Shown piece after piece: positions 1-42,702 of a stretch of DNA of 42,702 nucleotides. The notes under the pieces were generated by a model. The model searched no databases, had not been told where the DNA came from, and saw only the letters and a program-made list of their open reading frames with translations. The stretch comes from Betaproteobacteria bacterium (GTDB taxonomy: Bacteria > Pseudomonadota > Gammaproteobacteria > Burkholderiales > Methylophilaceae). The stretch covers positions 1 through 42,702 of the forward strand of contig VGIC01000016.1 in assembly GCA_016867975.1 (NCBI GenBank), read 5' to 3'. The first letter of the stretch is position 1, and each line of letters opens with the position of its first letter. The translations under genes were made by a program, and so were the position numbers.

Positions 1-62
1 CCCGCTTCACCTTCCTTCAAGAAACCAATAATCTGCTCTTCTGTAAATCGACTCTTCTTCAT
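1..62 (-). CDS. IS3-family transposase OrfA, N-terminal fragment (runs off the left edge)
   Basis: Starting at the ATG at 62, the minus strand encodes a peptide beginning MKKSRFTEEQIIGFLKE, the typical opening of IS3-family OrfA proteins, which carry a helix-turn-helix that binds the IS ends. In this family OrfA and OrfB are joined by a programmed -1 frameshift to give the DDE transposase; that part lies outside the window. About 20 codons are visible. A purine-rich ribosome-binding region (AGGAGTGG) lies just upstream at about 71-77, supporting this start. The element sits at the edge of a putative genomic island, a common place for IS insertion. Confidence 0.75.
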   Translation of the reverse strand, partial: MKKSRFTEEQIIGFLKEGEA

Positions 63-127
63 TTCATCCACTCCTAAAAGTGGACTTTACTAACTTTTAA
101 TTGGTACGGCAAATAGGGAGCAGGTCA
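1..127 (-). mobile_element. Left end of an IS3-family (IS407-like) insertion sequence, partial
   Basis: Read on the minus strand from 127, the sequence begins with a TG dinucleotide in TGACCTGCTCCC, which resembles terminal inverted repeats of IS407-type IS3 elements. It runs about 65 bp to the start of an OrfA-like transposase. Only one end is in the window, so neither the second inverted repeat nor the target duplication can be checked. The family call rests on the OrfA N-terminus and the terminus. The exact boundary at 127 is inferred. Confidence 0.7.
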
Positions 128-128
128 A

Positions 129-338
129 ATGTGCTCTTGGGTAAGCGAAGATAAAAAATCAGGGATTGTTATACGACATAGTAAAATTACAAATAAGGTT
201 AGGGATGGCAAAAGAAAATTAAAAGACTACCCATCCCTTTACGTCTCCCTTGGTGAAATAGAAATGTCAAAAGAGTTCTTTAAGCTACGTCAGGAAGCTC
301 ATTGGGAAAAAGAGCAAAAGCGGTTGGGTGATTTCTAG
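129..338 (+). CDS. Hypothetical small ORF abutting the IS end, possibly a truncated gene
   Basis: This 69-codon ORF begins two bases after the inferred IS terminus, and its frame is closed by a stop inside the IS. The visible protein is therefore either a short independent gene or the 3' remainder of a gene cut by the IS. The product is basic and hydrophilic (KDGKRKLKDY region, then a charged C-terminus rich in K, E and Q) with no membrane segment or motif I recognise. No good ribosome-binding site is visible, because the IS end occupies the upstream region. It lies between the IS and the integrase, consistent with island cargo. Function unknown. Confidence 0.35.
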   Translation: MCSWVSEDKKSGIVIRHSKITNKVRDGKRKLKDYPSLYVSLGEIEMSKEFFKLRQEAHWEKEQKRLGDF

Positions 339-417
339 TTATAGGCTCTAGTCTGTAACACGAACCCAGCCCAAGGTTAACCCATGTGAAGGTAGAAGGG
401 CGTCCCATGCACCCCCC

Positions 418-2046
418 TTATTCAGACTTGAATAGGTGTCCCAAGTCCAATCCCTTGTAGCTCAACTTAACGATTTCCTCGTACAAAGGCTCTAGAGGGA
501 ACGTAGAGAGTCCATAGGACTTAAACTCAACAGTGTTGGGTGTGTGACCCTCAATGATGCGCCTTAGCTCGGTATCCATCCTGCTACGTCTACCGTGTTC
601 AATGAATGAGTGTCTGAATCCATGGAAAGGTTTAGGGATGCGCTTAATGCCAAGTTCATTCCTAACATAACCTGACCATTCGCTTCCCCATTTATCACCA
701 AGCTTTCCATCCTTGCGGGTTATTTTGAGTTCAGGGAATAGTTGCTGGTGTTTTTCATCTTTAACTTTGGTGCAGTAATCAATAAAGCCCATTTTAATCA
801 GGTCAGGGTGGATGGGAACCCTGCGTCTTTCACCAGTTTTATTAGTTCTACCTGTGGCTTCCTCAGGGGTAATCACTAGGTAATTGATACCGTCTTCTTC
901 TCCAAAGTCACCGGTAAATAGCTGTGCTAGTTCATTAAGTCTTGCGCCAGTGTAAAGTCCTAGGAGAGGAAGCCAGTAGATAGCTTCACCTTGGAATCTC
1001 TTTGGGCGAAACCCTTTGGTGAACACTGGGGAATTAAATATGGTTTGTAGCTCTTCAATCGTGTAGGGTTTCTCTACTTCACTCTTGGATATGGGTAGCT
1101 TCTCCATGTCAGTACATGGGTTTGTGGCAATCTTACGGTTTCTCTTGGCGGTGCTGAACATAGCAGCCAAGACTCCACGAGCTTTGTTGATGGTTGCAGG
1201 AGATGAACCGTCAGCCAGCATCTTATCTTTGAGTTGAACTATGTGTTCCTCAGTTATCTTGTTTGGGGGAATGTCGCCAACAAAGTCTCTAAACTTTCTA
1301 ATGACTGAAGTAGCTTCAGCACTAGATGTACGTCCCTTATTGTTTCCTGTGGCTTTAGAGGGTTGGAGCAACCAGTATTCCCTTAGAGCTTCTAAGGTGT
1401 CGAAGGCTTGAGGTGTACCTGAGGTTTGAACTGGAGGTGGAGCAGGGGGTGTCTCAACAATTTCCCCAGCATGACGAGCCTTCATCAAATCAGTAGCTTT
1501 CTTGCTAACCTTTAGGAGAGCTAGTGCGACTTTTCTATACTGGTCTGAGTCATGGTCAAGCTTGATGCCATATGATTCAAGGAAGTCAGCCACTTCAAAA
1601 TCATCAAGGTTAGGACGTCCACGGGCAAGCCTTTTAGCTTGGTCATCACCCACTATTTCATAGGACTCCTCAAGGCTTTTGTACTCAGCGTCAGACAGCC
1701 CTTCATTGCGGTACTCTTCGTCTTCCTCAAGGAGGTGGTTCAGGTACAGGGCAGCTAGACGGTCAACCTCAATCTGGGTAAATGCTGACTCTCGGCTTCC
1801 TGTTTCTTCTATGCGCTTGAACTCTTGGTGAAGCTCAGCCCATCTCTCATGGACTAGCCTAATGGCATCCTTGAGCGTTACTGCTTGGAGTTTTTCGTAG
1901 ATTAACGGTTTGGGGTAGTGCGAAAGATAAGCCTTTGGAATACGGGCTTGGAAGTAGTAACCGTTTGGACGGTTGAGCAAACCTTTAGGAAGAGACATGT
2001 TGTCCATTTCGTCATAATAGCTCAATGTATGCAGCTTTGTATGCAA
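418..2046 (-). CDS. Tyrosine site-specific integrase (phage/island type, DUF6538-like N-terminus)
   Basis: A 542-aa tyrosine recombinase. The C-terminal catalytic domain shows the family residues in order: Arg in LLGLYTGARLNELAQL, a Lys in the beta-hairpin region TGRTNKTGERRRVPIHP, the H-x-x-R box in HGFRHSFIEHGRR, a conserved GH in EGHTPNTV, and a candidate nucleophilic Tyr in EFKSYG. The N-terminal part (LNRPNGYYFQARIPKAYL) resembles the N-terminal module of phage-like integrases, followed by a SAM-like core-binding domain (about residues 215-310). The gene starts about 65 bp from the 3' end of tRNA-Glu, with its promoter side facing the tRNA, the usual arrangement for islands integrated in a tRNA 3' end. 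The start is uncertain: in-frame Met codons at residues 13 and 17 are alternatives, and no strong ribosome-binding site decides between them. Confidence 0.9.
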   Translation of the reverse strand: MHTKLHTLSYYDEMDNMSLPKGLLNRPNGYYFQARIPKAYLSHYPKPLIYEKLQAVTLKDAIRLVHERWAELHQEFKRIEETGSRESAFTQIEVDRLAALYLNHLLEEDEEYRNEGLSDAEYKSLEESYEIVGDDQAKRLARGRPNLDDFEVADFLESYGIKLDHDSDQYRKVALALLKVSKKATDLMKARHAGEIVETPPAPPPVQTSGTPQAFDTLEALREYWLLQPSKATGNNKGRTSSAEATSVIRKFRDFVGDIPPNKITEEHIVQLKDKMLADGSSPATINKARGVLAAMFSTAKRNRKIATNPCTDMEKLPISKSEVEKPYTIEELQTIFNSPVFTKGFRPKRFQGEAIYWLPLLGLYTGARLNELAQLFTGDFGEEDGINYLVITPEEATGRTNKTGERRRVPIHPDLIKMGFIDYCTKVKDEKHQQLFPELKITRKDGKLGDKWGSEWSGYVRNELGIKRIPKPFHGFRHSFIEHGRRSRMDTELRRIIEGHTPNTVEFKSYGLSTFPLEPLYEEIVKLSYKGLDLGHLFKSE

Positions 2047-2111
2047 AAAAGAATGCTCTAAGTCTTTGTTACTAGTGATTTTATTTGCGAATCAACCAGT
2101 TAAGGTTGTAA

Positions 2112-2145
2112 TGGCGTCCCCACGGGGATTCGAACCCCGGTCGCC
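2112..2145 (-). other. Putative island attachment site (attL/attR half) in the tRNA-Glu 3' end
   Basis: The T-arm and acceptor 3' strand of tRNA-Glu are the expected integration target, because the integrase gene begins just beyond it and the tRNA remains intact. The matching direct repeat at the other end of the island is not in this window, so the core cannot be delimited. This is an inference from gene arrangement. Confidence 0.45.
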
Positions 2146-2187
2146 TCCGTGAAAGGGAGGTGTCCTAGGCCTCTAGACGATGGGGAC
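2112..2187 (-). tRNA. tRNA-Glu (anticodon UUC)
   Basis: The minus strand folds into a full cloverleaf: acceptor GTCCCCA, D-arm with CTAGAGGCCTAGG, anticodon arm CCTCC-CTTTCAC-GGAGG with TTC at the anticodon, T-arm with GGTTCGAATCC, discriminator G and encoded CCA (2112-2114). It is nearly identical in layout to enterobacterial tRNA-Glu. It lies downstream of tRNA-Ala on the same strand and is probably cotranscribed with it. Its 3' end is the likely attachment site of the integrase-bearing island. Confidence 0.97.
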
Positions 2188-2267
2188 CTAAGAATTATTA
2201 CCGAACTGCAAGTGCGACATTCTACTACATGTCGTTAAACATTTCTAAGAGAAATATTAACTTTTAT

Positions 2268-2343
<76 letters not shown>

Positions 2344-2479
2344 GAATCTACATCCGTTTCGCTTTAAAAAGTTGCGATGTCAGCGAGGCGCCATAATAAA
2401 GATGGCTGGTGTGCTTGTCAATAATTTTCACGATATTTTGCTTAAATTATCTGAAAGCGAGATTGTTTTAGATTGGTTG

Positions 2480-2926
2480 TTAGCCGTGGGTGTTAGATTG
2501 ACTCTCAAACTGGGTGAGTTCAACACGCGGTTGTGGTTGCCAGCCGGTCTTGCGGTGTTCAGCGATTACATTGGTGAAGATGCCGCCACGTACATAGAAT
2601 TTGGCTGTGACGCGCATAAACTTTGGTTGGGTAGCTGCTACAAGGTCATCCAGAATGCGGTTAGTCACAGCCTCGTGGAAGCAACCTTCATCGCGGAAAG
2701 ACCACATATAGAGTTTTAAGCTTTTTAGTTCTACACATAATTGATCTGGTATGTAGTCCAGATATATCACCGCGAAGTCTGGCTGCCCTGTTTTTGGGCA
2801 CAGGCAGGTGAATTCTGGTATCTCCATGTGGATATGAAACTCACGCAATGGATTGGGATTTTCGAAAGTTTCCAGTGTTTTTGTTGGTTGCGCGGTTGGT
2901 TTTGCGCCTAATGATAGATCTGTCAT
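2480..2926 (-). CDS. queF: NADPH-dependent 7-cyano-7-deazaguanine reductase (type I QueF)
   Basis: QueF reduces the nitrile of preQ0 to the amine preQ1 in queuosine biosynthesis for tRNA wobble-base modification. At 148 aa it matches the short unimodular YkvM-like type rather than the longer two-domain E. coli type. Visible signatures are the nucleophilic Cys in [13 protein letters not shown] followed by the proton-donor Asp, the substrate/NADPH motif [20 protein letters not shown], and a C-terminal RGGIFTNV segment. It is divergent from smc, with a 90-bp spacer between the starts. No preQ1 riboswitch was recognised in that spacer. Confidence 0.95.
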
Positions 2927-2960
2927 GGTGGAAAGTGCTGTATTCGGCTTAAAAAACGTT

Positions 2961-2966
2961 ATTATA
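2961..2966 (-). promoter_or_regulatory. Candidate queF -10 element (TATAAT)
   Basis: A perfect TATAAT on the minus strand lies 35 bp upstream of the queF start. No convincing -35 box is seen 16-18 bp further upstream, so the promoter call is tentative. Confidence 0.35.
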
Positions 2967-3016
2967 GCGCTTAAAGTAGAAACTAAATTTTACAAGTATC
3001 TCTTAAAATATTTATC

Positions 3017-6000
3017 TTGCGTCTCACTCATCTCAAGCTCACTGGTTTTAAGTCGTTTGTTGACTCGACAACGTTGCATATCCATGGGCAGCGTGTGGGG
3101 GTCGTAGGTCCGAACGGATGTGGCAAATCTAATGTCATGGAATCGGTCCGTTGGGTGCTGGGGGAGGCTTCTGCTAAGGAGATGCGTGCGGATGCGATGG
3201 ATGCGGTGATTTTTAATGGATCCGCTCATCGTAATCCAATTTCGCGTGCCAGTGTCGAGTTGGTGTTTGATAACAGCCTGGGCGGAGCTTCTGGAGCGTG
3301 GTCGCAATATGCCGAGATTTCGGTCAAGCGAGTCATCGAGCGGGATAAGGGGTCAACTTATTACATCAATAATGCCGTGGTTCGTCGCCGCGATGTAACG
3401 GATTTGTTCTTAGGGACAGGGTTGGGTGGTCGCGCGTATGCCATCATCGGGCAAAATACCATTAGCCGTATCGTTGAGGCCAAGCCGGAAGAAATGCGTA
3501 TTTTTCTGGAAGAGGCGGCGGGGGTCAGCAAATATAAAGAGCGTAGAAGGGAAACTGAGCTACGCCTGCGGGATACCCGAGAAAATCTGACGCGTGTTGA
3601 AGATATTCTGCAAGAGCTAGATAAGCAGATTGTGCGTTTGCAGGCGCAATCTGTGATTGCTGAGCAGTACTATCGTTTGCAGGAGTCATTGCATCTGATC
3701 AAAGGGTTAGTCTGGCTGGTGAAAAGGCGTGATGCAGGGGTGCAGTGGGAGCGTGCGCAACGCGGTGTTGAAAATCTGGTAATCGAATTGGAAGCGCAGA
3801 TGGCCAATTTGCGTAGTAGCGAGTATGCGCTGGAGGTGGCAAGGCAGCAGCATTTGGCTTCTACTGAGGCGGTTAATCAGGCGCAGTCGGCTTATTATGA
3901 GGCGAATGCTACGGTGTCTAATTTGGAGAATCAGTTCAAAAACACCACTGAGGCGCGTGAGCGTATGCAGCAGCAGTTGCAACAGTTGTTCACACAGCGT
4001 GATAAAAATGCTGACCAGCAAGGAGATGTCCAGAATTTGATCAGCTTGGCTGAGGCGAATCTGCAAGCGGCTAGCGCTGCCTTGGAGGTCGCACAAGAGG
4101 ATGTGTTATCTGCTCAGGCATCTGTGCCGATGCAGTTAGATCATTATCAGTCCGCGTTGGCCGCTTTTAATGCAAGCCAGTCCTCTTGGTTGAATGCAGA
4201 ACATAGATTGCGTATTGAGCAGGCGAACATCAGCCACCTCAATCGTGCTGTCGCAGAGACCAAAGAGCAGTTGAGGCGATTCCAAGAGAGTTTGGCTGGA
4301 TTGCAGGTGCCATCAGATGGGATGCTGCAACAAAAGCGCGACGAGTTGTTGCATCATGAGGCTGAAGTCGAGAGGTTGGAAACCGAGCATGCCAATCGCT
4401 TGAAACAAGAGCAGCAGCTACATGCGGAGATACGCACCTTGCGTGAAATCCTTCAGCAGACGCAACGTGAGCAACATGTTATTGAGGCTGAGATCGTCTC
4501 TTTGCAAAAAATCCAGCAGGCGATGCGTGAAAGTAATCATGAGGTTGGTTTTGCTGATTGGCTCAAAGCTGCCGGGTTGACTGAAAGCGCCAGAATTTGG
4601 GAGATGGTTCGAATCAAGCCAGGGTGGGAAACCGCATTTGAGGTGACACTGGGGGCGCGATTGAATGCGATCGTCCTTAAGGAGATGACTGCAGTGCGTC
4701 AGTTTCAAGATCGGCCATCTGTCGCACTGAGTTTGGCTTGGGGTGGGGGTGTCGGTGACTTTTCTGTGGCAGGTTCCACAGAGTTTACACCACTTGATAC
4801 CATGATTGAGCGGGCAGAGTCAGCGCAACAAACTATCTTGCAAGATTGGTTGTCAGGGGTTTATCTATTGGAGGAGGGTGTGAACGCGCTTGAGGCCAGC
4901 GAGAGGCTGCAGTCTGGAGAGTGTTTGGTCAACCAGCAAGGGGATATCTTTACCCGCCATAGCGTCACCTATTATTATGCGGCTCAGACTGTGATGCATG
5001 GTGTGCTTGAGCGTCAGTCAAGATTAGAAGCCTTGCAGGCAGAGTTGCCAAGTGTCCAACAGCGACTGGCAGGGGAGGCGAGAAATCTCGCCCAGCTTGA
5101 GTCCAATTTACAGGCGTTGCACTCTGGGCAACATGCGCATCAGCAGTCGTTAAAATCGGCGACACAGCAGGTGCATCAACTGAGTCTGAGTCTGCAGCAA
5201 TTGCAACAGCAGCAAAGCAATGCATTGCAACAAGAGAAGGTGTTGCTAACAGACACGACGCTTGCGGAGGAGAAGTTAGGACGTCTGCATGAGGAGGGTG
5301 TCTTAAAGACCAAGCTCGTCAGTGAGATCGCTGAGAGTTTGGCCGGGTTGCAACAGGAAAGAATAGATGCTGAGTTAAGTAAGCAATTGGCAGAGTCGGC
5401 ACTTAACGAGGCAAGGCAGCATCAGCAACACATCGAAAAACAGCACCAAGAGATGAGTTTTAACGTCAAGTTAATAATAAATAATATCAATGAGTTAAGT
5501 AAAAGATTTGAGTTTTTACATGAGGAGATGGCTTCATTAAGTCTGCGGGCTGCGGAGTTGGAAGCCACACTGGCCGCTACCAAGATGGAAACGCTTAAAA
5601 CTCATTTGCAAGCGGCATTGGATGAAAAACATACACGTGAATCGGTGTTGGCGCAGGCACGCAACGCTATGAGTGAGTGCGAATCTACATTGCTACAGCA
5701 TGAAAGGGCACGTTTACAGAATGAGCAATCGCTACATCCACTGCGGGATCGCTTGGAGTCTGGACGACTCAACGAGCAAGAAGCTAGGTTGATTTTCGAG
5801 CAATGTCAGTCTGGGTTGTCTGTAGCAGGGATTGAAGAAGCCGTGCTGGAGACACATTTAAAGCAGTCGCTGGGCGGTGCGCCTAAAATGATTGATTTGC
5901 AGAAGCATCAGGATCAGCTGGAATTGAACATCGAAGCATTGGGTGCAGTCAATCTGGCTGCGATTGAGGAACTGACCACCGAACAGGCCCGTAAATACTA

Positions 6001-6556
6001 TCTTGATAGTCAATGCCTTGATCTGAAAGAGGCCAGTGAGACGCTGGAAGATGCGATCAGGAAAATAGACCGCGAGACGCGCGGTCGGCTGCAAACGACT
6101 TTTGATGAGGCCAATCAACACTTCAACGACTTATTTACCACCTTATTTGGTGGCGGTCAGGCACGACTGGAATTGCTTGGAGATGAAATACTGGATATGG
6201 GGATGCAGGTATTTGCCCAGCCTCCTGGCAAGAAAAACAGCACCATTCATTTATTATCTGGTGGGGAGAAGGCATTGACGGCACTGGCTTTGGTGTTTGC
6301 TTTATTCAGATTAAATCCTGCACCTTTTTGCTTGATGGACGAGGTGGACGCGCCTTTGGATGATAGTAATACGGAGCGTTTCTGTGCCATGGTGAAAAAA
6401 ATGTCCGAGAAAACACAGTTTTTGTATGTAAGTCATAATAAAATCACAATGGAAATGGCACAGCAGCTTATCGGAGTTACTATGCAGGAGTCGGGCGTTT
6501 CGCGTATTGTGGATGTTGATATAGAAGCCGCGATCAAAATGGCGGAGGCGGCGTGA
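3017..6556 (+). CDS. smc: Chromosome segregation protein SMC
   Basis: A 1179-aa SMC ATPase that organises and helps segregate the chromosome as a homodimer, normally with ScpA/ScpB (not in this window). Walker A GPNGCGKSN is at residues 31-39. Two long Gln/Glu/Leu-rich coiled-coil arms (about 170-510 and 650-1000) flank a hinge around 515-640. The ABC signature LLSGGEKALTAL is at about 1080, followed by Walker B FCLMDEVDAPLDD. The start is a TTG: MRLTHLKLTGFKSF is the canonical SMC N-terminus and begins exactly at this codon, although no strong ribosome-binding site precedes it. zipA follows after 26 bp and ligA after that, an order conserved in many beta- and gammaproteobacteria. Confidence 0.97.
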   Translation: MRLTHLKLTGFKSFVDSTTLHIHGQRVGVVGPNGCGKSNVMESVRWVLGEASAKEMRADAMDAVIFNGSAHRNPISRASVELVFDNSLGGASGAWSQYAEISVKRVIERDKGSTYYINNAVVRRRDVTDLFLGTGLGGRAYAIIGQNTISRIVEAKPEEMRIFLEEAAGVSKYKERRRETELRLRDTRENLTRVEDILQELDKQIVRLQAQSVIAEQYYRLQESLHLIKGLVWLVKRRDAGVQWERAQRGVENLVIELEAQMANLRSSEYALEVARQQHLASTEAVNQAQSAYYEANATVSNLENQFKNTTEARERMQQQLQQLFTQRDKNADQQGDVQNLISLAEANLQAASAALEVAQEDVLSAQASVPMQLDHYQSALAAFNASQSSWLNAEHRLRIEQANISHLNRAVAETKEQLRRFQESLAGLQVPSDGMLQQKRDELLHHEAEVERLETEHANRLKQEQQLHAEIRTLREILQQTQREQHVIEAEIVSLQKIQQAMRESNHEVGFADWLKAAGLTESARIWEMVRIKPGWETAFEVTLGARLNAIVLKEMTAVRQFQDRPSVALSLAWGGGVGDFSVAGSTEFTPLDTMIERAESAQQTILQDWLSGVYLLEEGVNALEASERLQSGECLVNQQGDIFTRHSVTYYYAAQTVMHGVLERQSRLEALQAELPSVQQRLAGEARNLAQLESNLQALHSGQHAHQQSLKSATQQVHQLSLSLQQLQQQQSNALQQEKVLLTDTTLAEEKLGRLHEEGVLKTKLVSEIAESLAGLQQERIDAELSKQLAESALNEARQHQQHIEKQHQEMSFNVKLIINNINELSKRFEFLHEEMASLSLRAAELEATLAATKMETLKTHLQAALDEKHTRESVLAQARNAMSECESTLLQHERARLQNEQSLHPLRDRLESGRLNEQEARLIFEQCQSGLSVAGIEEAVLETHLKQSLGGAPKMIDLQKHQDQLELNIEALGAVNLAAIEELTTEQARKYYLDSQCLDLKEASETLEDAIRKIDRETRGRLQTTFDEANQHFNDLFTTLFGGGQARLELLGDEILDMGMQVFAQPPGKKNSTIHLLSGGEKALTALALVFALFRLNPAPFCLMDEVDAPLDDSNTERFCAMVKKMSEKTQFLYVSHNKITMEMAQQLIGVTMQESGVSRIVDVDIEAAIKMAEAA

Positions 6557-6582
6557 ATCGCCAAGAGTAAAGGTTCAATCGA

Positions 6583-8058
6583 ATGAGTGATTTGCAATTC
6601 ATTTTAATTGTTGTCGGAATATGCATTATTGCGGCAGTGTTAATGTTTAACTGGTGGCAGGAGCGTCGATTTCATCAGCAAATAGCGCAGGGTTTTAGTC
6701 GCTTAAATAATGACGCATTGATGGATGAGCCGTCGCTTGATGTCAGCAAGTTAGATGAGCCGGTGGATGTGTTCAGTGATCAGCTTGATTTTAAGCGCCT
6801 TGACCATGCCGCCGATGATGCTGATGACGCTCAGCAACAGGTCAGATCCCTATCGCAGCCGCACGTTGAGGTGCATCCCCAGCCAGCAGTCGATTCTCCA
6901 GTAGTCGATTCTATGGATGAGTTTGATCAATTAAGTCAAAACACCCATGAGGAAGTTACTATTGACACAGTGCCCTCTGAGGCGTCACACAAGGCTACTG
7001 AGCATCAGTATGACATAATGCACGAATCCGTTGTTCAGCATGAAGCGTTGGCTACTCAGCATGAAGAGATCAAGGCGATCTTTAATGAGGTTTTTAATCA
7101 CGCCAACGAGAGCGCTCGTCAGGATGTGGGTGCTCAGGTGGATAAAGATCCCCCGAATTTAGAAGAGGCGTTGAGTGAGCCGGAGCTTGCGTTGCCTGAG
7201 ATAGTACATGCGCAAATGGACTTGAGCGTGATTTTGTACTTAGCGAAGGATATGATGGTGCGAGAGCTTAAGATTGCGATCAGTAGCCGGTTTGAAGGGT
7301 ATGATAAGCCTGTCTTTGTGCATCTGCTGGATGCGAACAAGCAATGGGTTTTGTTGCAAGAGCTTGCAGATAAATTGCAACATGGCAATGCATTAGTTTC
7401 GCGTATTGTCTGTAGTATCCAATTGGCCGATCGAGGGGGGGCTATCCAGCGTGAGATGTTGAATCGATTCCAGCAGTCGGTGATTGCCTTAGGGGTGGAG
7501 ATCGGCGCTCAGGTTGAATGGCAAAGTAGTGGCGATGCCATGGAGGCTGCGAACGATTTGGATGCTTTTTGTGCCGATGTGGACAAGAGCATGGGATTTC
7601 ATCTGGTGCATGGGGAAAGTGGGGCGTTTACTGGCATCAAACTGCGAGGCTTGGTAGAAGCGCATGGAATGGTGTTGGATGCTGACGGTAGTTTCAAATA
7701 TTATGATGAGGCGAGCCTGAATCAGTCGACTGGACCAAAGTTAGCATCGTTTATTATAAAAAATCGCGATCAATATCCTTTTACTCCAGAAATGCTCAGG
7801 ATGTCGGTGGTGAAAGCGGTTAGCTTTCAACTGGACATTCCACATGTCAAACATTGTGCAGAATCATTTAATCAAATGGTGCAAGTGGCTAGGCAAATGG
7901 AGGTTGGTCTGCGTGCTGTATTGGTTGATGATAATAATCGACCTCTGAACGATATTCAAATCGAGAAGATTAGGCAGCAACTTAAGATCATCCATGCCAA
8001 GTTGTTGGCGCGCGGTATCATGCCTGGCTCCGAGAGCGCACTCAGGCTTTTCTCTTAG
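6583..8058 (+). CDS. zipA: Cell division protein ZipA (FtsZ-binding membrane anchor)
   Basis: ZipA tethers FtsZ to the inner membrane at the division site. The 491-aa product has an N-terminal transmembrane segment (about residues 4-22, FILIVVGICIIAAVLMF), then a long acidic, Asp/Glu/Gln-rich, low-complexity linker (about 30-210), then a folded C-terminal region. That region contains the ZipA FtsZ-binding domain, recognisable in MGFHLVHGESGAFTG and the FTPEMLRMSVVKAVSFQLDIPHV segment. It is considerably longer than E. coli ZipA (328 aa), mainly because of the linker and an extra segment before the C domain. It lies between smc and ligA, the position zipA holds in related genomes, which supports the call despite weak sequence conservation. 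Confidence 0.85.
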   Translation: MSDLQFILIVVGICIIAAVLMFNWWQERRFHQQIAQGFSRLNNDALMDEPSLDVSKLDEPVDVFSDQLDFKRLDHAADDADDAQQQVRSLSQPHVEVHPQPAVDSPVVDSMDEFDQLSQNTHEEVTIDTVPSEASHKATEHQYDIMHESVVQHEALATQHEEIKAIFNEVFNHANESARQDVGAQVDKDPPNLEEALSEPELALPEIVHAQMDLSVILYLAKDMMVRELKIAISSRFEGYDKPVFVHLLDANKQWVLLQELADKLQHGNALVSRIVCSIQLADRGGAIQREMLNRFQQSVIALGVEIGAQVEWQSSGDAMEAANDLDAFCADVDKSMGFHLVHGESGAFTGIKLRGLVEAHGMVLDADGSFKYYDEASLNQSTGPKLASFIIKNRDQYPFTPEMLRMSVVKAVSFQLDIPHVKHCAESFNQMVQVARQMEVGLRAVLVDDNNRPLNDIQIEKIRQQLKIIHAKLLARGIMPGSESALRLFS

Positions 8059-8087
8059 TTGTTCAGTATGTTAGGATAGGTTCGTAA

Positions 8088-10094
<2,007 letters not shown>

Positions 10095-10126
10095 TCACGA
10101 TTAGTACATACTCTCAAGAAACGCTG

Positions 10127-10912
10127 TTGAAAGCGGTGATTGACATTGCTAAACAGGCAGGTGATGCGATTTTAAATGTCTATAACACGCATTTTGATGT
10201 CACCAGTAAAGAAGATCATTCGCCACTGACACAAGCGGATTTGGCGGCACATGATGTGATTGTGTCTCAACTTGAGTTGTTAACACCTCACATTCCAGTA
10301 TTGACAGAAGAATCGGAAACGGTCGATGCTAGCGTTCGGATGTCATGGCATCGTTACTGGCTTATAGACCCGTTAGATGGCACGCGAGAGTTTGTGAAAC
10401 GTAATGGCGAGTTTACTGTCAACATTGCGATGATAGAAGCGCATGCGCCAGTGCTTGGGGTAGTATATGCGCCAGTCACTGGCTTGCTTTATTCCGCAGT
10501 AAGCGGGCAGGGGGCCTATAAGCAGCTGAATGGTCAGGAAACTAGGATACACACGAGAACCTTTAACCATCGCGATCTTGTGATTGCTGGCAGTCGATCA
10601 CACCAAGATTCACGCTTTCAACAATTCTTAGCGAACGTACAGCGCGCTACCGGCATTGTGCCGGAGCTGATTAGTATGGGTAGTTCTCTAAAGATTGGTT
10701 TGGTTGCAGAAGGGGTAGCTGATGTGTACCCTAGAATTGGTCCAACAAGTGAGTGGGACACAGCGGCTGCACATTGCATATTAAACGAAGCCGGTGGTGA
10801 TATAGTCGATGTGCATGGGAACACTCTGTGCTATAACACTAAAAAATCACTGTTAAATCCCGTATTTTTTGCCAGCGCCATACCTTCGTTAGGTTGGCAT
10901 AATTTTCTATAG
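10127..10912 (+). CDS. cysQ: 3'(2'),5'-bisphosphate nucleotidase CysQ (inositol monophosphatase superfamily)
   Basis: Members of this family hydrolyse 3'-phosphoadenosine 5'-phosphate, a by-product of sulfate assimilation, in a Mg2+-dependent reaction. Metal-binding motifs are present: EESE near residue 65, DPLDGTREF near 82, and WDTAAAHCILNEAGG near 210. Start problem: the position given here is a TTG with no ribosome-binding site. The frame stays open upstream to an ATT at 10100, where GGAG sits 8 bases before it. Translation from there gives ISTYSQETLLKAVIDIA, whose length suits the family N-terminus. The true start may therefore be an ATT at 10100 (or a mutated ATG), only 5 bp after ligA. 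The enzyme assignment is firm; the start is not. Confidence 0.9.
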   Translation: MKAVIDIAKQAGDAILNVYNTHFDVTSKEDHSPLTQADLAAHDVIVSQLELLTPHIPVLTEESETVDASVRMSWHRYWLIDPLDGTREFVKRNGEFTVNIAMIEAHAPVLGVVYAPVTGLLYSAVSGQGAYKQLNGQETRIHTRTFNHRDLVIAGSRSHQDSRFQQFLANVQRATGIVPELISMGSSLKIGLVAEGVADVYPRIGPTSEWDTAAAHCILNEAGGDIVDVHGNTLCYNTKKSLLNPVFFASAIPSLGWHNFL

Positions 10913-10954
10913 AAATTTTATAATCCATAAAAGTCCTGATAAGAGTCGTAGCGC

Positions 10955-11863
10955 ATGAAAAAACATTTTACTTTAGCTTTTCTTTTTAATTTATTGATTA
11001 TAAACAACTCATATGCAATATCACCAGATGCTGCGGATTGCAATATCGCTTTCGAACGTGGTGATTTGCAGAAAGCAATTGCTAAGTCAGCTAATGCGTT
11101 GAGTGTGGATGGAAAAGATCGTGATGCGCTGATGTGCCGTGGGCGCATTCATGGCGTGCAGAAAAATCTTGCTGCGGCTTTAGCAGATCTTACAGCGGCA
11201 GATGCATTGTCGTCCCATCCTTTTGATAAGGCGGTGATTGCGTTACTAAGCAGCCATGCCTATAAGGCGTCTCAGCAGTATGAGCAGGCCATCGCCAGTT
11301 ATCAGCAGACGATTACATTGGCACAAGTGGCAAAACATAAAGGTTTTGAGCGCTTGAGCAATTTGGCAATTGGTGATATCCGTTTTAATGATAAGCAATA
11401 TGATCAGGCGTTGGATCATTATTTAAAAGCAAATCTATTGGATGCCAATGATAATGAACGTGCTGATAGCTTTGAGCGGATCGCATTGGCTTATCACAAA
11501 AAAGGGCAGCATGATGCTGCGATAGAAAATGGGGTTAAAGCGTTCTTAATGCGGGAAAAATCCGGTTCGCTAGATCAGTATGCGCAAACCAGTATTCAAT
11601 TAGGGCGCTACTATGTAGCGGCCAAGGATTATGTCAAGGCAGAAAGCACTCTCAACAGAATTATCAAGTTTGCTAAAGAAAGAGGCGGGGCTTATTACGA
11701 GGCACAAGGAAGTTATGTGATGGCTCAAGTTAAAGCAGCAACTGGCGATAAAGCAAGTGCGAAAACATTGATCGAACATGCCAAATCGATTGCTACTAAT
11801 AGTCGAGACAGCGAGTTGGCAACTGAGATAGAAACAGAAACGCGAGATTTGCTGGATCGATGA
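10955..11863 (+). CDS. Exported tetratricopeptide-repeat protein of unknown role
   Basis: A 302-aa protein with a clear signal peptide (MKKH, hydrophobic core LAFLFNLLII, likely cleavage after NSYA at residue 21), so it is probably periplasmic. The mature part is made of TPR-like helical pairs: GDLQKAIAKSANALSVDGKD (about 35-55), QYEQAIASYQQTITLAQ (about 108-125), QYDQALDHYLKANLLD (about 148-163), GQHDAAIENGVKAF (about 187-200) and a further pair near 220-245. TPRs mediate protein-protein contacts; no catalytic domain is visible. It has the same direction as cysQ, 42 bp downstream. It is followed by a convergent pqqE. I do not recognise a specific family. Confidence 0.8.
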   Translation: MKKHFTLAFLFNLLIINNSYAISPDAADCNIAFERGDLQKAIAKSANALSVDGKDRDALMCRGRIHGVQKNLAAALADLTAADALSSHPFDKAVIALLSSHAYKASQQYEQAIASYQQTITLAQVAKHKGFERLSNLAIGDIRFNDKQYDQALDHYLKANLLDANDNERADSFERIALAYHKKGQHDAAIENGVKAFLMREKSGSLDQYAQTSIQLGRYYVAAKDYVKAESTLNRIIKFAKERGGAYYEAQGSYVMAQVKAATGDKASAKTLIEHAKSIATNSRDSELATEIETETRDLLDR

Positions 11864-12050
11864 TGTGCAGATATCTGGCTGTAGGGAGTTTGTATCATGT
11901 CCGACAAGGTGTAATCATTTCCTTAATTTCGCTACTCCAAAAATCAGAATAGAAAAGGTTAATCACCGCAACCACTTTTTTTCATTAATTTCGTATAATG
12001 TATATTATGTAAAATTAAGTAAATGTACGCGAATTTGATCTATTTGTGGA

Positions 12051-13247
12051 TTAGGGCAATGAGTGGAACTGCTCAATAAGAGACTTAAGCTCTCCAGAAG
12101 CTAAGCGTCTTGAGTTTTTGTCATTACGGAACAAAATTGCTTGCGCCTGTAATTGTGGATTTTTAGCATCCTCAATCGCTTGGTCAATCAAGTGTCGATG
12201 GGGTGATTTAGTGCAAACAGGATCAGCTGCTTCTGCATCCCCTGTCAGCAGGAAAGACTGACAACGACAGCCACCTAAGTCCTTTTCCTTATCCTCACAA
12301 CTGCGACAAGGTTCTTTCATCCACTCTGTCCCACGATACTTGTTAAACGCGGGTGAATCTTTCCAAGACCAACCTAGGTCTGCATCTTTCACATTTGGAA
12401 ACTGCATATTAGGCAATGAACGAGCAGAATGGCATGGCAACACATCGCCGTTGGCAGTGACAATCATGAATACCTCACCCCACCCGTTCATACACTTTTT
12501 AGGACGGTCATTGAAGTAGTCTGGCACCACATACAACGCTTTAACATTGGGATTGGTCGCGCGGAATTCATTGGTAACCGCCTCTGCCCGATCTAATTGC
12601 TCGCGTGTTGGCATCAACTGACTGCGGTTCACCAATGACCAGCCGTAATATTGGTTATTGGCCAGCTCGATATAATCTGCCCCAATCGCCTCCGCCATCT
12701 CGAGGATTTGCTTCATGTGATCAATATTAAACCGATGGATCACTACGTTCAGCACCATCGGGTAGCCGTGTGCTTTAATCATAGTCGCTACTTTTTGTTT
12801 AAGCTGGAATGTCTTGGTGTTGGTAATGAAGTTATTGATATCTTCAGTGACGTCGTGCATGGAGAGTTGGATATGATCCAAGCCCCCTGCTTTCAAAGCT
12901 TGAATTCGCTGCTCGGTCAACCCAACGCCTGAAGTGATCAAGTTGCTGTAGTAACCCAGTTTGTGCGCTTCAATGACAATTTCTTCAATATCATCACGTA
13001 GCAATGGCTCGCCACCTGAAATGCCCAATTGGATCGCCCCCAGTTTACGCGCATCGCGCAGGGCTTGAATCCACTGCGCTGTCGTCAGTTCATTTTGCGT
13101 ATGCTTGTCATAATCCGTCGGGTTGTAACAAAAAGCGCAGTGTAAAGGACAACGATAGGTTACTTCAGCTAGCAGCCATAATGGCGTGGTTTGCGTGGCA
13201 CTGGTCGATACGCCGTTGTTGACTTGCACGTTTGTATTTTGTGTCAT
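12051..13247 (-). CDS. pqqE: PqqA peptide cyclase PqqE (radical SAM)
   Basis: PqqE catalyses the first step of PQQ synthesis: a radical-SAM reaction linking a Glu and a Tyr side chain of PqqA, presented by PqqD. The 398-aa protein has the radical SAM cluster motif CPLHCAFC (Cys33, Cys37, Cys40), the glycine-rich SAM region LGISGGEPLLRDD, and a C-terminal SPASM region rich in Cys (CHSARS, CRSCEDKEKDLGGCRC, DPVC) for auxiliary clusters. AAGGAG lies just before the ATG. It is the last gene of the pqqABCDE operon, 11 bp after pqqD, and is convergent with the TPR gene. Confidence 0.98.
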   Translation of the reverse strand: MTQNTNVQVNNGVSTSATQTTPLWLLAEVTYRCPLHCAFCYNPTDYDKHTQNELTTAQWIQALRDARKLGAIQLGISGGEPLLRDDIEEIVIEAHKLGYYSNLITSGVGLTEQRIQALKAGGLDHIQLSMHDVTEDINNFITNTKTFQLKQKVATMIKAHGYPMVLNVVIHRFNIDHMKQILEMAEAIGADYIELANNQYYGWSLVNRSQLMPTREQLDRAEAVTNEFRATNPNVKALYVVPDYFNDRPKKCMNGWGEVFMIVTANGDVLPCHSARSLPNMQFPNVKDADLGWSWKDSPAFNKYRGTEWMKEPCRSCEDKEKDLGGCRCQSFLLTGDAEAADPVCTKSPHRHLIDQAIEDAKNPQLQAQAILFRNDKNSRRLASGELKSLIEQFHSLP

Positions 13248-13258
13248 TACAGCACTCC

Positions 13259-13540
13259 TTAAACCTTACGCAACCAGCCTTTGCTCAACGCCAATTCCAG
13301 CATTCCCATAATGTCGCTCTCAATGTCCTCAGCATCAGGAAAAGTGGTTTTCAGGTCTTCAACTATCTCCCCTACGGAAACTTTTCCATCAATGCGCTTC
13401 AGTATCTCGCCCGCACTACCGTGCAATTTAACCATCCCCTCAGGAAAGAGGATAACATAATTTTGCTGTGCATCTTCCCACTGGAAACGGTGATGCAGTC
13501 CGATTGAGAAAACATCTGAAAGTTGTATTTGAGTTGTCAT
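13259..13540 (-). CDS. pqqD: PQQ biosynthesis peptide chaperone PqqD
   Basis: PqqD binds the PqqA precursor peptide and delivers it to PqqE; it is the founding RiPP-recognition element. At 93 aa it is the usual size. Typical features are HHRFQWEDAQQNYVILFPEGMVKL near the N-terminus (winged-helix RRE) and the GEILKRIDGKVSVGEIVEDL segment common to PqqD proteins. It lies between pqqC (10 bp upstream) and pqqE (11 bp downstream), implying translational coupling of the chaperone with its partner enzyme. Confidence 0.95.
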   Translation of the reverse strand: MTTQIQLSDVFSIGLHHRFQWEDAQQNYVILFPEGMVKLHGSAGEILKRIDGKVSVGEIVEDLKTTFPDAEDIESDIMGMLELALSKGWLRKV

Positions 13541-13550
13541 AACTGCTTTC

Positions 13551-14315
13551 TTAACTGACTTGCATCACTGGCTGGCGCAAATAATCACGACCTTCTACCT
13601 TAATATCCGCAGATTGCAACATGATCGCATCCGCCATCACCCACAGTACATTCAATTTGAACTGAAGAATTTCCAAAGCACGCTCTTGCAATTCTCGGCT
13701 TCGTCCAAAATACTCCAAGGTCACCTCCAAGCCTTGCTGTACATCTCGACGCGCTTGAGTCAAACGATTCTTAAAGTATTGCATGCCTTCTGGATTGATC
13801 CAAGGATACATATCAGGCCATGAGTCAATGCGCTGTTGATGGATGTGTGGTGCAAATAGTTCCGTCAGACTGGAACATACAGACTCTTGCCATGGGCGCT
13901 GTTTACAGAAATTGATATAGGCATCCACCGCAAAGAAGGTGCCAGGCGCCACCAGCTTCAAGGACATAATATCCTCACGGCTCAGGCCGACTGCCGCACC
14001 TAGATGTATCCATGCTTCAATACCGCCCTCCCCGCCTTCGTTGATATGACCGCTACCATCATGATCAAATATGCGTTGTATCCAACCACGACGAATCTCA
14101 CGATCAGGACAGTTTGAAAGAATCGCCGCATCCTTCATGGGAATAGCGATTTGATAGTAATAACGGTTTGCCACCCAAGCCTGCATTTGCGCTTGTGTGA
14201 GCTTGCCTTCGTACATCAAGACGTGAATCGGATGGTAGATATGGTAGCCCTTGCCTTTCTCACGCAGCTTAGCTTCAAATTCTTCTCTACTCCATGGGGC
14301 CAGTTTATCAGTCAT
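13551..14315 (-). CDS. pqqC: Pyrroloquinoline-quinone synthase PqqC
   Basis: PqqC performs the final cofactor-free oxidation and ring closure to PQQ using O2. The 254-aa all-helical (heme-oxygenase-like fold) protein carries the family hallmarks [51 protein letters not shown] and the C-terminal [15 protein letters not shown]. Its ATG is preceded by AAAAGGAAAAG, a strong ribosome-binding site. It lies 50 bp downstream of pqqB. Confidence 0.98.
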
Positions 14316-14365
14316 TTTACTTTTCCTTTTTTACAATTCAGAACGTGAAATACGTGCTGCGTTTT

Positions 14366-15283
14366 TTACAAAATAATATCCATACCATCATAGGCAACTT
14401 CAATCTTATGCGCATTCAAAATCGCGCGCTCGGCAGAATCTTCCCTTAAGATCGGATTGGTATTGTTGATATGAATCAACACCTTGCGCACATCGCCAAA
14501 CTTATCCAGATCTTCAATCATCCCGTTAGGTCCTGATTGCGGATTATGGCCAATGCTTCGTGCGGTTTTAGTCATCAAGCCCAAGTCTATCATCTCAGTA
14601 TCTGTCCAGAACGTACCATCCACCATGATGCAATCTGCCTGATTCATCAGTACTGGAAGATGCGGCTCTATTTCAGCCAAACCCGGTGAATACCAGCACT
14701 TCTTACCGGTACTGATCTCTTCTATTAATACGCCTATCGTATCTCCAGGTTGTGGATTGTTACGATGAGGAGAATACGGCGGTGCTGCACTCTTCAGTGA
14801 TACTGTGGTAAATTTCAAATTAGGAACATTGGGTATGGTAAAGCTCGTTTCACCATCAATCGGCACATGGTGATGATTGATACCACAATAATGCCCCAGA
14901 ATATTGAGTATCTGGTTACCCGAAGTCAAATCGCCGTATACCGCATCTGTACAGTAAATCTCACGTTTAACCAAACCTTCGCGCAACATGAACAAACCCG
15001 TTGTGTGATCGATTTGCGCGTCAATGAGTACAACCGCCTGAATGCCGGTGTCACGAATCGCCCGACCTGGCTGTAACGGCGGAAAGTCTTGAATCTGCTG
15101 CAACACATCGGGCGAAGCGTTGAACAACACCCAATTCACCCCGTCACTACTCACACAAATAGAAGACTGTGTCCGTTTGGTGGCGTTGATTGTTCCTTTA
15201 CGTAAGCCATCACAGTTATAACAATTGCAATTCCATTGCGGAAAACCTCCGCCGGCACCTGAACCTAAAACGTGTATATGCAT
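14366..15283 (-). CDS. pqqB: PQQ biosynthesis protein PqqB (metallo-beta-lactamase fold)
   Basis: PqqB belongs to the metallo-beta-lactamase superfamily and is reported to act as a hydroxylase on the excised Glu-Tyr intermediate. The 305-aa protein shows the N-terminal GSGAGGGFPQWNCNCYNC zinc-knuckle motif, the DAQIDHTTGLFMLRE metal site and HINNTNPIL near the C-terminus. It is separated from pqqA by 131 bp that contain a terminator-like hairpin and a tetranucleotide repeat, so its expression is probably lower than that of pqqA. No pqqF protease gene is in the cluster; PqqA processing must rely on a protease encoded elsewhere. Confidence 0.98.
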   Translation of the reverse strand: MHIHVLGSGAGGGFPQWNCNCYNCDGLRKGTINATKRTQSSICVSSDGVNWVLFNASPDVLQQIQDFPPLQPGRAIRDTGIQAVVLIDAQIDHTTGLFMLREGLVKREIYCTDAVYGDLTSGNQILNILGHYCGINHHHVPIDGETSFTIPNVPNLKFTTVSLKSAAPPYSPHRNNPQPGDTIGVLIEEISTGKKCWYSPGLAEIEPHLPVLMNQADCIMVDGTFWTDTEMIDLGLMTKTARSIGHNPQSGPNGMIEDLDKFGDVRKVLIHINNTNPILREDSAERAILNAHKIEVAYDGMDIIL

Positions 15284-15340
15284 AAACTCTACATTCTTAT
15301 AAAACAGTCAGATTATTGAATCAGAAGTGCATGAGAACTC

Positions 15341-15359
15341 CACTCACTCACTCACTCAC
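15341..15359. repeat. CACT tetranucleotide tract in the pqqB leader
   Basis: Four full CACT units plus CAC (GTGA units on the coding strand of pqqB) lie 58 bp upstream of the pqqB start and 6 bp beyond the terminator hairpin. Tracts of this type can change length by slippage. It lies in a non-coding leader, so any effect would be on spacing or RNA folding. Confidence 0.8.
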
Positions 15360-15365
15360 CTCTAT

Positions 15366-15395
15366 AAAAAAAGGCTGTCTTACGGCAGCCTTTTT
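15366..15395 (-). terminator. Intrinsic terminator/attenuator between pqqA and pqqB
   Basis: The minus strand has the stem GGCTGCC-GTAA-GACAGCC (one C-A mismatch) preceded by A-rich and followed by T7 sequence. On the plus strand the same hairpin also ends in T5. It lies 20 bp after the pqqA stop. Its position suggests partial termination, giving abundant short pqqA mRNA and less pqqBCDE mRNA. Confidence 0.8.
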
Positions 15396-15414
15396 GTTGA
15401 GCATAACCCTCAGA

Positions 15415-15486
15415 TTATTTATTCATTACGTACATTGTAACTTCAAAGCCGAAACGCATTTCAGTCGCTGCTGGTTTAATCCACAT
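15415..15486 (-). CDS. pqqA: PQQ precursor peptide PqqA (23 aa)
   Basis: This 23-codon gene starts at the ATG at 15486 and stops with TAA at 15417-15415. The peptide begins MWIKPAATEMRFGF and contains the diagnostic E-x-x-x-Y core (Glu15-Val-Thr-Met-Tyr19), whose Glu and Tyr become the PQQ skeleton. A good ribosome-binding site (AAAGGA, 6 bases before the ATG) is present. PqqD binds this peptide, PqqE cross-links it, a protease releases the cross-linked pair, and PqqB/PqqC finish PQQ. It is first in the pqqABCDE operon and is followed by a terminator hairpin. Confidence 0.97.
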   Translation of the reverse strand: MWIKPAATEMRFGFEVTMYVMNK

Positions 15487-15595
15487 GATAAATCCTTTAA
15501 GTAGTTGTTTATTTATCTCATTACAACTTAATCGTCATAATGTTGAATGAATTTTGCGCGCTTTCCGGTCAACATAACACTGCAAACTTACCGAA

Positions 15596-15646
15596 TAGTG
15601 ACTAAGTAAATTCATGATGCACGGCATTGAATTTACTTAGTCACTA
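15596..15646. repeat. Perfect 19-bp inverted repeat overlapping the hisC stop codon
   Basis: Left arm 15596-15614 (TAGTGACTAAGTAAATTCA) and right arm 15628-15646 are exact reverse complements. The 13-bp spacer can itself form a small ATGC-ACG-GCAT hairpin. The hisC stop codon (15646-15644 on the minus strand) is the last triplet of the right arm. No T-run follows on the minus strand, so it is not a classical intrinsic terminator. It lies 110 bp upstream of pqqA, so it could be an operator, a factor-dependent terminator or an mRNA 3'-end stabiliser. Confidence 0.85.
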
Positions 15647-16753
15647 AGATGTCATCACTGTTTTTTCCAAAACCTGGCCCAGCACTGTCAGAAACTTCTC
15701 ATTTTCAGAAAACAGGCCAACACTGACTCTTAAGTATTCTGGCATTTCATAGTTGGCAACTGGGCGAACAATCACACCATTTTGTAGTAGCTGACGATTG
15801 ATTTCAGCGGCATTCCCAACTTTGACACTGATAAAGTTGGCATAAGAGTGGATATATTCCAGCCCCAAATGATCAAACCCCTGTTTCAACTGCATCATGC
15901 CAGCCTGATTAAGCGCATAGCTACGCTCAACAAAATCGCCATCTGCAAGCGATGCTATTGCTGCGACCTGAGCAATGCTGTTGACATTAAAAGGCTGGCG
16001 TACTCGGTTCATCATGTCTGCCACTTGCGAATGACACAATGCAAACCCCACGCGTAGACCCGCCAATCCATAGGCTTTAGAAAATGTTCGAGAGATAAGC
16101 AAATGATCAAATTCTGACAACCAGCTAATAGCTTCTGACTTGTGTTCTGCAGGTAGGTATTCATCATACGCCTCATCCAGTACCACCAGCACATGCGACG
16201 GCACTTGTTGTAAAAAGCGATATAACTGTTCTTTACCAATCAAAGTCCCCGTAGGGTTATTCGGATTGGCAATAAAGATGATCTTGGTTCTTGGGGTGAT
16301 AGCCGCCAGCATGGCATCCAAGTCATGACCAAACTGTTTGGCGGGCACGACTACACCTTGAGCGCCTGTCGATTGCGTCACCAATGGATAGACGGCAAAT
16401 GCATGCTGTGAATAAATAGTCTCACAATCTTTCGTCAAGAATGCACGTGCCGCTAACTCCAAGATGTCATTCGAACCATTGCCAAACACAATCTGATTGG
16501 CGGCGACTGCAAACTTCTTACTCACCGCATCTCTGAGCTCGAAACAGTTGCCATCTGGATAATGCGCCACTTCCAGTAAGGCTTCTTGGATGGCAAAGTC
16601 AGCCTTGGGGCTGATACCAAGCGGATTTTCGTTAGAAGCCAACTTAACGATGTCTTCAACACGCAAGTTCATTTCGCGTGCGAGTTCGGTAATGGGCTTT
16701 CCTCCTTGGTAGGGGGCGATATCTTGGATATACTGCGGTGCTGATATTGTCAT
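15644..16753 (-). CDS. hisC: Histidinol-phosphate aminotransferase
   Basis: A class I/II PLP aminotransferase of 369 aa. In this gene order (gyrA-serC-pheA-hisC) the enzyme is often a broad-specificity HisC2-type that converts imidazole-acetol phosphate and also aromatic keto acids. Visible motifs are the ASNENPLGISPKA start of the cofactor domain, ANPNNPTG, DEAYDEY, the PLP Schiff-base Lys at about residue 223 in RTFSKAYGLAGLRVG, and a C-terminal Arg region LRVSVGLFSENEKFL that binds the substrate carboxylate. It follows pheA by 71 bp. Its stop is embedded in a long inverted repeat. The tyrA/aroA genes that usually follow in relatives are not here. Confidence 0.93.
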   Translation of the reverse strand: MTISAPQYIQDIAPYQGGKPITELAREMNLRVEDIVKLASNENPLGISPKADFAIQEALLEVAHYPDGNCFELRDAVSKKFAVAANQIVFGNGSNDILELAARAFLTKDCETIYSQHAFAVYPLVTQSTGAQGVVVPAKQFGHDLDAMLAAITPRTKIIFIANPNNPTGTLIGKEQLYRFLQQVPSHVLVVLDEAYDEYLPAEHKSEAISWLSEFDHLLISRTFSKAYGLAGLRVGFALCHSQVADMMNRVRQPFNVNSIAQVAAIASLADGDFVERSYALNQAGMMQLKQGFDHLGLEYIHSYANFISVKVGNAAEINRQLLQNGVIVRPVANYEMPEYLRVSVGLFSENEKFLTVLGQVLEKTVMTS

Positions 16754-16824
16754 AACTTTGGGTTGATTAACAGTAATGCGATTTAGACCAGCGAGCGATA
16801 TGCTACGCCAGAAAATAAAATGAA

Positions 16825-17910
16825 TTAGAGTAAGGCGAGCGGGTACGATCCCAAGTGCTTAAGATAAGCTGCACGATTACCCACCTCTTTGACGGCCTCT
16901 GCCACACAAGGTTCTTGCACATGACCCTCGATATCAACATAGAACACATATTCCCACATTCCGCTTTTGGCAGGACGAGATTCGAGCTTAGTCATACTGA
17001 CACCATGTAGCGCAAACGGCTCTAATAAGGACAGCACTGCTCCCGGCTGATTCTTTGCAGCCATCACTAATGAGGTTTTATCCTGTCCGGAAGGTGCCAC
17101 TTCATGTTTAGACAACACCAAGAAACGAGTGGTGTTTTTGGGATCATCCTCGATGTTCTCTGCGAGAATGTTGAGATTAAATAACTCAGCAGCTCGCCTA
17201 CTGGCAATAGCCGCAGCAAAGGTACCATCGGACACAATGAGATCATGAATCATCTGCGCCGCACGTGCATTACTGGTAACCGCCTCACGTTCAGCGCTAG
17301 GCAATATTTTATTCAGCCATTCATGACATTGCGCAAGAGACTGTGCGTGTGAAAACACATGCGATATCTGAGCAATGTCCGACTGTTTAGACAGTAGGCA
17401 ATGGTGAATAGGAATTGTGACTTCACCACAGATTTTCAACGGGCTAGTCAGTAGTAAGTCTAACGTAAGACCAACCGCGCCTTCATTGGAATTTTCTACT
17501 GGGACAATACCGTAATCAGCCTGACTGGCTTCCACTGTGCGGAACACTTCATCAATAGAACCACAGACCACCGCATTTCTACCCACGCCAAACTGTTTGA
17601 GTGCCGCTTCTTCGCTATAAGTGCCTAATGGACCTAGAAAGGCCACCGTCAACTCTTTTTCCAGAGCGCGACAATTCGACATAATGCTACGGAAAATGTT
17701 GGTTACTGCATCGGCTGGCAGTGGGCCTGCATTCAGTTCGCACAAACGACGCAACACCTGAGCCTCACGCTCAGGTCTATAAATGACACCATCATCTTTC
17801 AACTCACCGATATGTCGTGCATGATTAGCACGTTCATTAACGAGTTTCAGTATTTGCTCATCGATTGCATCAATTTGATCGCGATGTTGCTTCAGTTGCT
17901 GGTTAGCCAT
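16825..17910 (-). CDS. pheA: Bifunctional chorismate mutase / prephenate dehydratase (P-protein)
   Basis: This protein converts chorismate to prephenate and then to phenylpyruvate in phenylalanine synthesis. Its 361 aa hold an AroQ-type chorismate mutase (about 1-90, LKQHRDQIDAIDEQILKLVNERA), a prephenate dehydratase domain (about 92-270, FLGPLGTYSEEAALKQFG and the catalytic NTTRFLVL Thr-Arg-Phe motif), and a C-terminal ACT domain (about 280-361) with the KLESRPAK segment that binds Phe for feedback inhibition. Its start is 3 bp from the serC stop, so the two are probably translationally coupled. Confidence 0.97.
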   Translation of the reverse strand: MANQQLKQHRDQIDAIDEQILKLVNERANHARHIGELKDDGVIYRPEREAQVLRRLCELNAGPLPADAVTNIFRSIMSNCRALEKELTVAFLGPLGTYSEEAALKQFGVGRNAVVCGSIDEVFRTVEASQADYGIVPVENSNEGAVGLTLDLLLTSPLKICGEVTIPIHHCLLSKQSDIAQISHVFSHAQSLAQCHEWLNKILPSAEREAVTSNARAAQMIHDLIVSDGTFAAAIASRRAAELFNLNILAENIEDDPKNTTRFLVLSKHEVAPSGQDKTSLVMAAKNQPGAVLSLLEPFALHGVSMTKLESRPAKSGMWEYVFYVDIEGHVQEPCVAEAVKEVGNRAAYLKHLGSYPLALL

Positions 17911-17913
17911 TGA

Positions 17914-18993
17914 TTAATGTGCGCTTTCAAATGCTTTCATGTATTGGATTAGAGTTTCAACACCTTCTATCGGCATGGCATTATAAATGCTCGCCCGCAT
18001 ACCTCCTACCATACGATGCCCCTTCAACTGCAGAAGACCTTGAGCATCTGCGCCTTTCAAAAAGGCATCATTTAATGACTCATCCGCTAAAAAGAATGGA
18101 ATATTCATGCGGGAACGATTGCTAACGACGACATGATTGGCATAGAAATCTGTGCTGTCGATGTAGTTATAAAGCAAGTTCGCTTTCTTGATATTCACTT
18201 GCTCAATCGCATCAACGCCGCCCTGAGCCAATAACCATTCAAACACCAATCCGGCAATGTAGATGCTATAGGTGGGTGGCGTATTAATCATAGATTGATT
18301 TTCAGACTGTGTTTTCCAGTTGAATACGGCTGGAGTGATGGGGGAAGCACGGTCGAGCAAATCTTCTCGCACGATCACAATACACAAGCCTGCTGGACCG
18401 ATATTTTTCTGTGCACCACCATAAATCACACCATATCGACTGACGTCCACAGGACGAGATAATATATGAGATGACATATCGGCGACAATCGGCACCGATC
18501 CCGCATCCGGTAGCCCATCAAATTCAACACCATTGATCGTCTCATTGGTACAAATATGCAGGTAAGCCGCATCGTGATGCAATTGCCAACTTGAATAAGC
18601 GGGGACGTGTGTAAACTTGTCAGCCTCGCTACTGGCAATAACGTTGATTTTGCCGTAGGCGCGAGCATCTTCCACGCTACGCTTAGACCAAGCCCCAGTG
18701 ACCACATAATCCGCTTCGCCACCGTTGAGCAGGTTCATTGGAATCATCGCATTTTCCGCAATCGCCCCACCCTGTAAAAACAACACGTTGTAATTTTTTG
18801 GAATGTTCATCAACTGACGCAAATCTGCCTCGGTCTTAGCCAAGATCTCCATGAACTCTTTACCGCGATGAGACATTTCCATCACACTCATACCCGAGCC
18901 TTGCCAATCCAACATCTCGGCTTGCGCACGCTCAAGCACTGGCCTAGGTAGAACCGCAGGCCCTGCGGAAAAGTTATAAATTTTCTTTGTCAT
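17914..18993 (-). CDS. serC: Phosphoserine aminotransferase
   Basis: SerC converts 3-phosphohydroxypyruvate plus glutamate to phosphoserine (serine pathway) and also acts in PLP synthesis. The 359-aa class V aminotransferase opens with IYNFSAGPAVLPRPVLE and has the GQGSGMSVMEMSHRGKEF-type phosphate region (seen as GSGMSVMEMSHRG) and the PLP Lys at about residue 195 in GAQKNIGPAGL. GMRASIYNAM lies near the C-terminus. It lies between gyrA and pheA, the standard order in beta- and gammaproteobacteria. Confidence 0.97.
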   Translation of the reverse strand: MTKKIYNFSAGPAVLPRPVLERAQAEMLDWQGSGMSVMEMSHRGKEFMEILAKTEADLRQLMNIPKNYNVLFLQGGAIAENAMIPMNLLNGGEADYVVTGAWSKRSVEDARAYGKINVIASSEADKFTHVPAYSSWQLHHDAAYLHICTNETINGVEFDGLPDAGSVPIVADMSSHILSRPVDVSRYGVIYGGAQKNIGPAGLCIVIVREDLLDRASPITPAVFNWKTQSENQSMINTPPTYSIYIAGLVFEWLLAQGGVDAIEQVNIKKANLLYNYIDSTDFYANHVVVSNRSRMNIPFFLADESLNDAFLKGADAQGLLQLKGHRMVGGMRASIYNAMPIEGVETLIQYMKAFESAH

Positions 18994-19048
18994 TGCTATT
19001 TAACCATCGTCATACAAGATATCCATCATGCTAACGATCTTATTGTTC

Positions 19049-21592
19049 CTATTCTTCCTCGTCAGTCTCTACAACTTTCTCGATTCCAGAAAGTTTTTCA
19101 CCCTCACCCAAGTTGATAAGCGTCACGCCTTGCGTTGCACGACCTAACTCACGAATCTCTTTTACTCTGGTTCGAATCAAGATGCCTCCTGTCGTGATCA
19201 GCATAATCTCATCATCATCGCTCACGAGCTTTGCCGCCACTACTAATCCATTGCGCTCACTGACGGCGATCGCTTTCACGCCCTGTGTGCCACGCCCTGA
19301 ATGGCGGAAATCAGCCAGAACAGTACGTTTACCAAAGCCATTCTCAGTCGCCACCAACACCGTCTGCTTATCGTCATCTGCGATCAACAATGACAGCACC
19401 TGCTGTTTTTGCCCCAACTTCATTCCACGAACACCACGGGTAGCACGTCCCATTTGGCGGACTTCTTCCTCATCAAACCACACCGCTTTGCCGCCGTTAG
19501 AAACAAGAACGATATCATTAGCACCATTGGTCACTTCTGCACCAATCAGATAATCGCCCTCGTCCAGATTGATCGCGATGATGCCTGATTTGCGCGGGTT
19601 AGCAAACTCATTCAGTGCAGTTTTCTTCACCGTTCCTAAAGCGGTGGCCATAAAGATAAAGTGATTCTCATCAAACTCCTTCACAGAAAGAATCGCATTG
19701 ATCTTCTCTCCATCCTCCAACGGGAACAGGTTCACAATAGGCTTACCACGGCTGGCACGACCGCCTTGTGGTACTTCATATACCTTGAGCCAATAGACAC
19801 GTCCACGGCTGGAGAAGCACAAAATGTAATCATGAGTGTTCGCAACGAACATTTTATCAATGAAGTCATCTTCTTTTGTGCTCGCCGCCTGCTTGCCACG
19901 CCCACCGCGTTTTTGCGCACGATATTCATCTAAGGGCTGAGATTTGATGTAGCCAGAATGAGACAACGTCACTACCACATCGGTTGGTGTAATCAGATCT
20001 TCTAGCGACAGGTCTTGGGCGTTGACCACGATCTCACTGCGACGTTTATCACCGAATTGCCTGCGAATCTCAGTCAACTCATCGGTAATAATCGTTGTCA
20101 CACGTGCTGGTGTGGCCAAAATGTCCAACAAGTCAGCAATAATATCCATCACCTCTTTATATTCGTTGACGATCTTATCTTGCTCTAGACCAGTCAAGCG
20201 TTGCAAACGCATTTGCAGAATTTCTTGCGCTTGAACATCACTTAATTGATAGCCATTTGGTTTCAAGCCAAACTCCACGCCCAACCCCTCTGGACGTGAA
20301 GCTTCCATCGCCGCACGTTTCAACATTTCTTCTACCACAGGTGAATGCCAAGCTTTCGCCATCAAGGCCACTTTCGCTTCTGGTGGCGTTGGAGCAGCCT
20401 TGATGATGGCAATCATTTCATCCACGTTCGCCAGTGCCACTGCCAGACCTTCCAGCACATGTCCACGTGCACGTGCCTTACGCAACTCAAACACAGTACG
20501 ACGTGTGACGACCTCTCGCCGGTGACGCAGAAACGCTTCCAGCATCTGTTTCAAATTCAATAAACGCGGTTGCCCATCCAACAGAGCGACCATATTCATA
20601 CCGAATGTGTCTTGGAGCTGCGTTTGCTTATACAAATTATTGAGGATAACCTCAGGAATTTCACCACGCTTAAGCTCAATAACCACGCGCATACCAGACT
20701 TATCTGACTCATCACGCAGATCAGAAATCCCCTCGATCTTCTTTTCATTGACCAGCTCGGCGATTTTTTCGACGAATGTTTTCTTATTGACCTGATAAGG
20801 CAACTCATCTACCACCAACATTTGGCGACCACTTTTATCCATGTCTTCTACATGTGTGCGACCACGCATCACAACTCGACCACGACCTGTGCGATACCCT
20901 TCTTTCACGCCAGCCGTACCATAAATAATGCCCGCTGTCGGAAAATCTGGTGCTGGTACTAGATCTATCAGCTCCTCAATTCCAGTATCTGGATTTTTCA
21001 ACAAGATTAAGCATGCATCCAGTACTTCATTCAGATTGTGCGGCGGGATATTGGTTGCCATCCCGACAGCAATGCCAGAACTGCCATTGATCAATAAGTT
21101 AGGAATGCGCGCCGGCATAATGAGCGGCTCTTGCTCAGATCCGTCATAGTTAGGACCAAAATCTACGGTTTCTTTATCGATATCTGCCAGCAGCTCGTGG
21201 GCGATCTTAGCCATACGAATTTCGGTATAACGCATCGCCGCCGCATTATCGCCATCCACAGAACCAAAGTTCCCCTGACCATCTACCAGCATGTAACGCA
21301 AGCTGAAATCTTGCGCCATACGTACAATGGTGTCATACACAGCAGTATCTCCGTGTGGGTGGTATTTGCCGATCACATCCCCAACGATACGCGCTGATTT
21401 TTTATACGGTTTATTGTAGTCATTCGATAACTCGTGCATCGCGTATAACACACGACGGTGTACGGGTTTTAAACCATCTCGCACATCAGGTAGGGCGCGA
21501 CCCACGATCACACTCATGGCGTAATCAAGATAAGAGCGACGCATCTCATCTTCTAAACTAATTGGGAGGGTTTCTTTGGCAAATTGATCCAT
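19049..21592 (-). CDS. gyrA: DNA gyrase subunit A
   Basis: GyrA forms the DNA cleavage and rejoining part of gyrase (A2B2). At 847 aa it is complete. The winged-helix active site has the catalytic Tyr122 in [10 protein letters not shown]. The quinolone region reads [11 protein letters not shown], with Thr83 and Asp87 in E. coli numbering; Thr at 83 is natural in several genera. The C-terminal beta-pinwheel contains a GyrA-box variant QKRGGRG (consensus QRRGGKG), which supports gyrase rather than topoisomerase IV ParC. It is followed by serC after 55 bp. An extended -10 lies upstream. Confidence 0.98.
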
Positions 21593-21630
21593 GTGTAGAC
21601 TGACTTATAATGGTTTTTTATGTGCTGCAA

Positions 21631-21639
21631 ATTTTAGCA
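21631..21639 (-). promoter_or_regulatory. Candidate extended -10 promoter of gyrA (TGCTAAAAT)
   Basis: On the minus strand, TGCTAAAAT matches an extended -10 (TGnTATAAT, one mismatch) 39 bp upstream of the gyrA ATG. No good -35 is seen, which is usual for extended -10 promoters. A second TATAAG hexamer occurs closer to the start, so the choice is uncertain. Confidence 0.35.
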
Positions 21640-21692
21640 TGAATAGCGTTTATTGAGCCGTTTCTTAGTGCCTCAAAATTCCGCGATTTATT

Positions 21693-21806
21693 TTCGTAGC
21701 AACTCACCTTGCATTCCCGGTAAGCCAAATACTGGCTTACGGGAAATACTGCATCTCAAACTCTGCATTTATAGAAGTGCCCTCAAGGTTAAACCGCTCC
21801 TACGAA
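21693..21806. repeat. REP/BIME-like structured intergenic repeat between metZ and gyrA
   Basis: Nested inverted repeats lie within 114 bp: outer TTCGTAG (21693) / CTACGAA (21800), next CCTTG (21707) / CAAGG (21784), and a strong inner hairpin TTCCCGGTAAGCCA (21714) / TGGCTTACGGGAA (21733) with one bulged G. Both outer ends carry GTAG followed by a palindrome, in opposite orientation (GTAGGAGCGGTTTAACC on the minus strand). This is the layout of paired REP sequences (a BIME). It begins only 9 bp beyond the metZ stop and may help end or protect metZ mRNA. Confidence 0.6.
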
Positions 21807-21814
21807 TGCTGATG

Positions 21815-23002
21815 CTATTTATTCAACAAGGCTAAGTCTGCTTTCAAATCCTCAATATGTTCCAAACCAACAGCGATACGCACTAGTCCATCTGTAACAC
21901 CTGCTATTGCACGCGCGTCTGGCGTTACACGACTGTGCGTCGTGGTAGCAGGGTGTGTAATGGTGCTTTTCGCATCCCCTAGGTTTGCTGTGATGGAAAT
22001 TAATTTAGTCGCATCAATCAATGCCCAAGCGGCCTCTTGTGGCGCTTGCCCTGCCTTGGTCTTGACCTCAAAAGTCACAATACCGCCACCACTGACCTGT
22101 TGGCGCAATGCCAAAGCATGCTGTGGGTGCGAAGGCAAGCCAGGATAGTAGACGCGCGTCACTTGGGGTTGTGTTTCTAACCACGTGGCAAGCGCCAGTG
22201 CATTTTTAGCGTGCGCTTCCATGCGAATATGAAGTGTTTCCAGTCCTTTCAGAAACACCCATGCATTAAATGCACTCATGGTGACCCCAGCAGTACGTAA
22301 GAAACCGTAAACTGGCTCCATCAATGCTTTTGATCCCAACACAGCACCACCCAAGCACCGCCCCTGTCCATCGATGTATTTTGTGGCAGAATGAATCACA
22401 ATATCAGCGCCTAACGCCAATGGCTGCTGGATTGCTGGTGTACAAAAACAGTTATCAACCACCAAATGTGCACCTGCTTTGTGGGCAATATCTGCCAGCA
22501 GGCGAATATCACAGATCTCGGTCAGTGGATTTGATGGCGTTTCCACAAAAAATAGCTTAGTTTTAGGCGTAACGGCAGTCTGCCATTCATCAGCATTCGT
22601 CAATGAAACGAACGTCACATCCAAGCCCCAACGCTTGAGAATATTGCCGAACAACTGCACGCTAGTACCAAAAATACTGCGTGAAGCAACCACATGATCC
22701 CCGGCCGAGCATAAACCCATGACGCATGCCAAAATCGCAGACATGCCGCTGGAGGTTGCCACGCACTGCTCAGCGCCTTCAAGCGCCGCTAATTTGTTTT
22801 GAAACATGGTCACTGTAGGGTTGGTAAAGCGTGAGTAAATGTTGCCTGCCTCCGTGCCACCAAAGCGTGCTGCAGCTTGTGCTGCGCTATTAAACCTGAA
22901 GCTTGAGTTTAAAAACAGTGCTTCAGAGTTCTCGCCAAATTCAGTAGATTCGCTCCCTGCACGTACGCTTAGAGTTTCTGGATGGTATTGTTGTGTTGTC
23001 AT
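21815..23002 (-). CDS. metZ: O-succinylhomoserine sulfhydrylase
   Basis: A 395-aa Cys/Met-metabolism PLP enzyme that makes homocysteine directly from an O-acyl homoserine and sulfide. The N-terminus QYHPETLSVRAGSE, the SRFTNPTV segment, the PLP Lys208 in HSATKYIDGQGRCLGGAV, and the C-terminal DAKSTITHPATTTHSR region fit the MetZ subgroup, as does its position next to purF, conserved in Pseudomonas and betaproteobacteria. The ~260-nt leader holds a promoter, a SAM-II-like riboswitch and an intrinsic terminator, so it is probably repressed by S-adenosylmethionine. A sister enzyme (MetY or MetB) would be a close alternative; context favours MetZ. Confidence 0.93.
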   Translation of the reverse strand: MTTQQYHPETLSVRAGSESTEFGENSEALFLNSSFRFNSAAQAAARFGGTEAGNIYSRFTNPTVTMFQNKLAALEGAEQCVATSSGMSAILACVMGLCSAGDHVVASRSIFGTSVQLFGNILKRWGLDVTFVSLTNADEWQTAVTPKTKLFFVETPSNPLTEICDIRLLADIAHKAGAHLVVDNCFCTPAIQQPLALGADIVIHSATKYIDGQGRCLGGAVLGSKALMEPVYGFLRTAGVTMSAFNAWVFLKGLETLHIRMEAHAKNALALATWLETQPQVTRVYYPGLPSHPQHALALRQQVSGGGIVTFEVKTKAGQAPQEAAWALIDATKLISITANLGDAKSTITHPATTTHSRVTPDARAIAGVTDGLVRIAVGLEHIEDLKADLALLNK

Positions 23003-23029
23003 AAAATTCTCGCAATCGAAAAATTAAAA

Positions 23030-23133
23030 GCTTTAAGCAGGGCAAGGTGTAAATCTACTTCTTGAGCGCGACATCCTGTTGATATGTAAGCGATAAAAGT
23101 GAGTTTGCAATACAGTATTGCGACAAGGTTTAT
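23030..23133. repeat. Dispersed intergenic repeat, copy 1 (metZ leader)
   Basis: This copy aligns without gaps to 29374-29477. AAGGTGTAA at 23044 matches AAGGCGTAA at 29388. GCGACAT at +24 matches GCGGCAT. ATATGTAAGC at +38 is identical. GCAATACAGTATTG at +63 matches GCAACGCAATATTG at 11 of 14 positions. The centre is an imperfect palindrome (ACAT...ATGT). It lies in the metZ leader downstream of the terminator. Confidence 0.7.
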
Positions 23134-23140
23134 TTTCCCA

Positions 23141-23177
23141 ATAAAAAACCCGTTAAGGCTTTTCGCCAAAACGGGTT
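23141..23177 (-). terminator. Intrinsic terminator in the metZ leader (expression platform)
   Basis: On the minus strand, AACCCGTT (23177-23170) pairs with AACGGGTT (23154-23147), with an inner GGC/GCC pair in the loop, followed by T6. It lies 13 nt downstream of the SAM-II-like aptamer. A GCGGG stretch in the aptamer (23218-23214) could pair with CCCGU of the 5' arm, giving a possible antiterminator. Confidence 0.85.
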
Positions 23178-23187
23178 CTTTCTTTTA

Positions 23188-23266
23188 CTCGCTTTAGCTG
23201 TATTTCTAACGCGCCCGCAAGCTGAGTGATGCCTCGATTGAATGTAGCAACCTCAAATCAGCGCAG
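23188..23266 (-). ncRNA. SAM-II-like riboswitch upstream of metZ (variant with inserted stem)
   Basis: On the minus strand the RNA reads UGCGC (P1 5' strand, 23265-23261), UGAUUU (L1 start), a ~31-nt insertion, GCUUGCGG (23222-23215), GCGCG (P1 3' strand, 23214-23210), UUAGAAAUACA, then GCUAAA (23198-23193). These blocks are in the same order as in SAM-II (metA/metX/metZ) elements: P1, UGAUUU, UUGC, P1', GUUAAAnAA-like, GCUAAA. The pseudoknot is supported by GC of UUGC with GC of GCUAAA and by CUC (23226-23224) with GAG (23190-23188). It is followed by an intrinsic terminator and metZ, a methionine gene. The match was made from memory of the family, without a covariance-model search. Confidence 0.75.
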
Positions 23267-23270
23267 CTTT

Positions 23271-23299
23271 ATGTTAGCCCTAAGCTTACTGTTAGTCAA
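23271..23299 (-). promoter_or_regulatory. Sigma70-type promoter of metZ
   Basis: TTGACT (23299-23294), a 17-bp spacer and TAACAT (23276-23271) on the minus strand. The predicted start near 23264 coincides with the first paired bases of the riboswitch P1, which strengthens both calls. Confidence 0.7.
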
Positions 23300-23332
23300 G
23301 GGCATGGAGCACAAAATTCACACGCGCCTATT

Positions 23333-24874
23333 CTACGCGCCGACCTCATCCGTCTCGCCCGTATTAATCAGATTCAAATCCAACTGTGTACTTGAGTTGC
23401 CGGGTTTCTGGCTCCTTTTTGCATCGCCACGTGTGGACTCTATCTTCGTCATATAGACCTCATCAATATCGCCCGTCACATATTTTCCATCAAAACATGA
23501 ACAATCAAAATCTTTGATTTTAGGGTTTCTGAATTTTACATCTTTAATTAAAGCATCCAAATCTTGATAAATCAAAGCATCTGCGCCAATTTCCTTGCAG
23601 ATTTCATCATCGGTACGACCTGTCGCAAGCAATTCTTCACGGCTTGGCATATCAATGCCATATACATTCGGAAAACGCACTGGTGGCGCGGCAGAAGCAA
23701 AATAGACCTTATTGGCACCGGCATCGCGCGCCATTTGTACAATTTGTTGAGAGGTTGTTCCGCGCACGATTGAATCATCTACAAGCAAGACGTTCTTGCC
23801 TTTGAATTCAATACCGATCGGATTCAGCTTTTGACGAACTGACTTTGTACGTAAAGCCTGTCCCGGCATAATGAATGTGCGACCGATATAACGATTCTTA
23901 ATAAATCCCTCACGATAATCAAGACCTAAATCTATCGCCAGTTGCAATGCACTCGGTCGACTGGTGTCAGGGATCGGAATCACGACATCAATCTGCTTAT
24001 CAGCCCATTCTCGTCGAATCTTGTCTGCCAAGCTTTTACCCATGTCTAATCTCGTCTGATAAACAGACACCCCATCGATCACTGAATCCGGTCTAGCCAA
24101 ATAGACATACTCGAAAATACATGAGTTTAGTTTCGCCACATCTGAACATTGCCGCGAATGGAAATTACCCTCTAAATCGATAAAGATTGCCTCGCCTGGC
24201 TCTACATCACGAAGCATCTCGAAGCCCAACACATCCAAGGCAACACTTTCGGATGCCACGATATACTCAACCCCTTTTTCGGTGTTAGCCTTACCAATGA
24301 CCAATGGACGTATGCCATTAGGATCACGGAATGCCAGCAAGCCAAAATTCGCAATCATCGCCACAACAGCGTAGGCTCCCTTACAGCGCCTATGTACGCT
24401 ACTCACCGCATCAAACACCATATCGGTATTTAACACGGCATTGCGAGATGTTTTTTCAATTTCATGCGCCAGCACATTCAGCAACACCTCTGAATCTGAA
24501 CTGGTATTGACATGACGCAAATCCTGACGAAACATCTCCAGTTTAAGCTGATCAGAGTTGGTTAGATTGCCGTTATGCCCTAATACAATGCCAAAAGGTG
24601 AATTCACGTAAAATGGTTGGGCCTCAGCAGCATTTGAAGAGCCTGCCGTGGGGTAACGTACATGAGCAATGCCCGCATGGCCAATCAGACTGCGCATATG
24701 GCGTGTTTGGAATACATCTTTGACCAAGCCGTTATTTTTATGCATGAAAAACGTATTGCCATCGCAAGTAACGATGCCAGCAGCATCCTGACCTCGATGC
24801 TGCAACACCAGCAATCCATCATAAAGCAATTGATTAACCGGGTTTTTACCTACGATACCGATGATTCCGCACAT
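23333..24874 (-). CDS. purF: Amidophosphoribosyltransferase
   Basis: PurF catalyses the first committed step of purine synthesis: PRPP plus glutamine to 5-phosphoribosylamine. The 513-aa protein begins MCGIIGIVG, so Cys2 becomes the N-terminal nucleophile of the glutaminase domain ([27 protein letters not shown]). The phosphoribosyltransferase domain carries the PRPP loop [14 protein letters not shown] at about residue 362-375. It lacks an N-terminal propeptide, as in E. coli. It lies downstream of cvpA by 72 bp, the classic cvpA-purF arrangement. Confidence 0.98.
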
Positions 24875-24946
24875 AACATCAACCTTAAACTAATGGGCAC
24901 TTCTATGAATTTATAGAGGCACCCTAATTAAACTCACAATTCCCGA

Positions 24947-25444
24947 CTAAACATAGTCAAACTTCACATGTTTAGCAATGTTCTCTGGCACCCAAGGTAG
25001 AAGGCTAATGACCAATGCCTCAATTGGGGCACTGAACATCGCATTACGCCAACGTACATCGTGGGGCAAACTGGTCATCCCTGCAAAAAAAACCAAGATG
25101 CATACAATCAGCACTCCGCGAAACATTCCAAATATCGCCCCTAAAGTACGATCCAACCAGCTGATCCCTATCTTTCTGATAATGGCTGATATTGCAATAC
25201 TAAGTAGGCTTGACACTAGCAATGTAGCCAAGAACAAAATCAGGAACGCTGCTAACACACGCAAAGATTCAGTAGGAATTTCTATCGGCATCATCGGCAA
25301 CAATTCTGTCGAATAGGTACGCCCCACATAAAAAGCAGCTATCCAACCTGCAATTGCCAGCACCTCTTTCACCATGCCACGCAACACACTCAGAATGACT
25401 GACGCGCCTATCACCATCAAAACCGCATAATCGAAACTGGTCAT
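24947..25444 (-). CDS. cvpA: CvpA family inner-membrane protein
   Basis: A 165-aa hydrophobic protein with about four membrane segments: FDYAVLMVIGASVILSV, VLAIAGWIAAFYVG, LRVLAAFLILFLATLLVSSLL and GMFRGVLIVCILVFFAG. The GMVKEVLAIAGWIAAF and LDRTLGAIFGMFRG motifs are typical of CvpA (colicin V production), named from E. coli. Its molecular role is not well defined; it is linked to envelope processes and sits upstream of purF in many proteobacteria. It lies 20 bp downstream of the SPOR-domain gene. Confidence 0.93.
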   Translation of the reverse strand: MTSFDYAVLMVIGASVILSVLRGMVKEVLAIAGWIAAFYVGRTYSTELLPMMPIEIPTESLRVLAAFLILFLATLLVSSLLSIAISAIIRKIGISWLDRTLGAIFGMFRGVLIVCILVFFAGMTSLPHDVRWRNAMFSAPIEALVISLLPWVPENIAKHVKFDYV

Positions 25445-25464
25445 TATGTATCATTCACTGATTA

Positions 25465-26247
25465 TTAATCATTGATTACCATCCCAGGTAATCCAATTGT
25501 TTTCAGTTTAGCAAGGGCATCAACAGCATCTTGACGGGATGCAAAACTCCCCGCTTTAAGCCGAATGCCCTCCCCTTTCAGCGTGATTAATTTCTCTGTC
25601 GTCGTGCTATATCCAGCCTGTTTTAGCTGCTCCTGCAAGCGCTTGATATTGGCCATATCTGAATAGACACCAATCTGAAGGCTAAAACGATCACTTTGCT
25701 TTATCGCCTGCTTATTCTCAACAGCTTTCGTTTCAGGTTTTTCCGCTAGTTTTGTGGTCTCAGGGTTTGCATCGGCGGCTTTAACCTCTAGTGCGCTGAC
25801 ATGCGCCGTCTTGTCTTGAGCTATCTTATCAACCTTCGCTTCCTGTCCAACGGAATCTGGCAATTTAGACTCACTTGAGCGAGCGTTAGCTACTTCTTGC
25901 GAAGTATCCTTGCTCGCCATCAAGTCATCCAGATTAGTCGAATGCTGAGCTTCCTCTTCAGTAACTGGCGCTTGGAGAGAATTCGATGGATGTTCAGGAG
26001 TGATAGTAGAGTCGGTCTGTTTCGACTTAGTCACGATACTCTCTTCAGCAGGATCAACCTCTTGAGCGACAATCGTCTCAGGCATCGTGACGGTAATTCT
26101 CTCCTGCTGTGTAAGCGCCACTCGATCTTGTAAAACCTGCGGTAAAAAGATCACCATGATCACCACTAGAGCGATTGCGCCGACCAATCGACGTCGCGCA
26201 CGTTTTTTTAAACTCAACTCTTGGTCATTAGACAACTCGGGGGGCAT
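25465..26247 (-). CDS. SPOR-domain membrane protein (DedD-like)
   Basis: A 260-aa bitopic protein: a short cytoplasmic basic stretch KKRARRRLVG, one transmembrane segment (AIALVVIMVIFLPQVL), a long charged periplasmic linker rich in Lys, Glu, Thr and Ala, and a C-terminal SPOR domain (about 185-260, FSLQIGVYSDMANIKRLQEQL to FASRQDAVDALAKLK). SPOR domains bind denuded septal peptidoglycan. I chose the ATG at 26247 because AAGGAAG precedes it at the right distance and it begins 10 bp after the folC stop; a longer form from 26283 would overlap folC. The position folC-(dedD)-cvpA-purF matches dedD of E. coli, though the sequence match beyond SPOR is weak. Confidence 0.88.
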   Translation of the reverse strand: MPPELSNDQELSLKKRARRRLVGAIALVVIMVIFLPQVLQDRVALTQQERITVTMPETIVAQEVDPAEESIVTKSKQTDSTITPEHPSNSLQAPVTEEEAQHSTNLDDLMASKDTSQEVANARSSESKLPDSVGQEAKVDKIAQDKTAHVSALEVKAADANPETTKLAEKPETKAVENKQAIKQSDRFSLQIGVYSDMANIKRLQEQLKQAGYSTTTEKLITLKGEGIRLKAGSFASRQDAVDALAKLKTIGLPGMVIND

Positions 26248-26257
26248 CGCTGCTTCC

Positions 26258-27577
26258 TTATAGGTGAAGATTGATCGACTCATCCAGATGCTGCATTACA
26301 TCGGCAACCGTGAAAAATGAGCCAAACACGATTATTTTATCATTTTCATTCACATCCATACAGGCTTGCCTGAGGGCGACTGATGCAGAGTCAAAAACCT
26401 GAATCTTCGCTTCCGAGATTATCTTCGCAATCTTTTCGTACAGCTCAGAAGCAGAGGCGCCACGCGCATGATGGACACTTGCTACATACCAAACATCAAT
26501 CACATCTTTGACAGCATGTACTACACCGCCAATATCCTTATCTGCCAGCATCGCAAACACCGCAACCGTTTTACCTGTTGCGGATTTAATGCCCTCTAGA
26601 TTTTGTGCTAAGGCACGTGCTGCATGTGGGTTATGTGCCACATCTAAAATGACCCTAGGTCGTTCTGACACGATCTGAAAGCGTCCAGCCAAGACCACCT
26701 GACACATAGCAGCGATCATCGATGACTCGGCGACTGGAAGCACTTTTTGCAATGACTCAATTGCCGCAATGGCACAGGATGCGTTATTGAGTTGATAGCT
26801 TCCCTTTAGCATGGGTAATGGCAATGTATACTTCACAGTGCCATTTACCAAGAACTGCCAATGTGCATTTAAACACTGCTGGTTAAAATCCCTGTGTATA
26901 CATTGCAAGTCAGCTTCAACTAGTCGGGCATATTCTATTAAGCTCTGTGGTGGACTGTTATCACCACAAATGGCAGGTTTATCCCTACGGTAAACTCCCG
27001 CCTTTTCATATCCAATCTCCTCACGCGTTTCACCGAGAAACTCCTGATGATCCAAATCAATACTTGTGACAACCGAACAATCTGGCTCAAAGGCATTCAC
27101 CGCATCCAGCCTGCCCCCCAATCCTACTTCTAAGACCGCCACATCGACCCCGATTTTCATAAAGTACCAGATTGCAGCCAAAGTCCCCATTTCAAAATAG
27201 GTCAAAGGAATTTCTACATCATGCTCAACACATCGCGCAGCATCCACAATGGAAAATGCTTCACATAGTGCTGCATCTGAGACTTCCACGCCGCCCACTC
27301 GCACACGTTCGTTATATCGCAGCAAATGCGGTGATGTGTAGCAACCTACCTGATATCCAGCCTGCAAATAAATTTGCGACATCATTGCACAGGTTGAGCC
27401 TTTACCGTTAGTCCCGGCAACCGTAATGATTCTGAAGTTCGGATATAGCTTTAAACGCTCGATCATTATATGGACGCGATCCAGCCCCATATCGATCGAT
27501 TTGGGATGTAAGCGCTCGATATGCGCCAACCAAGAAGAGAGATCTTCAGGTGCTTGTAGCTGGGCCATATTAAGCAC
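26258..27577 (-). CDS. folC: Dihydrofolate synthase / folylpolyglutamate synthase
   Basis: FolC adds glutamate to dihydropteroate and to folates in an ATP-dependent Mur-ligase-type reaction. The 439-aa protein has the P-loop VAGTNGKGST (residues 53-62), the YTSPHLLRYNERVRV folate-binding region, the YFEMGTLAAIWYF and DVAVLEVGLGGRLDAVN motifs, and the C-terminal RVILDVAHNPHAA that starts the Mur ligase C domain. Tetrahydrofolates are used for C1 transfer, of particular weight in a C1-using organism. It lies between accD and the SPOR gene in the same direction. Confidence 0.97.
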   Translation of the reverse strand: MLNMAQLQAPEDLSSWLAHIERLHPKSIDMGLDRVHIMIERLKLYPNFRIITVAGTNGKGSTCAMMSQIYLQAGYQVGCYTSPHLLRYNERVRVGGVEVSDAALCEAFSIVDAARCVEHDVEIPLTYFEMGTLAAIWYFMKIGVDVAVLEVGLGGRLDAVNAFEPDCSVVTSIDLDHQEFLGETREEIGYEKAGVYRRDKPAICGDNSPPQSLIEYARLVEADLQCIHRDFNQQCLNAHWQFLVNGTVKYTLPLPMLKGSYQLNNASCAIAAIESLQKVLPVAESSMIAAMCQVVLAGRFQIVSERPRVILDVAHNPHAARALAQNLEGIKSATGKTVAVFAMLADKDIGGVVHAVKDVIDVWYVASVHHARGASASELYEKIAKIISEAKIQVFDSASVALRQACMDVNENDKIIVFGSFFTVADVMQHLDESINLHL

Positions 27578-27634
27578 CTAGAACGCGAAACACAGTCAGC
27601 CGGCTCAGATTCAATCTAAGAGACAGGTCATTTA

Positions 27635-28498
27635 TTAGGCCGCAACCGGCAACCGCATCAGTTGGGACAGCAAAGACGCCAGTTTATCGCGCATCTCACG
27701 ACGATCAATAATCATGTCGATGGCGCCATGCTCTAATAAGAACTCCGCACGTTGGAATCCATCTGGCAACGTTTCTCGCACTGTCTGTTCGATGACACGT
27801 GGACCAGCAAACCCAATCAATGCCTGCGGCTCTGCCACAATCAGGTCTCCTAACATCGCGAAACTTGCCGACACGCCCCCCATCGTTGGATCAGTCAGTA
27901 CCGAGATGTAGGGTAACCCAGCTTTACTCAATTGAGTCAATGCAGCACTGGTTTTCGCCATCTGCATCAGTGAAAACAAACCTTCTTGCATACGCGCCCC
28001 GCCACTGGCCGAAACGCAAACGAATGCCATCTTATTGTCAATTGCGGTCTGCACTCCCCGTGCAAAACGCTCACCAACCACAGACCCCATGGAACCGCCC
28101 ATGTACTTGAATTCAAACACAGCCACAACGGCTGGCACAGACTTGATACTCCCCTGCATCACCACCAATGAATCTTTCTCATTTACTGCCTTTTGTGACT
28201 CTCTGGTACGTTCTGCGTAACTTTTACTGTCTTTAAACTTCAACGGATCAACAGGCTGAATCTCGGCACCCACCTCAAATTGTCCTTCCGCATCCAATAA
28301 CAACGCAAGACGAGCCCTAGCGCCAATCCGATTATGATGGTCACATTTCGGGCACACTTCAGCGTTATCTTCCAGATCTTTTTTATACAGCACAGACTGA
28401 CACGATGGACACTTACTCCAAAGCCCCTCAGGCATTGTCTTCTTCTCACCACTTACAACGCGCTTAATTTTTTGCGGTAACTTATTGAGCCATCCCAT
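27635..28498 (-). CDS. accD: Acetyl-CoA carboxylase carboxyltransferase subunit beta
   Basis: AccD with AccA transfers carboxyl from biotin-BCCP to acetyl-CoA, giving malonyl-CoA for fatty acids. At 287 aa it is the usual length. A four-Cys zinc ribbon (Cys30, Cys33, Cys49, Cys52) is followed by the crotonase-like carboxyltransferase domain with [18 protein letters not shown] and [15 protein letters not shown]. It lies 23 bp downstream of trpA and upstream of folC, as in Pseudomonas and betaproteobacteria. Confidence 0.98.
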
Positions 28499-28521
28499 GA
28501 CTTATTCCTTTTTCATTTAAA

Positions 28522-29331
28522 TTACTGCTTGACTACTGAATCTACCGCAGACTTTAACTCATCCATCAATAAGGCAACGTTATTCATCAAGTTATCATCA
28601 TCTGATGCTTCAATTGCCAAGACCATACGACTACCCACGACCACTGCATCCGCGATCGCTGCAGTCGCTTTCGCAGTTGCCGCATCACGAATACCAAACC
28701 CCACGCCGACTGGCAGATCAGTTTGTTTGCGAATTGAAGCCACCCTGTTTGAAACCTCGCTAATATTCAGATTAGCAGCCCCGGTGACGCCTTTGAGTGA
28801 AACGTAATACACAAAACCACTGGCCTGACTCACAATCAGATCAACCCGTTTAGGCTCAGTAGTGGGTGACAATAAGAACACTGGATCAATGTCCCGTGCC
28901 CGCAATGCTTTAATAAAATCAGCGCATTCTTCCGGTGGATAATCCACGGTAATGACGCCATCCACATCAGCTATTTTGGCGCTATCGGCAAACACTGTAG
29001 CACCCATTGCCTCAATTGGATTCGCATAACCCATCAAAATGATAGGCGTTTTGGCATCAGTTTTGCGAAACTCTTTGACCATTTCCAGCACTGCTGTCAA
29101 CCCAACTTTGTGAACCAAAGCACGCTCGCTGGCACGCTGAATCACCGGACCATCCGCCATCGGATCAGAAAACGGCACCCCCAGCTCTATCATGTCTGCG
29201 CCATGTTTCACTAAGGTATGCATGAGGTTAACGGTATGCTTAGGGTGCGGATCACCCGCAGTAATATAAGGAATTAGAGCCGTCTTTCCTTGTTGTTTCA
29301 ATGTTGCAAAAGTTGATTGAATGCGTGACAT
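28522..29331 (-). CDS. trpA: Tryptophan synthase alpha chain
   Basis: TrpA cleaves indole-3-glycerol phosphate to indole, which is channelled to TrpB. The 269-aa TIM barrel has catalytic Glu49 (ADMIELGVPFSDPMADGP) and Asp60 in the classical positions, PYITAGDP at the N-terminus, and the phosphate-binding GFGIRDA and VVGSRMV segments. It is separated from trpB by 149 bp that contain a dispersed repeat, rather than overlapping trpB as in many operons. Confidence 0.98.
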   Translation of the reverse strand: MSRIQSTFATLKQQGKTALIPYITAGDPHPKHTVNLMHTLVKHGADMIELGVPFSDPMADGPVIQRASERALVHKVGLTAVLEMVKEFRKTDAKTPIILMGYANPIEAMGATVFADSAKIADVDGVITVDYPPEECADFIKALRARDIDPVFLLSPTTEPKRVDLIVSQASGFVYYVSLKGVTGAANLNISEVSNRVASIRKQTDLPVGVGFGIRDAATAKATAAIADAVVVGSRMVLAIEASDDDNLMNNVALLMDELKSAVDSVVKQ

Positions 29332-29373
29332 AGGTAGTTTTGTTGTACTGTTAATAAAGGTAGAAAATGCAAG

Positions 29374-29477
29374 TCGCTAAACAAGATAAGGCGTAAGTAA
29401 AAAATAAGTGTGCGGCATATCTAGTATATGTAAGCACTAATTTTTAAGAAGCAACGCAATATTGTAACGGGCTTTGC
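29374..29477. repeat. Dispersed intergenic repeat, copy 2 (trpB-trpA spacer), with hairpin
   Basis: This is the second copy of the ~100-bp repeat at 23030-23133; the shared blocks have identical spacing. Its centre forms a hairpin: outer arms AAAAAATAAGTG (29399) and CACTAATTTTT (29435), inner palindrome CATAT-CTAGT-ATATG. With flanking A and T runs it could also act as a weak two-way terminator between trpB and trpA. Confidence 0.7.
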
Positions 29478-29480
29478 ATT

Positions 29481-30683
29481 TTATAAAGTGATGTTGGCAA
29501 GTTTAGCTACAGTATTGATGTCTTTGTCGCCACGTCCAGACAAATTGACCAAGACAATTTCATCTTTACGCATGGTTTTGGCTAATTTTTCAGCATAAGC
29601 AAGCGCATGGCTGGACTCTAGCGCAGGGATAATGCCCTCTGTGCGACACAGGTTATGAAATGCCGCCATCGCCTCATCATCGGTAATCGCTACATATTCC
29701 GCACGCTTGATGTCTTTCAGCCAAGCATGTTCTGGCCCCACCCCTGGATAATCTAGACCAGCCGAAATCGAATGCGTTTCTATGATATTGCCATCGGCAT
29801 CCTGCATCAAATAAGTACGATTGCCATGTAATACCCCCACAGGACTATTGGCTGTTAATGGTGCAGCGTGCATTCCAGATGAGATGCCGTGACCTGCCGC
29901 CTCCACGCCTATCAGGCGCACATTCGGCACATCGATGTATGGATAGAAAATCCCCATGGCATTGGAACCACCACCCACACAGGCAACCACTGCATCAGGT
30001 TGACGACCCACCATCTCCATCATCTGCTGTTTGGCCTCCTGACCAATCACCGCTTGGAAATCGCGCACCATCATCGGATAGGGATGTGGTCCAGCCACTG
30101 TGCCGATAATGTAGAAGGTCGTTTCGATATTAGTTACCCAATCACGCATTGCCTCATTCAATGCATCTTTTAAGGTCTTGGAGCCACTCTCTACGGGAAC
30201 AACAGTCGCACCCAGCAATTTCATTCTAAAGACATTCGGCGCTTGGCGCTTTACGTCCTCACTCCCCATATATACGACACACTCCAACCCTAATCGCGCT
30301 GCAATTGTAGCTGTCGCTACTCCATGCTGCCCTGCACCGGTCTCAGCAATCACTCTTGGCTTACCCATGCGCTTTGCTAATAGCGCCTGTCCAATGGTAT
30401 TGTTTACCTTGTGCGCTCCCGTGTGATTCAAATCCTCACGTTTTAAATAGATTTGTGCCCCACCGATTTTATTAGACAAACGCTCCGCATGGTAAATCGG
30501 ACTTGGGCGACCAACAAAATGTTTTAAATCATAAGCATACTCAGCTAAGAAACTGGGGTCATGGCGATACTTCTCATACATCACGCGCAACTCTTCTAGT
30601 GCCTCTACCAATGTTTCGGCGACGAAGGTGCCTCCAAATTGACCAAAATGCCCTCGTGCATCTGGCATATCATAAAGCTGCAT
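29481..30683 (-). CDS. trpB: Tryptophan synthase beta chain
   Basis: TrpB is the PLP enzyme that condenses indole with serine. From the ATG at 30683 it is 400 aa. I prefer this start because GGAG lies 6 bases upstream, whereas the in-frame GTG at 30695 overlaps that site. Motifs: [18 protein letters not shown] at the N-terminus, [15 protein letters not shown] with the PLP Lys92, [10 protein letters not shown], and the phosphate-binding [15 protein letters not shown] is near the C-terminus. It lies 28 bp downstream of trpF in the same direction. Confidence 0.98.
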
Positions 30684-30711
30684 ACGACTCTCCACTTAAA
30701 CTGCTACTTAA

Positions 30712-31329
30712 TTATCGCGTATATATTTGTTGCATAAATGCCGCAATTTTAACGGCGTCTTTGATTCCTTTGGCGCATTCGACACCTCCACTAACATCGA
30801 CTGCGTAAGGATTAACCTTGGCAATAGCATCTTGCACATTCTCCGCACATAAGCCGCCTGCCAGAATCACGGGTTTATCTAACTCGGCTGGGATCAAATC
30901 CCAATCAAACACTAATCCTGTTCCACCAGCCACACCCTTGGTATAAGTGTCTAACAACAAGGCCTTTGCATTAGCATAATCTTTTGAACATTGTACCAAA
31001 TTTGTATCTGCCTTGACGCGAATTGCTTTGATATAGGGCAGTCCGTAACGACCACATTCCTCAGGCGACTCATCGCCGTGAAACTGCAAAAGATCCAAGC
31101 GTACCTGAGAAGTCACATCCCTAATCAAGTCAGCTGAGGCATTGACAAACAAGCCAACCACACTAATAAACGGCGGAATCACCTTTACGATATTGATTGC
31201 TTGAGCAAGGTGAACGCTACGCGGACTTGGCTCATAAAACACCAACCCTATCGCATCCGCCCCATGATCAATTGCAGACAAGGCATCTTCTGCACGCGTG
31301 ATGCCGCAAATCTTAGCTCTAATCCTCAA
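30712..31329 (-). CDS. trpF: Phosphoribosylanthranilate isomerase
   Basis: TrpF converts phosphoribosylanthranilate to CdRP in tryptophan synthesis. The 205-aa TIM barrel has the general-base Cys8 in KICGITRAEDA, QFHGDESPEEC, the LLDTY catalytic Asp region, LAGGLCAENV, and the C-terminal phosphate site VDVSGGVE. The start is TTG at 31329, with AAAGG seven bases upstream. It lies between truA and trpB; trpC, trpD and trpE are not in the window. Confidence 0.96.
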   Translation of the reverse strand: MRIRAKICGITRAEDALSAIDHGADAIGLVFYEPSPRSVHLAQAINIVKVIPPFISVVGLFVNASADLIRDVTSQVRLDLLQFHGDESPEECGRYGLPYIKAIRVKADTNLVQCSKDYANAKALLLDTYTKGVAGGTGLVFDWDLIPAELDKPVILAGGLCAENVQDAIAKVNPYAVDVSGGVECAKGIKDAVKIAAFMQQIYTR

Positions 31330-31379
31330 AATAATGCCTTTATTAAAGTATTGATTAACAAGGAAGCGCTATTGTAGCG

Positions 31380-32165
31380 CTAAATTAAGACTTTTAATTC
31401 TGATTTGGACATGTCTGGAAGACCCCACTTGCCATCATAGCCAACACCAGTGAAATAAAGTCCATAGGGGGAAAAAGTGGGGGGCGACAATGTGCGATCG
31501 CGATGTTCCAATAAGTGTTTGATAAACACTGGAGGGTGCGCATCCTTACCCACATAAATGAGAGCGCCGACCATATTTCGTACCTGATGTTGGAGGAAGG
31601 CATTGGCAGAAAATTCGAACACAAAATAGTTCCCAACGGCTGTAATTTTCGCTCGTGTTAAATGACGCACGGGTGAATTAGCCTGGCATTCGGACGCTCT
31701 AAAAGCACTAAAATCATGCTCTCCTACCAAATATGTAGCCGCCTCCTGCATGGCAGCCAAGTCTAGTGGCAAATGAAACCAACCGGCCTTCGTGGCCATC
31801 AGTGCAGAGGCTACTGGAGCACAATAAAGCAGATATTGATAACTGCGGCTAAAGGCTGAAAATCTGGCATGGAACCCTGCATCCACTTCGCGAGCCCACT
31901 CAACGCGCACTGTAGCAGGCAGGTGCGCATTAACACCACGTACCCAAGCCGTTAGCGGCCTAACCGCATCTGTCTCAAAATGAACCACTTGCGCATACGC
32001 GTGGACGCCAGTATCTGTGCGGCCGGCCGCATGGACTCTCACTTTTTCCTGAGCTATTTTAGCAATTGCCGACTCCAAGGCATCTTGCACTCCACAGCCA
32101 TTCGGCTGACTTTGCCAACCGCAAAAATGTGCGCCGTCATATGAAACTCCCAATGCAAATCGCAA
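31380..32165 (-). CDS. truA: tRNA pseudouridine(38-40) synthase TruA
   Basis: TruA makes pseudouridine at positions 38-40 of many tRNAs. From the TTG at 32165 it is 261 aa, beginning MRFALGVSYDGAHFCGWQ, a normal TruA N-terminus. GAGGAG sits 7 bases upstream and overlaps the stop of the preceding gene. An alternative TTG at 32180 would overlap that stop by 4 bases. The catalytic Asp51 is in AAGRTDTGVHA, and the region HQVRNMVGALIYVG is conserved. The downstream neighbour is trpF. Confidence 0.96.
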   Translation of the reverse strand: MRFALGVSYDGAHFCGWQSQPNGCGVQDALESAIAKIAQEKVRVHAAGRTDTGVHAYAQVVHFETDAVRPLTAWVRGVNAHLPATVRVEWAREVDAGFHARFSAFSRSYQYLLYCAPVASALMATKAGWFHLPLDLAAMQEAATYLVGEHDFSAFRASECQANSPVRHLTRAKITAVGNYFVFEFSANAFLQHQVRNMVGALIYVGKDAHPPVFIKHLLEHRDRTLSPPTFSPYGLYFTGVGYDGKWGLPDMSKSELKVLI

Positions 32166-32176
32166 GCTGACACTCC

Positions 32177-32809
32177 TCAATGAAGCAACTTAATAAAAAT
32201 GAATGTCGCGATCAACAGCATCAATAATAGCAGCAACATTTTATCCGCTGTATGGAATGGCAGATCTTCTATGTTCACCATTTTACTTTTTTGGTGTGTG
32301 ATAACTCCTGCATTTAGCTCATCCAAACGATCAAAACTGATTGCATGACGTTGATGCAATGCTATCTCATCGACATACTCCAGCGTCAAAACCAAACGCA
32401 CAGCTAACCTTTCCACGTTGCACCCCAAATATTTGAGCGGGCGACATAACATATACAGCGCTGATATCAACTGCACTTTAGAACTCGTCATTAAAAGCAA
32501 TGTCATTGTAGCCAATGCTGACGACAACCTCATCACCTGCAATGCGCCCTGATACAAACCTTCAATGGTTGGTGCGAACGTCGCCGGAAGATAGGAGACA
32601 AACTCACCAGGTGTGGCATAAGCGTAAATCATCAAAATCGACAAGAATATCCATTTCAGACGAATCACCATGACTAAAAATTGCTTGGGTCGTATCACCA
32701 ATGCAAGAGTGCTTAATAATACGAACAATACGGACAGCAATACTTCGCTTACTACTCCCATCGCAATCAGAACGAAAAAAAAATACAAAATACTAACAAA
32801 AGGATGCAT
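32177..32809 (-). CDS. EcfT/CbiQ-like transmembrane protein, solitary
   Basis: A 210-aa integral membrane protein with an architecture like the T component of ECF-type transporters. Hydrophobic helices are at about 3-36 (two short helices), 42-62, 95-115 and 192-208, and a cytoplasmic helical region between about 110 and 160 carries conserved-looking MCRPLKYLGCNVERLAVRLVLTLEYVDEI. Classical EcfT proteins have coupling motifs near Ala-Arg-Gly; only a weak counterpart (RHAISF) is seen here. No ECF ATPase (EcfA) or substrate-binding S component is next to it. It overlaps or abuts truA, so it is probably cotranscribed. No good ribosome-binding site precedes the ATG. Family assignment is moderate; substrate unknown. 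Confidence 0.7.
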   Translation of the reverse strand: MHPFVSILYFFFVLIAMGVVSEVLLSVLFVLLSTLALVIRPKQFLVMVIRLKWIFLSILMIYAYATPGEFVSYLPATFAPTIEGLYQGALQVMRLSSALATMTLLLMTSSKVQLISALYMLCRPLKYLGCNVERLAVRLVLTLEYVDEIALHQRHAISFDRLDELNAGVITHQKSKMVNIEDLPFHTADKMLLLLLMLLIATFIFIKLLH

Positions 32810-33246
32810 AGGAATTACCGCAATGGGAACCTCAATTTTACCAAAAGAGATCTTTGCAAAAGGCTATTTAAACAAAAAAGCCGGGCAGAAGCTCGACCTG
32901 ATTCAACAATGGAGAGATCAAAGGTACTTTTATAAATACAGAGTTTGATTGTAGTACAAGGCGCATACTCGTGCGGGACATCTTCAACCTCGCTAGATGC
33001 TAAAGTATCAAATCGGTTGTGACGGAACGCAAAGAGCGCAAGGACCTTTTCCGTAGAACATCGCTACTTTCAATCACTTTTCATACGCGAAACCCGAGAA
33101 AACCAATGCGATGTTGGGCATAGCGACCAAAGCCATAGTAGTGACATACAGCGAGGTTGCGAAAACCGGCAGCAATGCGCTCAAGTAGTTCTAGCAGGCA
33201 ATCAGCGAAGCTGATGCTCTTAAAAAATGTATTTTTAGAAGTATCT
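32810..33246. other. 437-bp intergenic region with a start-less coding-like frame
   Basis: No conventional gene is seen. On the minus strand the frame 33251-33081 is open for about 57 codons and reads like protein in its last 46 codons (for example LLELLERIAAGFRN and HYYGFGRYAQHRIGF), but contains no ATG, GTG or TTG. It may be a degraded gene or part of a dispersed repeat. The remainder (32810-33080) shows no clear promoter or terminator to me. Confidence 0.4.
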
Positions 33247-35016
33247 CTAAGCTAAATCGGCCAGCAACTTCTCTGCCCGCTCGCGCTGCTGACCCCCACC
33301 TTCTTTAATGACCTCTTCAAGTAACTCACGCGCACCTTCCTTGTCATCCATCTCTATATAAGCAGCAACCAGATCTAATTTAACCTCGACTTCTTGATTC
33401 TCAGAGCCACCAACAGAAGTCATCTCTTTCACATCACTCACTGGGAAATCAAACGTAACTTCTTCAGTTTCTGGAACAATTTCCTCCATTAGTTTTTCCT
33501 CTGGTTCAGACTGCGTCAAATCAAGATTGATGCCGTCTAGTGAAATCTTAGGCGCCTGCAATGTGGGCGCTGATTCTAGAGTTTCCGCCTCTTCTTCCGA
33601 TGAATAGATCTCCTTCCTGCGTTTGTTACGTAAATACATCCACGCAGCACTCAACAATGTCACCGTTGCCGCGCCACCTACTATTGCAAGATTACCTTGG
33701 GTATCCAACAAGCGATTGATAAAGCTTGCTTCAACCACGAGTTCAGGAACAGTCTCTACTTTGATCACTTTATCGGTTGCTTTTGCTGCAGGCTTCATCT
33801 CTGCCACTTGTGCCTTAGCCTCTACGTTCTTTTGCATATCGGCCATTGACTGATTCCTCAATGCCAGCAACTGCTGCAAATCCGCAATCTGTTTTTCTAA
33901 TTCGGACGTTCTGTCCTGAACTTCCTTCAATGCCTTTTCACGCGCGGCCGCATCTTCTTGTAATGTCGCAATCTTGGCTGACAGCTCCGTGTCTGCTTTT
34001 AGTGATGAATCATTAACTGTCGTTCCCGCAGAGAGTTTAACTACATCCTTAGGGCTAACTTTGGAAGCTTGAGCCTTATCTTCAGCAGAGGCAATCTTGC
34101 CGGATGAAACTTGCTTCTGTTCCGATGAGTCTGCGAGCGTTGGGGATTTTTTCACTATATCCGACAGCGACTGGCGATATTGATTCCAGCTAGATAAATG
34201 CAACTTGATTAATTGCTTGGCTTGTTGGTTATCAATCGCTGTCAGCACCTCCTTCTCGGGCGCCTTAATAATCTGACCGACCTTTAAGCGATTCATATTG
34301 CCATCAACGAAGACCTCTTTATTAGCTTCATACAAGCCAACCAGCATCTGGTCCTGACTGACCCCCTCCACCAGCACATCTCTTGCCAATGAATGTAGTG
34401 TGTCCCCACGCTTGGTCACCACACCAGCACTCGAAACTGGTTCAGCAGGATCTTTAGTCTTTACTGGAGCTTCACTTTTGATTTCCTTTGCAATTAGTTC
34501 AGACTCTGATGTAGATGACTTGCTTGCCTCTACTGCTTGAGAAGCAACTGTAGCGGAGAGTGGTACTGCAGGTAAGCTGACTGTTGAAGGAGCTAACTCC
34601 TGAATAGTATCTTTGTATCCTGGAGGATCAAGTAGCACTGTATATTCTCTTAGGAGTCTGCCAGAGGCCCAGTCCAATTGAATCAGCACATCAAGATAGG
34701 GGTCATCAATCGGCAATGCTGTGCGCAGTTTCAAGACGGACACACCATTTGCGTTATTAACAAGATCGACCTTGATGTTGCTGTGCACATCAAGACGTGT
34801 AATCCCCTGGTTGTTATAAGCATCTTCAGAAGCGACCGAGCCTACAAGTGTAGAAAGCTCATCTGGTGTGACAGACACTAACTCAATCTCCGCTTTGAGA
34901 GGCTCCCCTAGACCTGAGCTGACATTCAACTTACCTAAGCCCGCCGCATTGCCGTAGAACGGCATAAATGCCAAGCAGACTGCCAGTGATATTTTCTTTA
35001 AATTTGATTTATACAC
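33247..35016 (-). CDS. fimV: FimV-like peptidoglycan-binding polar/pilus assembly protein
   Basis: FimV proteins are inner-membrane, LysM-containing scaffolds that affect type IV pilus secretin assembly and cell-pole organisation. The 589-aa protein has a signal peptide (cleavage near GNA-AGLG, residue 24), the conserved N-terminal FimV domain (LNVSSGLGEPLKAEIEL, LRTALPIDDPYLDVLIQLDW, GRLLREYTVLLDPP), a LysM motif (about 200-255, VTKRGDTLHSLARDV to LKVGQIIKAP), a coiled coil (about 340-400), one transmembrane segment (ATVTLLSAAWMYL), an acidic linker, and the C-terminal FimV domain (KLDLVAAYIEMDDKEGARELL). It is shorter than P. aeruginosa FimV. Its place between asd and truA is conserved. Confidence 0.93.
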   Translation of the reverse strand: MYKSNLKKISLAVCLAFMPFYGNAAGLGKLNVSSGLGEPLKAEIELVSVTPDELSTLVGSVASEDAYNNQGITRLDVHSNIKVDLVNNANGVSVLKLRTALPIDDPYLDVLIQLDWASGRLLREYTVLLDPPGYKDTIQELAPSTVSLPAVPLSATVASQAVEASKSSTSESELIAKEIKSEAPVKTKDPAEPVSSAGVVTKRGDTLHSLARDVLVEGVSQDQMLVGLYEANKEVFVDGNMNRLKVGQIIKAPEKEVLTAIDNQQAKQLIKLHLSSWNQYRQSLSDIVKKSPTLADSSEQKQVSSGKIASAEDKAQASKVSPKDVVKLSAGTTVNDSSLKADTELSAKIATLQEDAAAREKALKEVQDRTSELEKQIADLQQLLALRNQSMADMQKNVEAKAQVAEMKPAAKATDKVIKVETVPELVVEASFINRLLDTQGNLAIVGGAATVTLLSAAWMYLRNKRRKEIYSSEEEAETLESAPTLQAPKISLDGINLDLTQSEPEEKLMEEIVPETEEVTFDFPVSDVKEMTSVGGSENQEVEVKLDLVAAYIEMDDKEGARELLEEVIKEGGGQQRERAEKLLADLA

Positions 35017-35124
35017 ACTGCTACCTTTAAGAGAACGTATATTCTCAGTATGAAACTAACATCAAATAATTAGCTATGCAAGCTCATAATGTACATGATA
35101 TTCAATGGCCATCTACTTGCTAGG

Positions 35125-35155
35125 GTTGATGGTTGTGTCCCTTACAACAATCAAC
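35125..35155 (-). terminator. Hairpin downstream of asd (possible terminator)
   Basis: GTTGATGGTTGT (35125-35136) and ACAACAATCAAC (35144-35155) pair over 12 bp with one mismatch and a 7-nt loop, 13 bp after the asd stop. There is no T-run on the minus strand, so intrinsic termination is doubtful; it may instead protect the mRNA end or aid factor-dependent termination. Confidence 0.4.
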
Positions 35156-35168
35156 ATAGTTGCCATGC

Positions 35169-36281
35169 TTATTTTTCTATTAAAATCCGCAACATACGAC
35201 GTAGCGGCTCTGCTGCCCCCCATAACAACTGATCACCTACCGTAAAAGCGGAAATATACTCATCTCCCATATTTAGCTTACGAATGCGCCCTACTGGAGT
35301 TGTCAATGTCCCGGTGACCGCTGCTGGTGTCAACGCCTTCATGCTCGCCTCACGCTCGTTGGGAATGACCCTCGCCCACTGATTCGCTTCTGACAGCATC
35401 TGATGTATCTCATCTATCGGCACATTTTTTCTTAGTTTAATAGTCAACGCCTGACTATGGCAACGCATCGCACCGATCCGTACACATAGGCCGTCAATTA
35501 CAATAGGATTGAACTCGCGACCAAGAATCTTATTCGTTTCTACTCCAGCTTTCCACTCTTCTTTACTTTGACCCTTACCCAGATCTTTATCAATCCAAGG
35601 AATCAGACTGCCAGCCAGCGGCACACCAAAGTGTGCGGTAGGAAACGCATCATCACGTAAAGTGCCTGCTACCTCACGATCGATATCCAAAATGGCAGAA
35701 GCGGGATCCTCCAAAAAAGAACTCGCAACGCGATGTACTTCACCCATTTGTTTGAGTAGTTCACGCATATTCTGCGCACCAGCACCCGATGCCGCCTGAT
35801 AAGTCATGGAAGTCGCCCACTCCACCAAATCAGCTTTGAATAAACCATTCAGTGCCATCAGCATAAGGGATACCGTGCAATTGCCCCCTACCCAATTTCT
35901 GCCACCCTTGTGCATCGCATCTTTGATGACATGCATATTTACTGGGTCAAGAATAATGACCGAATCTTTTTCCATGCGCAAAGTTGAGGCCGCATCAATC
36001 CAATGCCCATTCCAGCCTGCTGAGCGTAACTGTGGAAAAATCTCGGTGGTATAGTCGCCGCCTTGACATGAGACGATCGCATCCATTGCTTTAAGTGCGC
36101 TGATATCTTTAGCATCCAGCAAGGCTGGGGTATCTTTACCAACATTCGGTCCTTTTCCACCGACTTGGGAAGTGGTGAAAAACTGTGGCTCAATGTGTGT
36201 AAAATCACCTTCTTCCATCATGCGTTGCATCAACACTGAACCCACCATGCCGCGCCAACCGACAAATCCTACTTTTAACAT
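35169..36281 (-). CDS. asd: Aspartate-semialdehyde dehydrogenase
   Basis: Asd reduces aspartyl phosphate to aspartate semialdehyde, the branch point to lysine/diaminopimelate, methionine and threonine. The 370-aa protein is of the E. coli type: N-terminal NADP loop [13 protein letters not shown], catalytic Cys135 in [23 protein letters not shown], the substrate Arg region [16 protein letters not shown] and a catalytic His in that segment. It lies 37 bp downstream of the entericidin-like gene, in the leuB-asd-fimV order typical of betaproteobacteria. Confidence 0.98.
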
Positions 36282-36317
36282 GCTATCAATCCATCTCTAA
36301 GGCTTATTGCCAAATAA

Positions 36318-36440
36318 TTATTTACTTGATTTCTGAACGACTTCGCCCGCTTTTTCCAAATCCTTACCGATGCCATTAATCGTATTACAAGCTGTCAGCA
36401 GTATAATCGATGAACTTAGCGCAAATCTTTTCCATATCAT
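36318..36440 (-). CDS. Entericidin A/B family small lipoprotein (40 aa)
   Basis: Forty codons from the ATG at 36440 to TAA at 36320-36318. The peptide has a signal sequence ending in the lipobox LLTAC (Cys18), then a short mature part NTINGIGKDLEKAGEVVQKS, which matches entericidin EcnA/EcnB-type lipoproteins (C-N-T-x-x-G-x-G-x-D-x-x-x-x-G). In enteric bacteria EcnA/EcnB were described as an antidote/toxin pair linked to stationary-phase lysis; the role in betaproteobacteria is unclear. GGGGTG just upstream may serve as a ribosome-binding site. It lies between leuB (terminator in between) and asd. Confidence 0.88.
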   Translation of the reverse strand: MIWKRFALSSSIILLTACNTINGIGKDLEKAGEVVQKSSK

Positions 36441-36492
36441 ACACACCCCGCTACAAAGTTATATTGGAATACATGGGTTCGAGCCTTTTTAA

Positions 36493-36524
36493 AAGCGCCC
36501 ATCAATCTTGAGGTCAGGGCGCTT
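36493..36524 (-). terminator. Terminator after leuB
   Basis: AAGCGCCC (36493-36500) and GGGCGCTT (36517-36524) form a perfect 8-bp GC-rich stem with a 16-nt loop, 18 bp after the leuB stop. On the minus strand it is followed by a short T run (TTTT including the stem end). It separates leuCDB from the downstream ecn-asd genes. Confidence 0.65.
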
Positions 36525-36541
36525 CAACTTAAACGACTCTA

Positions 36542-37612
36542 TTACATTGCGGCAACGATTTGATCACCCATTTCAGAGCATGATACGCGTTTCATGCCAT
36601 CTTCATAGATGTCACCAGTACGGTAACCTGCGGCCAATACCTTTTTAACCGCATTTTCAATGCGCTGTGCAGCAGCTTCATTATCAAAGCTATAACGCAA
36701 CATCATTGCCGCTGAAAGAATAGTCGCAATCGGATTTGCCAGATTTTTACCAGCGATATCCGGAGCAGAGCCGTGTGATGGCTCATACAAGCCTTTTTTG
36801 GTTTCATTCAGTGAAGCTGAAGCTAACATACCGATAGAGCCAGTCAACATAGAAGCCTCATCCGACAAAATGTCACCAAAGATGTTACCAGTCACCATCA
36901 CATCAAATTGTTTAGGATTGCGAATAAGCTGCATCGCTGCATTGTCAACGTACATGTGAGTAAGCTCCACTTCTGGGTACTCTTTAGCCACGTCAATCAC
37001 GATTTCTTTCCAGAACTCAGTGGTTTCCAACACATTAGCTTTATCGACTGAACATAGTTTCTTCTGACGCTTCATTGCAATCTGGAAAGCCACGTGTGCG
37101 ATGCGACGCACTTCTGGCTCACTATAGATCATGGTATTGAAGCCTTCACGCACACCTTGCTCGTTAGTACGCATGCCGCGTGGCTGACCAAAATACACGT
37201 CGCCAGTTAATTCACGCACGATCATAATATCCAAACCTGCCACCACTTCAGGTTTTAAAGTAGACGCATTGGCCAACTCCGGATACAGCACGGCTGGACG
37301 CAGATTGGCAAACAAACCTAAATCTTTACGAATCCCCAACAAACCACGCTCTGGCCGCAACGGGCGATCTAAATTGTCATATTGCGGACCACCAACAGCG
37401 CCCAACAACACCGCATCTGCATCACGGCAGATCTTCTGCGTAAACTCCGGGTACGGATGACCAAACTGGTCATAAGCCTGCCCACCCAAAGGCGCTTCGG
37501 TAAAGGTCATGTCCATACCTTCGTTTTTAAACACATCTAATACGCGTAACGCTTGTGTGATAATTTCTGGACCGATGCCATCACCTGGCAACACTGCAAT
37601 TTTCATTGTCAT
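36542..37612 (-). CDS. leuB: 3-isopropylmalate dehydrogenase
   Basis: LeuB oxidises 3-isopropylmalate (leucine) and can also oxidise 3-methylmalate in the citramalate route to isoleucine. From the ATG at 37612 it is 356 aa, the family length; AAGGAA precedes it by 8 bases. The longer open frame to 37741 is translated repeat sequence. Motifs: [15 protein letters not shown], the substrate Arg region [21 protein letters not shown], the [10 protein letters not shown] region, and the metal-binding Asp cluster [25 protein letters not shown] binds NAD. Confidence 0.98.
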
Positions 37613-37688
37613 GATTAATTCCTTAAAAAAATTCTTCTCTAAATTAACTAAAAGCTGATAAAAAAACTGGTAAAAACTGTCACGAGAG

Positions 37689-37784
37689 ATTGAGTGATTC
37701 GGCGCACGGAGCTCAGAAACCGAAATGTACATGCAGTACATGAGGGTTGTTAGCAGCGTGCAACAAAGTCAATCAATGCTCAAT
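37689..37784. repeat. ERIC-like palindromic intergenic element between leuD and leuB
   Basis: A ~96-bp element with outer inverted repeat ATTGAG (37689) / CTCAAT (37779) and a central palindrome ATGTAC-ATGCA-GTACAT (37725-37741). The layout of a central palindrome within a longer imperfect one resembles ERIC-type repeats. It falls in the leuD-leuB spacer and lengthens the leuB reading frame artificially. Confidence 0.5.
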
Positions 37785-37789
37785 AGGTT

Positions 37790-38428
37790 TCAAGCGAATA
37801 ACCAAGGCTGACTTGCCTTATGTTTAACCTCAAACGCCTTGATCTCATCTGCATGCTGCAGAGTCAAACCAATCTCATCCAACCCATTCAACAAATTATG
37901 TTTGCGTGTTGGCGTAATTTCAAACGTAAAGCTATCGCCACTTGGCAATGTCACGGTTTGTGATGACAAGTCCACGTTCAGCTTGTAGCCCTCGTTCGCT
38001 TGGCACTCTTTAAACAAGCGGTCTACCACAGCCGCATCGGCCACAATCGGCAAAATACCGTTTTTGTAGCAATTGTTAAAGAAAATATCGGCGAAACTGG
38101 GGGCAATAATTACGCGGAAACCTTGGTCTTCAATCGCCCAAGGCGCGTGCTCACGGCTGGAACCACAGCCAAAATTATCACGTGCCAACATGACTTGTGC
38201 ACCTTGATAGCGAGCTTGATTGAGCGCAAAATCCGGATTAATCGGACGCGTACTGCAATCCATACCTGGCTCGCCATAATTGGTATAACGCCATTCATCA
38301 AACAAATAAGGACCAAAACCTGAGCGTTTGATCGATTTCAAAAACTGCTTCGGAATAATCGCATCGGTGTCAACGTTTGCACGGTCGATCGGGCAAACCA
38401 AACCATTAATCTGTGTAAAAGCTTTCAT
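37790..38428 (-). CDS. leuD: 3-isopropylmalate dehydratase small subunit
   Basis: LeuD pairs with LeuC to isomerise 2- to 3-isopropylmalate, and citramalate in the isoleucine bypass. At 212 aa it has the aconitase swivel-domain features [21 protein letters not shown], the substrate-loop [38 protein letters not shown], and a C-terminal [11 protein letters not shown]. It lies 15 bp downstream of leuC; the 177-bp spacer to leuB carries a palindromic repeat. Confidence 0.98.
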
Positions 38429-38443
38429 ATCTTCTCCTATAGA

Positions 38444-39850
38444 CTACAAGCTGCGCACATCAACAAAATGACCTGCAATCGCTGCGGCAGCGGCCATTTC
38501 CGGGCTCACCAAATGTGTACGGCCTCCTGGACCTTGACGACCTTCAAAGTTACGATTTGAGGTAGAAGCGCAGCGCTCACCAGCACTCAAGCGATCTGAG
38601 TTCATCGCCAGACACATAGAACAACCTGGCTCACGCCACTCAAAACCTGCCTCAATAAAGACCTTATCAAGACCTTCCGCTTCAGCTTGGCGCTTCACCT
38701 GACCGGAACCAGGCACGACCATCGCCAACACGACATTGCCAGCCACCTTCTTGCCTTTAGCCACACTAGCAGCCGCACGCAGGTCCTCGATACGTGAATT
38801 GGTGCATGAACCGATAAACACTTTATCCACCTTGATTTTCTCGATCGGCGTATTGGCAGCCAAGCCCATATACTTGAGCGCATTTTCAATGCTGGTGCGC
38901 TTGGTCGTGTCTACCTCTTTAGCTGGATCCGGCACTGTCGCACCAATCGGCAGCACTTGCTCAGGCGAAGTTCCCCAAGTAACTTGAGGGGCAATCTCCT
39001 CGCCTTTGAGCTCAACCACACAATCAAATACTGCGTCTGCGTCTGACTTCAACGTATTCCAGTAAGCCACGGCTTGTTCCCATTGCTCTGGTTTAGGCGC
39101 ATATTGACGGCCTTTTAAGTATTCCGCCGTTTTCTCATCCGGCGCGATAATACCTGCGCGAGCACCTGCCTCGATCGCCATATTACAAATGGTCATCCGG
39201 CCTTCCATGGTCAACGCACGAATCACTTCGCCACCAAATTCAATGGCATATCCTGTACCGCCAGCAGTACCAATCTTGCCAATTACCGCCAAAGCCACAT
39301 CCTTTGCAGTTACACCCTTACCCAATTGACCATCCACTTTTACCAACATGCGTTTGGATTTTTTAGCGATCAGAGTTTGTGTGGCCATCACATGCTCAAC
39401 TTCAGATGTGCCAATGCCATGCGCCAACGCGCCAAAAGCACCATGTGTAGAGGTATGACTATCACCACAAACAACCGTCATACCTGGCAGCGTAGTACCA
39501 TTCTCAGGCCCGATCACATGGATAATTCCCTGATTCGCATGTTTGAACGGGAAATAAACCAAAGCTCCTGTTTCCTTGATGTTGCTATCTAGCGTTTCAA
39601 CCTGCAATCGCGAAATTGGATCTTCGATGCCTTTATCCCAGTCTTTGGTTGGCGTGTTGTGATCGGGATTAGCGACCAGTGTATCTGCACGCCAAGGCTT
39701 ACGCCCTGCCATTCTTAAGCCTTCAAATGCCTGAGGGCTAGTGACTTCATGCACCAAATGCCGATCGATATAGATCAAGCAAGTGCCATCAGATTCCTCA
39801 TGCACGACATGAGAATCCCACAATTTATCGTAAAGCGTTTTTCCTGCCAT
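38444..39850 (-). CDS. leuC: 3-isopropylmalate dehydratase large subunit
   Basis: LeuC is the [4Fe-4S] subunit of isopropylmalate isomerase. From the ATG at 39850, with GGAG 6 bases upstream, it is 468 aa, beginning [16 protein letters not shown]; the open frame continues upstream to 39919 but that stretch is promoter DNA. Cluster Cys residues are at about 348 ([16 protein letters not shown]), 408 and 411 (GCSMCLAMN). [20 protein letters not shown] is the substrate-binding region. It is first in leuCDB and divergent from the XRE regulator. Confidence 0.98.
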
Positions 39851-39890
39851 GGTGTACTCCTTTAGAGGGGTTATTTTTAAAACATGGCGC

Positions 39891-39919
39891 ATTCTAAAGT
39901 AAAGCCAATACCTGAACAA
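39891..39919 (-). promoter_or_regulatory. Candidate leuC promoter
   Basis: On the minus strand, TTGTTC (39919-39914), a 17-bp spacer and TAGAAT (39896-39891, one mismatch to TATAAT). The transcript would start near 39884, about 34 nt before the ATG. The -35 is weak, consistent with a regulated promoter. Confidence 0.4.
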
Positions 39920-39927
39920 GAATATAG

Positions 39928-39943
39928 TTTATACTAGTATCAA
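39928..39943. promoter_or_regulatory. Palindromic operator candidate in the leuC/regulator spacer
   Basis: TTnATACTAGTATnAA: a perfect 10-bp palindrome ATACTAGTAT (39931-39940) extended by a flanking TT/AA pair on each side. It is located between the divergent leuC and XRE regulator genes, just upstream of the leuC -35 and 24-39 bp before the regulator ATG. This suits autoregulation or leuCDB control, which is inferred from position only. Confidence 0.4.
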
Positions 39944-39966
39944 GAATAACAGGATAATAAAATCAA

Positions 39967-40749
39967 ATGGATACAAGACGCAAAGAATTGTCAGAATTCC
40001 TGCAAGCACTCCGACAACGAGGCACTCCAGAAGCCTTTGGCTTTCCTACCGGCACACGCAGACGCACGCAAGGATTACGGCGTGAAGAAGTCGCACAACT
40101 CGCAGGCATCAGCGCCACCTGGTACACCTGGATAGAACAAGGACGCGAGGTTAATGTGTCGGCGGATGCGCTGGAAAGGCTTGCCACTGCACTCAAGCTG
40201 AGCAAGTCTGAACGCACCTATCTGTTTGACATGGCCGACCGGCGAGACCCGCAAGCACACAACCTTGAAACCGATACCGCACCAGACACTCTAGTGGAGA
40301 TGCTAACAAACATTCATATCCCCGCTTACATCATGGGGCGCACATGGGACATACTGGCATGGAATGCCGCTGCAAGTGAGTTATTTATCAACTGGCTGGA
40401 TCAAGCTTCAAACGACGCACGCCCCAACCTGCTCCGCTATGTATTCCAGCATCAGGATGCTAAACAGTTTGTGGTGGATTGGGAAATGCGCGCCAGACGT
40501 CTAGTCGCAGAATTTAGAGCTGATTGCCGCAGCCGACTGGAAGAACCGGAGCTGAAGCGACTGGTGAACGAGCTCTCTCAGATTAGTCCTGACTTTGAAC
40601 GCTTCTGGAAGTTACATGACGTGCTAGAAAGGCAAGGTGGCAAAAGACAATTTCACCATCCTAGGCATGGGCTGATCAGTTACAGCCAAGTGACTCTAAG
40701 ACCAGTAGAGCAGGAGCAGTTGAAGTTGGTGTTATTACAGCCGCAGTGA
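39967..40749 (+). CDS. XRE-family transcriptional regulator with MmyB-like C-terminal domain
   Basis: A 260-aa DNA-binding protein. The N-terminal HTH (about 30-90) includes TRRRTQGLRREEVAQLAGIS and the recognition region TWYTWIEQGREVNVSADALERL, typical of the HTH_31/MmyB group. The C-terminal half (about 105-250) resembles the MmyB-like ligand-binding domain, with PAYIMGRTWDILAWNAAASELF, NLLRYVFQH and a VTLRPVEQEQLKLVLL end. Members in other bacteria are thought to bind a fatty-acid-like ligand; the ligand here is unknown. It is divergent from leuC with a shared 116-bp control region and convergent with cimA, so a role in leu/citramalate control is possible but unproven. Confidence 0.9.
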   Translation: MDTRRKELSEFLQALRQRGTPEAFGFPTGTRRRTQGLRREEVAQLAGISATWYTWIEQGREVNVSADALERLATALKLSKSERTYLFDMADRRDPQAHNLETDTAPDTLVEMLTNIHIPAYIMGRTWDILAWNAAASELFINWLDQASNDARPNLLRYVFQHQDAKQFVVDWEMRARRLVAEFRADCRSRLEEPELKRLVNELSQISPDFERFWKLHDVLERQGGKRQFHHPRHGLISYSQVTLRPVEQEQLKLVLLQPQ

Positions 40750-40788
40750 CAGCGCTGTATCTATGCGGCAGGGAACGGAACGAAACAT

Positions 40789-42369
40789 CTATTCCGATTT
40801 TAACTCAAGCAACAACTTATACTCCACCGCATCTTTCAACGCCAGCCACGACGCTTCAATAATATCAGTCGATACACCTATAGTAGTCCAATTATACTGA
40901 TGATCGACCGATTCAATAATCACCCGAACTTTAGCCGCAGTAGCCTGACTGCTATCCAGCACACGTACTTTGTAGTCCATTAGCTTGATTTCGTTGATAG
41001 CAGGATAAAACTTCTCTAGCGCTTTACGCATCGCCTTGTCTAGCGCGTTCACTGGCCCATCACCCTGAGCGGTAGCGGTAGCATCCTGCCCATTGACGTT
41101 CACATGAATGGTGGCGGAAGAATTTAAACCATCCGCTGATGGTTCAAAAATACTTACATGGTATTGCTTCAGGCTGAAAAACGGCTCGAACTTACCTAAC
41201 AACTTGTGCATCAGCAAATCGAACGAGCTTTCCGCACCTTCAAACTGATAGCCTTCATGCTCCAACGCTTTGAGTTTTTCCAATACGCGAATGGTGTCAG
41301 GTGAATCTTTTGTGAGAGTGGGTTCAATTTGCTGCAACTTATTGAGCAATGCGCCCCTCCCCGCCACTTCTGACACCAAAATGTGGCGCTCATTGCCAAC
41401 TTGGTTAGGGTTGATGTGCTCGTAAGAGATAGGATTCTTATTCACCGCATCGATATGCATGCCACCCTTATGGGCAAAGGCATCATGGCCGACATAAGGC
41501 GCTTTATCATTAAATGGCATATTGGCCACTTCGCTCACAAAGCGCGCTGTGGTCGTGAGGTTTTCCATATGATGGGGTGGTATACACGCCATGCCGAGCT
41601 TGAGCTGAACATTTGGAATAATGGACACCAGATTGGCATTGCCGCAACGCTCACCGATGCCATTAATAGTACCTTGTACTTGAGTTGCACCGGCTTGCAC
41701 TGCGACTACCGAATTTGCCACCGCCATCTCGCAATCGTTATGACAATGGATGCCAATTTGCACTTTAGGGAACTGCGCGACTACTTTTTGCGTAATCTCA
41801 AAAATCTCATTGGGGAAAGTGCCGCCATTGGTATCACACAACGCCAATACATCAGCACCCGCATCGGCTGCCACCTGCAAGGTTTGCATAGCGTAGTCAG
41901 CATTGGTTTTATAGCCATCGTAAAAATGCTCGGCGTCAAACACCACTTCTTTGCCCTGCGCCTTCAGGTACGCTATGGTGTCGCCAATCATGGCAAGATT
42001 TTCTTGCAGCGTAGTCCGCAAAATATCGGTCACTTGGTAATCCCAACTTTTACCAAAAATCGCCACCGCACTGGTCTTAGCGCTCAACAGAGACTGTAGA
42101 TTCCTGTCATCTTCAACTTTTATGCCAATACGGCGCGTACTACCAAACGCAATGATTTTTGCGTGCTGCAACTTAAGCTCAGCAACACGCTCAAAAAATT
42201 CGAGATCTTTGGGGTTAGAGCCAGGATTGCCTGCCTCAACATAGCCGATGCCCAACTCATCCAGCCGCTTAACGATTTTGAGCTTATCCTCTACAGTGAA
42301 TGAAACCCCCTGCGCCTGCGCACCATCGCGCAATGTAGAGTCATAAGCGGTAACTGCTCTTTGTACCAT
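40789..42369 (-). CDS. cimA: (R)-citramalate synthase
   Basis: CimA condenses pyruvate and acetyl-CoA to citramalate, which LeuCD and LeuB can turn into 2-oxobutyrate for isoleucine, bypassing threonine deaminase. The 526-aa protein has an HMGL-like TIM barrel (about 5-280) with YDSTLRDGAQAQGVSFTVEDK, the GNPGSNPKDLEFF segment, GIHCHNDCEMAVANS and the NGIGERCGNANL motif. A linker with VGHDAFAHKGGMHIDAV follows, and a C-terminal LeuA dimerisation/allosteric domain (about 385-520). The YDSTLRDGAQ and AGNPGSNPKD segments and the length fit the CimA group rather than LeuA. A 2-isopropylmalate synthase function is the main alternative. It lies 12 bp downstream of yajQ. Confidence 0.92.
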   Translation of the reverse strand: MVQRAVTAYDSTLRDGAQAQGVSFTVEDKLKIVKRLDELGIGYVEAGNPGSNPKDLEFFERVAELKLQHAKIIAFGSTRRIGIKVEDDRNLQSLLSAKTSAVAIFGKSWDYQVTDILRTTLQENLAMIGDTIAYLKAQGKEVVFDAEHFYDGYKTNADYAMQTLQVAADAGADVLALCDTNGGTFPNEIFEITQKVVAQFPKVQIGIHCHNDCEMAVANSVVAVQAGATQVQGTINGIGERCGNANLVSIIPNVQLKLGMACIPPHHMENLTTTARFVSEVANMPFNDKAPYVGHDAFAHKGGMHIDAVNKNPISYEHINPNQVGNERHILVSEVAGRGALLNKLQQIEPTLTKDSPDTIRVLEKLKALEHEGYQFEGAESSFDLLMHKLLGKFEPFFSLKQYHVSIFEPSADGLNSSATIHVNVNGQDATATAQGDGPVNALDKAMRKALEKFYPAINEIKLMDYKVRVLDSSQATAAKVRVIIESVDHQYNWTTIGVSTDIIEASWLALKDAVEYKLLLELKSE

Positions 42370-42381
42370 AAGTGACTTCTT

Positions 42382-42702
42382 TTAATCCCTAAAATTACCA
42401 AACTGCATCGGAAAATCTGTCACACTCTTCTTCACAAATGCAATCGCATCCTGCAAAACATCGCGTTTCACACCATTAACACGCACGGTATCCCCTTGAA
42501 TACTCGCCTGCACTTTCAAACCAGAGTCTTTGATCAGCTTGGTAATACGCTTAGCTAAATCGCTATCGATACCTGCACGGATTTTCAATTCTTGCTTAAC
42601 TTTATTACCAGAAACCTTTTGCACATCTTTGTGCTCAAGGCGCTTGGAAGAGTCTGGTTCTTTTTTCTCCATCGCAGGCAACAGAATATCTTTCACCTGA
42701 TC
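42382..42702 (-). CDS. yajQ: YajQ family cyclic-di-nucleotide-binding protein, C-terminal part (runs off the right edge)
   Basis: The visible 106 codons match the C-terminal two-thirds of the ~160-aa YajQ family: LEHKDVQKVSGNKVKQELKI, GIDSDLAKRITKLIKDSGLKVQA, SIQGDTVRVNGVKRDVLQD and the ending DFPMQFGNFRD. YajQ proteins adopt a double RRM-like fold and bind nucleotides; some are reported as c-di-GMP effectors. The frame stays open to the edge (codons for DQVKDIL), so the GTG at 42696 is internal and the true start lies outside. cimA follows after 12 bp and is probably cotranscribed. Confidence 0.95.
   Translation of the reverse strand, partial: DQVKDILLPAMEKKEPDSSKRLEHKDVQKVSGNKVKQELKIRAGIDSDLAKRITKLIKDSGLKVQASIQGDTVRVNGVKRDVLQDAIAFVKKSVTDFPMQFGNFRD

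Follow-up and report, generated by a model that had tools for sequence, protein, structure and literature searches.

The leader of metZ in the window, by which we mean the whole stretch of DNA that was analysed (42,702 nucleotides), contains an element on the minus strand (23299-23188, between purF and metZ) that we read as a riboswitch of the SAM-II class attenuating the transcription of metZ. Judging from the sequence comparisons presented here, we put the probability of this reading at roughly 0.86. Its form is the enlarged-loop SAM-II of betaproteobacteria, probably the same element as the metXZ RNA of 2014. The anatomy of the element, its homology with SAM-II, the conservation of both of its pairings and the use of the same bases by these two pairings are directly established. 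The features of the locus, in the direction of transcription, are:

23333-24874, minus strand: purF, the upstream neighbour (TIGR01134, 532 bits, cut-off 350)
23271-23299, minus strand: promoter of the sigma-70 type, TTGACT-17-TAACAT (promoter scan, comparison of leaders)
23188-23266, minus strand: SAM-II type aptamer with P1, enlarged loop and P2 pseudoknot (leader profiles; Rfam SAM_alpha at 23177-23274, 19.7 bits)
23260-23265, minus strand: P1 5' strand UGCGCU, pairing with the 3' strand at 23215-23210, its six pairs kept in 103 to 129 of 129 betaproteobacterial rows
23255-23260, minus strand: UGAUUU, which would provide the third strand lining the SAM site, by analogy with the available text of the SAM-V crystal paper (PMC6061858)
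23227-23252, minus strand: variable loop segment of 26 nt, which can form a weak hairpin closed by GAG/CUC (leader comparison, folding)
23217-23226, minus strand: CUCAGCUUGC, P2 pseudoknot 5' strand (complementarity with 23198-23188)
23188-23198, minus strand: GCUAAAGCGAG, P2 pseudoknot 3' strand, the first nine bases of which are also the antiterminator 5' strand (complementarity)
23143-23178, minus strand: intrinsic terminator with U tract (folding, -16.9 to -19.0 kcal/mol depending on the stretch folded)
23165-23173, minus strand: CGUUUUGGC, within the terminator 5' arm, forming nine pairs with GCUAAAGCG as antiterminator (complementarity, leader comparison)
21815-23002, minus strand: metZ, O-succinylhomoserine sulfhydrylase, the regulated gene (NCBIfam NF006003, 691 bits, cut-off 522; Pfam PF01053)

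P1 reads in full UGCGC(U)/(G)GCGCG, with UGCGC (23265-23261) opposite GCGCG (23214-23210) and U-G as the outer pair. Within and after it follow UGAUUU, CUCAGCUUGC, an A-rich linker and GCUAAAGCGAG, and the element ends at 23188. An earlier sequence-only reading had listed P1, UGAUUU, GCUUGC (23222-23217), UUAGAAAUA (23209-23201) and GCUAAA (23198-23193) in SAM-II order, and every one of these pieces lies on the minus strand where that reading had put it. This also applies to the promoter it had proposed (TTGACT at 23299-23294, a spacer of 17 nt, TAACAT at 23276-23271), which was picked up by a promoter scan with 9 of 12 bases; the scan reported two sites in the region, one per strand, against 0.6 expected from shuffles. 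Transcription is predicted to start at the first bases of the P1 stem. A promoter of the form TTGACN-17/18-TANNNT ending 5-7 nt 5' of P1 is present in 51 of 71 metZ leaders, and 19 of the 20 remaining leaders carry by eye TTGACA and a weaker second box; in the leader L090 no promoter was seen by eye within the stretch inspected. The downstream gene had been taken for metZ, and NF006003 identifies its product as O-succinylhomoserine sulfhydrylase; its start at 23002 leaves a gap of 185 nt to the 3' end of the element. Its eight best matches (90-91% identity) bear Methylotenera titles, except one named "Betaproteobacteria bacterium", a Methylophilaceae-like picture that bears out the betaproteobacterial methylotroph suggested earlier as the probable host.

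Applied to the whole window at the gathering threshold, Rfam returned two tRNAs and nothing else (two tRNA genes in tandem at 2115-2343, minus strand). As only these two pass, the element would have been discarded had the standard Rfam search been the sole criterion. When 351 nt were searched permissively with E up to 10, six weak matches appeared, among which RF00521 (SAM_alpha) was the sole riboswitch, with 19.7 bits (E 0.028 for the 351-nt search) against a gathering score of 36; the alignment has to accommodate a loop of 36 bases in the window compared to 13 in the model. The Rfam SAM-II covariance score, which had been suggested as a check of the SAM-II assignment, therefore stayed under its cut-off. 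RF01726 and SAM-V (which we take to be RF01826) were absent among the six matches up to E 10, a search in which filters may drop weak ones. Applied to 41 relatives at E up to 10, RF00521 was too noisy to be of use, since it matched 41 of 41 and also 13 of 14 controls; above the cut-off it found one of the 41. Twenty loci from this search of relatives were judged by eye, and L001, L006, L007, L018 and L019 were retained.

As the Rfam score was below the threshold, homologues of metZ were collected. The relatives studied are the best 80 of 565 confirmed homologues, whose titles mostly name Methylophilaceae, Methylophilales or their genera, and in some cases only "proteobacterium". A profile HMM trained on 61 leaders of relatives, with the window left out, scores the element of the window at 70.2 bits (E 4.4e-21), while the next best site in the window reaches E 1.1. 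A chance origin of the element is refuted by this window-free model, and the element is very probably a divergent SAM-II member that the standard RNA library misses. The host genome carries one copy, as found with the covariance model R1 described below.

A strict motif occurs in 71 of 81 metZ leaders (window included), and the HMM without the window finds the element at 73 of the 80 metZ loci of relatives, counting a decayed copy in L032 (22 bits) and a truncated one in L057. Three leaders missed by the strict motif (L049, L057, L072) offer 144, 125 and 2 bases of upstream sequence, of which L057 retains the 3' half; in L071 the element is slightly differently spelled and reaches 86.5 bits with a model that does not contain L071. 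The decayed copy before metZ in L032 (2758-2821) reads GCUUAA for GCUAAA and has a broken P1; no TTGAC box was seen, and its terminator persists by eye. Before metZ of five of the 80 relatives (L035, L045, L046, L047, L078) no element was found. By eye metZ follows closely behind the end of purF in the last four of these, where the intergenic region is gone; from this sequence arrangement we regard the riboswitch as lost there, and metZ may be expressed as part of the purF transcript.

The relation to accepted SAM-II loci was followed in both directions. Covariance model R1 was built from 62 distinct leaders of the metZ set only, window included, and its E-values rest on a shortened calibration. 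At E 0.01 it recognises 179 of 300 genomes of the order, spread over 88 of 135 genera, a wide sample of evenly drawn genomes rather than all of them, from which the better-scoring sites were fetched. We take this order to be the Burkholderiales of GTDB. Out of 200 genomes of the phylum R1 matched 12, one being the window's own; in eight of the 11 others the match overlaps an RF00521 match on the same strand, which exceeds the Rfam cut-off in three of the eight (G369, G476, G073). R1 alone matched in G117, G055 and G031, and at a second site in G339. RF00521 matched 35 of the 200 phylum genomes, 31 above the cut-off. Of these 35 genomes, R1 at E 0.01 left 27 unmatched, so that only eight have both.

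When R1 was applied to 20 RF00521 loci outside the class, it picked out the RF00521 site in every one of the 20, with low scores (15 to 31 bits, E from 1e-5 to 0.07 for 61.6 kb); these loci were chosen for an RF00521 score over the cut-off, several are near-identical, and they presumably come from Alphaproteobacteria. Conversely, among 20 loci of the order, picked from about 70 fetched, RF00521 matches 16 at E 0.05 or better and eight above its cut-off, the copy of the window being one of the four it misses. Since both models share sites and intermediates above the cut-off exist within the order, the series from the window to accepted SAM-II loci is continuous at the level of sequence. Together with the element in the metZ leaders of relatives, this continuity with outside loci that pass the Rfam cut-off supports the SAM-II-type assignment of the sequence-only reading.

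The gene context has the features of SAM-II as well, namely genes of methionine or SAM biosynthesis downstream, a promoter before P1 and a terminator after P2. Behind 80 fetched betaproteobacterial elements we found metZ (40), metX (10), metH (6), metK (3), short open reading frames starting MYDC/MFDC (11), unassigned genes (7) and no open reading frame (3), where the groups were formed by BLAST, and Pfam or NCBIfam supplied the name of a single metX, a single metH and a single metK. The 20 outside loci are followed by 10 metZ-like genes, five of the metX group and five of a group whose scanned member is homoserine O-succinyltransferase (metA). The metH cases (methionine synthase) are L117, L122, L139, L140, L153 and L168 and the metK cases (SAM synthetase) L121, L132 and L136, both from some families of the order; L121 also carries a SAH riboswitch further downstream (RF01057, 61 bits).

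Tandem arrangements were observed at several loci from other members of the order. R1 matches lie 88-168 nt apart, start to start, in L164, L165, L166, L169 and L177, with a terminator after the first copy (three by script, two by eye); tandem SAM-II-like aptamers also occur in L102 and L106 and, by eye, in L147, L150 and L018. The second copy lies near an unannotated open reading frame of about 110 codons starting MYDC/MFDC in the first five of these loci, in L147 and L150 and, by eye, in L018. Pfam gave no match for the three such proteins scanned and NCBIfam none for the two scanned, and metX, metZ, metH and metK were not found within these tandem loci. L019 holds two SAM-II-like elements about 1 kb apart (482-548 and 1509-1574), each followed by a very similar stretch.

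For the base-pair counts, 129 of 134 distinct betaproteobacterial rows could be parsed (five could not), and the outside loci contributed 11 distinct rows (from 16 of 20). For the P1 3' strand the offset that maximises pairing was chosen, and it is identical in 131 of 140 rows. All 129 betaproteobacterial rows have C-G, U-G or U-A as the innermost P1 pair, and the outermost is U-A, U-G, C-G or A-U and paired in 103 of 129. In the 11 outside rows, both partners differ at two inner P1 pairs (C-G to G-C, C-G to U-A). These raw counts suggest that P1 is supported by compensatory changes in the wider set. In P2 with 23198-23188, eight of nine pairs are invariant in 62 sequences and the ninth is broken in one of the 62, where the motif that collected the rows already required most of the P2 bases. 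Within close relatives no covariation was found, since the element as a whole, P2 included, is nearly invariant, and the sequence set was therefore widened; for the two outer P2a pairs compared to the outside loci, covariation was still no better than shuffles (p 0.11 and 0.45). The comparative check proposed by the sequence-only reading is thus borne out in part: the metZ leaders of relatives contain the same element and P1 shows compensatory changes, while the P2 pseudoknot shows no covariation.

The ligand-site nucleotides GAUUU, UUGC and GCUAAA are conserved both in the leaders of the window's set and in the loci outside the class, and their role in contacting SAM is suggested by analogy with SAM-V (PMC6061858, available text). 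In the SAM-V structure the ligand is contacted by one U and one A of this stretch, and a U-A-U triple lies next to the sulfonium; all these bases are retained in the window, if that structure may be mapped onto this RNA. Our pair counts place the UU of UUGC opposite the final two A residues of GCUAAA. The SAM-V structure, as given in the text available (PMC6061858), would put the UU opposite the first two A and reserve a U and the last A for the ligand; since these bases never vary, the choice of register leaves the P2 counts unchanged. The variable loop segment ranges from 10 to 32 nt across 71 leaders. Its hairpin in the window is no better than shuffles (p 0.36). We considered the GAG/CUC hairpin as a third state competing with P2a, which is plausible; we do not claim it because only 17 of 49 distinct loops beat shuffles at p 0.1, and the loop of the window is not among these.

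A further hint towards the mechanism comes from the terminator (23178-23143) directly 3' of the element, which, like the antiterminator, is absent from the sequence-only reading and was not listed by the simple scan that picked up the promoter. GCUAAAGCG is the ligand-site strand, a member of P2 and at the same time the 5' strand of the antiterminator. P2 and the antiterminator share this strand and the antiterminator and terminator share the other one, so that the three structures are mutually exclusive. Across the 70 alignable leaders (of 71), the nine antiterminator pairs are each formed in 65 to 70. Out of seven terminator pairs counted at the same arm, three form in 51, 44 and 40 of 70 and four in 57 to 68; in five of the 70 aligned rows the terminator arm is one base shorter. 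The weaker conservation of the three pairs is due to drifting partners in the 3' arm, where the entropy reaches 1.75 bits compared to at most 1.0 in the 5' arm, at whose variable position A and G predominate, either of which can pair with U. By these sequence counts the antiterminator complement is conserved beyond the needs of the terminator. An alternative antiterminator from the P1-strand GCGGG and CCCG was dropped by eye, since many relatives carry GCGAG there.

A script found a terminator in 73 of 77 Methylophilaceae leaders and in 54 of 73 other leaders, leaving 19 of the latter without one; the 73 others include second tandem copies, one repeat and L032. Compared to 200 mononucleotide-shuffled arms, the duplex between tail and arm is significant (p<0.05) in 72 of 73 Methylophilaceae leaders and in 29 of the 54 others with a terminator, and no better than shuffles in the remaining 25, all counts from related and hence not independent sequences. 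Of the outside-class loci, 15 leaders have a terminator, one has none that we found and four of the 20 gave no row; the antiterminator reaches p<0.02 in four of the 15 (three alike) and 0.07 or more in 11.

These observations suggest a sequence of events. RNA polymerase would initiate at P1 and make the aptamer first. Without SAM, the nascent GCUAAAGCG would pair with CGUUUUGGC once this is made and capture the 5' arm of the terminator, which would allow read-through into metZ. With SAM present, GCUAAAGCG would be sequestered in the ligand-bound P2 pseudoknot; the terminator would then fold and metZ, and with it homocysteine synthesis, would be off. That SAM should free the terminator follows from the ability of CGUUUUGGC to pair with the ligand-site strand, a pairing that is kept while the terminator partners drift. 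When the RNA of the window was folded at every third length, the antiterminator was the lowest state for lengths of 102 to 114 nt, and the terminator took over at 117 nt and beyond; folded alone they reach -11.4 and -16.9 kcal/mol. Since the terminator wins at equilibrium, the switch would have to be kinetic according to the folding model. We infer SAM as the ligand, and equally the direction of action and the kinetic control.

The main competitor is a true SAM-II aptamer that acts mainly on translation or RNA stability, with a terminator that is constitutive or serves purF, or with the terminated leader as a small RNA. SAM-II leaders of Sinorhizobium meliloti yield small RNAs and dual control, among them the metZ small RNA RZ (PMC9373788, available text), and every folded length from 117 nt prefers the terminator. 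However, the promoter separates the terminator from purF, conservation of the antiterminator complement exceeds what the terminator requires, and in the window the start codon of metZ lies 140 nt past the terminator and far from the aptamer; we therefore consider this explanation unlikely. A good deal less probable still is a separate class that shares the SAM-II motifs and binds another ligand, e.g. methionine, homocysteine or SAH. This would fit the accessible text of Leyn 2014 (PMC4239095), where Rfam profiles gave SAM_alpha only in Rhizobiales and Rhodobacterales and metXZ was called new, and also the score of the window under the SAM_alpha cut-off. Against it stand the reciprocal matching of the same sites by R1 and RF00521, the intermediates above the RF00521 cut-off in eight of 20 loci within the order, and the shared core nucleotides, among them the U and A residues that contact SAM in the structure of SAM-V (PMC6061858, available text).

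An error of strand also has to be weighed, in which the functional RNA would be a small RNA of the plus strand. RF02424 (Bp2_287, "Burkholderia sRNA") matches the window at 23157-23226 on the plus strand, opposite the element, with 19.5 bits and E 0.022, as low an E as that of SAM_alpha. Across 60 genomes of the order RF02424 gave eight matches (L101-L108), in seven genomes at E 0.001 and none above its cut-off, and all eight lie opposite an R1 match; two of these eight R1 sites score poorly (E 0.0007 and 0.008), and they lie before metZ and metH. Among the 20 loci of the order, five RF02424 matches lie opposite five RF00521 matches. As metZ or metH is on the R1 strand in the four cases checked (L101 as L128, L105 as L130, L107, L108), and promoter, terminator U tract and metZ are all on the minus strand, a plus-strand RNA is hardly credible. 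The lowest probability of all goes to a decayed or chance motif without function: the decayed copy in L032 and the five relatives that lack the element would agree with it, but the copy of the window retains the invariant bases, the promoter and the terminator. The reading as a SAM-II riboswitch attenuating metZ is the one we retain.

With respect to known systems, SAM-II (the metA motif) dates from 2005, when its description included a promoter immediately upstream of P1 and, for many members, a terminator downstream of P2 (Corbino 2005, PMC1273637, available text). The element resembles SAM-II RF00521 of that source in P1, UGAUUU, UUGC, GCUAAA, the pseudoknot, the promoter before P1 and the methionine genes downstream. 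It differs from RF00521 in the loop (36 compared to 13 bases), in the P1 sequence GCGC instead of GUGG and in a P2 extended by CUC/GAG. An enlarged-loop variant, SAM-II long loops RF01726, is already on record (Weinberg 2010, PMC2864571); according to the text available it comprises Bacteroidetes and marine sequences, and it is not among the Rfam matches of the window up to E 10. SAM-II in betaproteobacteria is not new, since the accessible texts of Barrick and Breaker 2007 (PMC2258182) and Meyer 2009 (PMC2704228) place it there, the former mostly with terminators and the latter as commonest in Alpha-, Beta- and Gammaproteobacteria. In the open-licence papers searched, we found none on SAM-II in Methylophilaceae and none that equates metXZ with SAM-II.

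The metXZ RNA of betaproteobacteria was published as "novel" with no ligand given in the text available (Leyn 2014, PMC4239095). According to this text it agrees with our element in genes and taxa (three Methylophilales before metZ), in the pseudoknot, in a downstream terminator and in a suggested antiterminator. It differs in that region 3 was described as partnerless and the terminators as not conserved in sequence. Our equation covers the genes, taxa, pseudoknot and terminator of the published text (PMC4239095), and we conclude that metXZ is probably SAM-II. RF02424 covers the same element in the eight tested matches, modelled on the opposite strand, and is probably a SAM-II riboswitch modelled on the wrong strand, as the overlapping matches suggest. 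The metZ leader of S. meliloti is alike in having SAM-II before metZ and a terminator predicted upon SAM binding, and its terminated RNA rises under high SAM; unlike the window it is alphaproteobacterial (PMC9373788, available text).

If true, the assignment gives the published orphan metXZ a ligand and a mechanism, having been left without either. It extends SAM-II with a strong model through the sampled genomes and genera of the order, and it indicates a gap in the main RNA library, namely the RF00521 cut-off together with the probable strand error of RF02424. For riboswitch specialists this would be a tidy unification rather than a surprise, as betaproteobacterial SAM-II was noted in 2007 and 2009. 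Taken together, we consider it rather probable that SAM-II, the orphan metXZ and the wrong-strand Rfam "sRNA" Bp2_287 are one RNA. It would be the clade's usual SAM sensor for homocysteine synthesis, with metH or metK under its control in some families, and its ligand-site strand GCUAAAGCG would also be the antiterminator strand, so that ligand and terminator would compete for the same bases.
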